A stretch of 64,000 bases of DNA from Curvibacter sp. GWA2_64_110 (GTDB lineage Bacteria > Pseudomonadota > Gammaproteobacteria > Burkholderiales > Burkholderiaceae_C), in assembly GCA_001797315.1 (NCBI GenBank), contig MGPC01000006.1:1-64000 (forward strand). The letters are read 5' to 3'. Below are positions 1 to 64,000 of this stretch, piece after piece. The stretch's first letter is position 1. Every line of letters starts with the position of its first letter. The position numbers and the translations under genes are program-made. Below the pieces are notes generated by a model. The model was not told the DNA's origin. It worked only from the letters and a program-made list of their open reading frames with translations, and made no database searches.

Positions 1-435
<435 letters not shown>

Positions 436-455
436 TTCGCTCGCGCTCCTTCAAG

Positions 456-486
456 CAAAAAGCCCGCTTTGCAGCGGGCTTTTTGC
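456..486 (+). terminator. Rho-independent terminator after argG
   Basis: The GC-rich inverted repeat AGCCCGC-tttgca-GCGGGCT is flanked by A5 on the left and T5 on the right. It lies 20 bp after the argG stop and 20 bp before the stop of the convergent gene at 508, so it can serve both directions. Confidence 0.85.
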
Positions 487-507
487 TTCCCGTACCGGGC
501 AAACACA

Positions 508-1482
508 CTAAACAGGATTCCGCCCTTCATACGCGGCGGCGATCAGTGGCTTCGCCGCCTCCAAGTCCGTCATCGAAGACAGGACCAGCTCCAGGTTACC
601 TGTGCCCCAGTGGCCGATGTCGGTAACGTCTCTTGCAAAAGGCAGCGTCGGCACTGCCTTAGCCGGGTCCACATGCAGGTACAGCAGCAGACAGTTCTTG
701 CGATGCAGCACCACCGTAGCAAAGTTCTTCAAGCGCTTGAAGGCCAAATACAGGCGAAGCTCCTTACGCTGCACGTCGTCGCCCAGCGACAAGGTGTAGT
801 CCTCCAACGAAGCCAATAACAACGCCATCGGCTCAGGCAAGGCTGACAAAATTTCGGCAAAAGTCTTGTCTGGTCCCGTACCCTTGGCCCCCATGCTAGG
901 CGCGGCCACGTCCTCCTGTTCCATGGCAGCCGCTGTCGCTTTGCCCCCTTTCGCCACTCCCGATTTCCGAGAGGTGTCGTTGCTGGCATTGGCTGACTCC
1001 AACAGCAACAAATCGTCCCCAAACTTGCGGTAGCGGATCAGCTCGATATTGCGCCCGATCTGCTGCACGGCATGGCCATCATATTTGGTGAAATCGGCTG
1101 CGATGCACACTACGCGAGGCGAAGTCCAGTCAATGGCTTCCGCGGCTGACACGCCCAGCCTGTCTTGCACCAACAGCCTGAAGTCTGCCTTGTGGTCCAT
1201 CAACCAGTCCAGATAGAACAAACCTTGGTTGATGACGTTTTCGCCTACCGAACGCTTGTATTCCAGAATGACCGGACAGTTGTTTTCATCAAACCCCAGG
1301 GTATCGATGCGCCCGCCGTGCGACTTGCCCGTTGAGTATTCCGTCGCTAGAAAGCGAATGCCAAGCAGCGTTTCCAGATTGGCTTCAATCAGATTTTGCA
1401 GCGGCCGTTCAAGGTCGGAGGCGACGCCCTGCAACTCGACAGCCTTACCTTGAATCAGACGAAAGAGTTTGATATCGCTCAT
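508..1482 (-). CDS. DUF5655-type protein with a PD-(D/E)XK nuclease-like N-terminal domain
   Basis: This 324-residue cytoplasmic protein has two parts. Residues 1-110 look like a restriction-endonuclease fold: GGRID (D60) is followed by VILEYKR (E74, K76), the D...ExK arrangement of PD-(D/E)XK nucleases. Residues about 210-324 resemble the DUF5655 domain (ELRLYLAFKRLKNFATVVLH and onward). Between them is a low-complexity Ala/Gly/Lys linker. Related proteins have been labelled predicted transport protein or endonuclease NucS-like; the function is not established and no partner gene is adjacent. The gene has lower GC than its neighbours, in keeping with an accessory gene. Nuclease activity is inference from the motif only. 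Confidence 0.7.
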   Translation of the reverse strand: MSDIKLFRLIQGKAVELQGVASDLERPLQNLIEANLETLLGIRFLATEYSTGKSHGGRIDTLGFDENNCPVILEYKRSVGENVINQGLFYLDWLMDHKADFRLLVQDRLGVSAAEAIDWTSPRVVCIAADFTKYDGHAVQQIGRNIELIRYRKFGDDLLLLESANASNDTSRKSGVAKGGKATAAAMEQEDVAAPSMGAKGTGPDKTFAEILSALPEPMALLLASLEDYTLSLGDDVQRKELRLYLAFKRLKNFATVVLHRKNCLLLYLHVDPAKAVPTLPFARDVTDIGHWGTGNLELVLSSMTDLEAAKPLIAAAYEGRNPV

Positions 1483-1511
1483 CAGCTTCTCCCCTCGAAT
1501 AGTCTTACCAA

Positions 1512-1545
1512 ATAAGCGCAGACAGCTATCAAATCAAAGCAAATT
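1512..1545. repeat. Interspersed AT-rich repeat, copy 1 (intergenic)
   Basis: Between the DUF5655-type gene and murB lies aataagcgcagacagctatc followed by an A-rich run. The core gacagctatcaaa recurs in variant form at 12092, 27855, 35411 and 58474. Confidence 0.5.
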
Positions 1546-1556
1546 ACACCCAACAC

Positions 1557-2630
1557 TCAAACCACCACCGGTTCAGGCTCCAGCCGAATCCCAAACCGCT
1601 CATACACACTGGTCTGAATCGCCTTCGCCAGCGTCATCACCTCGCCCCCCGTAGCCCCCGAATCGCCCCCCCCGCGGTTCACCAGCACCAGCGCCTGCTT
1701 CTCGTAGACACCGGCCTGGCCGATGGACTTGCCCTTCCAGCCGCAGGCGTCGATCAGCCAGCCGGCGGCCAGCTTCACGGTGCCGTCAGCCAGGTGGTAG
1801 TGCACGATCTTGGGGTCGCGCGCGATGATGTCGGCGCACTGCTCGGGCGTGACGGTCGGGTTCTTGAAGAAGCTGCCGGCGTTGCCGATGACGGCCGGGT
1901 CGGGCAGCTTGGCGCGGCGGATGTCGCAGATCCAGTCGAAGATCTGTTGCGCCGAGGGCTGGTGGTTGCCGCTCTCGGCCATCTTGCGCTCCAGGTCCAG
2001 GTAGCCCAGCACCGGCTTCCAGGGCTTGGGCAGGCGCAGGCGCACACGGGTGATGAGCGCGCGGCCCGCCAGCCCCAGGCCAGCCGGACGGCCGAGCGCT
2101 TCGTGTGCTGGCGCAGCGGCGTGTTTGAACACCGAGTCGCGGTAACCGAAGGCGCATTGGGCGGCGTTCAGGGTGAACACCTGGCCGGTTTGCAGGTCGA
2201 CGGCGTCGAGCGACTCGAAGCGGTCCTGCAGTTCCACGCCGTAGGCGCCGATGTTCTGCACCGGGGCAGCGCCCACGGTGCCGGGAATCAGCGCCATGTT
2301 TTCCAGCCCGGGCCAGCCCTGCTCCAGCGTCCAGCGCACGACCTCATGCCAGCTTTCGCCGCCACCGGCCTCCACGATCCAGGCCTTGGGGGTTTCTTCC
2401 ACCAGCCGGCGGCCGGTGATCTCGACCTTGAGCACCACCGGCTTGACGTCACCGGTCAGCACGATGTTGCTGCCGCCGCCGAGCACGAATTTCGGCGCCG
2501 GACCGAGTTCGGCATCAGCCAGCACGGCCTGCACATCCGCCTCGCGCTTGACCCGGATCAGGGTATGGGCGCGGGCCACGATGCGGAAGGTGTTATACGG
2601 CTGGAGCGGGACGTTTTTCTCGACTAACAT
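1557..2630 (-). CDS. murB: UDP-N-acetylenolpyruvoylglucosamine reductase
   Basis: MurB reduces UDP-GlcNAc-enolpyruvate to UDP-MurNAc with NADPH and FAD, the second committed step of cytoplasmic peptidoglycan precursor synthesis. The 357-residue protein shows NTFRI near the N-terminus, the FAD-binding GGGSN, the stretch [16 protein letters not shown], the YRDS motif and the late AGSFFKNP with the catalytic serine. Length and motif order fit the E. coli-type (type I) enzyme. The ATG at 2630 is chosen because family similarity begins at [15 protein letters not shown]; the same frame stays open far upstream into the opposite-strand gene, but that extension has no family resemblance. The start lies 43 bp from that of the divergent yajQ-type gene. 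Confidence 0.95.
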
Positions 2631-2673
2631 TGGCGGGATTGTCTCATCCCCACTGTTAGCGGAAATTACACAA

Positions 2674-3159
2674 ATGCCTTCATTCGATACCGTCTGCGAA
2701 GCCGATATGGTCAAAGTCAAAAACGGCGTGGAAAACTCTGCCAAGGAGATTGCCACCCGTTTCGATTTCAAGGGCACCTCGGCCAGCATTGAGATCAAGG
2801 ACAAGGAGATCACCGTGGTGGGTGATGCCGACTTCCAGCTCGACCAGATCCTCGACGTGCTGCGCAACAAGCTGACCAAGCAGTCGGTGGACGTGCGCTT
2901 CCTGGACATCGGCGACCTGCAGAAAATGGGCGGCGACAAGGTCAAGAAAGTCATCAAGGTGCGCAACGGCATCGAGTCCGAGCTGGCCAAGAAGATCCAG
3001 CGCCTGATCAAGGACAGCAAGATGAAGGTCCAGGCCGCCATCCAGGAAGACAAGGTGCGCGTCACCGGCGCCAAACGCGACGACCTGCAGGCTGCCATGG
3101 CCTTGCTGCGCAAGGAAGTGACCGACGTGCCGCTGGATTTCAACAACTTCCGCGATTGA
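2674..3159 (+). CDS. YajQ family nucleotide-binding protein
   Basis: A 161-residue cytoplasmic protein typical in length of the YajQ family; members in Pseudomonas and Xanthomonas bind cyclic di-GMP and affect virulence-gene transcription. The family landmarks are visible: the N-terminal [20 protein letters not shown], the central TRFDFKGT, and the C-terminal [12 protein letters not shown] ending in [11 protein letters not shown]. It is divergent from murB and its stop overlaps the next start (TGATG), so it is translationally coupled to the aspartic protease gene. Binding of c-di-GMP here is inferred from the family; two diguanylate cyclases lie further along the window. Confidence 0.93.
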
Positions 3160-3812
3160 TGAAGACGGTTGCCGCGCTGCTGCTGACCTGCGGCTGGGCC
3201 CTGGGGGGCCATGGCGCGGCGCAGGCGCAGGCGGTGGCCCTCTCCGGCATGCTGGGCGGCAAGGCCCTGCTGGTGGTGGACGGCAGCGCGCCCAAGAGCG
3301 TGGCGGTGGGCGAGACGCACCGCGGCGTCAAGGTGCTGAGTACCTCGGCCGACCAGGCGGTGGTGGAGATTGCCGGCAGCCGGCAGACCCTGCGCCTCGG
3401 CGAGGCACCGGTGAGCGCCGGGGCACCGGCCGGCGCTGCGAAGCCCGGGAAAATCGTGCTGCATGCCGGCAGCGGTGGGCACTTCCTGACGCAGGGCCAG
3501 ATCAACGGCCGCGCCGTCACCTTCCTGGTGGACACCGGCGCCTCGACTGTGGCCATGAGTGTGGCCGATGCCGAGCGCATCGGCCTGGCCTACAAGTCGG
3601 GCCAGCCGGTGCAGGTGAACACCGCCAATGGCGTCGCTCCGGGCTGGCTGGTCAAACTCGCGGCCGTTCGGCTCGGCGATGTCGATGTCTACAACGTCGA
3701 CGCCGTGGTCTCGCCGGCAGCCATGCCCTACATCCTGCTCGGCAACAGCTACCTGACGCGCTTCCAGATGACACGCACCAACGACCAGCTGGTGCTTGAC
3801 AAGCGCTATTGA
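3159..3812 (+). CDS. Retropepsin-like aspartic protease, exported or membrane-anchored
   Basis: The 217-residue protein begins with a hydrophobic segment resembling a signal peptide (about residues 1-24, ending AAQAQA). The catalytic region carries FLVDTGAS with D125-T-G at residues 125-127, the single-copy D-T/S-G motif of retropepsin-like enzymes that act as dimers. The C-terminal YILLGNSYLTRF fits the hydrophobic-hydrophobic-G motif completing the fold. It resembles the bacterial clan AA family (TIGR02281). The ATG at 3159 shares bases with the yajQ stop (TGATG), indicating coupling. Substrate and physiological role are unknown. Confidence 0.82.
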   Translation: MKTVAALLLTCGWALGGHGAAQAQAVALSGMLGGKALLVVDGSAPKSVAVGETHRGVKVLSTSADQAVVEIAGSRQTLRLGEAPVSAGAPAGAAKPGKIVLHAGSGGHFLTQGQINGRAVTFLVDTGASTVAMSVADAERIGLAYKSGQPVQVNTANGVAPGWLVKLAAVRLGDVDVYNVDAVVSPAAMPYILLGNSYLTRFQMTRTNDQLVLDKRY

Positions 3813-3833
3813 TCGAGAGCCGGCAAGCGTGTC

Positions 3834-4805
3834 ATGAGCGTCCAGGACCAAACCGAATACGAAGACCTGCTGGGCCTGTGGTCCGACCTGGAAGCCGGCC
3901 TGGGCATCCTGCTGGGCAGCCCGGCCAGCATCCAGGAGTTCGAGCAGCGCGTCTGGCAGTACGACCGCTGGATGCAGACCCTGCTGGAACGCGACGCCGA
4001 CGTCGGCCTGTACCTGCTGTTCCAGCTCGCCACCAATTCATCGGTCGGCTACAGCGCCTCGCACGCCTTGATCTGCAGCGTGCTGTGCCACCTGATCGCC
4101 GGCGAACTCAAGCTCGCCATGCCCGAGCGCAACAGCCTGGTGCACGCGGCCATGACCATGAACATCGCCATGACCGCGCTGCAGGACGAACTGGCGCTGC
4201 AGACCGACCCGCTCACGCCCGAGCAGCAGGACGCCATCCGCGCCCATGGGGCCAAGGCCAGCCTGATGCTGGCCAACCTCGGTGTCACCGACGAACTGTG
4301 GCTGGAGGTGGTCTCCAGCCACCATGACGAAAACCCCGAGAAAGTGGACTTGCGCTTGTTGCCCCCGCGCAAGCGGCTGGTCAGCATCCTGCGCGCGGTG
4401 GACCGTTATGCCGCCATGATCTCGCCGCGCAAGTCGCGCGAAGGCCGCAGCACCACCGAATCGGTGCGCAGCATCATGAGCAGCGCCGCCCCTTACAACG
4501 ACGCCGTCGGCCACGCCCTGGTGCGCGCCGTCGGCCTGTGCCCGCCGGGTACCTATGTGCGCCTGGAAGACAACTCGATTGCCGTGGTCGTGCGCCGCAA
4601 CCACAGCAACAAGACCAACCTGCCGCACGTGGCCATCGTGACCGATGCCGCCGGTGCCGTGCTGCCGCGGCCGCGCCTGCACTGCCCCGCCAACGGCCGG
4701 CCGTCGCTGAAGGCGGCACTGGCCAGCGCCCTGGTGCGCCAGCGCTTCAACCACCACCTGGTGCTGCAGCTCGGCGCGCAGGCGGCCCTGGCCCAGTCGG
4801 CCTGA
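3834..4805 (+). CDS. HD-GYP-like protein with degenerate catalytic residues
   Basis: A 323-residue soluble protein whose layout follows HD-GYP phosphodiesterases: helix with H77 (SASHAL), the segment equivalent to LLHDIGK at residues 107-113, a following DELALQTDPLTPEQ like the Lt..E segment, RAHGAKASLMLANLG with H139, and SSHHDE (H163-H164). At the position of the metal-binding His-Asp pair the protein reads TMNIAM (M109-N110), and no GYP follows the HH pair. Hydrolysis of c-di-GMP is therefore unlikely, and a binding or scaffold role is more plausible. About residues 230-300 (PPGTYVRLEDNSIAVVVRRN) form a separate beta-rich tail seen in many HD-GYP proteins. It follows the protease gene by 21 bp. 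Confidence 0.75.
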   Translation: MSVQDQTEYEDLLGLWSDLEAGLGILLGSPASIQEFEQRVWQYDRWMQTLLERDADVGLYLLFQLATNSSVGYSASHALICSVLCHLIAGELKLAMPERNSLVHAAMTMNIAMTALQDELALQTDPLTPEQQDAIRAHGAKASLMLANLGVTDELWLEVVSSHHDENPEKVDLRLLPPRKRLVSILRAVDRYAAMISPRKSREGRSTTESVRSIMSSAAPYNDAVGHALVRAVGLCPPGTYVRLEDNSIAVVVRRNHSNKTNLPHVAIVTDAAGAVLPRPRLHCPANGRPSLKAALASALVRQRFNHHLVLQLGAQAALAQSA

Positions 4806-4824
4806 GTCGCGGCCGGTCTGGCGC

Positions 4825-5484
4825 TCAGGCCTTGCCGGCCGGGTTGTCTTTTTTCTTCTGTCCGATCTTCGACTCGGTGCCGCGCGCCAGACGGCCGATG
4901 TTCTCGGCATGGCGGTAGATCAGCAGCAGCGCCATCACGCTGACGGCAAACAGGATCGGGCCTTCCATGTTCCAGGCCAGGCCGTCGCCGAAGATGTAGT
5001 ACACCGGCGCGAACACCGCCGCCGCCAGCGAAGCGAGCGAGGAGTAGCGGAAGAAGAAGGCGATGATGAGCCAAGTGGCGGCCGTAGCCAGGCCCAGCAC
5101 CCAGTCCAGCCCCAGCAGCACGCCCAGCGCCGTGGCCACGCCCTTGCCGCCCTGAAAGCGGAAGAACACCGGGTACAGGTGGCCGAGGAAGGCGCCCAGG
5201 CCCACCAGCGCCAGCGTGCCGGCCCCCAGCCCGTAGGGTTGGCCGAACCACTGGACCAGCGCCACCGGCAGCCAGCCCTTGGCGGCATCGAGCAGCAGCG
5301 TGACGATGGCGGCCTTCTTCGAGCCCGAGCGCAGCACATTGGTGGCACCGGGGTTCTTGCTGCCGTAGGTGCGCGGGTCGTTCAGCCCCATGACGCGGCT
5401 GACGATGACGGCAAACGACAGCGAACCCACCAGATAACCCGCCACAGCGGCGAGCACGGGGTAGACGGCAGACACAGAATCCAA
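4825..5484 (-). CDS. plsY: Glycerol-3-phosphate acyltransferase PlsY
   Basis: PlsY is an inner-membrane enzyme that transfers an acyl group from acyl phosphate to glycerol 3-phosphate, the first step of phospholipid synthesis. The 219-residue protein has several hydrophobic segments and the family motifs [11 protein letters not shown] (about 20-30), [13 protein letters not shown] (40-52) and [18 protein letters not shown] (101-118), plus a lysine-rich cytoplasmic tail. The start is taken as TTG at 5484, because GAGGAG lies six bases upstream and family similarity begins there; no suitable ATG exists nearby. It converges with the HD-GYP-like gene. Confidence 0.93.
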
Positions 5485-5539
5485 GACAAGCTCCTCGACA
5501 ACGCCCCCACGGCAAACCCGCGGGGCCAAGATCAGGCCG

Positions 5540-6031
5540 CTATTCTGCCAGCGCGCACTGCACCGGCTTGGCGCCCAGCAGTTGCACGCACACCTGTGGG
5601 TCAATCCCGACCAGATAACCGCGCCGCCCGCCGTTGATCAGGATGCGCGGCAACGTCAGAATGGTTTCCTCGATAAACACCGGCATGGCCTTGCGCGTGC
5701 CGAAGGGCGAGGTGCCGCCCACCAGGTAGCCGCTGTGCCGGTTCGCCACCTCGGGCTTGCAGGGCTCGACCGACTTGGCGCCGATCTGCCGTGCCAGGTT
5801 CTTGGTCGACACCTTGCGGTTGCCGTGCATCAGCACCACCAGCGGCTTGGCATCCTGGTCCTGCATGATGAGCGTCTTGACCACCGTGAACGGGTCCCAG
5901 CCCAGCACCTGCGCGCTGTGCAGCGCACCGCCGTGCTCCAGGTACTCGTAGGGATGCTCGGTGAACTCCACCTGGTGCGCCTTGAGCGGCTGGGTGGCCG
6001 GGGTTTCTGAAACGTGTTCTTTCTTCGCCAT
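5540..6031 (-). CDS. ybaK: YbaK/EbsC-type Cys-tRNA(Pro) deacylase
   Basis: The 163-residue protein belongs to the YbaK/ProX editing family, which hydrolyses cysteine mischarged onto tRNA-Pro. Diagnostic stretches are [22 protein letters not shown] containing the conserved lysine (about K52), and [13 protein letters not shown] near the C-terminus. The start at 6031 gives [14 protein letters not shown], which resembles homologues; an in-frame ATG five codons upstream (6046) cannot be excluded, as neither has a clear ribosome-binding site. It lies 79 bp from the divergent ppk2 and 55 bp before plsY on the same strand. Confidence 0.9.
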
Positions 6032-6109
6032 GGGGTGATTGTCCATCGATTGGGCACAGGGGCGTGGGCGCAGGTTGAGTTTGCGTGCCGGCTCCGATAC
6101 GATCGGCCC

Positions 6110-6910
6110 ATGAAGAAGTCAAGGAACGGCAAGCTCGACAAGCTCGGCAAGGACGCGTACTTCGAAAAGCTCGCCCCGCTGCAGCTGGAGCTCAACGACG
6201 TGGCGCGCTGGCTGCAGCACACCGGCAAGCGCCTTCTGGTGCTGATCGAGGGCCGCGACACAGCCGGCAAGGGCGGGGTCATCACGGCCATGGCGGAGAC
6301 GCTGAACCCGCGCCAGTGCCGCACCGTGGCATTGGCCAAACCCAGCGAGCGCGAGGCGACACAATGGTATTTCCAGCGTTATGTGCCGCACCTGCCGGCC
6401 GCCGGCGAGATCGTGTTCTTCGACCGCAGCTGGTACAACCGTGCCGGCGTCGAGCGCGTGATGGGCTTCTGCTCGGAAGACGAGACCCGGGCCTTCCTGA
6501 AGCAAGCTCCGGTGTTCGAGAAGATGCTGGTCAACGACGGCATCCTGCTCTTCAAGTACTGGCTGACGGTTGACCAGGCCCATCAGGAAGAGCGTTTCAC
6601 CGAACGTCTGGCCGATCCGCTCAAACGCTGGAAGCTCAGCCCGATCGACCTGCAGGCCCGCAAGAAATACGCCGAATACGGCCTGGCGCGCGATGCCATG
6701 CTGAAAGCCACCCACAAGCCGGCCACCCCCTGGACGCTGGTCGATTTCAACGACCAGCGGCGCGGCCGGCTCACGCTGATCCGCCACCTGCTTGACCACG
6801 TCCCGGAGCGTCGGGTGCCGGAGACTCGAATCAAGTTCCCGCCGCTTGACCACGCGCCGCTGCGCGAGCAATTCGGCACCTCGCTCAAGCCCATCAAGGC
6901 GGCCGACTGA
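6110..6910 (+). CDS. ppk2: Polyphosphate kinase 2 (PPK2 family)
   Basis: PPK2 enzymes transfer phosphate between polyphosphate and nucleoside phosphates. The 266-residue single-domain protein contains the Walker A-like EGRDTAGKGG (47-56), the Walker B/lid FFDRSWYNRAGVERVMGF (about 103-120) with D105 and R106, and the C-terminal WTLVDFNDQRRGRL. One domain of this length fits class I or III. The class, and so the nucleotide preference, cannot be fixed by eye. The start follows from similarity at MKKSRNGKLDK. A CYTH-CHAD protein, a second likely polyphosphate-related gene, lies 2 kb downstream on the other strand. Confidence 0.93.
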   Translation: MKKSRNGKLDKLGKDAYFEKLAPLQLELNDVARWLQHTGKRLLVLIEGRDTAGKGGVITAMAETLNPRQCRTVALAKPSEREATQWYFQRYVPHLPAAGEIVFFDRSWYNRAGVERVMGFCSEDETRAFLKQAPVFEKMLVNDGILLFKYWLTVDQAHQEERFTERLADPLKRWKLSPIDLQARKKYAEYGLARDAMLKATHKPATPWTLVDFNDQRRGRLTLIRHLLDHVPERRVPETRIKFPPLDHAPLREQFGTSLKPIKAAD

Positions 6911-6958
6911 CGTCCGGCATCGCTGCAGCGACTGGCCTGCGTGCCACAATCGCCGCCC

Positions 6959-7603
6959 ATGAAGCCCGAAGAAGACACACCCGCCCTCGACATCCCGCCA
7001 CCGCGTTCAGCGCTGCGTCACAGCCACGCCGAAGACGCGCTGGCCCTGCTGTCGGGCACGGCGCTGATCGCGCTGGCCGTGGCGCTGTTCCAGCACGCCC
7101 ACCTGCTCAGTGGTGGCACAGCCGGGCTGGCCTTCTTGCTGCACTACGGCATGGGCTGGGGGTTCGGCCCGGTGTTCTTTGTGCTCAACCTGCCGTTCTA
7201 CGTGCTGGCCTGGCGCCGCATGGACCGCGCCTTCCTCTACAAGACCATGCTGGCCGTGGCCCTGCTGTCGGTGCTGACCGAACTCACGCCGCAGTTCATC
7301 CGCTTCGAACAGCTGGCACCCCTGTATGCCGCGCTGATCGGCGGCGTGCTGCTGGGCGTGGGCTTTCTGATCCTGTTCCGTCACCGCGCCAGCCTGGGCG
7401 GCGTCGGCATTCTGGCCTTCTGGCTGCAGGAGACACGCGGCTGGCGCGCCGGCCATGTGCAGATGGCGGTGGACACGCTCATCCTGCTGCTGGCGCTGGC
7501 CACCACACCGCTGACGCAGGTCGCACTCTCGGTGGCGGGCGCCGCGGTGCTGAACCTGACGCTGGCCATCAACCACCGCGCCGGGCGCTACATCGCCAAC
7601 TGA
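6959..7603 (+). CDS. YitT family integral membrane protein
   Basis: A 214-residue protein of about five to six predicted membrane spans (for example residues 30-50, 55-85, 95-115, 125-145, 160-195) with a polar N-terminal tail. The segment LLSGGTAGLAFLLHYGMGWG and the later RHRASLGGVGILAFWLQ match the YitT/DUF161 fold, in which a GG-T-G motif repeats. The function of the family is unknown. It follows ppk2 by 48 bp on the same strand and may be cotranscribed with it. Confidence 0.8.
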   Translation: MKPEEDTPALDIPPPRSALRHSHAEDALALLSGTALIALAVALFQHAHLLSGGTAGLAFLLHYGMGWGFGPVFFVLNLPFYVLAWRRMDRAFLYKTMLAVALLSVLTELTPQFIRFEQLAPLYAALIGGVLLGVGFLILFRHRASLGGVGILAFWLQETRGWRAGHVQMAVDTLILLLALATTPLTQVALSVAGAAVLNLTLAINHRAGRYIAN

Positions 7604-7610
7604 GATCGTG

Positions 7611-7705
7611 AGTCGCCGCCGGGCCGTCCCAAGGCGACGAGGGCCCCACGCTCAAGCGAAGCGCCGGGCACGCCTGCGCTGGGGGCAGCGTCTACACGCC
7701 CTTCG
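7611..7705. repeat. Interspersed GC-rich repeat between convergent genes
   Basis: The 120 bp between the YitT gene and the aldo/keto reductase gene contain gccgggccgtcccaaggcga, then GC-rich palindromic sequence ending in gtaagcgtgggggc. The opening core gccgggccg(t/c)cccaag recurs at 57626 inside hemW, and the two copies share the overall order of elements though not full-length identity. Confidence 0.45.
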
Positions 7706-7722
7706 TAAGCGTGGGGGCTCTA

Positions 7723-8790
7723 TCAAAGCGCCGGGTCGCGCCATTCCTTGCGGATGGCGTCGATCGCCGCCAGCAGCTCGGGCGAAAGCGTGGTGCCCCA
7801 CGCATCCAGGTCTTCGTCGAGTTGGGCCAGCGTGGTGACGCCGATGATGGTGCTGGCCACCTGCCACTTGGTGTAGCAGAAGGCCAAGGCCATCTGCGTC
7901 GGCGTCAGGCCGTGTTCGCGTGCCAGGGCGTTGTAGCGGCGCGCCGCTTCCAGCGCCTCGGCGCGGCCCCAGCGCTGCTTGCGCACGGTCTCGAACTTGG
8001 CAATGCGCCCGTCCTTCGGTGCCTGCGGGCCGGTGAAACCACCGGCGTCGTACTTGCCGGTGAGCAGGCCGAAACCCAGCGGCGAATAGGCCAGCAGCGA
8101 CACCCCCAGGCGATGCAGCGTTTCGTCCAGCGCGTTCTCCACCGTGCGGTTGACCAGGCAATGCGGGTTCTGCACCGTGGCCACGCGCGGCAGATTGTGC
8201 TGCTCGGCCAGGCGTACGAACTCGTGCACGCCATAGGGCGTTTCGTTCGACAGGCCGATGGCGCGCACCTTGCCGGCCTTGACCAGTTGGCCCAGCGCTT
8301 CGAGCTGCTCGTGGATGGAAGAGATGGCCGGGGTGTCCTTGGCCGGGTCGAAGTACATCATGCCGAAGGCCGGCACGTGGCGCACCGGCCAGTGGATCTG
8401 GTACAGGTCGATGACGTCGGTCTTCAGGCGCTTAAGGCTGTCGTCGCAGGCGGTCACGATGTCGGCCGCCGTCAGGTTGGCGCTGCCGTTGCGGATCCAA
8501 GGCATGCCGCGCGAGGGGCCGGCCACCTTGGTCGCCACCTGCATCTTCTGTCGCGCGCCGGGGCGGCCGGCGAACCAGTTGCCGATGATCTTCTCGGTCG
8601 CGTTGAAGGTCTCGGCGCGCGCCGGCACCGAGTACATCTCGGCGGTGTCGAGGAAGTTGACGCCGCGCTCCAGCGCGCGGTCGAGCATGGCATGGGCGTC
8701 AAGCTCGCTGACCTGCTCACCGAAGGTCATGGTGCCCAGGCAGATGGGGGTCACATGCAGGTCGCTCTGACCGAGCTGGATGGTTTTCAT
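7723..8790 (-). CDS. tas: Aldo/keto reductase, Tas-like
   Basis: The 355-residue protein is an NADP(H)-dependent aldo/keto reductase of the E. coli Tas type. The catalytic tetrad of the family is recognisable: FLDTAEMY (Asp, Tyr), VATKVAG (Lys) and YQIHWP (His). The start MKTIQLGQSDLHVTPICLGTM and the cofactor end TIIGVTTLAQLDEDLDAW fit well, and the length is normal. Tas was found by complementing tyrosine auxotrophy, but the true substrate is not known. It is the only gene of its kind here. Confidence 0.9.
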   Translation of the reverse strand: MKTIQLGQSDLHVTPICLGTMTFGEQVSELDAHAMLDRALERGVNFLDTAEMYSVPARAETFNATEKIIGNWFAGRPGARQKMQVATKVAGPSRGMPWIRNGSANLTAADIVTACDDSLKRLKTDVIDLYQIHWPVRHVPAFGMMYFDPAKDTPAISSIHEQLEALGQLVKAGKVRAIGLSNETPYGVHEFVRLAEQHNLPRVATVQNPHCLVNRTVENALDETLHRLGVSLLAYSPLGFGLLTGKYDAGGFTGPQAPKDGRIAKFETVRKQRWGRAEALEAARRYNALAREHGLTPTQMALAFCYTKWQVASTIIGVTTLAQLDEDLDAWGTTLSPELLAAIDAIRKEWRDPAL

Positions 8791-8896
8791 GGCGTAGCAG
8801 TCCCTTGTTTGTTCTGTCTCGAATGCGGATCAAGCTGCAAGTTTACGGCCTGCGCAAGCCCGACCGGTGTCCAGGGAGAGACAGAAACGGCCCACC

Positions 8897-10417
8897 TTAT
8901 CGGCGACTGTGCCAGGGAACGGCGCAATGGCCGAGTTCTGCCAGATGAAGCGTTGCAAGCGGCAGCCTCTGCGCCAGCAGCTTCTGCTCGTGGGTCTGCC
9001 AGGCCGCCAGCAGCGCCTCCCCGGCACCGAATTCCCGCAACATCCGGCCGGTGGCCGCCGCGTCGTTGAGCGCGCCCAGCACAACCTGCAGCTTCTCCAA
9101 CGTGTGCAGGTAGTGACGCATGCGTTTGCCGGGCCAGAAGCCGGTCCACAAGTCGGCGAGGTAGCGCAGGCGCTTGACCTCAATGCGCAACTGGTGGCGG
9201 GCCAGCGCGTCCTGGCGCCGCAGGCCACGGGCGGCCTTCATGACGCGCTTTTGTGCGCTGTCCATCAGCCCAGCCGCCACCTCGTTCAAGGACCGGGCCT
9301 GAACGCCGCAGGGCGTCGCGGCAAGTTCCCAAGCCAGGCGTTCGGCCTGGAGCAGGGCCTGCCCGTGCGCGGGCTGCTGCCACAGGGCGGCGATGGCAGC
9401 GTAAGCCTGGGTACGGCGCTGTTCAACCCGGGCGGCCACGGTGTCGAGCGAGAGATCGAACCGGGTGCGCAGCAAGCCCAAGGTTTCGGTGGCAAAAACA
9501 TCGGCGTCGCGCGCCGCACCCAGCACGCGGCCCAGTTCTCCCAGCGGCTCGCGCAACGCCCGCACGCGCCGGCGCAGGGCACGGGTCTCGGGCAACGGCC
9601 CGAAGGCGCGCAACACGCTGCGCAGGCGCCGCAGGGCCACGCGTGCCTGGTGCACGTATTCGGGGTTGCCCGGTACCGCATGCCGCAGGTTGTGCTGCAG
9701 CGCCGCCAGCGGACCGGCGATCTCCAGCGCAAAGGCGCTCAGCACCGGCGTGCGCGCGTCAAGCGGCGGCAGGCACGTGCTCCTCGGCTCGCCCGGACCA
9801 TGGCGCAGTTCCCAGCCGCGTTCGGCCTTGCTGGCCGCCAGTGGCACCAGTGCGACGTCGCGAGCCAGTTGCTGGGCGAACTTCCACAGCACCGCCGCAT
9901 CGCCGGCCCGGTGTTCGATTTCCAACTCGCAAATAGGGACGCTGCGCCGCCGCGCGCCGGCACCGACGTGGATTTCGCCCTGGTCCAGACACAGCACCGC
10001 CTGCGCGCCGTCGTGCCAGACCAGCGGCCAACTGCGGCGCTCGAAGCGCATGCTGAACACGCGCCGCAGCCGTTGCGGCAAAGTGTCCAGATCGGGCAGT
10101 TGCGCCAGCGGCGTGGCCCGCAACAGTTGCCAGTCCAGGCGCGGCCCGGGAACGGCGTGTTCCCACTCACCGCGCTGGCTCAACGCCAGCGATTCGCCCG
10201 ACGCCGTCTTGAAGGTCTGAACCCAGCCCTGCCCCTCATGCCGCAAGCGCAAGGCCATGCGGTTGCGCGCCAGCAGGCCGTCGGGGGTGTCGTAGTAGTG
10301 CGCGCGCATCAACTGCACGCGCACCGGGCCGGCTTGGTGCCGGAAGAACAGCGGCAACCCCTGCAAACGCACCACCTGCGAGGGCGGCAGCGCCAGTTTG
10401 AGCTCAAGCTCGGTCAT
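8897..10417 (-). CDS. CYTH and CHAD domain protein (putative inorganic triphosphatase / polyphosphate-binding)
   Basis: A 506-residue cytoplasmic protein of the YgiF/CYTH-CHAD type. The CYTH domain covers about residues 1-200 and starts with ELELKLAL, the ExExK signature of triphosphate tunnel enzymes, followed by YYDTPDGLLARNRMALRLRH. The CHAD domain (about 215-490) is an alpha-helical region with conserved His/Arg-rich helices such as HQARVALRRLRSVLRAF and RHQLRIEVKRLRYLADLW. CHAD domains bind polyphosphate and CYTH enzymes cleave tripolyphosphate, so a role in polyphosphate handling fits the nearby ppk2. The stop of the acyl-CoA synthetase gene lies only 3 bp before this start. Confidence 0.88.
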   Translation of the reverse strand: MTELELKLALPPSQVVRLQGLPLFFRHQAGPVRVQLMRAHYYDTPDGLLARNRMALRLRHEGQGWVQTFKTASGESLALSQRGEWEHAVPGPRLDWQLLRATPLAQLPDLDTLPQRLRRVFSMRFERRSWPLVWHDGAQAVLCLDQGEIHVGAGARRRSVPICELEIEHRAGDAAVLWKFAQQLARDVALVPLAASKAERGWELRHGPGEPRSTCLPPLDARTPVLSAFALEIAGPLAALQHNLRHAVPGNPEYVHQARVALRRLRSVLRAFGPLPETRALRRRVRALREPLGELGRVLGAARDADVFATETLGLLRTRFDLSLDTVAARVEQRRTQAYAAIAALWQQPAHGQALLQAERLAWELAATPCGVQARSLNEVAAGLMDSAQKRVMKAARGLRRQDALARHQLRIEVKRLRYLADLWTGFWPGKRMRHYLHTLEKLQVVLGALNDAAATGRMLREFGAGEALLAAWQTHEQKLLAQRLPLATLHLAELGHCAVPWHSRR

Positions 10418-10420
10418 GCC

Positions 10421-12229
10421 TCATGAAGAGCGCGCCCGCTCCTCTTCCCGCAGGCGCAGCACGCGCCGCTGCACCTTGCCGGTGGTGGTCATGGGCAGCG
10501 CGTCGATGAACTCGATCTCCTTCGGGTATTCGTAGGGCGCGAGCTTGCCTTTCACGTGGCGCTGCAGGTCGATCATCAGCCGCGTTTCCCACTCGGTGCG
10601 CGAGAACGGTTCGTCGCCACGCTCGGCAGCGGCTTCGGGCGTCAGCACCACATAGGCCTTGACCACGGCGCCGCGCTCGGCATCGGGCTTGGGCACCACG
10701 GCGGCATTGGCCACCGCCGGGTGCTTGACCAGGCAGTTCTCGATCTCACCCGGGCCGATGCGGTAGCCCGCCGCCTTGAACATGTCGTCGGCACGGCCCT
10801 GGTACCAGAGGTAGCCATCGGCGTCGCGCACCGCCAGGTCGCCGGTACGGCACCAGTCGCCGATGAACTTGGCACGCGTGGCATCCTCGTTCTTCCAGTA
10901 GCCGAGGAAAAAGATCGGGTCCGGCACGCCATGCACGTCGAAGCGGTTCAGCGCCACGTCCCCCGCCACGCCCACCGGGCATTCGCGGCCGTCGTCGTCG
11001 ATCACCGCCACCCGATGGCCCGGGTAGCCACGGCCCATGCTGCCGGGCTTGGCAGGATAAAAAATAGAACAATTACCGACGATGTAGTTGACCTCGGTCT
11101 GGCCGAACATCTCGTTGACGATCACGCCGAGTTCATTCTGGCAGTAACCGAACACGGCATCGCCCACCGCCTCGCCCGCGCTCATGATGGCCTGCAGCTT
11201 GAGTTTGAAGAACTGGCGCGGCTGCGGGAAGGCTTTCATCATGGCCTTGAGCGCGGTGGGGAACAGGAAGGTGTGCGTGACGTCGTACTTCTGCATCAGC
11301 TCGAAGGCGACTTGCGGGCTGAAGCGGCCGTTGTAGGCCACGATCGGGCGGCCGAAGTAGAGCGTGGGCAACAGTGCATCCATCAGTCCGCCGGTCCAGG
11401 CCCAGTCTGCCGGCGACCAGAAGACGCTGGGCGTTTTGGGCTGCGGCAGACTGGGCGCTGCCCCTTGTGTGCCCGCCCCCTTCCCAGCCCTCCCCCGCGC
11501 GGGGGAGGGAGACTTCGCGCTGACACCGGGGTCGAAACCAAACCAGTTCTGGCTGCAGACGAAACCGGTTAGGTTGCCGATCAGGGCGCGGTGTGGGATC
11601 AGCGCGCCCTTGGGGTTGCCGGTGGTACCGCTGGTGTAGATCAGCACCGCCGGGTCGTCGGCACGCGTGGCCACCAGCGCATGCTCGGGCGGCTGCTCGG
11701 CCAGGATGGCGGCATAGTCGAGGTCGGCCATGGCATCGGCACCGTCGCCGACACCGATCACGTGGCGCAAGGCTTCGCAGGTATTGCGTGCTTCCAGCAG
11801 GTTCATGATGGCGCTACCGTCGCAGATCGCCACCGCCGCATCGCTGTCCTTCAGGCGGTATTCCAGCGCCTCCGGCCCGAACAGCTGGGACAGCGGCACC
11901 GCCACCGCCCCCATCTGCAGCACCGCCATGTAGGCGACCGCGGTCTCGAAGCGCTGCGGCATGACGATGGCCACCCGGTCGCCCTTGCCCACGCGCAGCG
12001 AAGCCAGCGCACCCGACAGGCGGTTGGCCTGGTGCTGCAGTTCGGCATAGGTGTGAAATTCGGGCTCCACGCCCGCCCCATCTGCGTAAAGAGCTATTCT
12101 TTTGGTAGCATCCGGCGCTTGCGCCCAGCGCCGCGAGCAGACCTCGGCGATGTTGAAGTTCTCCGGCACCAGCCAGCGGAACTGGCTGTGGAGCTGCTGG
12201 TAATTGTCCCGGTGTTGACTGGTGCGCAC
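10421..12229 (-). CDS. Acyl-CoA synthetase (AMP-binding family) with an internal repeat-derived insert
   Basis: This 602-residue adenylate-forming enzyme activates an acid to its CoA thioester. Motifs in order: YTSGTTGNPKGALIPH (P-loop), WSPADWAWTGGLMDALLP, MFGQTEVNYIVGN, and the C-terminal GRADDMFKAAGYRIGPGEIE and TTGKVQRRVLR with the late lysine. It resembles medium-chain/acetoacetyl-type synthetases. The start is GTG at 12229, preceded by GGAGG seven bases upstream. About 30 residues near positions 232-262 (beginning SAKSPSPARGRAG) are encoded by a GC-rich palindromic repeat (11440-11530) and appear additional to the family alignment, between FGFDPG and FWSPADW. The frame survives. The gene is divergent from an alpha/beta hydrolase with starts only 25 bp apart. 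Confidence 0.88.
   Translation of the reverse strand: MRTSQHRDNYQQLHSQFRWLVPENFNIAEVCSRRWAQAPDATKRIALYADGAGVEPEFHTYAELQHQANRLSGALASLRVGKGDRVAIVMPQRFETAVAYMAVLQMGAVAVPLSQLFGPEALEYRLKDSDAAVAICDGSAIMNLLEARNTCEALRHVIGVGDGADAMADLDYAAILAEQPPEHALVATRADDPAVLIYTSGTTGNPKGALIPHRALIGNLTGFVCSQNWFGFDPGVSAKSPSPARGRAGKGAGTQGAAPSLPQPKTPSVFWSPADWAWTGGLMDALLPTLYFGRPIVAYNGRFSPQVAFELMQKYDVTHTFLFPTALKAMMKAFPQPRQFFKLKLQAIMSAGEAVGDAVFGYCQNELGVIVNEMFGQTEVNYIVGNCSIFYPAKPGSMGRGYPGHRVAVIDDDGRECPVGVAGDVALNRFDVHGVPDPIFFLGYWKNEDATRAKFIGDWCRTGDLAVRDADGYLWYQGRADDMFKAAGYRIGPGEIENCLVKHPAVANAAVVPKPDAERGAVVKAYVVLTPEAAAERGDEPFSRTEWETRLMIDLQRHVKGKLAPYEYPKEIEFIDALPMTTTGKVQRRVLRLREEERARSS
11440..11530. repeat. REP-like GC-rich palindromic element inside the acyl-CoA synthetase gene
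   Basis: The centre (11488-11509) is a perfect palindrome, ccctcccccgcg and its complement, within a pyrimidine-rich to purine-rich switch. It encodes a low-complexity Pro/Ser/Gly/Arg stretch that breaks an otherwise conserved part of the enzyme without shifting the frame. Similar elements occur between genes in other Comamonadaceae as far as I recall; no second full copy is present in this window. Confidence 0.65.
12092..12130. repeat. Interspersed AT-rich repeat, copy 2 (inside acyl-CoA synthetase gene)
   Basis: The stretch agctattcttttggtagca, followed by a tccggcgcttgcgcccagcgc-like arm, is the inverted form of the core seen at 1512. It encodes the residues around ATKRIALYADG near the N-terminus of the synthetase, a patch of markedly lower GC than its surroundings. 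Confidence 0.45.
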
Positions 12230-12254
12230 GATGAGCCTCCGTATGATGACCCGA

Positions 12255-13169
12255 ATGTACCAAGTCAAACGCCCTTTCGACAGCGAATTTGTCCCGATCC
12301 GCCACCTGCGCTACCACGTGTCCCGCTGGGGCGCCCCCACCTCCGAACTGCCGCCACTGGTGCTGATGCATGGCTGGATGGATGTCGGCGCCTCCTACCA
12401 GTTCATGGTGGACGCCTTCAGCGAGGCCTTCCTGCAGGGCCGCACCATCATCGCACCCGACTGGCGCGGTTTTGGCTTGACTGAAACGCCGGGGCACGAC
12501 AACTACTGGTTTCCCGACTACCTGGCCGATTTGGATTTCCTGCTCGACCACTATGCACCGGGTCAGGCGGTGGACCTGGTAGGCCACAGCATGGGGGGCA
12601 ATGTGGTCATGATCTACGCCGGCAGCCGGCCCGAGCGCATCCGCCGCCTGGTCAACCTGGAAGGCTTCGGCATGCCGGCGACCCAGCCGTCCCAGGCGCC
12701 CGGGCGCTACGCCAAGTGGCTGGACGAGCTGAAAAGCCTGCACCGCGGCGAACTGGCGCTCAAGACCTACGACGACGCCGCCGGCGTGGCGCGCCGCCTG
12801 ATGAAGACCAACCCGCGCCTGGGCGCCGACAAGGCGCAATGGCTGGCGCAGCACTGGGCCCGGCCCAATGCCCAGGACCAGTGGGAGATCCTGGGCGATG
12901 CGGCGCACAAGATCATCAACGCCCAGCTCTACCGGGTGGACGAGGTGCTGGCCATCTACCAGCGCATCAGCGCCTCGGTACTGGCGGTGGAGGCCAGCGA
13001 CAACCAGATGGACCAGTGGTGGGAGGGCCGGTACACGCTGGCCGAGTACCACGAGCGCCTGAAGCACGTGCCGCAGCTGACGCAGGCGCTGATCGAGGAC
13101 GCCGGCCACATGCTGCACCACGACCAGCCCGGGAAACTGGCCGCCCTGATCGAAAACTTCGTCGCGTGA
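12255..13169 (+). CDS. Alpha/beta hydrolase
   Basis: The 304-residue protein has the alpha/beta-hydrolase pattern: LVLMHGWMDVGASYQF (oxyanion-hole HGW), DWRGFGLTE, the nucleophile elbow VGHSMGGNV, and a late GHMLHHDQP with the catalytic histidine. The acid is probably in the ASDNQMDQWWEG segment. Start MYQVKRPFDSEF at 12255 is chosen by similarity; earlier in-frame ATGs at 12231, 12243 and 12246 are possible and no ribosome-binding site decides. The gene is divergent from the acyl-CoA synthetase, so both may answer to one regulator. The substrate is unknown; epoxide, ester or lipid hydrolysis are all possible. Confidence 0.85.
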   Translation: MYQVKRPFDSEFVPIRHLRYHVSRWGAPTSELPPLVLMHGWMDVGASYQFMVDAFSEAFLQGRTIIAPDWRGFGLTETPGHDNYWFPDYLADLDFLLDHYAPGQAVDLVGHSMGGNVVMIYAGSRPERIRRLVNLEGFGMPATQPSQAPGRYAKWLDELKSLHRGELALKTYDDAAGVARRLMKTNPRLGADKAQWLAQHWARPNAQDQWEILGDAAHKIINAQLYRVDEVLAIYQRISASVLAVEASDNQMDQWWEGRYTLAEYHERLKHVPQLTQALIEDAGHMLHHDQPGKLAALIENFVA

Positions 13170-13200
13170 GCACACGCCGCGGGCCGTGAAGCCTGGTTTT

Positions 13201-13229
13201 TTGAGTGAACAGTGGGCCCCAACTAAAAT
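13201..13229 (+). promoter_or_regulatory. Putative sigma-70 promoter of prfB
   Basis: TTGAGT (13201-13206) and TAAAAT (13224-13229) are separated by 17 bp in the gap between the hydrolase gene and prfB. The distance to the prfB ATG is about 75 bp. Confidence 0.5.
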
Positions 13230-13305
13230 ATGGGGTTTCGGGTGAAACATGTGCTTTTCGGCACCCCGCCCGCCACGCGCAGAACACTCACAGGATTTCC
13301 CCATC

Positions 13306-14410
13306 ATGGACGCAGAACAGATCAATGCCATCGGTACCAAGCTCGCCGACCTGAGCCAGCGTACGGTCGAGCTCCGGAGGTATCTTTGACTACGATGCCA
13401 AGGCAGAACGGCTGAGGACGGTCAACGCATCGCTGGAAGATCCGGCGGTCTGGAACGACCCCAAGCGCGCCCAGGAGCTGGGCAAGGAGAAGAAGAGCCT
13501 GGACGACGTGGTCGTCACGCTCGACAGCCTGACGAGCGAACTCTCCGACAACTCCGAGCTGTACGAGATGAGCAAGGAAGAGGGCGACGAGTCCGGCCTG
13601 CAGACCATCGAGACCGAAGCCGCCAAGCTCTCCGAGATCGTGGAGAAGCTGGAGTTCCGCCGCATGTTCAACAACCCGGCCGACCCGCTGCCCGCCTTCC
13701 TGGACATCCAGGCCGGCGCCGGCGGCACCGAGGCCTGCGACTGGGCCAGCATGCTGCTGCGCCAGTACCTGAAGTACGCCGAGCGTAAGGGCTTCAAGGC
13801 GACGGTGGAAGAAGAAACGCCGGGTGATACGGCCGGCATCAAGAGCGCCTCGATCAAGATCGAGGGCGACTACGCCTTTGGCCTGCTGCGCACCGAGACC
13901 GGTGTGCACCGCCTGGTGCGCAAGTCGCCGTTCGACTCGTCGGGCGGACGCCACACCAGCTTTGCCAGCGTGTTCGTCTACCCGGAGATCGACGACACGA
14001 TCGAGATCGACATCAACCCGGCCGACGTGCGCACCGACACCTTCCGCGCCAGCGGCGCCGGCGGCCAGCACATCAACAAGACCGACTCGGCGGTGCGCCT
14101 GACGCACATCCCGACCGGCATCGTGGTGCAGTGCCAGGACGGTCGCAGCCAGCACAGCAACCGCGACGTGGCGTGGAAACGCCTGCGCAGCCGCCTGTAC
14201 GACCACGAGATGCGCAAGCGCCAGGAAGAGCAGCAGAAGCTGGAAGACAGCAAGACCGATGTCGGCTGGGGCCACCAGATCCGCTCCTACGTGCTGGACC
14301 AGAGCCGCATCAAGGACCTGCGCACCAACTATGAGACCTCGGCCACCCAGAAGGTGCTGGACGGCGACCTCGACCCCTTCATTGAAGCCTCCCTGAAACA
14401 AGGCGTTTAA
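13306..14410 (+). CDS. prfB: Peptide chain release factor 2, with programmed +1 frameshift
   Basis: RF2 recognises UAA and UGA stop codons and triggers peptide release. The gene must be read as 13306-13386 joined to 13388-14410 (367 residues). After 27 codons the first frame meets TGA (13387-13389) in the context ggaggtatctttgac: a Shine-Dalgarno-like GGAGG, the slippery CTT, then TGA C, the classic autoregulatory site. Skipping one base continues as DYDAKAERL. The second part carries the SPF tripeptide specific for RF2 ([14 protein letters not shown]) and the catalytic GGQ ([19 protein letters not shown]). The frameshift lets low RF2 raise its own synthesis. pepN follows 9 bp later. Confidence 0.97.
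13372..13390 (+). promoter_or_regulatory. RF2 +1 recoding site
   Basis: Sequence tccggaggtatctttgac holds the internal Shine-Dalgarno-like GGAGG, a three-base spacer, the CTT P-site codon (13384-13386) and the in-frame TGA followed by C (13387-13390). All elements of the known prfB frameshift signal are present. Confidence 0.95.
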
Positions 14411-14419
14411 GGAATCACC

Positions 14420-17107
14420 ATGCGTGAAGGACAAGCCAGCGTCATCCGGCGCGAAGACTACACCGCCCCGGCGTTCTGGATCGACACGGTCGACCTGACG
14501 TTTGACCTCGACCCGGCCAAGACCCGCGTGCTCAACAAGATGACGCTGCGCCGCAACCCGGACGTGGCGGTCCAGCCGCTGCGGCTGGACGGCGAAGAGC
14601 TCAACCTGGCACGCGTGCTGGTCAACGGCCAGGGCACCTCGTTCAAGATGGACGGCAACCAGCTGGTGCTGGAAAACCTGCCGGCCGAAGGCCCGATCGA
14701 ACTGGAGATCTTCACCACCTGCTCGCCCGTGAAGAACACCAAGCTCATGGGCCTGTACGTGAGCAACGAGTCCTTCTTCACGCAGTGCGAGGCCGAGGGT
14801 TTCCGCCGCATCACCTACTTCCTGGACCGGCCCGACGTGATGGCCAGCTACAGCGTGACGCTGCGCGCCGACAAGGCCAGGTACCCGGTGCTGCTGTCCA
14901 ACGGCAATCTGGTGGAACAGGGCAATCTGGAAGAAGGACGCCACTTCGCCAGGTGGGTCGACCCGCACAAGAAGCCCTGCTACCTGTTCGCCCTGGTGGC
15001 GGGCCAGCTGGTGGCGCGCGAGCAGCGCATCACCGCGCGCAACGGCCGCGAACACCTGCTGCAGGTCTATGTGCGTCCGGGTGACCTCGACAAGACCGAG
15101 CACGCCATGAATTCGCTGATGGCTTCGGTGGCCTGGGACGAGGCGCGCTTCGGCCTGCCGCTCGACCTGGAGCGCTTCATGATCGTCGCCACCAGCGACT
15201 TCAACATGGGCGCCATGGAGAACAAGGGCCTGAACATCTTCAACACCAAGTACGTGCTGGCCAACCAGGCCACCGCGACCGACGCCGACTACGCCAACAT
15301 CGAGAGCGTGGTGGGCCACGAGTACTTCCACAACTGGACCGGCAACCGCGTCACCTGCCGCGACTGGTTCCAGTTGAGTCTGAAGGAAGGCCTGACCGTA
15401 TTCCGCGACCAGGAGTTCAGCCAGGACCTGGCGGGCGACCTGTCGGCGCGCGCCGTCAAGCGCATCGAAGACGTGCGCGTGCTGCGCACCGCCCAGTTCC
15501 CCGAAGACGCCGGCCCCATGGCCCACCCGGTGCGGCCCGACAGCTACATCGAAATCAACAACTTCTACACCGTCACCATCTACGAGAAGGGCGCCGAAGT
15601 CGTGCGCATGATGCAGACGCTGGTGGGACGCGATGGTTTTGCCAAGGGCATGGCGCGCTATTTCGAACGCCACGACGGCCAGGCCGTCACCTGCGACGAC
15701 TTCGCGCAGGCCGTCGCCGATGCCAACCCCGGCTCCGACCTGGCGCACCTGCTGCCACAGTTCAAGCGCTGGTACAGCCAGGCCGGCACGCCGCGCGTCA
15801 CGGCCCACGGCAGTTATGACGCGGTCGGCCGCAGCTACACGCTCACCCTGTCGCAAAGCTGCGCGCCCACGCCGGGCCAGGCCAGCAAAGAGCCGTTTGT
15901 CATCCCGGTCAGCCTGGGCCTGATCACGGCCGATGGCCGCTCGCTGCCGCTGCAACTTGAGGGCGAAGCCGAAGCCGGCCCAAGCTCGCGCACCATCGTG
16001 TTGACCGAGGCTGCTCTGACGCTGCGCTTCGTCCATGTCGACGCCGAACCCGTGCCCTCGCTGCTGCGCGGTTTCAGCGCCCCGGTGGTGCTGGCCTGCG
16101 ACTACAGCGACGCCCAGTTGCTGGCCCTGCTGGCGCACGACACCGACCCCTTCAACCGCTGGGAAGCCGGTCAGCGCCTGGGCCTCAAGCGCGCGCTGCA
16201 CTTCATCCACGGCCCGGCCCAGCCGGGCGAGGCCAAGGTGCTGGACGCCGCCTACATCGAGGCCATGCGCCAGGTGCTGCGGCACCCGACGCTGGACGCC
16301 GCCTTCAAGGAACTGGTGCTCACGCTGCCGGCCGAAACCTACATCGCCGAGCAGCTCGAGGTGGTCGACCCGCAGCGCGTCCATGCCGTGCGCGAAGCCA
16401 TGCGCGAACAGCTGGCGCTGGAACTGCTGCACGACTGGCAATGGGCTTATGAGGCGCATTTTGAGAGCGGCGGCTACCGCCCCGACCCGGTGTCCACCGG
16501 CCGCCGGGCGCTCACCGGCATGGCGCTGACCATGCTGTGCCTGGCCGCGCGCGAGACCGGCGACGTGATCTGGCCCGGCAAGACCTACCAGCGCTTCAAG
16601 GATGCCAGCAACATGACCGACCGCTTCAATGCGCTGAATGCCCTGGTCAACAGCGGCCACGCGCTGGCAGCGCCGGCGCTGGAGCGCTTCCACGCCCAGT
16701 TCAAGAACGAGGCCCTGGTGCTGGACAAGTGGTTCGCCCTGCAGGCCGGCACCTGCGACCGTGGCGGCCAGGTGCTGCCGGCGGTGCGCCAACTCATGAC
16801 GCACCTCGACTTCAACCTGCGCAACCCGAACCGCGCCCGCAGCCTGATCTTCAGCTACTGCAGCGCCAACCCGGGGGCCTTCCACCACCATGATGCCGCC
16901 GGTTACGTGTTCTGGAGCGAGCGCGTGATCGAGCTCGACAGCATCAACCCGCAGATAGCGGCGCGCCTGGCGCGTGCGCTGGACCGCTGGAAGAAACTGG
17001 CCGAGCCCTACCGCAGCGCCGCGCGCGAAGCGATCGCCCGCGTCGCCGCCAAGCCCGACCTGAGCAACGACGTGCGCGAGGTCGTCAGCCACGCGCTAGC
17101 CGACTGA
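14420..17107 (+). CDS. pepN: Aminopeptidase N
   Basis: An 895-residue M1-family zinc aminopeptidase that removes N-terminal residues from peptides in the cytoplasm. It shows the GAMEN motif (NMGAMENKGLNIF), the zinc site HEYFHNW (near residue 299, HExxH) and the third ligand Glu in SLKEGLTVFRDQEFS 19 residues on. The C-terminal half is the long helical domain of the E. coli-type PepN (DUF3458). Length matches the family. It begins 9 bp after prfB and is probably cotranscribed. A very long antisense open frame over prfB-pepN is a codon-bias shadow. Confidence 0.96.
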   Translation: MREGQASVIRREDYTAPAFWIDTVDLTFDLDPAKTRVLNKMTLRRNPDVAVQPLRLDGEELNLARVLVNGQGTSFKMDGNQLVLENLPAEGPIELEIFTTCSPVKNTKLMGLYVSNESFFTQCEAEGFRRITYFLDRPDVMASYSVTLRADKARYPVLLSNGNLVEQGNLEEGRHFARWVDPHKKPCYLFALVAGQLVAREQRITARNGREHLLQVYVRPGDLDKTEHAMNSLMASVAWDEARFGLPLDLERFMIVATSDFNMGAMENKGLNIFNTKYVLANQATATDADYANIESVVGHEYFHNWTGNRVTCRDWFQLSLKEGLTVFRDQEFSQDLAGDLSARAVKRIEDVRVLRTAQFPEDAGPMAHPVRPDSYIEINNFYTVTIYEKGAEVVRMMQTLVGRDGFAKGMARYFERHDGQAVTCDDFAQAVADANPGSDLAHLLPQFKRWYSQAGTPRVTAHGSYDAVGRSYTLTLSQSCAPTPGQASKEPFVIPVSLGLITADGRSLPLQLEGEAEAGPSSRTIVLTEAALTLRFVHVDAEPVPSLLRGFSAPVVLACDYSDAQLLALLAHDTDPFNRWEAGQRLGLKRALHFIHGPAQPGEAKVLDAAYIEAMRQVLRHPTLDAAFKELVLTLPAETYIAEQLEVVDPQRVHAVREAMREQLALELLHDWQWAYEAHFESGGYRPDPVSTGRRALTGMALTMLCLAARETGDVIWPGKTYQRFKDASNMTDRFNALNALVNSGHALAAPALERFHAQFKNEALVLDKWFALQAGTCDRGGQVLPAVRQLMTHLDFNLRNPNRARSLIFSYCSANPGAFHHHDAAGYVFWSERVIELDSINPQIAARLARALDRWKKLAEPYRSAAREAIARVAAKPDLSNDVREVVSHALAD

Positions 17108-17112
17108 TATGA

Positions 17113-17205
17113 AACACCCCCAGGCTGCGCGCACTGCGTGTCGCTCCGCCACCCCCTTGCAGGGGGCAACGCCAGTGGCCCGGCAGAGCCGGTTCCACGG
17201 CGTTT
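17113..17205. repeat. Interspersed ~90-bp GC-rich repeat, copy A
   Basis: The gap between pepN and fbp starts with cacccccaggctgcgcgcac and runs to ccggttccacggcgttt. The reverse complement of 43102-43196 matches it nearly throughout, with about six differences including one indel. It holds internal inverted arms (ccccctt-gcaggggg). Confidence 0.85.
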
Positions 17206-17278
17206 ACCGGTTGGACCTCTTCTCGCGGCGTGAACAGCAACAACTGAAACTTACTTAACAAACGATTCTGGAGTCACC

Positions 17279-18298
17279 ATGAGTTCCAAGATTTCCCTCA
17301 CCCGCTACCTAGTCGAGCAGCAGCGCAGCCATGGCCACATCCCTTCCGAGCTGCGCCTGCTGCTGGAAGTGGTGGCACGCGCCTGCAAGAGCATCAGCCA
17401 GGCCGTCAACAAAGGCGCCCTGGGCGGCGTGCTCGGCAGTGCCGGCAGCGAGAACGTGCAAGGCGAGGTGCAGAAGAAGCTCGACATCATCGCCAACGAA
17501 GTGCTGATCGAAGCCAACGAATGGGGCGGCCATCTGGCGGCCATGGCCTCGGAAGAGATGGACAGCATCTACGCCGTGCCCAACCGCTACCCCAAGGGTG
17601 AATACCTGCTGCTGTTCGATCCCCTGGACGGCTCCAGCAACATCGACGTCAACGTCAGCATCGGCACCATTTTCTCGGTGCTCAAGAAGGGCAACGACGA
17701 CCCGACGGCGATCGAGCCGGTCTGCGAGCACGACTTCCTGCAAGCCGGCAAGCAGCAGGTAGCCGCCGGCTACTGCGTCTACGGCCCGCAGACCACGCTG
17801 GTGCTGACCGTGGGCGATGGCGTGGCCATGTTCACACTGGACCGCGAGCAGGGCTCCTTCGTGCTGACCCAGGAAAACGTGAGAATTCCCGAGGACACCA
17901 AGGAATTTGCCATCAACATGAGCAATATGCGCCACTGGGACGAGCCGGTGAAGCGCTACATCGACGAATGTCTGCAAGGCCAGGAAGGCCCGCGCGGCAA
18001 GGATTTCAACATGCGCTGGATCGCCAGCATGGTGGCTGACGTGCACCGCATCCTGACCCGCGGCGGCGTTTTCATGTACCCCTGGGACAAACGCGAGCCC
18101 AACAAGCCGGGCAAGCTGCGCCTGATGTACGAGGCCAACCCGATGAGCTGGCTGGTCGAGCAGGCCGGCGGTGCCGCCACCAACGGCCGCCAGCGCATCC
18201 TCGACCTCCAGCCCAAGCAACTGCATGAGCGTGTCAGCGTGATCCTGGGCTCCAAGAACGAAGTCGAGCGCATCACGTCCTACCACACCGCGATATAA
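17279..18298 (+). CDS. fbp: Fructose-1,6-bisphosphatase class 1
   Basis: The 339-residue enzyme hydrolyses fructose 1,6-bisphosphate to fructose 6-phosphate in gluconeogenesis and the Calvin cycle. The signature [20 protein letters not shown] (about 110-130) contains the metal-binding DPLDGSSN, preceded by ASEEMD, and [20 protein letters not shown] is the C-terminal substrate region. Length is typical. CTGGAG upstream serves as ribosome-binding site. A copy of an interspersed repeat separates it from pepN, and tRNA-Thr follows 12 bp after the stop. Confidence 0.96.
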
Positions 18299-18309
18299 TA
18301 TAAGGCTTA

Positions 18310-18385
18310 GCCGGTGTAGCTCAGTTGGTAGAGCAGCTCATTCGTAATGAGAAGGTCGAGGGTTCGATTCCTTTCTCCGGCACCA
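18310..18385 (+). tRNA. tRNA-Thr(CGU)
   Basis: The 76-nt sequence folds as a tRNA: acceptor GCCGGTG with CTCCGGC, D-arm GCTCAGTTGGTAGAGC, anticodon loop TTCGTAA with anticodon CGT at 18343-18345, T-loop TTCGATT, and an encoded CCA end. A terminator follows at once. Confidence 0.95.
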
Positions 18386-18386
18386 G

Positions 18387-18426
18387 ACAAAAAGGGACAG
18401 ACTTTCAGGGTCTGTCCCTTTTTTCG
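18387..18426 (+). terminator. Rho-independent terminator after tRNA-Thr
   Basis: Inverted repeat AAAAAGGGACAGAC-tttcagg-GTCTGTCCCTTTTTT is perfect over 14 bases and has T/A runs on both flanks, so it can also end the convergent ahpF transcript. Confidence 0.9.
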
Positions 18427-18439
18427 TGGCATTTGTAAA

Positions 18440-20017
18440 TCAGGCCGCGACCGTCTGCGGCAGCGGCGTGCGGATCAGGTAGTCGAAGGCGCTGAGCGCG
18501 GCCTTGGCCCCTTCGCCGGTGGCGATGATGATCTGCTTGTAAGGCACCGTGGTCACGTCGCCGGCCGCGAACACGCCCGGCACGTTGGTGGCGCCCTTGG
18601 CATCAACCACGATCTCGCCGTGCTGGCTCAACTCCACCGTACCCTTGAGCCATTCGGTGTTGGGCACCAGGCCGATCTGCACGAACACGCCTTCGAGTTC
18701 AAGATGGCGCGACTCACCACTGGCGCGGTCGGTGTACGTCAGGCCATTGAGCTTGCTGCCGTCGCCGGTCAGCTCGGTGGTCTGGGCCTGGATATGGATG
18801 GCCACATTGGGCAGGCTCTTGAGCTTGGCCACCAGCACGGCGTCGGCACGCAAGGCGTCGCCGAACTCGAGCAGGGTCACATGGGCCACGATGCCGGCCA
18901 GGTCGATTGCCGCTTCCACGCCCGAGTTGCCGCCGCCGATCACCGCCACGCGTTTGCCCTTGAACAGCGGGCCATCGCAGTGCGGGCAGTAGGCCACGCC
19001 CTTGTTCTTGTACTCGGCCTCGCCGGGCACGTTGACGTTGCGCCAGCGCGCACCGGTGGACAGGATGACGCTGCGCGACTTCAGTGAGCCGCCGTTGGCC
19101 AGCTGCACCTCGATCAGGCCACCCGGCTCGCGGGCCGGAATGATCTTGTCGGCACGCTGCAGGTTCATGATGTCCACGTCATAGGCCTTGACGTGCTGCT
19201 CCAGGGCGGCCGCGAACTTCGGGCCGTCGGTCTCGGGCACCGAGATGAAGTTCTCGATCGCCAGGGTGTCATTCACCTGGCCGCCGAAACGCTCGGCCGC
19301 CACGCCGGTACGGATGCCCTTGCGTGCCGCATAGATGGCCGCGGCGGCACCGGCCGGGCCACCGCCGACGATCAGCACCTCGTACGGTGCGCGGGCAGAG
19401 AGCTTGGCCGCGTCACGGGCCGCGGCGCCGGTGTCGAGCTTGGCCACGATTTCTTCCACCCCCATGCGGCCGGAGCCGAACACCTCGCCATTGAGGTAGA
19501 TGCTGGGCACGGCCATGATCTGGCGCTGCGCCACCTCGTCCTGGAACAGCGCGCCGTCGATGGTGACCACGCGCACCTTGGGATTGAGCACCGCCATCAG
19601 GTTGAGCGCCTGCACCACGTCCGGGCAGTTGTGGCAGCTCAGGGACATGTAGACCTCGAAGTTGTAGTCGCCGTCGAGGTTGCGGATCTGCTCGATCACC
19701 TCGGGCTCGACCTTAGGCGGATGGCCGCCGACCCACAGCAGCGCCAGCACCAGCGAGGTGAACTCATGCCCCAGCGGAATGGCAGCAAAACGCAGGCCCA
19801 TGTTGTAGCCCAGGCGGTTGAGCGCGAAGGACGGTTTGCGCGCATCGGTGCCGTCGGTACGCAGGGTGATCTTGTCGGAAAGGGCCGCAATGTCCTGCAG
19901 CAGGCCTTCCATCTCACGCGAGCTTTCGCTGTCGCCTAGGGAAGCCACGATCTCGAACGGCTGCGTCACCCGCTCCAGGTAGGCCTTGAGTTGAGTTTTG
20001 AGTTCGTTGTCCAGCAT
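18440..20017 (-). CDS. ahpF: Alkyl hydroperoxide reductase subunit F
   Basis: AhpF is the NADH-dependent flavoprotein that reduces AhpC. The 525-residue protein has the N-terminal double thioredoxin fold with its active CHNC ([11 protein letters not shown]), a FAD-binding [18 protein letters not shown], the second redox centre CPHC ([10 protein letters not shown]), the NAD-binding [12 protein letters not shown] and the final [16 protein letters not shown]. All redox cysteines are present and length is standard. GAGGAAACACC precedes the ATG. It lies 110 bp downstream of ahpC on the same strand, the usual ahpCF order. Confidence 0.96.
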
Positions 20018-20127
20018 GGTGTTTCCTCATTTCAAGCGACAGGGAAAGCCGGCCGCGCGCGGTACGCGCAGCCTGATTCGAGTTCCGCAGGCCTTGTGGG
20101 CCCGCGGGTCTCACACAAACGGAAGTT

Positions 20128-20691
20128 TTAGATCTTGCCGACCAGATCCAGCGAGGGGGTCAGGGTCTTGGCGCCTTCGTTCCACTTGGCCGGGCAGACC
20201 TGGCCCGGGTTCTTGGCAACGTACTGGGCCGCCTTGAGCTTGCGCAGGGTTTCCTTGACGTCGCGGGCGATGGCGTTGTCATGCACTTCCATGGTCTTGA
20301 TCTGGCCTTCGGGGTTGATGATGAAGGTGCCGCGCAGTGCCAGGCCTTCTTCCTCGATATGCACGTCGAAGGCGCGGGTCAGTGCGTGGGTCGGGTCGCC
20401 GACCAGCGGGAACTGGGCCTTGCCGACCGCCGGCGAAGTCTCGTGCCACACCTTGTGCGAGAAGTGGGTGTCGGTCGTGACGATGTAGACCTCGGCACCG
20501 GCCTTCTGGAACTCGGCATAGTTGTCAGCCGCGTCTTCCACTTCGGTCGGGCAGTTGAAGGTGAAGGCCGCCGGCATGAAGATCAGAACCGACCACTTGC
20601 CTTGCAGGTCTTTCTCGGTGACCTCGATGAACTTGCCTTGCTTGAACGCCTGGGCCTTGAAGGGTTGGACTTGGGTGTTGATCAGAGACAT
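20128..20691 (-). CDS. ahpC: Alkyl hydroperoxide reductase subunit C (peroxiredoxin)
   Basis: The 187-residue 2-Cys peroxiredoxin reduces H2O2 and organic peroxides. The peroxidatic cysteine is in FTFNCPTEVEDAADNY and the resolving cysteine in NPGQVCPAKWNEG. The N-terminus MSLINTQVQPFKAQAF matches the AhpC1/E. coli type. GGAGT lies upstream of the ATG. The AT-rich leader carries a strong -10 and an OxyR-like half-site pair, so peroxide induction is likely. Confidence 0.97.
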   Translation of the reverse strand: MSLINTQVQPFKAQAFKQGKFIEVTEKDLQGKWSVLIFMPAAFTFNCPTEVEDAADNYAEFQKAGAEVYIVTTDTHFSHKVWHETSPAVGKAQFPLVGDPTHALTRAFDVHIEEEGLALRGTFIINPEGQIKTMEVHDNAIARDVKETLRKLKAAQYVAKNPGQVCPAKWNEGAKTLTPSLDLVGKI

Positions 20692-20756
20692 GAATTAACT
20701 CCGTTTTGTTGATAAAGCTTGGTTATTGAGGCACCGGTTTTTTGAACCGATGAAAA

Positions 20757-20820
20757 ATTATAGCCCAAGACTATCAATTATCTTTTTTTGTTTTAACTAT
20801 TCTATCGATAGACGATCTAT
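20757..20820 (-). promoter_or_regulatory. Putative OxyR-controlled promoter of ahpC
   Basis: On the minus strand the leader reads ATAGtcttgggCTATAAT: ATAG-N7-CTAT (20760-20774), as in the OxyR motif, overlapping a perfect TATAAT -10 (20757-20762) 66 bp upstream of the ATG. Further upstream lies a second cluster (ATAGATCGTCTATCGATAG, 20801-20820) with the same elements at shorter spacing. No canonical -35 is seen, which fits an activator-dependent promoter. Confidence 0.5.
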
Positions 20821-20884
20821 ATTGCGCCGCACAAACGGCGCTACCCGGCCAGGCCAGCCGTGACAGAACAAGGCAGGGATGGCC

Positions 20885-22243
20885 TCAGAACCCCGTGCTT
20901 CTGAGCAGCAGGCCCAGCAGGGCGCACACACCGATGACGTGCAGCACATTGCGCTGGAAGCGCAGCAAGGCGACGGCCGCCGCCAGCGCGATCAGCGCCG
21001 ACACGCCATCGAAGGCCCCGGCAAAACCTTGCGGCCACAGCACGTGGTAACCGAAGAACAAGGCCAGGTTCAGCACCACGCCCACCACAGCCGCGGTGAT
21101 GGCGGTCAGTGGCGCAGTGAATTTGAGGTCGTTGTGGGTCGATTCGACCAGCGGGCCGCCGGCCAGGATGAAGAGGAAGGATGGCAGGAAGGTGAACCAG
21201 GTCACCAGCGTCGCCGCCAGTGCTCCGGCCAGGAACAGGCTGTCCGGCCCCAGCAAGGCCTGGCCATAGCCGCCGATGAAACCGACGAAGGCCACCACCA
21301 TGATCAGCGGCCCGGGCGTGGTTTCCCCCAGGGCCAGGCCATCGATCATCTGCTCGGGCGTGAGCCAGCCGTAGTGGCCCACCGCCCCCTGGTAGACATA
21401 GGGCAGCACCGCGTAGGCACCGCCGAACGTCAGCAGCGCCGCCTTGGTGAAGAACCAGCCCATCTGGGTATAGGCGTGGCCCCAGCCCCAGACCAGGGTC
21501 AATCCGGCCATCGGCACGGCCCACAGCAAGGCTCCGGCGAACAGAACCCGCAGCAGATGCGGCCAGCGAAAGCGCGCGTGGGCCGGTGTCGGCGTCTCGT
21601 CATCGATCAGGGCCGGACCGTAGGATTTCATTTTTCCACCATGGCCCCCGCCGGTGCGAAAACGCGCCGGCGCCACGCGGCCACCGATGTAACCGACCAG
21701 CGCCGCCACCGCCACGATGGCCGGAAACGGCACATTGAGCGCGAAGATCGCCACGAAGGACGCTGCCGCAATGGCCCACAGCGTGTTGTTCTTCAGGGCG
21801 CGCGAACCGATGCGCCAGGCCGCCTGCAGCACGATGGCGGTCACCGCCGGCTTGATGCCGTAGAACAGGCCGGCCACCAGCGGCGTTTCGCCAAAGGCGA
21901 TGTAGAGCCAGGACAGCGCGACGAGGATGAAAAGCGAGGGCAGCACGAACAGCACGCCAGCCACGATGCCGCCCCAGGTTCGGTGCATCAGCCAGCCCAG
22001 GTAGGTGGCCAGTTGCTGCGCTTCGGGACCGGGCAGCAGCATGCAGTAGTTCAGCGCATGCAGAAAGCGCCGCTCGGAAATCCAGCGCCGGCGCTCCACC
22101 AGTTCCTGGTGCATGACGGCGATCTGCCCTGCCGGCCCGCCGAAGCTGATGAAACCGAGCTTGAGCCAGAAATGGAACGCCTCGCGAAAGCTCACGGGCG
22201 CGGGTACGGACGTTTCAGGTGCTGGCGTGAAAGTGGTGGTCAT
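20885..22243 (-). CDS. chrA: Chromate efflux transporter ChrA family
   Basis: A 452-residue integral membrane protein with two homologous CHR halves (long-chain family), each near 190 residues. The first half holds WLKLGFISFGGPAGQIAVMH and YCMLLPGPEAQQLATYLGW; the second TKAALLTFGGAYAVLPYV and GLALGETTPGPLIMVVAFVG. These are the duplicated FGG and PGP motifs of chromate ion transporters. About ten to twelve membrane spans are expected. No chrB regulator is adjacent, so chromate may not be the real substrate. It lies upstream of ahpC on the same strand with a 193-bp AT-rich gap between. Confidence 0.9.
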   Translation of the reverse strand: MTTTFTPAPETSVPAPVSFREAFHFWLKLGFISFGGPAGQIAVMHQELVERRRWISERRFLHALNYCMLLPGPEAQQLATYLGWLMHRTWGGIVAGVLFVLPSLFILVALSWLYIAFGETPLVAGLFYGIKPAVTAIVLQAAWRIGSRALKNNTLWAIAAASFVAIFALNVPFPAIVAVAALVGYIGGRVAPARFRTGGGHGGKMKSYGPALIDDETPTPAHARFRWPHLLRVLFAGALLWAVPMAGLTLVWGWGHAYTQMGWFFTKAALLTFGGAYAVLPYVYQGAVGHYGWLTPEQMIDGLALGETTPGPLIMVVAFVGFIGGYGQALLGPDSLFLAGALAATLVTWFTFLPSFLFILAGGPLVESTHNDLKFTAPLTAITAAVVGVVLNLALFFGYHVLWPQGFAGAFDGVSALIALAAAVALLRFQRNVLHVIGVCALLGLLLRSTGF

Positions 22244-22349
22244 GCCGGATGAAAGCAGGTACAGCCCTGCTGGATGTGCTTGTCTCTAGCCCATCATAGC
22301 GGTCAGCTGCCGCGGTCCGAGCTCGGCAAATCGAGGGACAATCCTGCCC

Positions 22350-23120
22350 ATGTTCCTCGCCGCCAAACTGCTTGCTTTCGCCACCCAGCCGCTGGCCTGG
22401 GTCGTTCTGTTGCTGATCCTGGGCCTGCTGGCCCAGCGCCGCTGGCATCGTGCCGGCATGGGCCTGATCTGGCTGGCCCTGGGCGTGCTGCTGTTGCTGG
22501 GCTGGGAACCATGGCCCGATGCGCTGGTGCGCCGGCTCGAAGCGCGTTACCCCGCAGTGGCGAGTCTGCCGCAGGCGCAGCGCTACGCCGGCCTGGTAGT
22601 GCTGGGCGGCGCACTCGAACCTTCCTACGTATGGCAAGGTCATGGCCAGCCGGCGCTCAATGATGCGGCCGAACGCATGACCGGCGCCCTGCCCCTGTTG
22701 CAACGCCACCCGCATCTGCAGCTGCTGTTCACCGGCGGCGAGGGCGAGCTGCTGGCCAAGGGCCTCACCGAAGCCGAGCGCGCGCGGATTTTTTATGCCG
22801 ACATGGGTGTGGCACCGCAGCGCCTGCTGTTCGAATCGGCCTCGCGCACCACGTACGAGAACGCCGTGCTGAGCGCCACCCTGCCCGGCGTCGACAAGAC
22901 CCGGCCCTGGCTGCTGGTGACGTCGGCCTGGCACATGCCGCGCGCCATGGCCACCTTCGAGAAAGCCGGCTGGAACGTCACGGCTTACCCGGTGGACTTC
23001 CGCACCGGCAGCGAAACACCCTGGACCCGCTACTCACTGGGTGGCGGCAGCGGCAAATGGAGTCTGGCGCTGCATGAATACCTGGGGCTGCTGGCCTATC
23101 GCCTGAGCGGGAAGTCGTAA
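22350..23120 (+). CDS. YdcF/ElyC family (DUF218) membrane-anchored protein
   Basis: The 256-residue protein starts with two hydrophobic segments (about residues 1-25 and 35-50) and continues with a DUF218 domain: YAGLVVLGGALEP, LLFTGGEGELLAKG, ESASRTTYENAVLSATL and LLVTSAWHMPRAMATFEKAGW. This order is typical of ElyC/YdcF proteins linked to cell-envelope carrier-lipid metabolism. The biochemical reaction is unknown. It is divergent from chrA. Confidence 0.85.
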   Translation: MFLAAKLLAFATQPLAWVVLLLILGLLAQRRWHRAGMGLIWLALGVLLLLGWEPWPDALVRRLEARYPAVASLPQAQRYAGLVVLGGALEPSYVWQGHGQPALNDAAERMTGALPLLQRHPHLQLLFTGGEGELLAKGLTEAERARIFYADMGVAPQRLLFESASRTTYENAVLSATLPGVDKTRPWLLVTSAWHMPRAMATFEKAGWNVTAYPVDFRTGSETPWTRYSLGGGSGKWSLALHEYLGLLAYRLSGKS

Positions 23121-23262
23121 CACGGCCATGCGTTGCGGCATCCAACGCGCATCGGCGGCGCGTTGTAGATGCACACACTTTTGATACGAATTGATACAAG
23201 GCGCCAACCTATACTTTGGCGCATGCACTCGTCTCCCCAACGCCAGGCTTGAGTCCAAGCCC

Positions 23263-24867
23263 ATGTCTTGTTCGCCGGATGAGCTGAAGAAGCGCAGTGA
23301 TGCCCTGGGTGCCAAGTGGCAGACCTTTCTGGCATCGCCGGCAACGGACCCCCTGCTTGAGTTTGCCGTCTCGCTGTCGAGCTTCACGGAGTTCCTGCAT
23401 GGCAAGGGCTTGTCGGGCCTGCATCAGATTTCGCGCAGCCTGGAGCAACAGGCGCTGTCCTTGTTCGACACCGGCACCAACCCGCTCATTCCTCAAGCCA
23501 CACTGGACGAACTGAATCTGCGCGTGCAGGAACTGGGGGCGCGGGTAACAGACTTCATCGACGGCAACAGCCGCCCCATCATCGAGCGCCGTGCACACCA
23601 TGGCAGCACGGCCGGCTTTGATGTCGCGCCACACCATCGCGTCTGGCTGATTGGCGGCCATGCCGCGCCCTGGCAGGAACTGGTGCTGCAGCTGGGCTAT
23701 TTCAATATCGACGCCGAATTCCACAAGGTGCAGGAACTGCCCGGCCAGGCCGACGAGCCTGCGCTTGTCTTGCTGGATGCCGAAGACCTGACCGTTCAGC
23801 AAGCCAGTGCACAGATCCAGATGCTGCGTGCGCGCTTTTCAGCCAGCACGCTGATGGTGCACAAGCTTCCCGCCGACTTTGACAGCCTCAAGTCCGCGCT
23901 GGCAGCGGGTTGCGATGTCTGTTTTGACCAGACGACCGCGCCGTCGGTCATTCTGGCCAAGATCATCGAGTTGTGCGGCGGCCGGGAGGAGGCGCCCTAT
24001 CGCGCCCTGGTGGTGGAAGACTCGCCCACGGCGAGCAAATCCATCCAGCGCACCCTGGCCCTGTGCGGCATTGAGACCCATGCCATTTCCAAACCCCATG
24101 ACGTGCTGGCGTGCCTGACGCGCTTCCAGCCCGACCTGATCCTGATGGACATGTTCATGCCGGGCTGCACCGGTGTCGAAGCGACCCGGGTCATTCGCCA
24201 GCACCCCGAATTCCTGTCCACCCCGATCGTCTACCTGTCCGGCGACACCAACATCCCCCTGCAGATCGAAGCGCTGCGGCTCGGCGGCGATCACTTCCTG
24301 ACCAAACCGTTCAACCCGGTGGTGCTCAACGCCATCGTCCAGAGCAAGATCGCGCGTTATCGCGCCCTGCGGCGCGCCATGCAGCACGACAGCCTGACCG
24401 GCCTGTTCAACCACAGCACCTCCAAGGAAAAACTGGCCGCCGCCATCCAGCAGGCCGAGGCCGAACAGCAGCCGCTCGCGGCCGCGATGATCGACATCGA
24501 TCATTTCAAGAAGATCAACGACAGCTACGGCCACCCGATGGGCGACCAGGTGATCCGCAGCCTGGCCTGGTTCCTCAAGCAGCGTCTGCGCAAGAGCGAC
24601 CTGATCGGCCGCTACGGCGGCGAAGAATTTCTGCTGGTGCTGCCCGCGGCCGACGCCGACCTGGCGATGGAGGCGCTCGACCGGATCCGGCGCGACTTCA
24701 GCCTGATCAAGCATCCGTTCAACGAAACCTGGTTCAATGCCACCTTCTCTGCCGGTCTGGCCCAGCTGCAGAGCGAGACCAGCGCCGAGACACTGATCAA
24801 GCAGGCCGACGAAGCGCTCTACGCCGCCAAGCGTGCCGGCCGCAACCGCGTCGTCAGGTGGGAGTGA
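23263..24867 (+). CDS. Response-regulator diguanylate cyclase (REC-like, REC, GGDEF)
   Basis: A 534-residue PleD-like protein. Residues 1-120 are helical, with FAVSLSSFTEFLHGKG perhaps a histidine-phosphotransfer-like segment. About 130-240 is a receiver-like domain lacking clear acidic residues. About 247-370 is a full receiver: VVEDSP acid pocket, phospho-acceptor D near 296 in LILMDMFMPGC, and the late lysine in LTKPFNP. The GGDEF domain has RYGGEEF (about 451-457) and an RxxD inhibitory site (RKSD) five residues before it. It should make c-di-GMP with product inhibition. Start MSCSPDELKK at 23263 is by similarity; no ideal ribosome-binding site is seen. It overlaps the convergent CorC-type gene by 14 bp. 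Confidence 0.9.
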   Translation: MSCSPDELKKRSDALGAKWQTFLASPATDPLLEFAVSLSSFTEFLHGKGLSGLHQISRSLEQQALSLFDTGTNPLIPQATLDELNLRVQELGARVTDFIDGNSRPIIERRAHHGSTAGFDVAPHHRVWLIGGHAAPWQELVLQLGYFNIDAEFHKVQELPGQADEPALVLLDAEDLTVQQASAQIQMLRARFSASTLMVHKLPADFDSLKSALAAGCDVCFDQTTAPSVILAKIIELCGGREEAPYRALVVEDSPTASKSIQRTLALCGIETHAISKPHDVLACLTRFQPDLILMDMFMPGCTGVEATRVIRQHPEFLSTPIVYLSGDTNIPLQIEALRLGGDHFLTKPFNPVVLNAIVQSKIARYRALRRAMQHDSLTGLFNHSTSKEKLAAAIQQAEAEQQPLAAAMIDIDHFKKINDSYGHPMGDQVIRSLAWFLKQRLRKSDLIGRYGGEEFLLVLPAADADLAMEALDRIRRDFSLIKHPFNETWFNATFSAGLAQLQSETSAETLIKQADEALYAAKRAGRNRVVRWE

Positions 24868-26170
24868 GCGGCGGTTCCGTCAGGACCAGCGGTGTCGCCA
24901 GCACCTTGTCGATGCGCCGGCCGTCCAGGTCCACCACCTCGAACAGCCAGTCGGCGCACTCGATCCGTTCGCCCGTGTGCGGCAGGTGGCCGCTGACGGC
25001 CATCAGCAGGCCGGCCACCGTGTTGTAGCGCCCGCGTTCCTCGTCCGGCAGATCGCGGATGCCGAGCCGGCTCTTGAGCTCATCCACCGGCATCAGGCCG
25101 TCGAGCAGCCAGGAACCGTCCTCGCGCGGCGTGGCCCAAGCATCGATCTGCGCCACCGGCTGCAATTCGCCGGTGATCGCCTCCAGCAGGTCGCCCGGCG
25201 TCACCAGGCCCTGCACCACGCCGTACTCGTCGACCACGAACACCAGGCGGCCCGAGCGCGCGCGGAACTGTTCCAGCAGCTCCATGCCGGACAGCGTCTC
25301 GGGCACGAAGACGGCGGGCTGCACATGCGCCTCGATCGGACCTTCTTGTTCGACGCCCAAGGCCAGCAGCTTGCCCACGCCGATCAAGCCCACCACGTCA
25401 TCGAGCGAACCACGGCACACCGGATACCAGGAATGCGCGCCGCGCTCGCCGGCCTGGCCGACCAGCTGCAGGCATTGCGCCACGGTGTCGCTGGCCTCCA
25501 GCCAGGCCACGTCGCCACGCGGCACCATGAGCGAGGTCAGCGGCCGGTCGTCGAGGCGGAACACGTTCTGCACCATCTGGTGCTCGTGCTGTTCGATGAT
25601 GCCGGCATCCACCCCTTCTTCCAGGCTGACGCGGATCTCCTCGGCCGTCATGCTGCGCACCACATCGGTCGGGATGCGCAGCAGCTTGAGAACCCCCTGC
25701 GTGGTGGCCGACAGCAGCTTCACGAAAGGCTTGGCGACCATCGCCAGCCAGTGCATCGGGCGCGCCATCCAGCGCGCCACCGTCTCGGGATACAGCTGGC
25801 CGATGCGCTTGGGCACCAGTTCGCCGAAGATGATGGTGACGAAGGTGATGGCCGTCACCACCAGCGCAGTGGCGGAAACCGACGAGGCCCGCTCCGCCAC
25901 GCCCAGGCTGAGCAGCCAGCCGGCCAGCTTGTCGCTGAAGGCCGCCTCGCCGACGATGCCGTTGAGCACACCGATCGAGGTGATGCCGACCTGCACGGTG
26001 GAGAGGAACTGGTTGGGGTTGTCGAGCAGCGCCAGCGCCGCCTGCGCCCCGCCGTCGCCCGACTCGGCCATGGCCGTCAGCCGCGCCTTGCGGCTGGCCG
26101 CCAGCGCCAGCTCCGACATGGCGAACACGCCGTTGAGCAGGGTCAACAGCGCGATCAGAAAGACTTCCAT
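24854..26170 (-). CDS. HlyC/CorC (CNNM-like) membrane transporter
   Basis: The 438-residue protein has the CNNM/DUF21 layout: an N-terminal membrane domain of about 180 residues (MEVFLIALLTLLNGVFAMSE, then IIFGELVPKRIG, a family landmark), a CBS pair (about 205-330; MVPRGDVAWLEA and VVDEYGVVQGLVTPGDLLEAITGEL) and a C-terminal CorC/HlyC domain ending LFEVVDLDGRRIDKVL. Relatives are linked to magnesium/cobalt export. Start 26170 gives the conserved hydrophobic N-terminus; the frame is open further upstream without similarity. Confidence 0.9.
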   Translation of the reverse strand: MEVFLIALLTLLNGVFAMSELALAASRKARLTAMAESGDGGAQAALALLDNPNQFLSTVQVGITSIGVLNGIVGEAAFSDKLAGWLLSLGVAERASSVSATALVVTAITFVTIIFGELVPKRIGQLYPETVARWMARPMHWLAMVAKPFVKLLSATTQGVLKLLRIPTDVVRSMTAEEIRVSLEEGVDAGIIEQHEHQMVQNVFRLDDRPLTSLMVPRGDVAWLEASDTVAQCLQLVGQAGERGAHSWYPVCRGSLDDVVGLIGVGKLLALGVEQEGPIEAHVQPAVFVPETLSGMELLEQFRARSGRLVFVVDEYGVVQGLVTPGDLLEAITGELQPVAQIDAWATPREDGSWLLDGLMPVDELKSRLGIRDLPDEERGRYNTVAGLLMAVSGHLPHTGERIECADWLFEVVDLDGRRIDKVLATPLVLTEPPLTPT

Positions 26171-26298
26171 GAAACCCGAGCGAGAATGAACACCATGGCA
26201 CTTTACCTGATTGACGAAGTGGCTCCGGAACCAATGCGACGGCCCACTGCGGGCGACGCGATTGACCTGCCGCTCAAGCGCACCCTGCTGTCGCAACG

Positions 26299-27192
26299 TC
26301 ACATCAAAGGGTCCCAAACGCGCGTGCAATTACGCCCGGCGGTTTTGGCAGCATACATGGCCTTGTCGGCGCGGTCGATGGATTGCTCGACGCTGGCCAC
26401 CGGATCCAGCATGGCCAGCCCAAACGACATGGTGATCTGAAGAGGAATTTTTCCGCCGCACTCGATGGGCGTGGCGGCAAGGCCCTGGCGCACCCGCTCC
26501 ACCACCTCATAAGCGGCCGTCGCATCCGTGTTCTGCATGCAGATCAGGAACTCCTCGCCGCCGTACCGGAACAACTTGTCGTACGGCCTGAAATGGTTCA
26601 TCACATAACGGGCGCAAGCCGCCAGTACCAGGTCGCCGACGGTGTGTCCGTAGGTGTCATTGACGACCTTGAAGTGATCGATGTCCATCATCGCGATGCA
26701 ACAGGGCTGCACGTTCCGCTTGACCAGCTCCTGCAGCTCACGCAACTTCGGCAGCATCCCGATCCGGTTGTTGGCGCCGGTGAGCGAATCGAGATTGGAG
26801 ATCGAGTCTTCCAACTCACGCTTCAGCGTATAGATCTCCAGGCGCAGGCGTTCCAGCGTATTGCTGAAGGTGTCAAAGCTCAGCGGAGCGATGACAGCGC
26901 CGGAAGCTGACGTTTGCAGCAGCTGCGCCGCCAGTTCGTGCATCTTCTTGTGCTCGACTTCGATGGCCATGAAACCGGGATGCGCGCGCAGCTTCTCAGG
27001 CTCGACGCCGTAGTACCACTGGCCAAAGCGGCACTGACGGTGAGCATCTCTGGCGACATCACAGCGGTCATACGGCAAGTGGCAGATCAGCGTGCGCGTG
27101 ATCGAGTCGTACCATTTGCCGTGGTTGTAGATCGCCTGATCCAGCTGCAGGAGTGCCGCTTGTGTTTCACTTTGGGTCAGCTTGACCGACAT
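26299..27192 (-). CDS. dgcZ: Zinc-sensing diguanylate cyclase, DgcZ type (CZB-GGDEF)
   Basis: The 297-residue protein combines an N-terminal CZB zinc-binding domain with a GGDEF domain. The ligand set H24, C54 (QCRFGQWYY), H81 and H85 has the same spacing as H22, C52, H79 and H83 in E. coli DgcZ. The cyclase domain contains DIDHFKVVNDTYGH, RYGGEEF and an RxxD inhibitory site (RPYD) five residues before it. Activity is thus expected to be repressed by zinc and by product. The ATG at 27192 has GGGAGGA just upstream, which decides between it and an ATG seven codons earlier. It is divergent from apaH. Confidence 0.9.
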   Translation of the reverse strand: MSVKLTQSETQAALLQLDQAIYNHGKWYDSITRTLICHLPYDRCDVARDAHRQCRFGQWYYGVEPEKLRAHPGFMAIEVEHKKMHELAAQLLQTSASGAVIAPLSFDTFSNTLERLRLEIYTLKRELEDSISNLDSLTGANNRIGMLPKLRELQELVKRNVQPCCIAMMDIDHFKVVNDTYGHTVGDLVLAACARYVMNHFRPYDKLFRYGGEEFLICMQNTDATAAYEVVERVRQGLAATPIECGGKIPLQITMSFGLAMLDPVASVEQSIDRADKAMYAAKTAGRNCTRVWDPLM

Positions 27193-27468
27193 GCATCCTC
27201 CCGGGGTCGCCAACGCGGGTTGTTTTAAGTTGCGGCCTCATCGGCAGAGGCACAAGCCTGAGTGCCGGATTGGGTCGACCGGTGCAGTCTATTCGTGAAG
27301 CAGTTCGGGCGTCAATGGATCTCCCTTTCGTTGACGGGCGCCTGAGTTTCGCCGCAGATCAAGCGCCGCATGGCCGCGGTCAGCCGAACGCCGAGATGAG
27401 TGAGAGAATCCGACGAGGCCTGCATCAGGCACTCTTCCAGGCGACACCAGCTTCTGCGAACCAGGCAC

Positions 27469-28320
27469 ATGGCAACTTATTTGATTGGCGACATCCAGGG
27501 CTGCGACAGCGCCCTGCAGCGTCTGCTCGACGAAATTTCCTTCTCGCCCAGCCGCGACACGCTCTACCTGTTGGGCGACCTGGTCAACCGCGGGCCGGAC
27601 TCGGCAGCCGTGCTGCGCCGGCTCATGGGCTATGGCGACGCTGCCCGCTGCCTGCTGGGTAACCACGACCTGCACCTGCTGGCCATCGCGCACGGCGTGC
27701 GCCGGCCCAGCCGCAGCGACACGCTGGACGACGTCCTGCAGGCACCGGACCGGCCCGCCTTGCTGGACTGGCTGTGCCGGCAACGCCTGGCGCTGCTGGA
27801 GCACTGCCACGATGAAGAGGTTTTAATGGTCCATGCCGGCGTCCTGCCTACGTGGACAGCTACAAAAACAATAGCATTGGCAAGCGAGGTGGAAGCCGTA
27901 CTGCAAAGTCCCGACCTGCCGGACTTTCTGCATCAGATGTACGGCAACGAACCGACCGGCTGGGACGATGCGCTCACCGGCAGCGCGCGGCTGCGCGTGA
28001 TCGTCAATGCGCTGACCCGGCTGCGTTTTTGCACGGCCGCGGGCGAGATGGAATTCCAGACCACGGCCAGCGCCAGCCAAGCGCCAGCGGGTTACCTGCC
28101 GTGGTTCGAGGTGCCGGGGCGGCAGAGCGCCGATGTGACGGTGGCTTTCGGCCACTGGTCCACGCTGGGCTGGCTGAACCGGCCCGATGTGCTGGCGCTG
28201 GACACCGGCTGCGTCTGGGGTGGTTGTCTGAGCGCGGTGCGCCTGGGCGCGGCCCGGGCGCATGAACTGATCCAGGTGAAGTGCGTCGCCGCGCAGACGC
28301 CGGGCGTGCGCGGCGATTGA
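27469..28320 (+). CDS. apaH: Bis(5'-nucleosyl)-tetraphosphatase, symmetrical
   Basis: ApaH cleaves Ap4A into two ADP. The 283-residue metallophosphatase shows [26 protein letters not shown] and VHAGVLPTW, and ends with [12 protein letters not shown] and [10 protein letters not shown], all in family order. The patch coding [10 protein letters not shown] (27855-27886) is AT-rich and matches the short interspersed repeat seen elsewhere in the window, but the protein does not appear longer there than E. coli ApaH. Start MATYLIGD at 27469 is by similarity. The 276-bp gap to dgcZ shows no other gene. Confidence 0.94.
27855..27886. repeat. Interspersed AT-rich repeat, copy 3 (inside apaH)
   Basis: gacagctacaaaaacaatag, then cattggcaagcg, matches the core of the copies at 1512 and 58474. 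It is in frame in apaH in a variable loop region. Confidence 0.45.
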
Positions 28321-28323
28321 GGC

Positions 28324-29802
28324 TTAAGACGCCGTCGGTTCGCTGGCCTTGAACAGGGCCGCCACCTTGCGCTTGGGCTTGATGTTGGCCGACACGCGGC
28401 TGGCCGGCTTGGCCGTCGGCTCCCAGGCCGGTGCGGCCTCGGTCGCAGGCGCTTCGTAAGGCTTGTTGAAGAAGGGGTCTTGCGGCGCCGCTGCCGGGCG
28501 GGCGTAGTCGCGCGGGGCCGAACGGCGCTCGCGTCGCTCACCACCGCGCTCGCCTCGTTCCTCGCTCTGCTCGTACAGGCGCCGGCCGTCGTTGATGCGG
28601 CCCTGCTTGCGGATGTCCGGGGTGTCCTCGTCGAACTCCACGGCTTCGAGCTCGATCTTGGTCTTGATGAGCTTTTCGATGTCACCCACCAGACGGCTGT
28701 CCTTGCCCGAGACAAAGCTCACCGCCAGGCCGGAGGCACCAGCGCGGCCGGTGCGGCCGATGCGGTGCACATAGTCTTCGGCGTTGAACGGGATGTCGAA
28801 GTTGAACACCGCCGGCACGTCCTTGATGTCCAGGCCGCGGGCGGCCACGTCGGTACACACCAGTAGGTCGACTTCGCCCTTCTTGAAGGCGTCCAGCGCT
28901 TTCAGGCGCTCGTCCTGGCTCTTGTCGCCGTGCAGGGCGGTGGTCTTGAGGCCTTCGCGTTCCAGCGAACGGGCCAGCCGGGCGCAGCCGAGCTTGCTGT
29001 TGACGAACACGAAGGCCTGCTTCATGCCGCGCTGGCGCAGGATCTGGTGCAGGGCATGGCGCTTGTCGTCGTCACCCACGCTGTAGAAATGCTGCTCCAC
29101 GGTGGAGGCGGTGGCGTTGGAACGCGCCACCTCGATCGTCACCGGGTCCTGCAGGTAGCTGCTGGCCAGGCGCTTGATCTCGGGCGAGAAGGTGGCGCTG
29201 AACAAGAGCGTGGTGCGCTGCTTGGGCAGGTAGGAGAGGATGCGCTGCAGATCGGGCAGGAAGCCGATGTCGAGCATGCGGTCGGCCTCGTCCAGCACCA
29301 CGTACTCCACCTGGTTCAGCACCGCGTTCTTGGCTTCGATGTGGTCCAGCAGGCGGCCCGGCGTGGCCACCAGCACCTCGACGCCCTTTTTCAGCTCCAG
29401 CGTCTGCGGCTTCATGTCCATGCCGCCGAACACCACCGCGCTGCGCAGGTTGGTGTACTTGGCGTACAGCTTGACCTGCTGCGCCACCTGGTCGGCCAGC
29501 TCGCGCGTGGGCAGCAGCACCAGGGCGCGCACCGGGTGGCGCGCGGGCGAGGTGGAACTGTTTTCGTGCTTGAGCATGCGCTGCAGCAGCGGCAGCGAGA
29601 AGGCGGCGGTCTTGCCGGTGCCGGTCTGGGCGGCACCCATCACGTCACGGCCCTGCAACACCACGGGAATGGCCTGCGCCTGGATCGGCGTCATGGTCTC
29701 GTAGCCCATGTCGGCCACGGCACGCCTGAGAGGTTCGGCCAGGGTCAGGTCGGCATAACGCTGGGGCTCGGGGGCGCTGGATTCGGGGGTGGTTTGGGTC
29801 AT
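28324..29802 (-). CDS. rhlE: DEAD-box RNA helicase, RhlE type
   Basis: A 492-residue ATP-dependent RNA helicase. All core motifs are visible: AQTGTGKT (I), PTRELA (Ia), TPGR (Ib), DEAD (II), SAT (III), ARGLD (V) and HRIGRTGR (VI). The last 110 residues are a disordered, Arg/Glu-rich then Ala/Pro-rich tail (EERGERGGERRERRSAPRDY) ending with the basic KPKRKVAALF, typical of RhlE. Start MTQTTPESSAPEPQRYADL at 29802 is by similarity. RhlE helicases act in ribosome assembly, RNA decay and cold adaptation. Confidence 0.93.
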   Translation of the reverse strand: MTQTTPESSAPEPQRYADLTLAEPLRRAVADMGYETMTPIQAQAIPVVLQGRDVMGAAQTGTGKTAAFSLPLLQRMLKHENSSTSPARHPVRALVLLPTRELADQVAQQVKLYAKYTNLRSAVVFGGMDMKPQTLELKKGVEVLVATPGRLLDHIEAKNAVLNQVEYVVLDEADRMLDIGFLPDLQRILSYLPKQRTTLLFSATFSPEIKRLASSYLQDPVTIEVARSNATASTVEQHFYSVGDDDKRHALHQILRQRGMKQAFVFVNSKLGCARLARSLEREGLKTTALHGDKSQDERLKALDAFKKGEVDLLVCTDVAARGLDIKDVPAVFNFDIPFNAEDYVHRIGRTGRAGASGLAVSFVSGKDSRLVGDIEKLIKTKIELEAVEFDEDTPDIRKQGRINDGRRLYEQSEERGERGGERRERRSAPRDYARPAAAPQDPFFNKPYEAPATEAAPAWEPTAKPASRVSANIKPKRKVAALFKASEPTAS

Positions 29803-29980
29803 CGATACCTGGGATTGTGTCGCCAGTAGTCCGGGGGGCCCGGTGGCCGGCGGTAAGTGCCCGAAATTTGGGCAACCCGTATTATCCCCCATCTACCACA
29901 AAGAGGCTTGGCCCGGCCCGGCGGGCTATTCCTGGGCTAGGAGCTCGCCCATCGGCCAGGGGCTCGGCTACAGTGCCGGC

Positions 29981-30892
29981 ATGCCTTTGCTCAATGCCGC
30001 CGACACCGCTGCCCGCCTGCCCTACCCTGAACTCGCACGCGAAGTCAACGCCTTGCTGCACGACAGCAGTGTCCAGGTACCGCCGCGCCTGGTGCAGGCC
30101 CTGCCCGGTGGCGGCAGCCTGTTCGTGATGCCGGCGCTCGACCGCCGCATCGCCATCACAAAACTCATCAGCTACACCCCGGCCAATGCCGGCACCGGCC
30201 GGCCCGCCATCCAGGGCGATGTGGTGGTGTTCGACCTCGCCACCGGCGAGCGCCGCCTGGTGCTCGATGGCCCCACCGTCACCGCACGTCGCACCGCGGC
30301 CGTGTCGCTGCTGGCCGCGCAAACCCTGGCGCCCAACACCCAAGGCCCGCTGCTCATCGTCGGCGCCGGCGTGCAGGGCCGCGCCCACCTCGAAGCCTTT
30401 GCTGCCGGCTTGGGCGTCACCGACGTACGGATTGCCTCGCGCAGCGAGGCGAGTGCACGCTCACTCGCAGAACATGCCCGTGCAATGGGTTTGAACGCCC
30501 AGGTGATGAGCGACCCGAATGCCGCATTGGCCGACTGCCCGCTGGTGGTCACCTGCACCCCGGCCAGCGGCGTCGTGCTGCAGGCGCTGCCGCGGCCGGA
30601 TGCCTTCATCGCCGCGGTGGGCGCCTTCACGCCGAAGATGGTGGAGCTGAGCCCCGAACTGTGCCGCCATATGGCAGCGCAGGGCACGGTGGTGCTGGAC
30701 ACGCGCGACGCCGACCACGAGGCCGGCGATCTGCTGCAGGCTGGGCTGAACGTGACGCAGTTCGCCACTTTGCAGGATGTGCTGCTGTCAAAGAAAAATC
30801 GGCCCGCGAGTCACTCGGGGCCGGTTCTGTTCAAAAGCTGCGGCTGGGCCGGCTGGGATCTGGCAGCCGCACGGCTGGCACTGCCGATCTGA
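29981..30892 (+). CDS. Ornithine cyclodeaminase/mu-crystallin family, likely Delta1-pyrroline/piperideine-2-carboxylate reductase
   Basis: The 303-residue NAD(P)-binding protein resembles the bacterial bifunctional Delta1-pyrroline-2-carboxylate/Delta1-piperideine-2-carboxylate reductases of the ornithine cyclodeaminase fold. Visible motifs are KLISYTPANAG (substrate lysine region), GPTVTARRTAAVSLLAAQTL, the Rossmann LLIVGAGVQGRAHLEAF and ADHEAGDLLQAG. Such enzymes act in hydroxyproline or D-lysine catabolism. True cyclodeaminase activity cannot be excluded from sequence alone. It is divergent from rhlE and converges with dcd; no catabolic partner genes adjoin it. Confidence 0.82.
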   Translation: MPLLNAADTAARLPYPELAREVNALLHDSSVQVPPRLVQALPGGGSLFVMPALDRRIAITKLISYTPANAGTGRPAIQGDVVVFDLATGERRLVLDGPTVTARRTAAVSLLAAQTLAPNTQGPLLIVGAGVQGRAHLEAFAAGLGVTDVRIASRSEASARSLAEHARAMGLNAQVMSDPNAALADCPLVVTCTPASGVVLQALPRPDAFIAAVGAFTPKMVELSPELCRHMAAQGTVVLDTRDADHEAGDLLQAGLNVTQFATLQDVLLSKKNRPASHSGPVLFKSCGWAGWDLAAARLALPI

Positions 30893-30895
30893 AAA

Positions 30896-31471
30896 TCAGG
30901 TCTTCGGCAGCGTCACGCCACGCTGACCCTGGTACTTGCCGCCGCGGTCCTTGTAGCTGGTCTCGCAGACATCGTCCTTGTCGCTCTCGAAGAACAGCAC
31001 CTGGGCGCAGCCCTCGCCAGCGTAGATCTTGGCCGGCAGCGGCGTGGTGTTGGAGAACTCCAACGTCACATAACCTTCCCACTCGGGTTCGAAGGGCGTG
31101 ACGTTGACGATGATGCCGCAGCGCGCGTAAGTGCTCTTGCCCAGGCAGATGGTCAGCACGTTGCGCGGAATGCGGAAGTATTCGACGGTACGCGCCAGCG
31201 CAAAGCTGTTGGGCGGGATGACGCAGACGTCGCTCTCGATGTCGACAAAGCTGCGTTCGTCGAAGTTCTTCGGATCGACCACCGTGCTGTAGATGTTGGT
31301 GAAGACCTTGAACTCGGGCGCGCAGCGGATGTCGTAGCCGTAGCTGCTGGTGCCGTAGCTGACGATCTTGTGGCCGGCGGCGTCCTGCCGGATCTGGCCG
31401 GGCTCGAAGGGCTCGATCATGCCGTGCTGCTCGGCCATGCGGCGGATCCATTTGTCGCTTTTGATGCTCAT
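30896..31471 (-). CDS. dcd: dCTP deaminase
   Basis: The 191-residue enzyme deaminates dCTP to dUTP for thymidylate synthesis. [12 protein letters not shown] at the N-terminus, [29 protein letters not shown] with the catalytic Glu, and [11 protein letters not shown] match the trimeric dUTPase-like family. Length is normal for the monofunctional E. coli-type enzyme. ATG 31471 is chosen because similarity begins at MSIKSDKWI. Confidence 0.95.
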
Positions 31472-31574
31472 GGTGGTTTTCCTGGGAATGCGCCGATTGT
31501 AGGCAGGCTTTGAACGCACGCCGGCGCCCCCCGGTGCTGCGCGCCCGGGGCTCCGCCGCTTTCCTTGATCTGGC

Positions 31575-32489
31575 TCAGGCAGCCCTGAACAGCGCCACCA
31601 GCGTCTGGCGCAGCCAGCGGTTGCCCGGGTCGGTCTCGAAGCGGCGGCTCCAGTGCAGCGAGACCGTGAAGTCGCGCAGCGGGAACGGCGGCTCGATCAG
31701 CGTATAGCCGCCCTGGTCGGCAAAACCGCCTGCGATGTTGCGCGGCATCACCACGCCCAGGTCGGTGGCGCGCACGATGGCCGGCAGCACCATGAAGTGC
31801 TCGGTGGTCAGGCGCACGCGGTCCTCCAGCTTGAGCAGTTGCAGGATGCGCAGCGTGTCCGAGTGGGTGCGCCCGGCCACGAACTCCAGCTGGTGCAGCG
31901 CTTCCAGCAGGGCCTTGCCGCTGCGCCGGCGCCGCCGGTATTCGGCTGCAAACGGGTGCCCTTCGCGCAGCAGCACGATGTAGCGGTCCTTCAGCAGCTG
32001 CTGGCGCTGCGTGTCCTTGACGCTGGGCAGGAAGCCGAAAGCAAAGTCGATCTGGCCGCTGTCGAGCGCGTCGGCAATGGCCGCCGGCGGCAGCGCCTGG
32101 GTTTCGATGCGCACCCCCGGTGCCTGCTGGCGCAGGTGGGCCATCAGGTCGGGCAGGAAACGGCCCTCACCGATGTCGCTCATGTGGATGTGAAAAGTCT
32201 TTTGCGACTGCAGCGGGTCGAACTGCACCGACTCGTTGAGCGCCTGCTCCAGCAGGCCCAGCGCGGCGCGCACCGCCGGCGCCAGGCGCTCGGCCTTCGG
32301 CGTCGGCTGCACGCCGCCGGCGGCACGCATGAACAGCGGGTCCTTGATCAGCAGGCGCAGGCGCGTCAGGCCCTGGCTGACGGCCGGCTGCGTCAGGTCC
32401 AGCGTATCGGCGGCGCGGCTGACGTTGCGCGTGCGGTAGACCGCATCGAAGACGCGCAGCAGGTTGAGGTCGACATCCTTGATATGCAT
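31575..32489 (-). CDS. LysR family transcriptional regulator (next to oxidoreductase cluster)
   Basis: The 304-residue protein has an N-terminal winged helix (residues 1-60: [39 protein letters not shown]) and a C-terminal effector domain with [15 protein letters not shown] and [11 protein letters not shown]. It resembles the NahR/NodD/LinR branch, which responds to aromatic compounds. It is divergent from the oxidoreductase operon across a 91-bp AT-rich gap, so it is the likely regulator of that operon; an aromatic or 2-oxo acid inducer is inference. Confidence 0.9.
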
Positions 32490-32530
32490 ATATCTAATAT
32501 TCGTTAGTCATCATATTTTATTGATTGATA
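32482..32530. promoter_or_regulatory. AT-rich divergent control region with inverted repeats
   Basis: The gap between the LysR gene and the oxidoreductase gene holds the palindrome ATATGCATAT (32482-32491, overlapping the LysR start codon) and CTAA-N6-TTAG (32494-32507). Neither is an exact T-N11-A LysR box, so the operator assignment is tentative. Confidence 0.35.
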
Positions 32531-32580
32531 AGTGATTGCGCACGACACTGCGCCACTGATCAGAATATTGAGAGACAAGC

Positions 32581-34743
32581 GTGGAAGTTTCATTCAGCAA
32601 GGAAATCGAGTCCTTGGCGTTGGGCGTGGGCGAAACCTTTCATGGCGAGGGCATCCTGGCCATCACCAAGGGGCTGCTGCAATCGGGCGTGGCCTACGTC
32701 GGCGGCTACCAGGGCGCGCCGGTGTCGCACCTGCTGGACGTGATGGTGCAGGCCAAGCCCTACATGGACCAGCTCGGCGTGCACGTGGAGGCCTGCTCCA
32801 ACGAGGCCTCGGCCGCCGCCATGCTGGGCGCCTCCATCCATTACCCGCTGCGCGGCGCCGTCACCTGGAAGTCGATCGTCGGCACCAATGTGGCGGCCGA
32901 CGCGCTCTCTAACCTGGCCTCGCCGGGTGTCACCGGCGGCGTGCTGATCGTGGTGGGCGAGGACTACGGCGAAGGCGCCAGCGTGATCCAGGAACGCAGC
33001 CACGCCTATGCGCTCAAGTCCTGCATGGTGCTGCTCGACCCACGGCCCGACCTTTCCAAGATGGTGCAGATGGTGGAAGAGGGTTTCCGCCTGTCGGAAG
33101 CCTCCAACATGCCGGCCATGATGGAGCTGCGCATCCGCACCTGCCACGTGCGCGGCAGCTTCGCGTGCAAGGACAACGTGCCGCCGGCCGTCTCGACCCG
33201 GCACCTGATGGCCGAGCCGGCCAAGTTCGACTACATGAAGCTGGCCCACCCGCCGGTGACCTTCCGCCAGGAAAAACTCAAGGTGGAGCAGCGCATTCCG
33301 GCGGCACGCCAGTACATCGTCGAGCACAAGCTCAACGAGTTGATGGACGGCCCGCGCCAGGAACTCGGCATCATCGTGCAGGGCGGCATCTACAACGCCC
33401 TCATTCGCGCGCTGCAGCAGTTCGGCCTGGCCGATGCCTTTGGCAACAGCGAGATTCCGCTCCTGGTGCTCAACGTCACCTACCCGCTGGTGCCGGAGCA
33501 GGTGGCCGAGTTCGCACTGGAAAAACGCGCCGTGCTGGTGGTGGAAGAAGGCCAGCCCGAGTACATCGAGCAGGAGATCGCCACCTTCCTGCGTCGGCGC
33601 GACATCAACACCGCACTGCACGGCAAGGACATGCTGCCCTCCGGCGGCGAATACAACGTCGAGACGCTGACCGCCGGCCTGGTGGCCTTTTTGGCCCAGC
33701 ATGCCCGTGATGTGGACAGCAGTTCGGCCCAGGCCTGGCTGCAGGGCAACGACACACGTCGCGCGGCAGCGGCGCAGCAGCTGGCCCAGGCCGAAACCAC
33801 CCTGCCGACCCGTCCGCCGGGCTTTTGCATCGGCTGCCCGGAGCGGCCGGTGTTCTCGGCGCTCAAGCTGGCGCAGCAGGACGTCGGGCCGGTGCACATC
33901 GCGGCCGACATCGGCTGTCATGCCTTCGGCACTTTCGAGCCTTTCTCGTTCGGCCACTCCATCCTCGGCTACGGCATGAGCCTGGCCAGCCGCGCCGGCG
34001 TCTCGCCCATGATGCAGCGGCGCACCCTGTCCATCATGGGTGACGGCGGCTTCTGGCACAACGGCCTGCTGACCGGCGTGCAGAGCGCGCTGTTCAACGG
34101 CGACGACGCGGTGCTGATGATCTTCAAGAACGGCTACACCTCGGCCACCGGCACGCAGGACATCATCTCCACGCCCAGCCATGCCGCCAAGGAGGGTGCC
34201 GACGACAAGAGCACCAGCATCGTGCACACCAACCAGGCGATCGAAAACACGCTCAAGGGCATGGGCGTGCAATGGCTGCGCACCGTGCACACCTACGAGG
34301 TGGCCGAGATGCGCAAGACGATCAACGAAGCCTTCACCACCGAGTTCGGCGGCCTGAAGGTGATCGTGGCCGAAGGCGAATGCCAGCTGGAACGCCAGCG
34401 CCGCATCAAGCCCTGGATCGCCAGCCTGCTCAAAAAAGGCGAACGCGTGGTGCGCGTCAAATACGGCGTCGATGAAGACGTCTGCACCGGCGACCATGCC
34501 TGCATCCGCCTCTCCGGCTGCCCCACGCTCACGCTGAAGGACAACCCGGACCCGCTCAAGGTCGACCCGGTGGCGACCGTCATCGACGGCTGCGTCGGCT
34601 GCGGCCTGTGCGGTGCCAACGCCCACGCGGCCACGCTGTGCCCGTCCTTCTACCGCGCCGAAGTGATCCAGAACCCCAAGTGGCACGAGCGTCTGCTGGG
34701 CGGTCTGCGCGCCGCCTTCGTCCGCGTGCTGCAACCCGCTTAA
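32581..34743 (+). CDS. iorA: Indolepyruvate/arylpyruvate ferredoxin oxidoreductase, alpha subunit
   Basis: The 720-residue thiamine diphosphate enzyme oxidatively decarboxylates 2-oxo (aryl) acids to acyl-CoA. N-terminal: pyrimidine-binding domain (GYQGAPVSHLLDVM, VEACSNEASAAAMLGAS). Middle: GFCIGCPERPVF. TPP site: IMGDGGFWHNGLLTGVQSAL with FKNGYTSATG. C-terminal: ferredoxin-like Cys clusters DVCTGDHACIRLSGC and CVGCGLCGANAHAATLC. It is longer than archaeal IorA (about 620 residues), as in proteobacterial relatives. GTG start at 32581. The beta subunit follows 9 bp downstream and a LysR gene is divergent. Phenylpyruvate- or indolepyruvate-type substrates are inferred. Confidence 0.88.
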   Translation: MEVSFSKEIESLALGVGETFHGEGILAITKGLLQSGVAYVGGYQGAPVSHLLDVMVQAKPYMDQLGVHVEACSNEASAAAMLGASIHYPLRGAVTWKSIVGTNVAADALSNLASPGVTGGVLIVVGEDYGEGASVIQERSHAYALKSCMVLLDPRPDLSKMVQMVEEGFRLSEASNMPAMMELRIRTCHVRGSFACKDNVPPAVSTRHLMAEPAKFDYMKLAHPPVTFRQEKLKVEQRIPAARQYIVEHKLNELMDGPRQELGIIVQGGIYNALIRALQQFGLADAFGNSEIPLLVLNVTYPLVPEQVAEFALEKRAVLVVEEGQPEYIEQEIATFLRRRDINTALHGKDMLPSGGEYNVETLTAGLVAFLAQHARDVDSSSAQAWLQGNDTRRAAAAQQLAQAETTLPTRPPGFCIGCPERPVFSALKLAQQDVGPVHIAADIGCHAFGTFEPFSFGHSILGYGMSLASRAGVSPMMQRRTLSIMGDGGFWHNGLLTGVQSALFNGDDAVLMIFKNGYTSATGTQDIISTPSHAAKEGADDKSTSIVHTNQAIENTLKGMGVQWLRTVHTYEVAEMRKTINEAFTTEFGGLKVIVAEGECQLERQRRIKPWIASLLKKGERVVRVKYGVDEDVCTGDHACIRLSGCPTLTLKDNPDPLKVDPVATVIDGCVGCGLCGANAHAATLCPSFYRAEVIQNPKWHERLLGGLRAAFVRVLQPA

Positions 34744-34752
34744 AAAAAGAAC

Positions 34753-36357
34753 ATGTACCAGCAAAAACCCACCACCCTGCTGATCTGCGCCCTCGGCGGC
34801 GAAGGCGGCGGCGTGCTCTCCGAATGGCTGATCGACGTCGCGCGCGCCAGCGGCTACGCGGCGCAGAGCACCTCCATCCCCGGCGTGGCCCAGCGCACCG
34901 GCGCCACCACCTATTACGTCGAGGTGTTTCCGGTACCGATGGCCGAACTGGCTGGCCGCCGCCCGGTGTTCAGCCTCTACCCGGCACCCGGCAGCCTCGA
35001 CGCCATCGTTTCGTCCGAACTGCTGGAGACAGCACGCCAGATCGGCAACAGCATGAGCGCGGCCGAGCGCACACTGGTCATCACCTCCAGCAACCGCACC
35101 CTGACCACGCAGGAGCGCATGCAGCTCGGCGACGGCCGCACCGACAACGCGCCGCTGCTGGATCTGGTGCGCAGCCACAGCCGCCAGCACCATGTGTTCG
35201 ACATGGGCGAGATCGCGCGGCACAGCGGCACCATCGTCAGTGCCGTGATGCTGGGCGCGATTGCCGGCAGCGGCCTGTTCCCCTTCACGCGCGCCGCCTT
35301 TGAGGGCGTGATCGAAGCCGGCGGCAAGGGCACGGCGGCCAGCCTGCGCGGCTTCGCCAGGGGTTTCGAGCTGGTACAGGGCCAGCAGTCGCAAGCCCGG
35401 CTGGTCCAGGATTTGCTATCAGATTCAGAGCACCCCGCGCAGATACAACAAGCGCCAAGGCCCGATTTCATTCAAATTTTCCCGCCAGCAGTGCAGGACA
35501 TCGTGACGCTGGGCCATGCGCGCCTGGTCGAGTACCAGGGCGCCGCCTACGCCCAGCGCTACGTCGAACGCCTGCAGCAGGTGCTGCAGGCCGAGCGCGC
35601 CAGCGACCCGGCCGGTGCCCACGGCCACGCCGTCACGCGCGAGATGGCTCGCTGGCTGGCACTGTGGATGGCCTTCGACGACATCGTGCGCGTGGCCGAT
35701 CTCAAGAGCCGCGCCCGCCGCTGGCAGCGCGTGCAGGGCGAAGTGAAGGCCGGCAGCGACGACCTGCTCAAGGTCTATGACCATTTCAAGCCCGGCGCAC
35801 CCGAGTTCGCCGCCCTGCTGCCCAACCAGCTGGCGCAGCGCGTGCTGGCATGGGACCGCCGCCGCGTGGCACGGGGCCAGGACTCGTGGGCGCTGCCGCT
35901 GAAGATCGGCACCCACTCGGTGGGCGGCATGATCGCGCTGCGCACCCTGGCCTGGCTCAAATGGCTGCGGCCGCTGGGCAGCCGCTTCGCCACCGAGCAG
36001 GCGCTGATCGAGCAGTGGCTCGCTGCGGTGGTCGCCGCCACACGCCGCCACTGGTCCACCGGCCATGAGATCGCGTTGTGCGGTCGCCTCATCAAGGGTT
36101 ACGGCTCGACCAACGAACGCGGCAAGGACAACCTGCTGCACATCGTCGGGCACCTGGCGACCACCGACAGTTTTGACTCGGACGAGGAGGCACGCGCCAA
36201 GGCCATTGCCGCAGCACGCAGCGCCGCGCTGGCCGACGATGCCGGCCGCGCGCTGGACCAGACACTGCTGCTGCACGGTGCGCCAGCGCGGCCCGTCAAA
36301 GAGCAACCGATCCGCTGGGTCAAGCGCCGCCCGAGCCAGGCCGGCGCTGCCAGCTGA
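34753..36357 (+). CDS. iorB: Indolepyruvate/arylpyruvate oxidoreductase, beta subunit (with C-terminal extension)
   Basis: The 534-residue partner of the preceding gene. Residues 1-200 form the oxidoreductase gamma-type domain: ICALGGEGGGVLSEWLIDVA and IPGVAQRTGATTYYVEVFP. Residues about 250-520 form an extra domain (DUF6537-like) absent from archaeal IorB: MARWLALWMAFDDIVRVADL and GYGSTNERGKDNLL are recognisable. The linker between (35411-35481: LSDSEHPAQIQQAPRPDFIQ) is AT-rich and matches a short interspersed repeat, so the joint has probably been altered by it. The two genes are tightly spaced and surely cotranscribed. Confidence 0.87.
   Translation: MYQQKPTTLLICALGGEGGGVLSEWLIDVARASGYAAQSTSIPGVAQRTGATTYYVEVFPVPMAELAGRRPVFSLYPAPGSLDAIVSSELLETARQIGNSMSAAERTLVITSSNRTLTTQERMQLGDGRTDNAPLLDLVRSHSRQHHVFDMGEIARHSGTIVSAVMLGAIAGSGLFPFTRAAFEGVIEAGGKGTAASLRGFARGFELVQGQQSQARLVQDLLSDSEHPAQIQQAPRPDFIQIFPPAVQDIVTLGHARLVEYQGAAYAQRYVERLQQVLQAERASDPAGAHGHAVTREMARWLALWMAFDDIVRVADLKSRARRWQRVQGEVKAGSDDLLKVYDHFKPGAPEFAALLPNQLAQRVLAWDRRRVARGQDSWALPLKIGTHSVGGMIALRTLAWLKWLRPLGSRFATEQALIEQWLAAVVAATRRHWSTGHEIALCGRLIKGYGSTNERGKDNLLHIVGHLATTDSFDSDEEARAKAIAAARSAALADDAGRALDQTLLLHGAPARPVKEQPIRWVKRRPSQAGAAS
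35411..35481. repeat. Interspersed AT-rich repeat, copy 4 (inside iorB)
   Basis: atttgctatcagattcagag, a short GC segment, then acaacaagcgccaaggcccg and ttcattcaaatttt. The core and the caagcgcc arm correspond to the other copies. It is in frame in an interdomain linker. Confidence 0.5.
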
Positions 36358-36514
36358 TGCAGGGGAAACGATGATGTACAGGCAAAGACCCGCCCCTTAC
36401 ATTGAAACGGTCGCCGATGACGCTGCGCCCAGGCTGTCGCAAGCGCGGACCCTTGGCCGAGATGATTCCCGCCCCCCTTCCCGCCAACCCTGAAAACCAC
36501 AACGAGGAGACACC

Positions 36515-37573
36515 ATGCGATACAACAAAATCATCCAGTCCCTGCACCAGCAGGCCGTGGCGGCCGGCGTCATTGCCGCCACCGCCCTGGCTCTGGCCAG
36601 CAACCCGGTCCAGGCCCAGGACAAGCCGGTCATGTTCCGCTTCTCCAGTTGGGTCCCGGCCCAGCACCCGCTCAACCCCTCGCTGATCGCCTGGGGCGAG
36701 AGCATGAAAAAAGCCTCGGGCGGTACGCTCTCGGCCACCATGTTCCCGGCCCAGCAGCTGGGCAAGGCCTTCGACCACTACGACATGGCGCGCGACGGCA
36801 TCGCCGACTTCGCCTACGTGAACCCGGGCTACCAGCCGGGCCGTTTCCCCGTCTTCGCCGCCTCGGCCCTGCCCTTCCTGATTGCCAACGGCAAGGGCGG
36901 CTCGGCGGCGGTGGACGCCTGGTACCGCCACTACGCGGCCAAGGAAATGAAGGACGTCAAGTTCTGCTTTGCCTTCGTACATGACCCGGGCACCTTCCAC
37001 TCGCGCAAGAAGATCGTGCTGCCCTCCGACATCAAGGGCATGAAGATCCGTCCCGCGCACGAGGGCATCGGCCGCATGGTCACCCTGCTGGGCGGCACCA
37101 ACGTGCAGTCCTCGGCGCCGGAAGTACGCGAGATCATCGAGCGCGGCGTGGCCGATGCCGTCACCTTCCCCTGGGGCTCGATCCCGCTGTTCGGCATCGA
37201 CAAGGTGGTCAAGTACCACATGGACGTACCGCTGTACGTGACGCCCTTCGTCTGGGTCATGAACCAGGCCAAGTACAACGCCCTCTCGCCGGCGCAGAAA
37301 AAAGTGGTGGACGACCACTGCACCACCGAGTGGGCCGAGAAGGTGGCCAGCGAATGGGCCGACTTCGAGTACGGCGGCCACGCCAAGCTCGGCGCCATGC
37401 CCGACCACGAGGTCTACAAGCTCACCCCGGCCCAACTCGACGCCTGGCGCAAGGCCGTGGCACCGGTGGAGGCCGAATGGGCCAAGGACCTGAAGGACAA
37501 GACCGGCCAGGATGCCAAGCCGGTCCTGGACGCGCTCAAGCAGCAGCTCGTCAAGTACAAGGCCGCCATGTAA
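36515..37573 (+). CDS. dctP: TRAP transporter substrate-binding protein (DctP family)
   Basis: The 352-residue periplasmic binding protein starts with a signal peptide (about residues 1-34, ending NPVQAQ). The mature part has the DctP fold: FRFSSWVPAQHPLNPSLIAWG, the Arg-bearing IKGMKIRPAHEGIGRMV, and ADAVTFPWGSIPLFGIDKVV. Its membrane partners follow directly, completing a three-part TRAP importer for an organic anion. Downstream of the oxidoreductase operon by 157 bp; the ligand is probably the enzyme's substrate (inference). AACGAGGAG precedes the ATG. Confidence 0.92.
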   Translation: MRYNKIIQSLHQQAVAAGVIAATALALASNPVQAQDKPVMFRFSSWVPAQHPLNPSLIAWGESMKKASGGTLSATMFPAQQLGKAFDHYDMARDGIADFAYVNPGYQPGRFPVFAASALPFLIANGKGGSAAVDAWYRHYAAKEMKDVKFCFAFVHDPGTFHSRKKIVLPSDIKGMKIRPAHEGIGRMVTLLGGTNVQSSAPEVREIIERGVADAVTFPWGSIPLFGIDKVVKYHMDVPLYVTPFVWVMNQAKYNALSPAQKKVVDDHCTTEWAEKVASEWADFEYGGHAKLGAMPDHEVYKLTPAQLDAWRKAVAPVEAEWAKDLKDKTGQDAKPVLDALKQQLVKYKAAM

Positions 37574-37638
37574 GCGGCGCACGGGCGGTGCCGGCCGGCA
37601 TCGCCCTGCGGTCTTTCTTTCTCTGACAGGAGCCCTGT

Positions 37639-38151
37639 TTGAAGCGCAATTCGATGGATCGTGTGATCGACACGATCGAGTGGGTGGCCGCGATCTTCGT
37701 CGGCGTGGTCGCCCTCAATATCTTTTTCGCAGTAATCCTGCGCAAGTTCTTCAACACCTCGATTCCGGATGCCTATGACTTCGGCTCGCTGCTGCTGGGC
37801 ATCCTGATCTTCTGGGGCATTGCCGCCACCAGCTACCGCGGCACCCACATCACCGTGGATCTGCTGTGGAGCGCAGGCAACGCCCGCACGAAGCGCTGGA
37901 TCGACATCTTCGCCACGCTGGTGCTGCTGTTCGTGGTGGTGGTGCAGACCTACACCTTGCTGGACAAGGTGCTCATGACCTACCGCGACCACGTGCTCAC
38001 CTACGACCTGCACCTGCCCACCTGGCCCTTTTTTGCCGTGGCCTGGCTGGGCGATGTGGCGGCCGTCCTTCTGATCGCCATTCGCACCTGGCGGCTGATC
38101 TTCCAGCCCGGACTGATCGAAGAGCATCCCGAACAACACACCAGCGAATGA
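37639..38151 (+). CDS. dctQ: TRAP transporter small permease (DctQ family)
   Basis: A 170-residue membrane protein with four hydrophobic segments (about 15-37, 50-70, 90-112, 132-152), as in DctQ. SYRGTHITVDLLWSAGN is the typical G-H-I-x-V-D-L motif. The start is read as TTG at 37639 with AGGAG about seven bases upstream; ATG at 37654 is the alternative. It sits between the binding protein and large permease genes. Confidence 0.9.
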   Translation: MKRNSMDRVIDTIEWVAAIFVGVVALNIFFAVILRKFFNTSIPDAYDFGSLLLGILIFWGIAATSYRGTHITVDLLWSAGNARTKRWIDIFATLVLLFVVVVQTYTLLDKVLMTYRDHVLTYDLHLPTWPFFAVAWLGDVAAVLLIAIRTWRLIFQPGLIEEHPEQHTSE

Positions 38152-38161
38152 GAGTCCTGCC

Positions 38162-39463
38162 TTGAATACCGATATCGTGGCCGTGATCGGCTTTGTTGTT
38201 CTTTTCATCCTCATGCTGCTGCGCGTACCCGTGGGCATGGCCATGGGCCTGGTGGGCGTCACCGGTTATGGCTACATCGTCGGCATGGAACCCGCGCTCA
38301 AGATGGTTGGCCAGACCACCATGCGCACGGTGACCGATCAGAGCTTTGCCGTCATCCCCATGTTCATGCTGATGGGCGCCTTCGTCTCCATCTCGGGCGT
38401 CAGCCGCGAGTTGTTTCGCGCCGCCAACGCCTTCATGGGCCACCTGCGCGGCGGCCTGGGTGTGGCCACGGTGCTGGCCTGCGGCGGTTTCGCCGCCATC
38501 TGCGGTTCCTCGGTCGCCACGGCGGCCACCTTCTCCAAGGTGGCCTATCCCGAGATGCGCCGCTACAACTACCCGAAGTCCTTCGCCACCGGCGTGATCG
38601 CCGCCGGCGGCACGCTGGGCATCATGATCCCGCCCTCGACCGTGCTGGCGGTCTACGCCATCCTGACGCAGCAGGACATCGGCAAGCTGTTCATGGCCGG
38701 GGTCATGCCCGGCCTGCTGGCCATCCTGATGTACATCCTGACCATCTCGCTGATCGTCATGGCCAAACCCGGCTTCCTGCCGGCCGGCGAACGCCGGTCC
38801 TGGCGTGAGCGCCTGGCCAGCCTGAAGGACGTGTGGGCGCCGCTGGCCCTGTTCGTGTTCGTGATCGGCGGCCTCTACGGCGGCCTGTTCACGCCCTCGG
38901 AAGCCGGCGGCATGGGCGCGGCCGGTGCCTTCATCCTGGGCGTGGTACGCCGGCGCCTGAACCTGGCGCAGATCCGCGAAGCCCTGCTGGAGGCCACGCG
39001 CACCTCGGCCGCCGTGTTCACGGTGCTGATCGGCGCGCTGCTGTTCGGCTACTTCCTGACCATCACGCAGACGCCGCAGAAGATCACCGAATTCCTCACC
39101 GGCATGGGCCTGGGCCGCTACGCACTGCTGGCCATCATCATGGGCATGTACCTCGTGCTGGGCTGCCTGATGGACGCCATGGCCATGATCATCCTGACCG
39201 TGCCCATCATCTACCCGCTGATCCTGCAGCTCGGCTTCGACCCGATCTGGTTCGGCGTCATCATCGTGATGACGGTGGAACTCGGCCTGATCCACCCACC
39301 GGTCGGCATGAACGTGTTCGTCATCAAGAGCGTGGTGCAGGACGTGAGCTTCACCACCATCTTCCGCGGCGTGCTGCCGTTTGTCGGCACCGACCTGTTG
39401 CGCCTGCTGATCCTGATCGCCTTCCCGGCCATCGCCCTGTGGCTGCCCGGCCGCATGGGCTGA
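38162..39463 (+). CDS. dctM: TRAP transporter large permease (DctM family)
   Basis: The 433-residue protein has about twelve hydrophobic spans and DctM motifs: LRVPVGMAMGLVG, SFAVIPMFMLMGAF, CGSSVATAATFSKVAYPEM, GIMIPPSTVLAVYAILTQQDIGK and GLIHPPVGMNVFVI. It forms the sodium-coupled transport channel with DctQ. The start is TTG at 38162 (MNTDIVAVIGF), with only a weak GAGAG upstream. It is 10 bp after dctQ. Confidence 0.92.
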   Translation: MNTDIVAVIGFVVLFILMLLRVPVGMAMGLVGVTGYGYIVGMEPALKMVGQTTMRTVTDQSFAVIPMFMLMGAFVSISGVSRELFRAANAFMGHLRGGLGVATVLACGGFAAICGSSVATAATFSKVAYPEMRRYNYPKSFATGVIAAGGTLGIMIPPSTVLAVYAILTQQDIGKLFMAGVMPGLLAILMYILTISLIVMAKPGFLPAGERRSWRERLASLKDVWAPLALFVFVIGGLYGGLFTPSEAGGMGAAGAFILGVVRRRLNLAQIREALLEATRTSAAVFTVLIGALLFGYFLTITQTPQKITEFLTGMGLGRYALLAIIMGMYLVLGCLMDAMAMIILTVPIIYPLILQLGFDPIWFGVIIVMTVELGLIHPPVGMNVFVIKSVVQDVSFTTIFRGVLPFVGTDLLRLLILIAFPAIALWLPGRMG

Positions 39464-39533
39464 GACGGCGGCACCCCGCTCTTTTTCAAATTTCCTCAAT
39501 CACACAACAAGTCATCGAGCTGAAGGAACCAAC

Positions 39534-39647
39534 ATGACTCATCGCACCCGCCCGCCTGCTCCGCCGCACGCTGCTGGTCGCTGCCGCCGACCAGTTGTTT
39601 CGGCACCATCATCAAAGAACGTAAGATCGTTGGCGACTAAGCATTAA
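39534..39647 (+). pseudogene. Possible decayed gene remnant after the TRAP operon
   Basis: A short ORF of 37 codons (MTHRTRPPAPPHAAG...) follows GAAGGAACC, a good ribosome-binding site, with no recognisable product. Reading other frames, a signal-peptide-like ARLLRRTLLVAAAD lies next to a tail CFGTIIKERKIVGD that ends at TAA. This looks like the two ends of a deleted and frameshifted secreted-protein gene, perhaps a periplasmic receptor. This is pattern reading only and could be coincidence. Confidence 0.25.
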
Positions 39648-39695
39648 CCAGCACAGCGCTCCTCGGCCATGAACGGCAGAGGAGCCTCTGATCCC

Positions 39696-40142
39696 ATGAC
39701 TGACACTTCTGCAACGCCCGCTGCCTCGCGGGTCATCGTCTACACCGTGCGCGTCGAGTTCGGCGACTGCGACCCGGCACGCATCGTGTGGTTTCCCAAC
39801 TTCTTCCGCTGGATCGACGCGGCCTCGCGCCACTTCTTCCTGCAGTGCGGCGTGCCGCCCTGGCACGAAACGGAAAAGACCACTGGCCTGATCGGCACCC
39901 CGCTGGTCGACACCCACGCGAAGTTCGTCAAGACCGCCAGCTACGGCGACACGCTGGACATCCACACCAGCGTGGCCGAGTGGCGCGACAAAAGTTTTGT
40001 GCAGCGCTACCGCGTCATGCGCGGCGGCGACCTGATCATGGAATGCGACGAGGTGCGCATCTTCGCCGCCCGCCGCGAAGGCAGCGACACCGGCATCCGC
40101 GCCATTCCGATCCCGGCCGACATCAAGGCCCGGTGTTCGTGA
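39696..40142 (+). CDS. Acyl-CoA thioesterase, 4-hydroxybenzoyl-CoA thioesterase type
   Basis: The 148-residue hotdog-fold protein contains VEFGDCDPARIVWFPNFFRW, the Pseudomonas 4-HBA-CoA thioesterase motif with catalytic D26, and the helix and strands expected (TPLVDTHAKFVKTASYGDTL). It releases free acid from an acyl- or aryl-CoA. Standing last in the oxidoreductase-TRAP cluster, it could hydrolyse the arylacetyl-CoA made there (inference). Start 39696 is by similarity; an in-frame ATG at 39669 is less likely. A terminator starts at its end. Confidence 0.88.
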   Translation: MTDTSATPAASRVIVYTVRVEFGDCDPARIVWFPNFFRWIDAASRHFFLQCGVPPWHETEKTTGLIGTPLVDTHAKFVKTASYGDTLDIHTSVAEWRDKSFVQRYRVMRGGDLIMECDEVRIFAARREGSDTGIRAIPIPADIKARCS

Positions 40143-40179
40143 ACAAAAAAGCCGCCTGTCAGGCGGCTTTTTTGTTCAC
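40139..40179. terminator. Bidirectional terminator between thioesterase and Crp/Fnr genes
   Basis: The inverted repeat GTGAACAAAAAAGCCGCC-tgtca-GGCGGCTTTTTTGTTCAC is perfect over its full length, with A6 and T6 runs, and serves both convergent genes. Confidence 0.93.
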
Positions 40180-40187
40180 GCTGGAAA

Positions 40188-40811
40188 TCACACGCCGGCC
40201 AGCGTGCGCAGGCCGCCCGGGTCAATCACGTTGAGCACGCGGCCGGTGCCGCTGATCAGGCTTTGCTCGCGCAGATGGCGCAGCACGCGCGACAGGGTTT
40301 CGGGCGCGATGCCGAGCTGGGCGGCAATCAGGCGCTTGCGCTGCTGCAACAGCACGGCCAGTACACCCTTGTCGCCCGGTTTGGCATGGCGCAAAAGCCA
40401 CTCGGCACAGCGTGCCTCGGCATCCTTGGCCAGCCGGCTGACCGCCAGTTCGGTCTGGCGCCGGTGCGCCATGGCCACGTCGTTGAGCACCGTGTGCGCT
40501 GCCACCGGCATGGCCGCCAGCGACTGGCGGAACTTGGGCAAGGGAATGCGCCGCATCACGACTTCGCTCTCGGCCACGGCATCCACCGCGCTGGGCAGGT
40601 TCAGCACCGCGGCCGTGGCTTCCAGCCAGAACGGACCTTCGACCTCACCGAGCTGATGCTCCAGAACTTCGCCGTCCAGCACACCCAGCGCCACGCGGCC
40701 GCTTTCGATGTACATGGCCCAGGCGGGCGATGAGCCGCGCTTGAGCAGCACCGAACCGGACGCAACAATACGTCGTTCGGCTGACTGGTCCATGAATTCG
40801 GCGGGTAGCAT
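40188..40811 (-). CDS. Crp/Fnr family transcriptional regulator
   Basis: The 207-residue protein has an N-terminal cyclic-nucleotide-binding-like beta-roll (SGSVLLKRGSSPAWAMYIESGRVAL) and a C-terminal helix-turn-helix (RLIAAQLGIAPETLSRVLRHLREQSLI). There is no Cys cluster, so it is not an oxygen-sensing Fnr; the ligand is unknown. Start 40811 is the ATG nearest to where similarity begins; another in-frame ATG lies 11 codons earlier. It sits between the thioesterase and glycerate kinase genes and may regulate either or neither. Confidence 0.85.
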   Translation of the reverse strand: MLPAEFMDQSAERRIVASGSVLLKRGSSPAWAMYIESGRVALGVLDGEVLEHQLGEVEGPFWLEATAAVLNLPSAVDAVAESEVVMRRIPLPKFRQSLAAMPVAAHTVLNDVAMAHRRQTELAVSRLAKDAEARCAEWLLRHAKPGDKGVLAVLLQQRKRLIAAQLGIAPETLSRVLRHLREQSLISGTGRVLNVIDPGGLRTLAGV

Positions 40812-40901
40812 GGATGCAACTGTGCGCCTCTTGCCGACCCGCAACCTTGAGCAAAATCAAACAACGCCCACGAAATCGGCCGAAGCCGACCCGAAAAAGC
40901 C

Positions 40902-42218
40902 TCACAGCACCAGCAAAGCGCGGAAATCGTTGACGTTGGTGTGGGTCGGCCCGCTCACCACCAGGTCGCCCAGCGGCTGGAAAAAGCCGTAGGCGTCGTT
41001 GCGGTCCAGGTAGCGGTCCACCTTCATGCCCAGTGCCTGCGCCCGCGCCAGCGTGCCCGGTTCGACCCAGGCGCCGGCATTCTCTTCCATGCCGTCGATG
41101 CCATCGGTATCGGCCGCCAGCGCCCAGACGCCGGCCTGCCCCTGCAGCGCTGCCGCCAGGCCCATGCAGAACTCGCCGGCACGGCCGCCGCGGCCGCGTT
41201 GCTCACCCTCAGGCACGGGGCGCACCGTGACGGTGGTCTCGCCGCCGCTCAGGATCACGCACGGTTTGGCAAACGGTTGGTCGCGTTGCGCGACCGCGCG
41301 TGCCAAGGCTGCATGCACCTTGCCCACCTCGCGCGACTCGCCTTCCATCTCGTCACTCAGGATGTAGGCGTGCAGACCAGCCGCTCGCGCGACTGCTGCG
41401 GCCGCCTCCAGCGACTGCTGCGGTGTGGCGATCATGTGCACTTCATGGCCAGCAAACACCGCATCGCCGGGCTTGGGTGTCTCCAGCGTGCCCTGCGCCA
41501 GCATGGCCAGCACGGGCGCCGGCACATCAATCCGATAGCGCTTCAGGATCGCCAGCGCATCGGCGCAGGTCGTGGCATCGGGCACGGTCGGCCCGCTGGC
41601 GATGACCGACGGGTCGTCGCCCGGCACGTCGCTGATGGTCAGCGTCACCACGCGCGCCGGCGCGCAGGCGGCGGCGAGGCGCCCGCCCTTGATGCGCGAG
41701 AGATGCTTGCGCACACAGTTCATCTCGCCGATGTTGGCGCCGCTGTTGAGCAATGCCTTGTTGATGCGCTGCTTCTCCTCCAGCGTCAGGCCCTCGGCCG
41801 GCAGGGTCAGCAAGGCCGAGCCGCCGCCGGAGATCAGGCACAGCACCAGATCGTCCGGCGTCAGCCCCTGCACCAGCGACAGAATGCGCTGCGATGCCGC
41901 CAGTCCGGCGGCATCGGGCACCGGGTGCGATGCTTCCAGCACCTCGATGCGGTGCGGCAGACCGGCCGCCCGCTCAGGGGTATGGTGGTAACGCGTCACC
42001 ACCACGCCCGCAAGCGGCGCATCGGCCGGCCACAGGGCCTCGACCGCCTGCGCCATCGAACCGGCGGCCTTGCCGGCACCGATGACGATGGTGCGCCCCT
42101 TCGGCGGCGGCGGCAGGAAGGCGGCGGTGTTGTGCAGCGGCAGGGCTCGCCGCACGGCGGCTTGGTACAGATGGGTCAGGAACGCGCGCGGCTGGCTGCG
42201 GGGATCAGGGCTTGTCAT
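40902..42218 (-). CDS. ttuD: Glycerate 2-kinase / hydroxypyruvate reductase-annotated protein (MOFRL family)
   Basis: The 438-residue protein belongs to the GckA/TtuD family of type-II glycerate kinases (often annotated hydroxypyruvate reductase). Motifs: VIGAGKAAGSMAQAVE, LISGGGSALLTLPAEGLTL, MNCVRKHLSRIKGGRLA, SDVPGDDPSVIASGPTVPD, and the MOFRL-domain LSGGETTVTV with GRAGEFCMGLAAAL and ALAADTDGIDG. It makes 2-phosphoglycerate from D-glycerate. The gcl-hyi-glxR genes 2 kb away supply glycerate, completing the pathway. Confidence 0.92.
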   Translation of the reverse strand: MTSPDPRSQPRAFLTHLYQAAVRRALPLHNTAAFLPPPPKGRTIVIGAGKAAGSMAQAVEALWPADAPLAGVVVTRYHHTPERAAGLPHRIEVLEASHPVPDAAGLAASQRILSLVQGLTPDDLVLCLISGGGSALLTLPAEGLTLEEKQRINKALLNSGANIGEMNCVRKHLSRIKGGRLAAACAPARVVTLTISDVPGDDPSVIASGPTVPDATTCADALAILKRYRIDVPAPVLAMLAQGTLETPKPGDAVFAGHEVHMIATPQQSLEAAAAVARAAGLHAYILSDEMEGESREVGKVHAALARAVAQRDQPFAKPCVILSGGETTVTVRPVPEGEQRGRGGRAGEFCMGLAAALQGQAGVWALAADTDGIDGMEENAGAWVEPGTLARAQALGMKVDRYLDRNDAYGFFQPLGDLVVSGPTHTNVNDFRALLVL

Positions 42219-42474
42219 TCAATTTGTCTCCTGCCGCCATTGTGCCGTCGTAACCCGGCGGTAACTCGTTTGTATGCATTGGCCATCGGCATCACGGCCG
42301 ATGAAGGCCGCCACCCCGGCCCAGCCCGGCCGCCGGGGCGATGACACGCAAAAGCACAAACTGTCACGTCTGGACACGCAATTTCTCGCCACATGCGGCG
42401 CGATTTGTGGCAAATTCCCATCCATCAACCGCCGCCCCGCCACGCCGGGCGGCTCACAGATGAGGAGAGTTCCC

Positions 42475-42972
42475 ATGCAACAGTCCACTGAACGCCGCCA
42501 GTTGCTGCTGGCCGCCTCGGCCACGGGCATCGCCACCCTGCTGGCGGCCTGCTCGTCGCCGCCCCCGGCGGAACCGAAAGCGGAAGCGCCCCAGCCGGCA
42601 GCGCCGGTGGCAGCCGCGCCACCTGACAAGGTTTCCGTCGCCACCACGCCGCGCGCCTACCGCCGCGACGCCGCCAGCCACCTATACGGCAAGAACGGCG
42701 AGCGCATCTTCAAGGGCAAGCTGCCGCCCTTGCTCTACGCCGTGGGCGTGCTGCAGGTCGAGGTCGACAGCCGCGGCAATGTAATCGGCACCAGCTGGAT
42801 GCGCGCACCGCGCCATGCGCCCGAGGTGATGGCCGAGATCGAACGCACTGTGCGCCAGGCCGCCCCCTTCCCGGCCCCGGTGCGCATGGGCCACGTCACA
42901 TACACCGATACCTGGCTGTGGCACAAGAGTGGCCGCTTCCAGCTCGACACCCTGACCGAAGGCCAGACCTGA
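42475..42972 (+). CDS. Lipoprotein of unknown function, TonB-like C-terminal
   Basis: A 165-residue protein with a lipoprotein signal: RRQLLLAASATGIATLLAAC, lipobox LAAC with the acylated cysteine near residue 26. The leading ERRQLLL has only one arginine pair. A Pro/Ala-rich linker follows, then a small domain with LPPLLYAVGVLQVEVDSRGNV and MAEIERTVRQAAPFPAPVRM, which has the pattern of TonB C-terminal-like domains (energy-transducer family). Start ATG 42475 follows GAGGAG eight bases upstream. It is divergent from the glycerate kinase gene. No function is assigned. Confidence 0.75.
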   Translation: MQQSTERRQLLLAASATGIATLLAACSSPPPAEPKAEAPQPAAPVAAAPPDKVSVATTPRAYRRDAASHLYGKNGERIFKGKLPPLLYAVGVLQVEVDSRGNVIGTSWMRAPRHAPEVMAEIERTVRQAAPFPAPVRMGHVTYTDTWLWHKSGRFQLDTLTEGQT

Positions 42973-42993
42973 TCGTCTGAGCGCCCCACACAC

Positions 42994-43021
42994 AACGGCC
43001 CGCCTGATGCGGGCCGTTTTG
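42994..43021 (+). terminator. Rho-independent terminator after lipoprotein gene
   Basis: AACGGCCCGC-ctgat-GCGGGCCGTTTT forms a perfect stem with a short T-run, 21 bp after the stop codon. Confidence 0.85.
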
Positions 43022-43101
43022 CTTTGGCCATGAGAATGCCAAAGAAACAAACACCATCGCATTTGAAACAATTGGCGCCGCACAAGCCGGCAAAAACCGG
43101 A

Positions 43102-43196
43102 AAACGCCGAGGAACCGGCTTCGCCGGGCCACTGGCGTTGCCCCCTGCAAGGGGGGTGGCGTAGCGACACGAAGTGCGCGCAGCCTGGGGGTGTTC
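43102..43196. repeat. Interspersed ~90-bp GC-rich repeat, copy B
   Basis: From aaacgccgaggaaccggctt to gcgcagcctgggggtgttcc, this is the reverse complement of the element at 17113-17205 with about six differences. It lies between the lipoprotein terminator and the stop of the LysR gene. Confidence 0.85.
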
Positions 43197-43202
43197 CAAT
43201 AC

Positions 43203-44117
43203 TCAAATCTTCGGCAAGTTGTCCCACCAGCGCTCGCCCAGGCGCCCCTGCATGAAGGCGATGAAGGCCAGCACCTTGCCCGGCACCAGCTTGGGCGAAG
43301 GGAACACCGCATGAATCTCCTGCTCCGGCAGGGTGTGGCCCTTGAGCACTTCCACCAGATGGCCGGACTGGAGCGAGTCGCTGGCCACGTAGCGCGGCAT
43401 GGCCGCGATGCCGAAGCCGTTGCGCGCCGCCGCCAGCACGGCCGACAAGTTGTTGGAACGCAGCCGGCCGGCCACCGGCACCGTCACCGTGTCGCCCTTC
43501 GGATTCGTCAGGCGCCAGACGTCGTCGCCCAGCACGCTGCTGTAGATCAGCGCCGGATGCTGGCTCAGATCCATGGCCTGCTTGGGCGTGCCGTGCTTGC
43601 GCAGGTACTTCGGCGCCGCCACCATCACCCAGGGATTGACGCCGAGAAAGCGAGCCCCCAGGGTGGAATCGGCCAGCTTGCCCATGCGGATGGCCAGGTC
43701 GATGCCGTTAGCCACCAGGTCGGTGTAACGGTCCTCGAAGCTCAGGTCGAGCTGCACCTGCGGGTGCTTGGCCATGAACTCCAGCGCCAGCGGCGTGATG
43801 ACGCGCCGCCCGAACGCCACCGAGGTGCCGATGCGCAGCAGGCCCTGCGCCTGGGTCTGGCGCAGGCGCACGATGTTCTCGGCCTCGTCCGACTCGCGCA
43901 CGATGATCTTGCACTTCTCGTAGTACAGGGCACCGGATTCCGTGACGCTGACGCCGCGCGTGTTGCGGTTGAGCAGGCGCACCTTCAGGCGCGCCTCGAT
44001 GCTGGCCACCATCTTGGTCACGGTGGGCTGCGTGATGGAGAACTCGCGCGCGGCGCGCGAAAAACTGCCGGTCTCCACCACCCGCACAAACACATTCATC
44101 GCATGCAGTCGATCCAT
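43203..44117 (-). CDS. LysR family regulator of the glyoxylate operon
   Basis: The 304-residue regulator has an N-terminal winged helix (MNVFVRVVETGSFSRAAREFSITQPTVTKMVASIEARL) and a CrgA/AaeR-like effector domain (LRIGTSVAFGRRVITPLALEFM, FEDRYTDLVANGIDLAIRMG). ATG 44117 is chosen because AGGAG lies seven bases upstream; another ATG six codons earlier is in frame. Divergent from gcl, it probably controls the gcl-hyi-glxR operon from the inverted repeat between them. Confidence 0.9.
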   Translation of the reverse strand: MDRLHAMNVFVRVVETGSFSRAAREFSITQPTVTKMVASIEARLKVRLLNRNTRGVSVTESGALYYEKCKIIVRESDEAENIVRLRQTQAQGLLRIGTSVAFGRRVITPLALEFMAKHPQVQLDLSFEDRYTDLVANGIDLAIRMGKLADSTLGARFLGVNPWVMVAAPKYLRKHGTPKQAMDLSQHPALIYSSVLGDDVWRLTNPKGDTVTVPVAGRLRSNNLSAVLAAARNGFGIAAMPRYVASDSLQSGHLVEVLKGHTLPEQEIHAVFPSPKLVPGKVLAFIAFMQGRLGERWWDNLPKI

Positions 44118-44133
44118 CACCTTCTCCTGATCC

Positions 44134-44148
44134 ATTCCAATATGGAAT
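44134..44148. promoter_or_regulatory. Putative LysR operator upstream of gcl
   Basis: ATTCC-aatat-GGAAT is a perfect inverted repeat containing T-N11-A, the LysR-box form. It is 17 bp from the LysR start and about 90 bp from the gcl start; a half-site ATGGAATCC recurs near 44216. Confidence 0.6.
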
Positions 44149-44236
44149 AGATGTTATGGACGGCAGCCGTCTTCCGCAAGTGCACAGGAGTTCATACAGT
44201 CCGCCCATCGTTTGATGGAATCCGAGGAGATATGAC

Positions 44237-46024
<1,788 letters not shown>

Positions 46025-46052
46025 TACAGGAAGACAACGGAGATTCATTGAG

Positions 46053-46832
46053 ATGCCCAAATTTGCAGCCAACCTGACCATGCTGTTCAACGAAGTGCCC
46101 TTCATGGAGCGCTTCGCCGCAGCCAAGGCGGCCGGGTTCGAGGCGGTGGAATACCTGTTCCCCTACGCTTTTGACAAGAACGAACTGACGCAAGCCCTCA
46201 AGGCCAACGGCCTGAAGCAGGTGCTGCACAACCTGCCGGCCGGCGACTGGGATGCGGGTGAGCGCGGCATTGCCTGCCACCCCGACCGCGTGGACGAATT
46301 CCGCGCCGGCGTGGACAAGGCCATCGACTACGCCACCGCCCTGGGCTGCCCGCAGGTGAACTGCCTGGCCGGCAAGCTGCCCGCCGGCGTTGCCCGCGAG
46401 CAGGCGCAGGCCACCTTCGTCGCCAACCTGAAGTTCGCCGCCGACAAGCTCAAGGCCGCCGGCATCAAGCTGCTGATCGAGCCGATCAACAGCTACGACA
46501 TCCCGGGCTTCTTCCTCAACACCACGGCGCAGGCCGCCGCCATCCTGGACGCGGTGGGCAGCGACAACCTGTACATCCAGTACGACCTCTACCACGCGCA
46601 GCGCATGGAGGGCGAACTGGCCGCCACGGTGCAGAAGTACCTGCCGCGCATCGCCCACGTCCAGCTGGCCGACAACCCGGGCCGCAACGAGCCCGGCACC
46701 GGCGAAATCAACTATGCTTTCCTGTTCCGCCACCTCGACGCCATCGGCTACACCGGCTGGATCGGCTGCGAGTACAAGCCCAAGACCAGCACGGTCGAGG
46801 GCCTGGGCTGGATCAAGAACCTGACTAAATAA
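46053..46832 (+). CDS. hyi: Hydroxypyruvate isomerase
   Basis: The 259-residue TIM-barrel protein interconverts hydroxypyruvate and tartronate semialdehyde. MPKFAANLTMLFNEVPFMER, AGFEAVEYLFPY, LLIEPINSYDIPGFFL with the metal-binding Glu, YIQYDLYHAQRMEGEL and HVQLADNPGRNEPGTGEINY are all family stretches. It begins 28 bp after gcl, with GGAG upstream. Confidence 0.95.
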   Translation: MPKFAANLTMLFNEVPFMERFAAAKAAGFEAVEYLFPYAFDKNELTQALKANGLKQVLHNLPAGDWDAGERGIACHPDRVDEFRAGVDKAIDYATALGCPQVNCLAGKLPAGVAREQAQATFVANLKFAADKLKAAGIKLLIEPINSYDIPGFFLNTTAQAAAILDAVGSDNLYIQYDLYHAQRMEGELAATVQKYLPRIAHVQLADNPGRNEPGTGEINYAFLFRHLDAIGYTGWIGCEYKPKTSTVEGLGWIKNLTK

Positions 46833-46849
46833 AAGACTGAGATAGAGAC

Positions 46850-47758
46850 ATGACCAAATCCGGACTCAAAGTAGGCTTCATCGGCCTGGGCATCATGGGC
46901 ACGCCCATGGCCATGAACCTGATCAACGGCGGCCACGTGCTGTTCGTCAACACGCGCAGCAAGGTTGCGCCGGAACTGGCGGAAGCCGGTGCCACGGTGT
47001 GCACCTCCCCGGCCGGTGTGGCCGAGCGCGCCGACATCATCTTCACCATGGTGCCCGACACCCCTGATGTGGAGAAGGTGCTGTTTGGCGACAACGGCGT
47101 GGCCCAGGGCCTCAAGGGCGCCAAGGGCAAGGTGGTGGTGGACATGAGCTCCATCGACCCGATCGCCACCAAGGCCTTCGCCAAGAAGATCAACGAACTC
47201 GGCTGCGACTACCTCGACGCCCCGGTCTCCGGCGGCGAAGTGGGCGCCAAGGCCGCCTCACTCACCATCATGGTGGGCGGCGAGCAGGCCGTGTTCGACC
47301 GCGTCAAGCCGCTGTTCGACCTGATGGGCAAGAACATCAACCTGATCGGCGGCAACGGCGACGGCCAGACCTGCAAGGTGGCCAACCAGATCATCGTGGC
47401 GCTGAACATCGCCGCCGTGAGCGAAGCGCTGGTGTTCGCCTCCAAGGCCGGCGCCGACCCGGCCAAGGTGCGCGCAGCGCTGATGGGCGGCTTCGCCTCC
47501 TCGCGCATCCTGGAAGTGCACGGCGAGCGCATGGTCAAGCGCACCTTCAACCCGGGCTTCCGCATCGCGCTGCACCAGAAGGACCTCAACCTGGCCCTGC
47601 AAGGCGCCAAGTCGCTCAAGATGGCGCTGCCGCAGACCGCCAACGCCGCCCAGCTGATGCAGGCCTGCGCCGCCCTCGGCCACGACCAGGCCGACCACTC
47701 GGCGCTGGTGAAGGCCATCGAGGCCCTGGCCAACCACAAGGTCGCGCCCGACGCCTGA
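46850..47758 (+). CDS. glxR: 2-hydroxy-3-oxopropionate reductase (tartronate semialdehyde reductase)
   Basis: The 302-residue beta-hydroxyacid dehydrogenase reduces tartronate semialdehyde to D-glycerate. KVGFIGLGIMGTPMAMNLI is the NAD(P)-binding start, VDMSSIDPIATK and LDAPVSGGEVGAK the substrate segments, and KVANQIIVALNIAAVSEAL holds the catalytic lysine. It is 17 bp after hyi. A terminator lies about 100 bp beyond. Confidence 0.95.
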   Translation: MTKSGLKVGFIGLGIMGTPMAMNLINGGHVLFVNTRSKVAPELAEAGATVCTSPAGVAERADIIFTMVPDTPDVEKVLFGDNGVAQGLKGAKGKVVVDMSSIDPIATKAFAKKINELGCDYLDAPVSGGEVGAKAASLTIMVGGEQAVFDRVKPLFDLMGKNINLIGGNGDGQTCKVANQIIVALNIAAVSEALVFASKAGADPAKVRAALMGGFASSRILEVHGERMVKRTFNPGFRIALHQKDLNLALQGAKSLKMALPQTANAAQLMQACAALGHDQADHSALVKAIEALANHKVAPDA

Positions 47759-47859
47759 AACCGGCCCAACAGCCCGCCCCCGACGCACCCGGCCCCCTGT
47801 CTTTCCAGACGGGGCGCCGGGTGCTATCATTTTGAGACCGCATAACCCCGCATCAAGTG

Positions 47860-47894
47860 GGCCGGAGCCTGATTCTGCTCTGGCCTTCTTTTTT
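47860..47894 (+). terminator. Terminator after the gcl operon
   Basis: GGCCGGAGC-ctgattct-GCTCTGGCC forms a nine-base stem with one G-T pair and is followed by ttctttttt. Confidence 0.75.
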
Positions 47895-47917
47895 ATGTGC
47901 CGAACTGGAGAACGCCG

Positions 47918-49597
47918 TTGTGGCCCTTGACGAATCTTGATGCATCGCCCCTGGATGAAGACGATCTCTCCGCGGCACGGGCACTGGTCGTTGACAGCAA
48001 CCCCACCTCCAGGGCGATCCTGGTCAACCAGCTGCGCGACTTCGGCGTCGGCTCGGTCTCGCAATGCACGCGCGTGGTGGATGCGCGGCGCCAGCTGGAA
48101 TTCAAGACCTTCGACATCGTCTTGTGCGAGCACCACTTCGGCCGGGATTCCGCCACCGGCCAGGAGCTGCTGGACGACCTGCGCCGCAACCAGCTGCTGC
48201 CCTTCTCCACCGTGTTCATCATGATCACGGCCGAGGCCAGCTATGCCAAGGTGGCTGAAGCGGCCGAGTCGGCGCTCGACGGCTACCTGCTCAAACCGCA
48301 CACCGCCAGCAACCTCGGCGAGCGCCTGTACCAGGCACGCCAGCGCAAGATCTCGCTGCAAGACATCTTTGCCGCCATCGAGGCGGAAGATTTCGCCGGC
48401 GCCGCCAAGCTGTGCATGGCGCGCTTCGACAGCCGCGGCCCGTTCTGGCTGTATGCCGCACGCATCGGCGCCGAACTGTGGATGCGCCTTGAGAAATACG
48501 CCCAGGCCCAGACCCTGTACGAGGCCGTGATCGCCGCCAAGACCCTGCCCTGGGCCAAGCTGGGGGTGGCGCGCGCGCAGCTGGACGGCGGCGAGCCAAC
48601 GCGCGCCGTCAGCACGCTGGAGAACCTGATCAGCGAAGAACCGAACTACGCCGACGCCTACGACGTGCTCGGCCGCGCCCAGTTCGAGCTCGGCCGCTTC
48701 GACCGTGCGCTGGACACCTACAAGATGGCCTGCACCATGACGCCGCACTCCATCAGCCGGCTGCAGAACCTGGGCATGATGACCTACTACAGCGGCGACC
48801 GCGTGGAGGCCGAAAAAATCCTCGGCAAAACGGCGCGCCAGGGCCTGGACTCCAAGATGTTCGACTGCCAGACCCTGGTGCTGCTGGCCTTTGCGCGCCT
48901 GGAGACCAACGACCGCAAGGGCCTGCAGCACTGCCAGGACGACTTCGGCAAGCTGCTGGAACGCCACGACAAGGACCCTCGCTACCTGCGCCTGGCCGCC
49001 ATCGTCGACGCCCTCGTTCTGATCATGGACCGGCAGTTCGCCCGCTCGGTGGACGCCGTGCGCGCCATGGCCGCCCGGGTCAAGGACCCTTCGTTCGACT
49101 TCGAGTCCGCCACCAACCTGCTGGCCCTCATGGCCCAGCTGGCCAACAAGGCCATCCAGCTCGACGAAGTCGACAAGGTGGTCGACACCCTGGGCATGCG
49201 CTTTTGCACCAGCCGCTCCCTGGCCGAACTGCTGGCCGGCTCGACCGCCGTGCACCCACCGTATGCGGAGCGCATCCGCCAGAGCAACACGCAAATCCTC
49301 AAGTTCGCCGAAAAGGCCATGACGCTCAGCATGGGCGGCAACCCGTCTGCGGCCGTCAAGGACCTGATCATCCACGGCGAGGAAACGCTCAACGCCAAGC
49401 TGGTCGAAACCGCCTACCTGGTGCTGCAACGTTATGCCGCCAAGGTCGAGGATCTGGAAAAACTGACCGAGGTCGTGCAGGCGCTGCGCGCCCGTTTCGG
49501 GCCCGCCAGCGTGCGCCCCACCCTGGGCGAACCCAAGCGCGAGGCCGGCGCCCTGCGGCTGCGCACCGGTGCGCGCCCGGCAGCGCAAGAGGCTTAG
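47918..49597 (+). CDS. Pseudo-receiver / TPR repeat protein
   Basis: A 559-residue cytoplasmic protein. Residues 20-140 form a CheY-like receiver (ARALVVDSNPTSRAILVNQL, YLLKPHT with the conserved Lys) in which the phospho-acceptor position reads FDIVLCEHHFG, i.e. Glu71 instead of Asp. The rest is helical with TPR-type repeats (for example YAQAQTLYEAVIAAKTLPWAKLG, YADAYDVLGRAQFELGRFDRALDTYKMA). It resembles response regulators of unknown role in this family. Start is uncertain: TTG 47918 has GGAGA six bases upstream; GTG 47897 is an alternative. tRNA-Ser lies 32 bp downstream. Confidence 0.8.
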   Translation: MWPLTNLDASPLDEDDLSAARALVVDSNPTSRAILVNQLRDFGVGSVSQCTRVVDARRQLEFKTFDIVLCEHHFGRDSATGQELLDDLRRNQLLPFSTVFIMITAEASYAKVAEAAESALDGYLLKPHTASNLGERLYQARQRKISLQDIFAAIEAEDFAGAAKLCMARFDSRGPFWLYAARIGAELWMRLEKYAQAQTLYEAVIAAKTLPWAKLGVARAQLDGGEPTRAVSTLENLISEEPNYADAYDVLGRAQFELGRFDRALDTYKMACTMTPHSISRLQNLGMMTYYSGDRVEAEKILGKTARQGLDSKMFDCQTLVLLAFARLETNDRKGLQHCQDDFGKLLERHDKDPRYLRLAAIVDALVLIMDRQFARSVDAVRAMAARVKDPSFDFESATNLLALMAQLANKAIQLDEVDKVVDTLGMRFCTSRSLAELLAGSTAVHPPYAERIRQSNTQILKFAEKAMTLSMGGNPSAAVKDLIIHGEETLNAKLVETAYLVLQRYAAKVEDLEKLTEVVQALRARFGPASVRPTLGEPKREAGALRLRTGARPAAQEA

Positions 49598-49629
49598 CGG
49601 GTAGAATCCCCAACTCGCATGAGCGACCC

Positions 49630-49717
49630 GGAGGTGTGGCAGAGTGGTCGATTGCACCGGTCTTGAAAACCGGCAACGGGCAACCGTTCGTGAGTTCGAA
49701 TCTCACCGCCTCCGCCA
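49630..49717 (+). tRNA. tRNA-Ser(UGA)
   Basis: The 88-nt class II tRNA has acceptor GGAGGTG with CGCCTCC, anticodon loop with TGA at 49664-49666, a long variable arm (cggcaacgggcaaccg), T-loop TTCGAAT and an encoded CCA. An accessory patch begins immediately after it. Confidence 0.95.
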
Positions 49718-50437
49718 ATGACCCCAACGCTTGTCTGGTAGTGCCACCGCCCTACGGCTTCTCCGTCTCATGCCAGCTAACAGCTCGCCCAGACACTGAG
49801 CGAAGCCCCGGCCCAACTGGTCATCCCGCTTTCTGACGGCCTTGCCATCTGAAACCATAGTGTCTCGAACGCTCAAGTCAATTGGGACCACCACATCGAG
49901 GCCACCGTCTATTCTGTTAAAACCGACCAGCACCGGTCTTTGTTCCACAACAGCATCCAAGGCTGCGGCTGTCTCGGCGTTTAAGCCAGACAGATACAGC
50001 TTGTATCCCGGAGTGTCCGAAGCCATGGTTTGCTCGGGCTTCACGATGACGGTCCCCAGCTTTATCCAGGCGTAATTGGGAGCCTCCGGTTGCACGCCTC
50101 CTGCATCGGACACATTGAAAATTCCGACCTTGTAGGTAACCGCAACTTGCTTCGGCCCGAACTTCCGCAACCCAAAGGAGCCGTTTATCGCAATGGGAGC
50201 CCCTCGCTTGTATGCGGTATCAAACGCCATAGCCTTGAACTCGAAGCCACACGTGTCCAAGACTCCTTCCCTGTATTGATTCATCGGCACGACGTAGGTC
50301 GTTCCTTCAAGTGCCCGAGCAACCTGAAGAATTGCGCCCGAAGATTGAGCTGCTGCGCCTGATGAGAGAACAACCGCCAAGGTGGCAAGCACCCCGGTGA
50401 ACCAGAGATGACACGCAACGCTGAATTGCCTGTTCAT
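49703..50437 (-). CDS. Exported protein of unknown function, ending inside tRNA-Ser
   Basis: The 244-residue protein has a signal peptide (about 1-31, ending GAAAQ) and a mature part that I do not recognise (ALEGTTYVVPMNQYREGVLD, YKVGIFNVSDAGG). There is no membrane anchor beyond the signal. The final residues (KRWGHWRRR) are encoded antisense to the last 15 bases of tRNA-Ser, so the C-terminus is probably an accident of position and the true protein may have ended differently. GC is lower and codon choice differs from neighbours, suggesting acquisition. Confidence 0.6.
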   Translation of the reverse strand: MNRQFSVACHLWFTGVLATLAVVLSSGAAAQSSGAILQVARALEGTTYVVPMNQYREGVLDTCGFEFKAMAFDTAYKRGAPIAINGSFGLRKFGPKQVAVTYKVGIFNVSDAGGVQPEAPNYAWIKLGTVIVKPEQTMASDTPGYKLYLSGLNAETAAALDAVVEQRPVLVGFNRIDGGLDVVVPIDLSVRDTMVSDGKAVRKRDDQLGRGFAQCLGELLAGMRRRSRRAVALPDKRWGHWRRR

Positions 50438-50533
50438 AGGCCCTCCATTGCTACTGACTCAAAGCATACACAACGTCGGCAATTGGGTGGGATTCCCCCT
50501 GTTGCTCGGACACATTCATCGGTTTGAACCCTC

Positions 50534-50555
50534 GAATCCCGAATTCATGGGATTC
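50534..50555. repeat. Inverted repeat between two accessory genes
   Basis: GAATCCC-gaattcat-GGGATTC is a perfect seven-base inverted repeat; the element (t)GGGATTCCC also occurs at 50488-50496 and a near copy, GGATTCCC, at about 50622. Could be an operator; nothing else is seen in this 216-bp gap. Confidence 0.4.
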
Positions 50556-50653
50556 CCAAACGGTTTTGTCTTTCTAGACTGAAGGCGTCGAGTACATAGC
50601 TCGACCTGCGGAAGCCGCTTCGGATTCCCAGCCACTGTCACATGGAGGTCACT

Positions 50654-50878
50654 ATGCGTAAGTTTGTCCTAGCGTGCTGCACGCTTGCAGCAATGCTTTC
50701 CTTTTCGAATCAGACCATCGCCGAAACACCTGGTCAACTTGAAGAGCGTCAAAGGCAAGCAGCGGCGGCAGAAGCTGAAGCTCGAATCGCTGAGGCTGAG
50801 GCAAGAATCGCCAAGGCCCGAGCAGAAAAAGCTGCTGCGGAAGCCCAAGAACGCAAAATCAATAACTCATCAAAATAA
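50654..50878 (+). CDS. Small exported alanine/glutamate-rich coiled-coil protein
   Basis: A 74-residue protein: signal peptide (about 1-25: MRKFVLACCTLAAMLSFSNQ, then TIAE) and a highly charged helix built on AEARIAEAEARIAKARAEKA, a near-heptad repeat suggesting a coiled coil. GGAGG lies five bases before the ATG at 50654; another ATG four codons earlier is less well placed. No homologue is recognised. It shares the lower GC of the patch. Confidence 0.65.
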   Translation: MRKFVLACCTLAAMLSFSNQTIAETPGQLEERQRQAAAAEAEARIAEAEARIAKARAEKAAAEAQERKINNSSK

Positions 50879-50941
50879 ACACCTGCGACGCAGACCGGAA
50901 GAATAGCCGCATCAAGAAAACAGCAGAAACCCACTGCGAAC

Positions 50942-50965
50942 AAAAGCCCGGCGAACCGGGCTCTT
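50942..50965. terminator. Terminator between accessory patch and sulfur operon
   Basis: AAAAGCCCGG-cgaa-CCGGGCTCTT is a perfect stem with short A/T flanks between two convergent genes. Confidence 0.75.
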
Positions 50966-51008
50966 GATGCGTGCTCCGAAGGCCAGCGCCCCGTTTAGCA
51001 GGTACCTC

Positions 51009-51467
51009 TCAATGCTTCGGCGCCCCCGCAGCCTTCGCCGCCGCATCAAAGCCCCCCTTGGCCGTCCAATCGCTGAAGCCACCTTGCAGGATGCGCACGT
51101 TCTCGTAGCCCGCCAGGCGCAGCGCGAAGCCGGCCTGGGCTGACAGGGTGCCCTGGTTGCAGTAGATCAGCACCGGCTTGTCCTTCGGGATCTCGTTGCG
51201 CTTGGCCAGCACCTGGCGCCATTCGATGTTCTTGGCGCCGGGGATGTGGCCCTTGTCGAACTGGCCCTTGTCGCGCGCGTCGATGACAAAGAACTTCTTC
51301 CAGTCGTCCTTAGGAATCTGCTCCGGGAAGATGGTGGCGCCGCCGTAGTCGACGAACTCCAGATAACCTTCCATGGCGTCGATGACGGCCTTGTCGTTGG
51401 CATGGGCCGGCAGGCTGGCTGCCGTGATGGCGAGCGCGGCAAGAGAGAGCGAGAGCAGTTTTTTCAT
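51009..51467 (-). CDS. Periplasmic rhodanese-like sulfurtransferase
   Basis: The 152-residue protein has a signal peptide (1-23, ending PAHA) and one rhodanese domain with the active-site loop VLIYCNQGTLSAQ (catalytic Cys), preceded by FVIDARDKGQFDKGHIPGA. It would transfer sulfane sulfur outside the cytoplasm. It is last in a tandem row of six genes read leftwards, 25 bp after the MFS gene. Confidence 0.9.
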   Translation of the reverse strand: MKKLLSLSLAALAITAASLPAHANDKAVIDAMEGYLEFVDYGGATIFPEQIPKDDWKKFFVIDARDKGQFDKGHIPGAKNIEWRQVLAKRNEIPKDKPVLIYCNQGTLSAQAGFALRLAGYENVRILQGGFSDWTAKGGFDAAAKAAGAPKH

Positions 51468-51492
51468 GAATGTCTTTCAGTGAGATAGAGGT

Positions 51493-52806
51493 TCAAGCGG
51501 GGTTGAGCCTCGGGTGGGTTTCTTCGCCCAGCAGCCACAGCAGGCCGCCCGACAGGGCCATGGCGATGGCGACGAACCAGAACGCGCCTTCCATGTGGCC
51601 GGTGAAGTGCGCCACCAGGCCGAGGCCGAGCGCGCCGATGCCGTAGCCGAGGTCGCGCCAGAAGCGGTAGATGCCGATGGCCGAACCGCGCCAGTGGGGG
51701 TGCGAGATGTCGGCCACCGCGGCCGACAGGTTGGGGTACAGCAGCGCCATGCCGAAGCCGGACACCGCGGCCGACAGCGACCACCAGGCCACGCCGCTGC
51801 CCAGCAGCATCAGCGCCACGCCGGCGCCACACAACCACATGCCCAGCACATTGGGTTTGTGGCGGCCGATGCGGTCCGACAGCTTGCCGGTGAAGAGCTG
51901 CGAGCCGCCCCACACAAAACCGTAGACGCCGATGACCCAGCCCACCTGCGGCAGGCTCAGGCCCTGCTGGTAGAGGAACACCGGGTAGAACACCCAGACC
52001 AACGCGTCGACGAACTTTTCCACCAGGCCGGCCTGGCACAGCGCGGCCAGGCGGCGGTCGCGCCAGCTCATCAGCGCAAACATCTGCCAGGTACTGGGGT
52101 TGGCCGGCACATGGGCCGGGTAGCGCGGTGTGGGCCCGCTCACCTGGCCGGCGGCATGACGTGCGCCTTCGGCCCGGGCCCAGGGCAGCGTTTCCTTGAC
52201 GAAAAACTGCGTCAGCAGCAAGGCCGAGACGATGACCACCAGGCCGAAGATCAGCAGGCCCTGGCGTGGCCCGAAGGCGGTGGCCATGTAGCCGGTGATG
52301 ATGCCGGCAATGGCCACGCCCACATAACCGGCGAATTCGTTGAGGCCGATGGTCAGGCCGCGCTGGTCAGGCCGGGTGATGTCGAGCTTGGCGGTCTGCG
52401 TCATGGACCAGGCGAAACCCTGGTTCATGCCCAGCAGCACGGTGGCGGCCACGATCCAGCCCCAGCTCGGCGCCCACAGGATCATGAAGGGAATCGGCAG
52501 CGCACTGAGCCAGCCGATCAGCAGCACACGCTTGCGCCCGATGTTTTCCGACAGGCGCCCGGCCACGAAGTTGAGTGAGCCCTTGACGAAGCCGAAGGCG
52601 ACGACAAAGGAGATCAGCAGCATGAAGGAGCCCTTGGGCACGCCGAATTCGGCGCTGGCCAGCGCCGGCACCACGGTGCGCATCATGCCGATGGTCAGGC
52701 CGACCAGCAGCACCTGCAGCAGCTGGTGGACGAATTGCGCCAGGTTGTGGCGGATGCCGTGCAGGTAGTCCTGCACCTCGTGGCGCGCCACTTTGAGTTC
52801 ACGCAT
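51493..52806 (-). CDS. MFS transporter in sulfur operon
   Basis: The 437-residue protein has about twelve membrane spans and MFS motifs (AGRLSENIGRKRVLLIGW, i.e. loop 2-3; TGKLSDRIGRHKPNVLGMW, loop 8-9). The N-terminal cytoplasmic stretch MRELKVARHEVQDYLHGIRHN is unusually long. Start 52806 is chosen over 52821 because GAGGG lies eight bases before. It begins 11 bp after the YeeE gene, indicating one transcript. A cargo such as sulfite, thiosulfate or organosulfur is inference from context only. Confidence 0.85.
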   Translation of the reverse strand: MRELKVARHEVQDYLHGIRHNLAQFVHQLLQVLLVGLTIGMMRTVVPALASAEFGVPKGSFMLLISFVVAFGFVKGSLNFVAGRLSENIGRKRVLLIGWLSALPIPFMILWAPSWGWIVAATVLLGMNQGFAWSMTQTAKLDITRPDQRGLTIGLNEFAGYVGVAIAGIITGYMATAFGPRQGLLIFGLVVIVSALLLTQFFVKETLPWARAEGARHAAGQVSGPTPRYPAHVPANPSTWQMFALMSWRDRRLAALCQAGLVEKFVDALVWVFYPVFLYQQGLSLPQVGWVIGVYGFVWGGSQLFTGKLSDRIGRHKPNVLGMWLCGAGVALMLLGSGVAWWSLSAAVSGFGMALLYPNLSAAVADISHPHWRGSAIGIYRFWRDLGYGIGALGLGLVAHFTGHMEGAFWFVAIAMALSGGLLWLLGEETHPRLNPA

Positions 52807-52817
52807 GTGCATCACCC

Positions 52818-53870
52818 TCAAGCCCGGCTGGCCGAAGCCTTGTGCGTGGCACGCAGCAGCACGCGATGGGCCAGCCAGGCGCCCAGCACCATGCTGGCCA
52901 CGGCCAACAGGCTCGACACCGACAGCGTGGCCACGCCGGCCATGCCCTGGCCGATGGTGCAGCCCATGGCCAGAATACCGCCCAAGGCCATCAGCACGCC
53001 GCCGGCCAGGTTGCGCAGCATCTGCGGGCCGGTGGGTACCGTCCAGCGAAAGCGGCCGGCCACGACGGCACTGGCGAAGGCGCCAATAAGCACGCCCAGC
53101 ACCGAGGCCGAGCCGAACTTGAGCGGGAAACCGAGGCGTTCCATGGCCAGGTAGCGCACCAGGTCCTGCGCCGGGGCGACGAAGGCCAGCGCCGTCGCGG
53201 CCGGGGTGTCGAACTCGTCGGCGCCGGCAATGCTGACGTACCAGCTGGCGGCCACCAGCAGACCGACCAGCGCACCGGCCAGGGGCTGAGACCAGCCGCG
53301 CCAGGCCGAAGCCTTGGGCGCGGTGAACAGGAAAATGGCCATCAACGCCAGCAAGCCGCTGGTCACCGCCCAGGCCGGCACGCCACCGAACAAGGCCGGC
53401 AGGGAAGCCGCCGGCAGCGCCACGGCGGACCCGCTCAGCCGTTCACGCACGGGGGCCAGCACACCTTCGAGGCTGGCCATGATGGCGAGCACGAACACCA
53501 GCCAGGTCAGCAGGGCCGCGCCCTGGCCTTCGGCCGTGCGCACCAGCAGGCGGCTGGGGCAACCGCCGGCCAGCATCATGCCGGCGCCAAAGAGCAAACC
53601 GCCGGCCAACAGCCCGAGCAGCGGCACGCTGGCGCGCAGGTAGGGGGTGCCGCTCAGGTCCACCAGACCGAAGCCTGCCAGCGCCTGCGTGCCCAGCAGC
53701 GTCACCGCCATGGCCAGTACAAAGGTACGCAGCCGGGCCTGGTCTTCGCCCTCGAAGGCATCGGCCAGCGCGGCGCGCGCGCAGAAGCTGCTGCGCTGAA
53801 GAACGATGCCGAGCAGCACGCCCAGCACCAGCCCGCCCCACAAGGGGAGCTTCAAAGCACCTGTTTCCAA
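52818..53870 (-). CDS. YeeE/YedE family (TsuA-like) sulfur-compound transporter
   Basis: A 350-residue membrane protein of two homologous halves with about nine or more spans. Three conserved cysteines are present in the family positions: RSSFCARAAL (C30), MLAGGCPSRLLVRTAEG, and AMGCTIGQGMAG, as in TsuA thiosulfate importers, where they pass thiosulfate through the pore. The start is TTG at 53870, with GGAG six bases upstream. The DsrE, persulfide dioxygenase and rhodanese genes next to it support a sulfane-sulfur role. Confidence 0.87.
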   Translation of the reverse strand: METGALKLPLWGGLVLGVLLGIVLQRSSFCARAALADAFEGEDQARLRTFVLAMAVTLLGTQALAGFGLVDLSGTPYLRASVPLLGLLAGGLLFGAGMMLAGGCPSRLLVRTAEGQGAALLTWLVFVLAIMASLEGVLAPVRERLSGSAVALPAASLPALFGGVPAWAVTSGLLALMAIFLFTAPKASAWRGWSQPLAGALVGLLVAASWYVSIAGADEFDTPAATALAFVAPAQDLVRYLAMERLGFPLKFGSASVLGVLIGAFASAVVAGRFRWTVPTGPQMLRNLAGGVLMALGGILAMGCTIGQGMAGVATLSVSSLLAVASMVLGAWLAHRVLLRATHKASASRA

Positions 53871-53913
53871 ATCTGTCTCCGTTGAGTTCTATACGTACGG
53901 CTGCCCTGTGGCT

Positions 53914-54645
53914 TCAGGCGGCGATGTTGGCCGCCACGATGCGCGCCATGTCGGCCGGGCGCGGCGGGATGTCGCGCGTGAGTTCGGCCACGAAGTCATC
54001 ACGCGCCATGGAGAGCGCCGGGTTCCAGCGCTTTTCGAAACCGATGGTGGAGGACGGCTTGCCCGAAATGCCGGCGCCGCACACGCTGCCGGCCTGGTGG
54101 CCGGGGAAGATTTCGATCTCGTTGGGCAGGGGCAGCAGCTTGTGCTGCAACACGTCGTAGAGCTGGTTTGCCATTTCCTTTTCCTGGCCCGCCAGGTCCG
54201 GGCGGCCAATGGCGCCGACAAACAGGGTGTCGCCCGTCACCACGAACCAGGGCGTCTCGCCGCGGCGCAGGTCGGACACCAGCAGGCAGATGCTGTCGGG
54301 CGTGTGGCCCGGCGTGTGCAGCACCTCGACCTGCACATTGCCCAGGTCGAGCTTCTGGCCGTCGCGCAGCGGCTCGAAGTCGAACTTCACCTTGCCGAGA
54401 TCCGATTCATGCAGGCAGTACGCGGTGCCCAGCATCTCAGCCAGCCGGCGCCCGCCGGAGTAGTGGTCGGCATGGACGTGGGTGTCGATCACGTGCGTGA
54501 TCTTGACGCCGGCCTGGCGTGCCTGCTCGACAAACCAGTCCTCGTCGCCGGCCACCACGTCCACGGCGATGGCCTTGGCAAAGGTGGCGCAGCCGAAGAA
54601 GTAGGACAGCGAGGCTTCCTTGGTGGCCAACTGCTTGAAAAACAT
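53914..54645 (-). CDS. Persulfide dioxygenase-like MBL-fold protein (ETHE1 type)
   Basis: The 243-residue protein has the metallo-beta-lactamase motif THVHADHYSGGRRLAEM (HxHxDH), HTPGHTPDSICLLV and VTGDTLFVGAIGRPDL, followed by IFPGHQAGSVCGAG, matching the ETHE1/SdoA persulfide dioxygenases that oxidise glutathione persulfide to sulfite. The glutathione-binding arginine region appears present. It lies between the DsrE and YeeE genes in the same operon. Confidence 0.92.
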   Translation of the reverse strand: MFFKQLATKEASLSYFFGCATFAKAIAVDVVAGDEDWFVEQARQAGVKITHVIDTHVHADHYSGGRRLAEMLGTAYCLHESDLGKVKFDFEPLRDGQKLDLGNVQVEVLHTPGHTPDSICLLVSDLRRGETPWFVVTGDTLFVGAIGRPDLAGQEKEMANQLYDVLQHKLLPLPNEIEIFPGHQAGSVCGAGISGKPSSTIGFEKRWNPALSMARDDFVAELTRDIPPRPADMARIVAANIAA

Positions 54646-54661
54646 GCCTTCTCCTGAATTC

Positions 54662-55012
54662 CTAAAAAACCAGCACCTTGTCGGCGTCGACCGTCCAGTC
54701 TGCCAACTCCTTGAGCGTCGAGCGCCGGGCTCCGGCGATCAATTCCCCATCCTTGACGCTGCGGGCGTCCATGCAGGTGCCGCATAAGGCGACTTCGCCA
54801 TTGCGCGCCACCTTGCCCAGCATGAGTTCGATGTTGTAGTACCCCTCGGGCAGCTTCTGTCCGGCACGGGCGCAGCCCACGGCATCCGCCAGCAGAAATA
54901 CGCGCACCTGCTGGCCGTCCCTACCCGCCACGGCACCCGCCAGGCGCAGCGCGTTGTAGGCGCGCTCGCTGCCGTAGGGAGCTTCGTTGAGGATGAAAAG
55001 GGTGCGTGTCAT
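54662..55012 (-). CDS. DsrE family protein
   Basis: The 116-residue protein is a single DsrE/TusD-like fold: MTRTLFILNEAPYGSERAYN, VRVFLLADAVGCARAGQKLP, and VALCGTCMDARSV with a Cys pair (C-G-T-C) near the usual sulfur-carrying position. It likely accepts sulfur from a rhodanese and passes it on. Start 55012 has AGGAAG seven bases upstream. A perfect GGCATTT-c-AAATGCC inverted repeat lies in the gap before it. Confidence 0.87.
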   Translation of the reverse strand: MTRTLFILNEAPYGSERAYNALRLAGAVAGRDGQQVRVFLLADAVGCARAGQKLPEGYYNIELMLGKVARNGEVALCGTCMDARSVKDGELIAGARRSTLKELADWTVDADKVLVF

Positions 55013-55025
55013 GTCATGACTTCCT

Positions 55026-55040
55026 GGCATTTCAAATGCC
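55026..55040. repeat. Small inverted repeat between ArsR-rhodanese and DsrE genes
   Basis: GGCATTT-c-AAATGCC is palindromic and lies 14 bp upstream of the DsrE start; too short-looped for a terminator, it could be an operator or an RNA processing site. Confidence 0.4.
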
Positions 55041-55048
55041 GGCCGTGC

Positions 55049-55726
55049 TCAGACGTCGGGCGAACGCTCCACCGCCATGCCCGCGGCCTGCCATTCGGCT
55101 ACACCGTCGAGCAGCTTGCGCACGCGGTAGCCCTTGCGGGTCAGCAGCCGCTGCGCCTCGTCCGAGAACAGGCAGAACGGGCCGCGGCAGTAGGCCACGA
55201 TGTCGCGGTCCTTGGGCAGCTCGGCCAGGCGGCGCTCGATTTCTGCCAGCGGCATGGAGCGCGCATACGGCAGGTGCGCCACCTCGTACTCCGCCTGCGG
55301 GCGCACGTCGAGCATGACCACCTCGCCATTGCGGGCCTGCGCCAGCAGTTCGGCCCGGTCGGTCTGCACCAGCTTGTCGGGTGCCGAGACGAGCTGGCGC
55401 AAGGCCATCTGCAGTTCGACCAGGTGCTCCTCGCCCACCAGGCGCAGCGTCACCCACAGCTGGGCCACGTCATCGCCGCTGAGGCGGTAGACCACGTACT
55501 TGCCGTCGCGCCGGTTCTGCACCAGGCGCGAGCCGCGCAGGGTCTTGAGGTGGGCGCTGGTGAGCTTGATGTCGATGGACAACGCTTCGGCCAGTGCCTC
55601 GACCGTTTTTTCGCCCTGCGCCAGCAGCTCGAGGATTTCCAGCCGCTTCGGGCTGGCCACCGCCTTGCCGATGCGGGCCACTTGTTCGTAAAGCAGGTCT
55701 TTGAGTTCGCGCTTTTTCAGAGTCAT
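55049..55726 (-). CDS. ArsR family regulator fused to a rhodanese domain
   Basis: The 225-residue protein has an ArsR winged helix (residues 10-90: RIGKAVASPKRLEILELLAQ, LTSAHLKTLRGSRLVQNRRD) and a rhodanese domain (about 125-220) with the active loop VAYCRGPFCLFSDEAQ. The only two cysteines, C180 and C185, are in that loop; the DNA-binding part has none, unlike BigR/SqrR, which use ArsR-domain cysteines. So sulfane-sulfur sensing, if any, should act through the rhodanese Cys. First gene of the operon; the start codon is 1 bp from the palindrome AGAATATTCT. Confidence 0.88.
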   Translation of the reverse strand: MTLKKRELKDLLYEQVARIGKAVASPKRLEILELLAQGEKTVEALAEALSIDIKLTSAHLKTLRGSRLVQNRRDGKYVVYRLSGDDVAQLWVTLRLVGEEHLVELQMALRQLVSAPDKLVQTDRAELLAQARNGEVVMLDVRPQAEYEVAHLPYARSMPLAEIERRLAELPKDRDIVAYCRGPFCLFSDEAQRLLTRKGYRVRKLLDGVAEWQAAGMAVERSPDV

Positions 55727-55727
55727 G

Positions 55728-55759
55728 AGAATATTCTAACGTTTATTGGATTGATTGCA
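55728..55759 (-). promoter_or_regulatory. Putative promoter and operator of the sulfur operon
   Basis: On the minus strand TTGCAA, 16 bp, TAGAAT overlaps the perfect palindrome AGAATATTCT (55728-55737), which ends 1 bp from the ATG. A repressor bound here would block the -10. The mRNA would be almost leaderless. Confidence 0.45.
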
Positions 55760-55788
55760 AGTTCAAAGTTGAACCAAGTCGGGATGTG

Positions 55789-56454
55789 TCAGCTCCAGAG
55801 GTCGAGCGGGGGGTCGTGCACCACGGCGCGCAGGATGTCGGTGCGCGAAACGAAGCCGGTGACGGCGCCGTCTTCGCTGACCACCGGCAGGCCGGGCAGA
55901 TGGGTGTCGAGCAGCACGCGGGCGACGCGGCGGATGTCGGTTTCCTCGGCCACGGCCGGCACCGGCGTCCACATGACTTCGGCCACCGGCTGGTTCAACA
56001 GGGCGCGCCAGACCAGCGAATTGGCACCCGGCAGCGGCAGCTTGTCAGGCTGCAGCAGGTCGGCACGGGTCAGCAGACCGACCAGCCAGTGGCGCGCATC
56101 GACCACCGGCGCCTGGCCCACGCCTTGCTCGGCCAGCCACTGCCAGGCCTCCAGCACCGGCATGCTGGCCGGCACGGTGATGACGCCGCGGCTCATGACA
56201 TCGGCCACCCGGCTGAGCGGATGGCGCGTCGCATGGGCCGCACTGGCCTGCGCATAGGCCGCCAGCGGACTGCGCTGGCCGGCTGGCGCCGCGCCATGGG
56301 ACGGCGCGCCGACCGGTGTCGCCGAGGGCATGATCTGCGGGTTCGACGGTTCGATGCTGCGCGTGCGCGTGACGGCACGCACGGCCGTGACTTGCCGCAA
56401 CTCCTCCATCGCGCCCCTGAAGAGCCGACCTGTCTCCCCGTAGACCGAGAACAT
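55789..56454 (-). CDS. CBS domain-pair protein
   Basis: The 221-residue protein has a disordered N-terminal third, then two CBS motifs (about 85-150: VADVMSRGVITVPASMPVLEAW; 155-221: VAEVMWTPVPAVAEETDIRRVA, ending TGFVSRTDILRAVVHDP). CBS pairs usually sense adenine nucleotides; the partner is unknown. It lies 105 bp after hemW on the same strand, and is divergent from nothing: the sulfur operon promoter follows its stop. Confidence 0.85.
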   Translation of the reverse strand: MFSVYGETGRLFRGAMEELRQVTAVRAVTRTRSIEPSNPQIMPSATPVGAPSHGAAPAGQRSPLAAYAQASAAHATRHPLSRVADVMSRGVITVPASMPVLEAWQWLAEQGVGQAPVVDARHWLVGLLTRADLLQPDKLPLPGANSLVWRALLNQPVAEVMWTPVPAVAEETDIRRVARVLLDTHLPGLPVVSEDGAVTGFVSRTDILRAVVHDPPLDLWS

Positions 56455-56559
56455 AGTGCCCCTTTGTTACGCCGCCCCAAGCGCGGCCTTCACGCTGCCG
56501 ATAGCCGCAATATACCGGCCCCGCGGCTGGCCGGCTGTCACATCGGTTGAGCGATCGCC

Positions 56560-57840
56560 TCAGGTTTCGGCCAGGAACAGGGACTGCAGGTCGCTGAGGA
56601 AATCGAAACCGCGCTCGGTGGGCATGATGCGCGCCAGGTCGCGCACGATCAAGCCTTTGCGCTCGGCTTCTTCCAGCCCGCGCTGGATGGCGGTGATGGC
56701 CAGGCCGGTGCGCTCGCTGAATTCGGCCAGCGCAAAACCCTGGCGCAGGCGCAAGGCATTGAGCATGTACTCGAAGGGCAGGTCGGCCAGGCGGATCTCT
56801 TCTTCCTGCGCCATCGGCAAACCCTGCAAGGCCTGCTCCATGTAGAGCCGCGGCTCGCGCAGGCGCACCTGGCGCACGATGCGGTGCGCGAAGCTGAGCT
56901 TGCTGTGGGCGCCGGCACCGATGCCGAGGTAGTCGCCGAACTGCCAGTAGTTGAGGTTGTGCCGGCAGTGGTGGCCGCTGCGCGCGTAGGCCGACACCTC
57001 GTAGCGCTGCAGACCGGCAAGACCCGTGCGCTCGGTGAGGATGTCGAGCATGGCGTAGGCCTCGTCGTCTTCCGGCACCTGGGGCGGGTACTTGGCGAAC
57101 CAGGTGTTGGGTTCGATGGTGAGGTGGTAGATCGACAGGTGCGGCGGTGCAAAGGCCAGCGCCTGGTCCACGTCCTGCCGCAGCTGGGCCTGGGTCTGGC
57201 CCGGCAGCGCGTACATCAGGTCGAGATTGAAGGTGTCGAAGCTGCGCGCCGCCTCTTCCAGCGCGGCAATGGCCTGGGCACGGTCGTGCACGCGGCCGAT
57301 GGCCTTGAGGTGCTCGTCGTTGAAGCTCTGCACGCCGACCGACAGGCGCGTCACGCCGGCGCTGCGGAAGGCACGGAAGCGGTCTTTCTCGAAGGTGCCG
57401 GGATTGGCTTCCAGCGTGATTTCGCAATCGGCCGACAGCTTGAGGCGCGCGCGGATGGCAGCCAGCAGGTGGTCGATCGCCTGCGGCGAAAACAGGCTGG
57501 GCGTGCCGCCACCGAGAAAGATGCTGTGCACCGTGCGGCCCCACACCAGCGGCAACGCGGATTCGAGATCGGCCACCAGCGCGTCGATGTAGCGCTGCTC
57601 CGGCATGTCGCCGGCCGATCCGGCGCCGGGCCGCCCCAAGCCGGATGCGCCCCCTTGGGGGGCCGACGCCCCAGGCGTCTTGGGGGCCAAGGAAATTTCG
57701 TGCGAGTTGAAGTCGCAATACGGGCACTTGCGGATGCACCAGGGCAGATGCACATAAAGCGAGAGCGGCGGCAGGCTGCTGAGTTGCAGCGTGCCGGGGC
57801 GCAGGTAATGCTGGATGTCGGGCTGTTGCACGACGCTCAC
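56560..57840 (-). CDS. hemW: Radical SAM heme chaperone HemW, with a repeat-derived insert
   Basis: HemW binds heme and a [4Fe-4S] cluster with SAM. CIRKCPYCDF at residues 35-44 is the CxxxCxxC motif, followed by IFLGGGTPSLFSPQAIDHLL, TLEANPGTFEKDRFRAFRSAG and the C-terminal HemN domain. Residues about 51-79 (LAPKTPGASAPQGGASGLGR and on) are absent from homologues and match a GC-rich repeat (57626-57700). The insert falls between NSHE and RYIDALVADLE, just after the cluster motif; frame is kept. GTG start at 57840 overlaps the rdgB stop (GTGA). Confidence 0.92.
   Translation of the reverse strand: MSVVQQPDIQHYLRPGTLQLSSLPPLSLYVHLPWCIRKCPYCDFNSHEISLAPKTPGASAPQGGASGLGRPGAGSAGDMPEQRYIDALVADLESALPLVWGRTVHSIFLGGGTPSLFSPQAIDHLLAAIRARLKLSADCEITLEANPGTFEKDRFRAFRSAGVTRLSVGVQSFNDEHLKAIGRVHDRAQAIAALEEAARSFDTFNLDLMYALPGQTQAQLRQDVDQALAFAPPHLSIYHLTIEPNTWFAKYPPQVPEDDEAYAMLDILTERTGLAGLQRYEVSAYARSGHHCRHNLNYWQFGDYLGIGAGAHSKLSFAHRIVRQVRLREPRLYMEQALQGLPMAQEEEIRLADLPFEYMLNALRLRQGFALAEFSERTGLAITAIQRGLEEAERKGLIVRDLARIMPTERGFDFLSDLQSLFLAET
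57615..57700. repeat. Interspersed GC-rich repeat inside hemW
   Basis: gccgggccgccccaagccgg, then cccccttggggggcc and gccccaggcgtcttgggggc, has the same core as the intergenic copy at 7611 and the form of a palindromic element. It is in frame with hemW. Confidence 0.6.
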
Positions 57841-58436
57841 AACCAGTTGGCGCGAATCAGCTCGACCATGGCTTTGGCAGCGCGGCCGCGGTGGCTGTTG
57901 GCGTTTTTCACCTCGATCGGCAACTGCGCGAAGGTCTGGCCGAATTCGGGGATGAACATCACCGGGTCGAAACCGAAACCGTTGGTGCCCATCCGCTCAC
58001 GTGCGATCTCGCCCACCACGCGGCCCACGGCGATCAGCGGCTCCGGGTCGTCGGCCGAGCGCAGCGCCACCAGGGTGCTGACCATGGCGGCGCGGCGGTT
58101 GTCGACAGTCTGCATCTGCTCCAGCAGGGCGCGCACATTGTTGTCGTCGCTCTTGGGGTAGCCGAACTGGGTGGCGTAGAACGCCGTGTCCACGCCTGGC
58201 AAGCCGCCGAAGGCGTCGACGCACAGGCCGGCGTCGTCGGCCAGCGCCGGCAGGCCGCTCAGGCGGGCCGCATGGCGCGCCTTGGCCAGCGCGTTCTCGA
58301 CGAAGGTGCGGTGCGGCTCCTCGGCCTCGGGGATGCCCAGATCGCCCTGGCGCACCAGTTCCAGCCCGAGCGGGGCGAGCATGTCCTGCAGCTCGCGCAG
58401 CTTGCCCTGGTTATTCGAGGCCAATACGATTTTCAT
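57837..58436 (-). CDS. rdgB: Non-canonical purine NTP pyrophosphatase (XTP/dITP), RdgB/HAM1
   Basis: The 199-residue enzyme removes dITP and XTP. MKIVLASNNQGKLRELQDML, LADDAGLCVDAFGGLPGVDTAFYA and TNGFGFDPVMFIPE are diagnostic. Start 58436 is the ATG at which family similarity begins; two further in-frame ATGs lie directly before. It overlaps hemW by four bases and follows rph after a repeat-bearing gap. Confidence 0.95.
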   Translation of the reverse strand: MKIVLASNNQGKLRELQDMLAPLGLELVRQGDLGIPEAEEPHRTFVENALAKARHAARLSGLPALADDAGLCVDAFGGLPGVDTAFYATQFGYPKSDDNNVRALLEQMQTVDNRRAAMVSTLVALRSADDPEPLIAVGRVVGEIARERMGTNGFGFDPVMFIPEFGQTFAQLPIEVKNANSHRGRAAKAMVELIRANWL

Positions 58437-58473
58437 CATCAAATCAGGCTCTAGGCCACATGAATATTACGCT

Positions 58474-58494
58474 GACAGCTATTATTTTGATAGC
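58474..58494. repeat. Interspersed AT-rich repeat, copy 5 (3' end of rph)
   Basis: gacagctattattttgatag and one further c form a near-perfect palindrome (GCTAT-tat-tttGATAGC). It encodes the last four residues and the stop of RNase PH (SLSK). Confidence 0.6.
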
Positions 58495-59210
58495 GATCCG
58501 GTTTGCAGGCGCACCAGCTCGCGGATGCCCTGGTCGGCCAGCTCAAGCAAATCGTCCATTTCCTGGCGGCTGAAGGCGGCGCCTTCGGCCGTGCCCTGCA
58601 CTTCGATGAAGTGGCCGGCGCCGGTCATGACGACGTTCATGTCGGTGTCGCAGGCTGAGTCTTCGGTGTACTCCAGGTCGAGCAGCGGCGTGCCCTGCAC
58701 GACGCCCACCGACACCGCGGCCACGTGGCCGGTGATGGGCGACTCGGCCAGCTTGCCGGCGGCCAGCAGGGTGTTGACGGCGTCCTGCGCCGCCACGAAG
58801 GCGCCGGTGATGGCGGCGGTGCGTGTGCCGCCGTCGGCCTGAATCACGTCGCAGTCCAGCGTGATGGTGCGCTCGCCCAGCTTGGCCAGGTCGAAGACGG
58901 CGCGCATGGAGCGGCCGATCAGGCGCTGGATCTCCTGCGTGCGGCCGCTCTGCTTGCCGCGCGCGGCCTCGCGGTCGCTGCGGGTGTGGGTGGCACGCGG
59001 CAGCATGCCGTACTCGGCCGTGACCCAGCCCTCGCCGCTGCCGCGCTTGTGCGGCGGCACCCGGTCCTCGACCGAGGCGGTGCACAGCACGCGCGTGTTG
59101 CCGAACTCGATCAGCACCGAGCCTTCGGCGTGGATGGTGTAGCCGCGCGTGATGCGCACCGGGCGCAACTGGTTGGCGGCACGCGCGCCGCTGCGGATGA
59201 ATTCGCTCAT
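58482..59210 (-). CDS. rph: Ribonuclease PH
   Basis: The 242-residue phosphorolytic exoribonuclease trims tRNA 3' ends. Landmarks are [41 protein letters not shown] and [20 protein letters not shown]. Length is usual. The last residues come from the AT-rich repeat at 58474, so the C-terminus is strain-specific. It follows the phosphatase gene by 36 bp. Confidence 0.96.
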
Positions 59211-59246
59211 GGTTCTTTCAGTTCAGAAAATTCTCGGTCGACGGCC

Positions 59247-60161
59247 TCAGCTGCGGCGGGCGGCGGTGCGGCGGATGGCTTCGTTGATTTCGGCGATCGA
59301 GCGTTCGATCGCTTCGTCATCCAGGTCTTCGCCCGGGCCATCGAGCAGGCTGGCCTGCACCGTGGAGGCGAACACGCCTTCGTTGATGCTGTCGGTGGTC
59401 ACGCCGCCGCGGGTGGCCTCGAAGGCGTCCGGCGTTTCCCACTCGAGCGCGATCACGGTGACGTTGTCGCTGCTGCCGCCGGCCTTGACCAGCGCCTTTT
59501 CCACTAGGTCCGGCACCGCATGCGACACCGGTTTGAGGCCTAGGTCGTAGACGATCTCGACGTCGCTCAGGCTGCCCCACAAGCCATCGGAGCACAGCAG
59601 GATCTTGTCGCCCTGCTGCAGGCTGACCGGCCCGGTGATGTCGAACACCGGGTTGACCGGCGACCCCAGGCAGGTGAACAGGATGTTGCGGTTGACCGGT
59701 TCGCCGGCCTTGGTGAGAGGCACCTCGTCCCGGCGCTGCTCCAGGTAGGAGTGGTCGCGCGTGCGCGCCAGCATCTCGCCGTCGCGCACCATGTACAGGC
59801 GCGAGTCGCCGCAGTGGACCCAGGTCACGCTGCTGTCCTGGATCAGGGCCGCCACCACCGTGGTGCGCGGGGAGTCGAGCATGCCCTTCTCAGTGGCATA
59901 ACGCAGGATCTGGCGGTGCGCCGCCATCACCGCCGAGGCCAGGAAGGCGCGCGGGTCGGCAATTTCGGGCCGGGCTTCCTTCTGGAACATGGCGGCAATG
60001 ACCTGCAGCGTCATCTGGGCCGCAATCTCGCCTTCGGGGTGGCCGCCCATGCCGTCGGCCAGCAGGAAAAGACCGGTATTGCGCGTGTAGCAATAACCCA
60101 TGCGGTCTTCGTTCGTCTCGCGGCCGCCTTTGCGGCTGATCTGGTAAACCGAAAATCTCAT
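59247..60161 (-). CDS. PP2C-type protein serine/threonine phosphatase
   Basis: The 304-residue PPM phosphatase has NEDRMGYC, LLADGMGGHPEGEIAA (metal-binding DG), VHCGDSRLYM, and LLCSDGLWGSLSD, then SSDNVTVIALEW, in order. It removes phosphates from Ser/Thr. Its start overlaps the kinase stop by four bases (ATGA), so the pair is translationally coupled. Confidence 0.92.
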   Translation of the reverse strand: MRFSVYQISRKGGRETNEDRMGYCYTRNTGLFLLADGMGGHPEGEIAAQMTLQVIAAMFQKEARPEIADPRAFLASAVMAAHRQILRYATEKGMLDSPRTTVVAALIQDSSVTWVHCGDSRLYMVRDGEMLARTRDHSYLEQRRDEVPLTKAGEPVNRNILFTCLGSPVNPVFDITGPVSLQQGDKILLCSDGLWGSLSDVEIVYDLGLKPVSHAVPDLVEKALVKAGGSSDNVTVIALEWETPDAFEATRGGVTTDSINEGVFASTVQASLLDGPGEDLDDEAIERSIAEINEAIRRTAARRS

Positions 60162-61165
60162 CGTTGTTTTGCACCCAGTCCTGGCATGCCTTTGACGCTT
60201 TTCTTGGTGTCGGCCACCATGGTGTCGAACTGCAGCCGCACCTTCTCACCCACGGTGAGCTTGGTGTAGTGGCGCTCGCTTTCGCGGCTGAGCTCCTTCT
60301 GCAGGGCAAACACCGACTGCGGCCGGGACAGCGGATCGAGTGCCATGCACCATTCCACCACTTCGATCAGGTTGTCCGAATAGATGCCGCGCAACCGGGA
60401 AAGCGCAATCGCGATGCGGTCCTTCTCCAGCCGCTGCGGCGCTTCGTTGGGCGGATAACCCTGCATGCAGGCATAGATGCAGGCGCCGATGGCGTAGATG
60501 TCGGTCCACGGCCCCATGGCCGCATCGCGCCGGTACATTTCGGGCGCGGCAAAACCGGGGGTGTACATGGGCCGGATGAAGTTGCCTTCCTTGCTCAGCA
60601 CCTCGCGCGCGGCACCGAAATCGATCAGCACCGAGCGGTTGTCATCGGTGATGAAGATGTTGGCCGGCTTGATGTCCAGGTGCAGCATCTTGTGCTGGTG
60701 CACGATGCGCAGGCCACGCAGGATCTCGTCGAACAGCGAGCGGATGGTCGATTCGCGAAACACCTTCTGCTGCTTGAGGTCGCGCGCGGTGATGATGAAT
60801 TCCTGCAGCGAAGCGCCTTCCAGGAAGTTCATCACCATGTAGACGGTTTCGTTCTCGCGGAAGAAGTTGAGCACGCTCACCACCGAGGGGTGAGAGATCT
60901 GCGCCAGCGCGCGCCCCTCCTCGAAGAAGCTCTTGAGGCCCAGGCGGTACAGCGAGAGTTTTTCCGGCGGCACCTCGGGCAGCAGCTTGCCGGGCGCCCG
61001 TGATACCAGCGAGGCGGGCAGGTATTCCTTGATGGCGACCTGCAGGCCTTCCGGATCCAGTGCCAGGTAGACCACGCCAAACCCGCCGGCTGCCAGCTTG
61101 CGCAGGATGCGGTAACCGCCAAGAACGGTTTCCGGTGGCAAGGGGGCGGGTTTGAGCTTTGACAT
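60158..61165 (-). CDS. Serine/threonine protein kinase, non-RD type
   Basis: The 335-residue soluble kinase has a Gly loop AAGGFGVVYLAL, the ATP-binding lysine in VAIKEYLP, the catalytic HLDIKPANIFI (Leu instead of Arg, so non-RD), IDFGAAR and the APE-like APEMYRR. No transmembrane segment or sensor domain is seen. It opens the row kinase-phosphatase-rph-rdgB-hemW and is divergent from yicC; substrates are unknown. Confidence 0.9.
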   Translation of the reverse strand: MSKLKPAPLPPETVLGGYRILRKLAAGGFGVVYLALDPEGLQVAIKEYLPASLVSRAPGKLLPEVPPEKLSLYRLGLKSFFEEGRALAQISHPSVVSVLNFFRENETVYMVMNFLEGASLQEFIITARDLKQQKVFRESTIRSLFDEILRGLRIVHQHKMLHLDIKPANIFITDDNRSVLIDFGAAREVLSKEGNFIRPMYTPGFAAPEMYRRDAAMGPWTDIYAIGACIYACMQGYPPNEAPQRLEKDRIAIALSRLRGIYSDNLIEVVEWCMALDPLSRPQSVFALQKELSRESERHYTKLTVGEKVRLQFDTMVADTKKSVKGMPGLGAKQR

Positions 61166-61243
61166 AATTCAGAGTGGTGAGCACTCGATGATCGGGCGCA
61201 ACCCGGTTATTCTTGGGCACATTCCACAGATTAAGACATCGCA

Positions 61244-62161
61244 ATGCCAGTTTACAGCATGACTGGCTATGCCAGTGCCCAGCACGGCGCAGCCACCCCC
61301 CCCACCGAAGCCGAGTCGCGCAGCGCGGCGAGCAGCCAGTTGGGCATCGAAATCCGCTCGGTCAACAGCCGCTTTCTGGACCTGACTTTCCGCCTGTCCG
61401 AGGAGTTGCGGCCGTTCGAGCCGGCGCTGCGCGAACTGCTGACCGGCAAGCTCAAGCGCGGCAAGGTGGAAGTGCGCGCCTTTATCGAAAGCGGTTCGGC
61501 GACCGCCGTCAGCGAACCCTCGCCCCGGCTGATGCAGCGGCTCAACACCGTGCAGGACAGCATCAAGGCCTGGCTGCCGCAGGCCCAGCCCCTGAGCATG
61601 GCCGACATCCTGCGGCTGGCGGCCAGCGAGCAGACCGGCACACGCGACTGGAGCGAGGACGTCGTGCCGCTGGCCGAGCAGGCCCTCAAGGCGCTGCTGG
61701 CCGCACGCCAGCGCGAAGGCGAACGGCTGGCGAGCATGCTGCTGGAGCGCATTGCCCAGCTGCGCACCCTGGCGCAGCAAGCCGGGCCGCTGGTGCCGCA
61801 GCTGGTGGAGCAGCAGCGCCAGCGTTTCCTGGAGCGCTGGAAGGAAGCCATGGCGCTGACCGATGGCAGCACGTTGCCCGAAGCGGCGCAGGACCGGGCG
61901 CTGACCGAAGCCACGGCGTTTGCCATCCGCATCGACGTGGCGGAGGAAATCACGCGTCTGGACTCGCACCTGACCGAACTGGAACGCCTGATCAAAAAAG
62001 GCGGCGAGATCGGCAAGCGGCTCGACTTCCTGATCCAGGAGCTGCACCGCGAGGCCAACACCCTGGGCTCCAAATCCGCCGCGCTGGAACTGACCCACAT
62101 CTCGGTCGACATGAAGGTGCTGATCGAGCAGATGCGCGAGCAGGTGCAGAACATAGAATAA
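61244..62161 (+). CDS. yicC: YicC family endoribonuclease
   Basis: The 305-residue protein begins [13 protein letters not shown] and contains [32 protein letters not shown] and the C-terminal [20 protein letters not shown], followed by [18 protein letters not shown], matching YicC (E. coli), now reported to be an RNase. About 20 extra residues ([17 protein letters not shown]) near the start are not seen in E. coli. gmk follows 26 bp later, a common pairing. Confidence 0.92.
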
Positions 62162-62187
62162 GACGATCTCCTGCAGCCGCCTACCCC

Positions 62188-62811
62188 ATGGACCATCATC
62201 CCGGAAACCTGTTTGTCATCGCCGCGCCCAGTGGGGCCGGCAAGTCCAGCCTGGTCAAGGCCCTGCTGGAGCGCGACCCGCTGCTCGAACTTTCGGTCTC
62301 GCACACCACGCGCTCGCCGCGCGGGCAGGAGCAGAACGGCCGCGAGTATTTCTTCATCTCGCCCGCCGCCTTCGACGCCATGGTGCTGGCCAACGCCTTC
62401 GTCGAATGGGCGCACGTGCACAACCACCGCTACGGCACCTCGCGCCAGGCGATCGAGGACAAGATCCTCGCGGGCAATGACATCGTGCTGGAAATCGACT
62501 TCCAGGGTGCGGTGCAGATCCAGAAGCAGTTCCCCAATGCGGTCACCATCTTCATCCTGCCGCCGAGCTGGGACGAGCTGCGCGCCCGGCTGGAGAAGCG
62601 GGGCGAGGATTCGCCGGAGGTGATCGCGCTGCGGCTGAAGAATGCCGCCACCGAGATGGCACAGGCCGAAAAGTTCGATTTCGTTATAATCAATGAATTG
62701 TTCGATCGCGCGCTTGCCGACATCCAGTCGGTGGTGCACGCCCAGCGGCTCAAGTACCCCACCCAGCGCCGCGTCCGTGCAGAAACGTTCCAGGCGCTGC
62801 ATCTGCCTTAA
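62188..62811 (+). CDS. gmk: Guanylate kinase
   Basis: The 207-residue kinase converts GMP to GDP. Its P-loop is [11 protein letters not shown], with [34 protein letters not shown] and [15 protein letters not shown] also visible. Start ATG 62188 is by similarity. rpoZ follows in 34 bp. Confidence 0.96.
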
Positions 62812-62845
62812 CTGCCGACTTCTCAAGCTTTCCGGAGAAACTCTC

Positions 62846-63049
62846 ATGGCCCGTATTACCGTCGAAGACTGCCTGCTGCAGATCCCCAACCGCTTCCAGC
62901 TGGTGCTGGCCGCGACCTACCGTGCGCGCATGCTGAGCCAGGGCCACACGCCCAAGATCGAGAGCAAGAACAAGCCCGGCGTCACCGCGCTGCGCGAGAT
63001 CGCTGCCGGCAAGGTCGGCATCGAAATGCTCAAGAAAGTGCCGACCTGA
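62846..63049 (+). CDS. rpoZ: RNA polymerase omega subunit
   Basis: The 67-residue subunit assists RNA polymerase assembly and binds ppGpp. [20 protein letters not shown] and [20 protein letters not shown] match the family; length is short but usual for betaproteobacteria. GGAGAAA lies upstream. Position before a spoT/relA-type gene is conserved. Confidence 0.96.
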
Positions 63050-63068
63050 ACACACGGTTCGCCAGTTG

Positions 63069-63098
63069 AAAAAGCACCGCTGCGCGGTGCTTTTTTTA
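63069..63098 (+). terminator. Terminator after rpoZ
   Basis: AAAAGCACCGC-t-GCGCGGTGCTTTTTTT holds a GCACCGC/GCGGTGC stem with a T7 run. Confidence 0.8.
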
Positions 63099-63138
63099 TG
63101 CACCGGCGAAGACAGCAGCCACAAGCTATATTTAAGGG

Positions 63139-64000
63139 GTGAGTAGCCTGCTCAAATCCACCACCGCCACGCCTGCGCGCCTGCCCGCAGGTGCGCCAAT
63201 GGCTGCGTCCAACCCGGCCGCAGCCAATGCCGCGGCGGCCAGCTTTGCCGGGCTCACCGCCAAACTCGACTACCTCTCGCCCTCCGACCTGGAACAGGTA
63301 CGCCAGGCCTACCGCTTCGCCGACGAGGCCCATCTGGGCCAGCTGCGCAACAGCGGTGAACCCTACATCACCCACCCGATCGCGGTGGCGGCGCAATGCG
63401 CCGAGTGGAAACTCGATGCCCAGGCCTTGATGGCCGCCCTGCTGCACGATGCGCTGGAAGACTGCGGCGTCACCAAGATCGAACTGATCGAGCGCTTCGG
63501 CTCGCCCGTGGCCGAACTGGTGGACGGACTCACCAAACTCGACAAGCTGCAGTTCAACACGCGCGAGGAAAGCCAGGCCGAATCCTTCCGCAAGATGCTG
63601 CTGGCCATGGCGCGCGATGTGCGCGTCATCCTCATCAAGCTGGCCGACCGCACCCACAACATGCGCACGCTGTCCGACGTGCCGCGCGAGAAGTGGGCCC
63701 GCATCTCGTCCGAAACGCTGGAAATCTACGCCCCCATCGCCTACCGCCTGGGCCTGAACCAGACCTACCGCGAGCTGCAGGACCTGGCCTTCCGCCACCT
63801 GCAGCCCTGGCGCTACGCCATCCTGGCCAAGGCAGTTGCCAAGTCGCGCGGCCGTCGGCGCGACCTGGTCCAGAAAGTGCAAAAGGAGGTGGAAACCGCC
63901 TTTGCCGCCACCAGCATGCCGGTGCGCATTGCCGGACGGGAGAAAACGCTCTACTCCATCTACCGCAAGATGGACCAGAAACACCTGAGCTTTGCCCAGA
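63139..64000 (+). CDS. spoT: SpoT/Rel-type (p)ppGpp synthetase/hydrolase, N-terminal part (partial)
   Basis: The frame runs from GTG 63139 (AAGG just upstream) off the right edge, giving 287 residues. The hydrolase domain is intact: GEPYITHPIAVAAQ, LLHDALEDCG with the catalytic HD and ED, and LIKLADRTHNMRTL. These motifs favour a hydrolase-competent SpoT over RelA. A low-complexity Ala/Pro stretch opens the protein. The synthetase domain lies mostly outside the window (it begins near KTLYSIYRKM). Confidence 0.93.
   Translation, partial: MSSLLKSTTATPARLPAGAPMAASNPAAANAAAASFAGLTAKLDYLSPSDLEQVRQAYRFADEAHLGQLRNSGEPYITHPIAVAAQCAEWKLDAQALMAALLHDALEDCGVTKIELIERFGSPVAELVDGLTKLDKLQFNTREESQAESFRKMLLAMARDVRVILIKLADRTHNMRTLSDVPREKWARISSETLEIYAPIAYRLGLNQTYRELQDLAFRHLQPWRYAILAKAVAKSRGRRRDLVQKVQKEVETAFAATSMPVRIAGREKTLYSIYRKMDQKHLSFAQ

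Follow-up and report, generated by a model that had tools for sequence, protein, structure and literature searches.

A leftward run of six genes in Curvibacter sp. GWA2_64_110 is built around a conserved core of an ArsR-rhodanese regulator, a persulfide-dioxygenase-like protein of the MBL fold, and an MFS carrier. We read the operon as a persulfide-responsive sulfur oxidation and detoxification unit in which the MFS carrier would export the product anion, and we give this reading a probability of roughly 0.55. It builds on gene content, conservation of the core, an operator palindrome, a cysteine pair, and a metal-ligand pattern, all observed directly. The window—the whole stretch of DNA that was analyzed, 64,000 nucleotides—covers positions 1 to 64,000 of contig MGPC01000006.1 (GCA_001797315.1), forward strand.

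Gene order and conserved core

The six open reading frames in the ORF list of the window all lie on the minus strand at 51009-55726, and each protein has a Pfam match above the curated cut-off (HTH_5 plus Rhodanese, DsrE, Lactamase_B, Sulf_transp, MFS_1, and Rhodanese). An earlier note on this DNA had described a leftward six-gene run at 51009-55759 with gaps of 11-43 bp; the run is present on the minus strand, and the gaps computed from the chosen starts are 36, 16, 43, 11, and 25 bp, so that range holds. The Pfam matches likewise agree with its ArsR-rhodanese, DsrE, YeeE/YedE, MFS, and rhodanese identities. The last gene (51009..51467, minus strand; ORF, Pfam, alignment) encodes a secreted, single-domain rhodanese with the loop CNQGTLS; its periplasmic placement, also claimed earlier, fits a signal-peptide-like stretch at the N-terminus, read by eye. 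After it lies a stem-loop, AAGAGCCCGG-TTCG-CCGGGCTTTT, with a T-rich 3' arm (50942..50965, minus strand; by eye). This is a probable terminator, and it is missing from the output of the scan that gave the sigma-70-like promoter match described below.

The conserved unit is smaller than the set of six. We compared 80 MFS loci—the best 80 of at least 585, picked by MFS similarity and including many MAG contigs—and counts and Fisher tests over loci and genomes do not control for relatedness. Among these best 80, 68 loci have at least 2.5 kb upstream, with an ArsR-rhodanese gene in 61, MBL in 49, DsrE in 28, rhodanese in 18, and YeeE in 2. In 120 relatives, ArsR-rhodanese is found in 22/22 genomes with the MFS gene versus 7/98 without it (kinship not controlled), and lies within 3 kb of MFS in 19 of those 22. 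The MFS gene travels with the MBL gene in bacteria and archaea; the MBL gene is directly upstream on 9 of the 13 plasmids inspected, haloarchaeal plasmids included.

The earlier note had held that an order found in one strain only would count against the operon; all six genes stand in the same order in the window, G009, G016, G019, and L064 (L063 is the G009 contig). Within the window's genus, G018 and G025 carry the module without YeeE, and G006, G014, and G018 gave no DsrE match. The six-gene set was put forward as the unit, and we rejected it: congeners lack YeeE or gave no DsrE match, and YeeE, a lineage-specific insertion in the operon, occurs in 2/68 loci among the best 80 of at least 585. 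The MFS carrier, regarded earlier as the odd and least explained member, is the most conserved partner and central. Genes of SQR, TauE, NifS, and DsrE type recur near the module; TauE itself lies within 5 kb of MFS in 9/80 loci (best 80 of at least 585), and several plasmids also carry it close by. The MFS is thus not a simple stand-in for TauE, which counts against our best reading.

The regulator and its promoter

The first gene (55049..55726, minus strand; ORF, Pfam, alignment) encodes the ArsR-rhodanese fusion, a predicted sulfane-sulfur-responsive autorepressor with the loop C180-R-G-P-F-C185. It has an ArsR-type winged-helix domain (HTH_5, PF01022; 42.1 bits against a cut-off of 22), and its only cysteines, C180 and C185, both lie within the rhodanese loop. 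In the alignment this loop is CRGPxC, with the second Cys at the loop end, in 72/72 sequences; CRGxxC recurs in 8/8 plasmid-encoded ArsR proteins with a fused rhodanese, from three phyla, and of the 15 rhodanese domains in the regulator's own genome it alone has Cys at that position. The six-residue rhodanese loop that begins at the Cys ends in Arg, Thr, or Ser in 13/13 structures (excerpts of PMC8533005), the loop end of thiosulfate-cleaving rhodaneses that the regulator domain lacks in all 72. Because this Cys stands where known loops have Arg, Thr, or Ser, the CRGPxC loop is probably a dithiol persulfide switch; such a loop-end Cys in a repressor is new in this analysis.

Known sulfur sensors of the ArsR family are built differently. 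The SqrR, BigR, and SoxR type has two conserved Cys within the ArsR fold (C50/C116 type), BigR sharing this pair with its kin, and in SqrR, SoxR, and sHdrR the two Cys are bridged by sulfur atoms (excerpts of PMC12423496). The window regulator belongs to the same family; in contrast, it has no C50/C116-type pair, its cysteines being five residues apart in the fused rhodanese loop, and it reaches 49.4 of 155 bits with the BigR model, below the cut-off.

A promoter-like site, TTGCAA-16-TAGAAT (55733..55760, minus strand; motif scan), is the sole sigma-70-like match in 50850-55850; it lies at the operon head on the operon's strand (1 found versus 0.3 expected in shuffles). Its -10 hexamer, 6 nt before the regulator ATG, is also the right half of a palindrome, AATCCAAtaaacgTTAGAAT (55733..55752, minus strand), with 1 mismatch to ATTCYAA-N6-TTRGAAT. 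The operon transcript is probably leaderless, starting at the regulator. We put forward ATTCYAA-N6-TTRGAAT as the predicted ArsR-rhodanese operator, new in this analysis, and its position over the promoter supports repression by ArsR-rhodanese at its own promoter.

The pattern occurs with at most 2 mismatches in 56/90 regulator upstream regions and in 0/90 shuffled ones (dinucleotide walk, with plain shuffling as fallback when the walk fails). Regulators with less than 60 bp upstream were excluded from the 90, start codons were re-chosen by alignment, and one duplicate is included (L063 and L143 are a single contig). Counting against the operator reading, for 23/90 regulator genes no site comes within 3 mismatches of the pattern; among these, most alphaproteobacterial genes carry a variant palindrome, ATTCAA...TTGAAT, instead, and a lower-scoring regulator subgroup of the 90 gave no palindrome. 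Covariation of the half-sites is weak (Fisher p 0.04, kinship not controlled). In its own genome, 55733-55752 is the sole site with at most 1 mismatch; eight further sites have 2 mismatches, and a control pattern gave 0. A regulon beyond the operon drew no support—several of the eight lie inside ORFs, one precedes a HipB-like gene, and no recognizable sulfur gene stands beside any of them, as judged by eye from ORF starts.

Partner enzymes and transporters

The second gene (54662..55012, minus strand; Pfam, structure-chain kinship, alignment) encodes a DsrE/YchN-like sulfur-relay protein with C77 and C80. Its closest solved chain is YchN (1jx7), and it scores 26.8 of 89.25 bits with the TusD model, below the cut-off. 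The MBL-fold protein (53914..54645, minus strand; Pfam, solved-chain matches, alignment) carries the conserved HxHxDH, H, D, H ligand pattern as H56, H58, D60, H61, H114, D139, and H183. This pattern is also found in glyoxalase II, so kinship bears the weight in the assignment, and the nearest kin are of the PDO type (CstB). The earlier label of an ETHE1-like persulfide dioxygenase keeps its PDO-type kinship, but the protein is closer to CstB/Blh, without their rhodanese part (3tp9, 8e-40; 3r2u, 5e-38; versus ETHE1 4chl, 2e-16). The Blh equivalog model gives 54.6 of 625 bits, below its cut-off; Blh is a two-part protein, of which the window protein has the MBL part only.

In 10/80 loci (best 80 of at least 585), a membrane di-iron-hydroxylase-like protein occupies the place of the MBL gene, never beside it; this count includes the near-identical L132 and L133 and excludes L131, at 24.6 bits. 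Its presence in that place is new in this analysis. A further 11/80 loci, among the same best 80 of at least 585, have neither protein nearby, which counts against our best reading.

The lineage-specific YeeE gene (52818..53870, minus strand), with a TTG start, encodes a full-length YeeE/YedE sulfur transporter. The three conserved cysteines ascribed to it are there: in an alignment with the solved YeeE from Spirochaeta thermophila, C30, C104, and C304 pair with its C22, C91, and C293. These and its full length liken it to the TsuA/YeeE thiosulfate uptake proteins (6leo, 8k1r); the description as TsuA-like holds to that extent, but the protein scores far under the cut-offs of both NCBIfam TsuA models (138.1 of 400 and 92.3 of 645 bits), and the six genes include no YeeD (TusA-like) gene.

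The MFS carrier (51493..52806, minus strand) has invariant R43, K75, E157, D267, R381, R384, and D385, with R43 and K75 in predicted helices, and no invariant Cys (alignment A2, which left out L117). Invariant basic residues without an invariant Cys would fit a free-anion cargo. Twenty NCBIfam MFS models matched, all below cut-off, giving no named subfamily; the closest solved chains are mostly drug exporters, and these matches, weak and over part of the protein, say little.

Proposed role and alternatives

At low sulfane sulfur, an ArsR-rhodanese dimer would sit on the 20-bp palindrome, across the -10 box and the promoter spacer, and silence every gene of the operon, the regulator's among them. 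With rising persulfide or polysulfide, C180 may take a sulfane sulfur, and C185—in place of the usual catalytic loop-end residue—would close a disulfide or polysulfide bridge; the bridged dimer would then leave the DNA, permitting a probably leaderless mRNA. DsrE would relay sulfane sulfur, the CstB/Blh-like enzyme would use O2 to turn persulfide into sulfite (or thiosulfate), and this anion would leave the cell through the MFS carrier, in the position that TauE occupies in circuits already described. YeeE and the periplasmic rhodanese may, in this lineage, contribute a conversion step in the periplasm and the uptake of sulfur from thiosulfate. We infer the chemistry, the DNA release, and the direction and substrate of transport, export by analogy; import is compatible with the same gene order.

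An importing MFS, bringing in a sulfur anion (thiosulfate, tetrathionate, or organosulfonate) to feed the dioxygenase, would mean that the operon serves to use sulfur, not to detoxify it. Nothing in the sequence settles the transport direction, named hosts are often sulfur oxidizers (Thiobacillus, Thioalkalivibrio, Sulfuricella, Sulfuriferula), and SoxB occurs in 19/22 MFS genomes versus 51/98 others (Fisher p 0.0036, kinship not controlled). We nevertheless hold import to be possible rather than likely: with YeeE, a separate importer-type gene was added beside MFS in the window's lineage and would be redundant, and in known PDO circuits the dioxygenase has an exporter as its partner (excerpts of PMC9918477 and PMC7533328). 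SoxB is nearby in only 2/80 loci (best 80 of at least 585), so the module lies outside sox clusters, and membership in them was rejected. The sulfane-sulfur unit with its own regulator proposed in the earlier note draws support from the Cys pair, the operator, the SQR, TauE, NifS, and DsrE neighbors, and the SoxB excess; the six-gene set as its unit did not hold up.

It is improbable that the cargo of the MFS is a persulfide or low-molecular-weight thiol (e.g., glutathione persulfide), or that a general drug exporter has ended up in a sulfur operon: the C-terminal half is weakly related to exporters of the NorA and EfpA types, but a carrier dedicated to an anion would better account for the conserved linkage to regulator and dioxygenase and for the invariant charged residues within helices or close to them. 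Less probable still is a role in metal or metalloid resistance, in which ArsR would respond to arsenic or some other soft metal and the MFS would pump out the metal or its thiol/thio-complex—the regulator is of the ArsR family, the module on a Hydrogenophaga plasmid adjoins an arsenic resistance protein, chrA, and a P-type ATPase, and cation transporters lie beside it in Thiothrix and Acidiphilium, but the regulator's only cysteines are in the rhodanese loop, the remaining partners are sulfur-handling proteins, one ACR3 query (from the Hydrogenophaga plasmid) matched nothing among the 80 loci (best 80 of at least 585) or 20 relatives, and excerpts of a paper on Thioalkalivibrio under arsenite are without this cluster (PMC6620896), weakening an arsenic role.

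Known circuits share parts of the proposed detoxification unit. The S. coelicolor CsoR-PDO-rhodanese-TauE circuit, for which sulfite export by TauE was suggested, likewise has a thiol-based repressor, dioxygenase, rhodanese, and exporter-type membrane protein; it differs in having CsoR for ArsR-rhodanese and TauE for MFS, and no DsrE or YeeE (excerpts of PMC7533328). In B. licheniformis, the yrkD...sqr-pdo cluster places DsrE, rhodanese, PDO, and TauE genes under one sulfane-sulfur repressor, but that repressor is CstR-like, the cluster also involves SQR, TusA, and NreBC as a second regulator, and the word 'MFS' is absent from the text (PMC9918477). The bigR operon shares an ArsR-family repressor, a Blh-type dioxygenase, and YeeE-type importer genes (excerpts of PMC5823870; in A. 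tumefaciens, yedE1E2-blh, excerpts of PMC10812762); its Blh has its own sulfurtransferase part, and these excerpts give it no MFS. RND, TauE, SoxT, and PmpAB, and no MFS, are the transporters named for SqrR/SoxR/sHdrR-type regulons in excerpts of PMC12423496. Among the papers listed from an open-access library, which leaves most subscription journals outside, we recognized none as describing an ArsR-rhodanese/MBL/MFS operon; this is no proof that none is published.

More tentatively, the MFS may be the founder of a dedicated sulfite/thiosulfate exporter family that works alongside persulfide oxidation in both Bacteria and Archaea, the regulator a rhodanese made sensor by a Cys at the catalytic loop end, and the membrane di-iron hydroxylase a replacement for the dioxygenase in Rhodobacterales and some Gammaproteobacteria. 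Such a hydroxylase would be an unrecognized sulfur-oxidizing oxygenase—a concrete, testable enzymological guess. How ArsR regulators without SqrR-type cysteines sense sulfur has been left open as 'different modes of action' (excerpts of PMC12423496); a rhodanese-loop sensor, if true, would explain it. The sulfane-sulfur circuits in the excerpts compared here join a dioxygenase to TauE- or YeeE-type transporters, from which an MFS partner would differ, and a widely conserved one, if true, would identify a route for sulfur oxyanions that has so far been missing.

The operon and its conserved core

The open reading frames of the window bear out the earlier note's description of the minus-strand operon at 51009-55759, with its six genes, their order and strand and the short gaps between them, and each of the six proteins scores above its curated Pfam cut-off. 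In the host genome, 3.4 Mb in 41 contigs, SoxB scores above cut-off, and the five genes of the TauE family all lie outside the operon. Two tRNA genes lie close by—tRNA-Ser (tga) at 49630-49717 and tRNA-Leu (aag) at 46926-47020—and the long minus-strand ORFs across the former are probably spurious.

The MFS carrier, which the earlier note had ranked among the least explained members, emerges as the centre of the module. Among 120 related genomes searched, the carrier is found in 22 and the ArsR-rhodanese regulator in 29; the regulator is present in 22/22 genomes with the carrier vs 7/98 without it (Fisher p 2.5e-18, relatedness not controlled), and the two genes lie within 3 kb of each other in 19 of the 22 (exceptions G105, G106 and G114). 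Scanning the MFS alignment against genomes of 84,980 species yielded at least 585 relatives. The best 80 of them serve as the loci counted here, and the closest titled relative among these is a Curvibacter MAG (91%). In the 68 of these best 80 loci whose sequence extends 2.5 kb or more upstream of the MFS gene, bit-score floors place ArsR-rhodanese nearby in 61, the persulfide-dioxygenase-like MBL protein in 49, DsrE in 28, rhodanese in 18, and YeeE in 2; a looser count gives 61, 49, 32, 19, and 2, respectively. Within the window's genus, 8 of the 26 genomes searched have the carrier, and of these eight YeeE has no match in G018 and G025, DsrE none in G006, G014 and G018, and rhodanese none in G018. 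Since few loci and only part of these genus genomes have YeeE, it is a late addition. Two further genomes of the genus, G008 and G010, keep the regulator without the operon-type carrier; a different MFS gene adjoins it in G008 and a divergent hydroxylase gene in G010.

The association extends to plasmids beyond the class, with MFS relatives in 98 plasmid records at E 1e-60. In 9 of the 13 plasmid neighbourhoods inspected, the gene immediately preceding that of the carrier encodes an MBL protein, alone or rhodanese-fused (Hydrogenophaga, Acidiphilium, Haloterrigena, Halobacterium, Arthrobacter, Deinococcus, Azotobacter, Methylocystis, and Cytobacillus); the Azotobacter plasmid has regulator, DsrE, MBL, MFS and rhodanese, the window's order without YeeE. 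In Leptospirillum the MBL gene is one gene away, and in Thiothrix it lies close by on the opposite strand. Limimaricola has a sterol-desaturase-family gene in its place, and the MFS neighbourhood in Hymenobacter has no MBL gene.

A rhodanese loop as proposed sensor, and the regulator's predicted operator

The regulator's two cysteines, C180 and C185, bound the rhodanese loop CRGPFC, and both are kept in 72/72 aligned ArsR-rhodanese regulators and in 8/8 rhodanese-fused ArsR proteins of plasmids (Pseudomonadota, Deinococcota, Bacillota). PMC8533005 gives Arg, Thr or Ser as the last residue of the six-residue loop in 13 solved rhodaneses, and reports that thiosulfate cleavage required the loop-end residue in those tested; of the host genome's 15 rhodanese domains, only the regulator's ends its loop in Cys. 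We infer that this loop is a sensor dithiol, not an enzyme. The persulfide sensors SqrR and BigR carry their cysteines in the ArsR fold (PMC12423496), whereas the window's regulator lacks that defining feature and has them in the rhodanese loop. A second, divergent ArsR-rhodanese copy occurs in the same locus at L104:4755-5606 and L115:12268-12930, without the operator and ahead of a TauE-type gene.

In the regions ahead of 90 regulator genes, the palindrome ATTCYAA-N6-TTRGAAT is found with 0, <=1, <=2 and <=3 mismatches in 24, 43, 56 and 67 cases (0, 0, 0 and 2 in shuffled upstream sequence), and no other palindrome spacing stands out similarly in these regions. Of the 67 palindromes, 23 end 6 bp ahead of the start codon, and 51 end between 2 bp inside and 13 bp ahead of it. 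The window's predicted operator, at 55733-55752, has one mismatch and is the only site with <=1 mismatch in a scan of the host genome; its right half coincides with the -10 hexamer of TTGCAA-16-TAGAAT, the region's only promoter-like site. Binding of a repressor at this site would obstruct the promoter, and transcription would begin at about the regulator's ATG (55726, the earliest start possible downstream of a stop). A CBS-domain protein gene (55789-56454) shares the regulator gene's strand and lies 62 bp upstream of it; the CBS gene is probably outside the operon, because the predicted promoter sits between the two. Counting against the operator, 23/90 regulator genes have no site at <=3 mismatches, most alphaproteobacterial regulators have a variant palindrome, a lower-scoring subgroup has no palindrome upstream, and 2/8 plasmid regulators have a site with <=2 mismatches. 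A perfect palindrome, ATTCCTATAAACATAGGAAT, at G000:C18:199286-199305 (L166) stands just ahead of a HipB-like gene and is probably that antitoxin's own operator.

The carrier, the MBL enzyme and their neighbours

The MFS carrier matched 20 NCBIfam MFS models, none above cut-off; its similarity to solved exporters such as NorA is weak and covers just part of the protein. Across 48 MFS sequences R43, K75, E157, D267, R381, R384 and D385 are invariant, and hydropathy assigns R43 and K75 to helices 1 and 2; no cysteine is invariant (C326 is kept in 39/48). A free anion as cargo fits these features, and the carrier presumably resembles GlpT-type anion carriers. In known dioxygenase circuits the carrier's role is filled by TauE, an exporter-type membrane protein (PMC9918477, PMC7533328). 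TauE lies within 5 kb of the carrier in only 9 of the best 80 of at least 585 loci, but as the two do occur together the replacement is not strict.

The MBL protein's nearest structures are the two-domain MBL-rhodanese proteins 3tp9 and 3r2u, the latter of which we take to be CstB; its HxHxDH, H, D, H pattern, C19 and C189 are kept in 56/56. At the MBL gene's position, 10 of the best 80 of at least 585 loci have a PF04116 membrane di-iron-hydroxylase-like gene with intact histidine motifs next to the MFS gene, adjoining the regulator gene or sitting between regulator and carrier genes (L099, L118, L120, L128, L130, L132, L133, L135, L138, and L139; also L150, in G010, and L173). In these loci the two never occur together: MBL is nearby in 0/10 hydroxylase loci and the hydroxylase in 0/56 MBL loci, with neither in 11/80 and 3/80 too short to judge. 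A quick MFS tree requires two changes to account for the exchange, the first within Rhodobacterales, the second within Gammaproteobacteria. Going by position alone, our guess is that the hydroxylase oxidises sulfur and is possibly an unrecognised sulfur oxygenase.

Loose counts (E 1e-5, within about 5 kb of the carrier, best 80 of at least 585 loci) give further recurrent neighbours: SQR-III-like 6/80, NifS-type desulfurase 5/80, second DsrE 8/80, second MFS 8/80, and a UbiE-like SAM methyltransferase 18/80 (L101:8255-8902 and 17 other loci; also the Azotobacter, Methylocystis and Cytobacillus plasmids), which possibly methylates a thiol or sulfide. A small protein with a conserved Cys (c17), without a Pfam or NCBIfam match, is encoded downstream of the carrier in 8/80 (L081:2883-3206 and seven other loci). 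SoxB is commoner in genomes with the carrier (19/22 vs 51/98, p 0.0036, relatedness not controlled), and is near the module in 2/80 loci only.

The general logic of this sulfane-sulfur operon is already known; what is new is the combination of a putative rhodanese-loop ArsR sensor with an MFS partner. That the operon responds to sulfane sulfur is quite likely, and the carrier may or may not, with about even odds, export a sulfur oxyanion; to the reading as a whole we give a probability of roughly 0.55.
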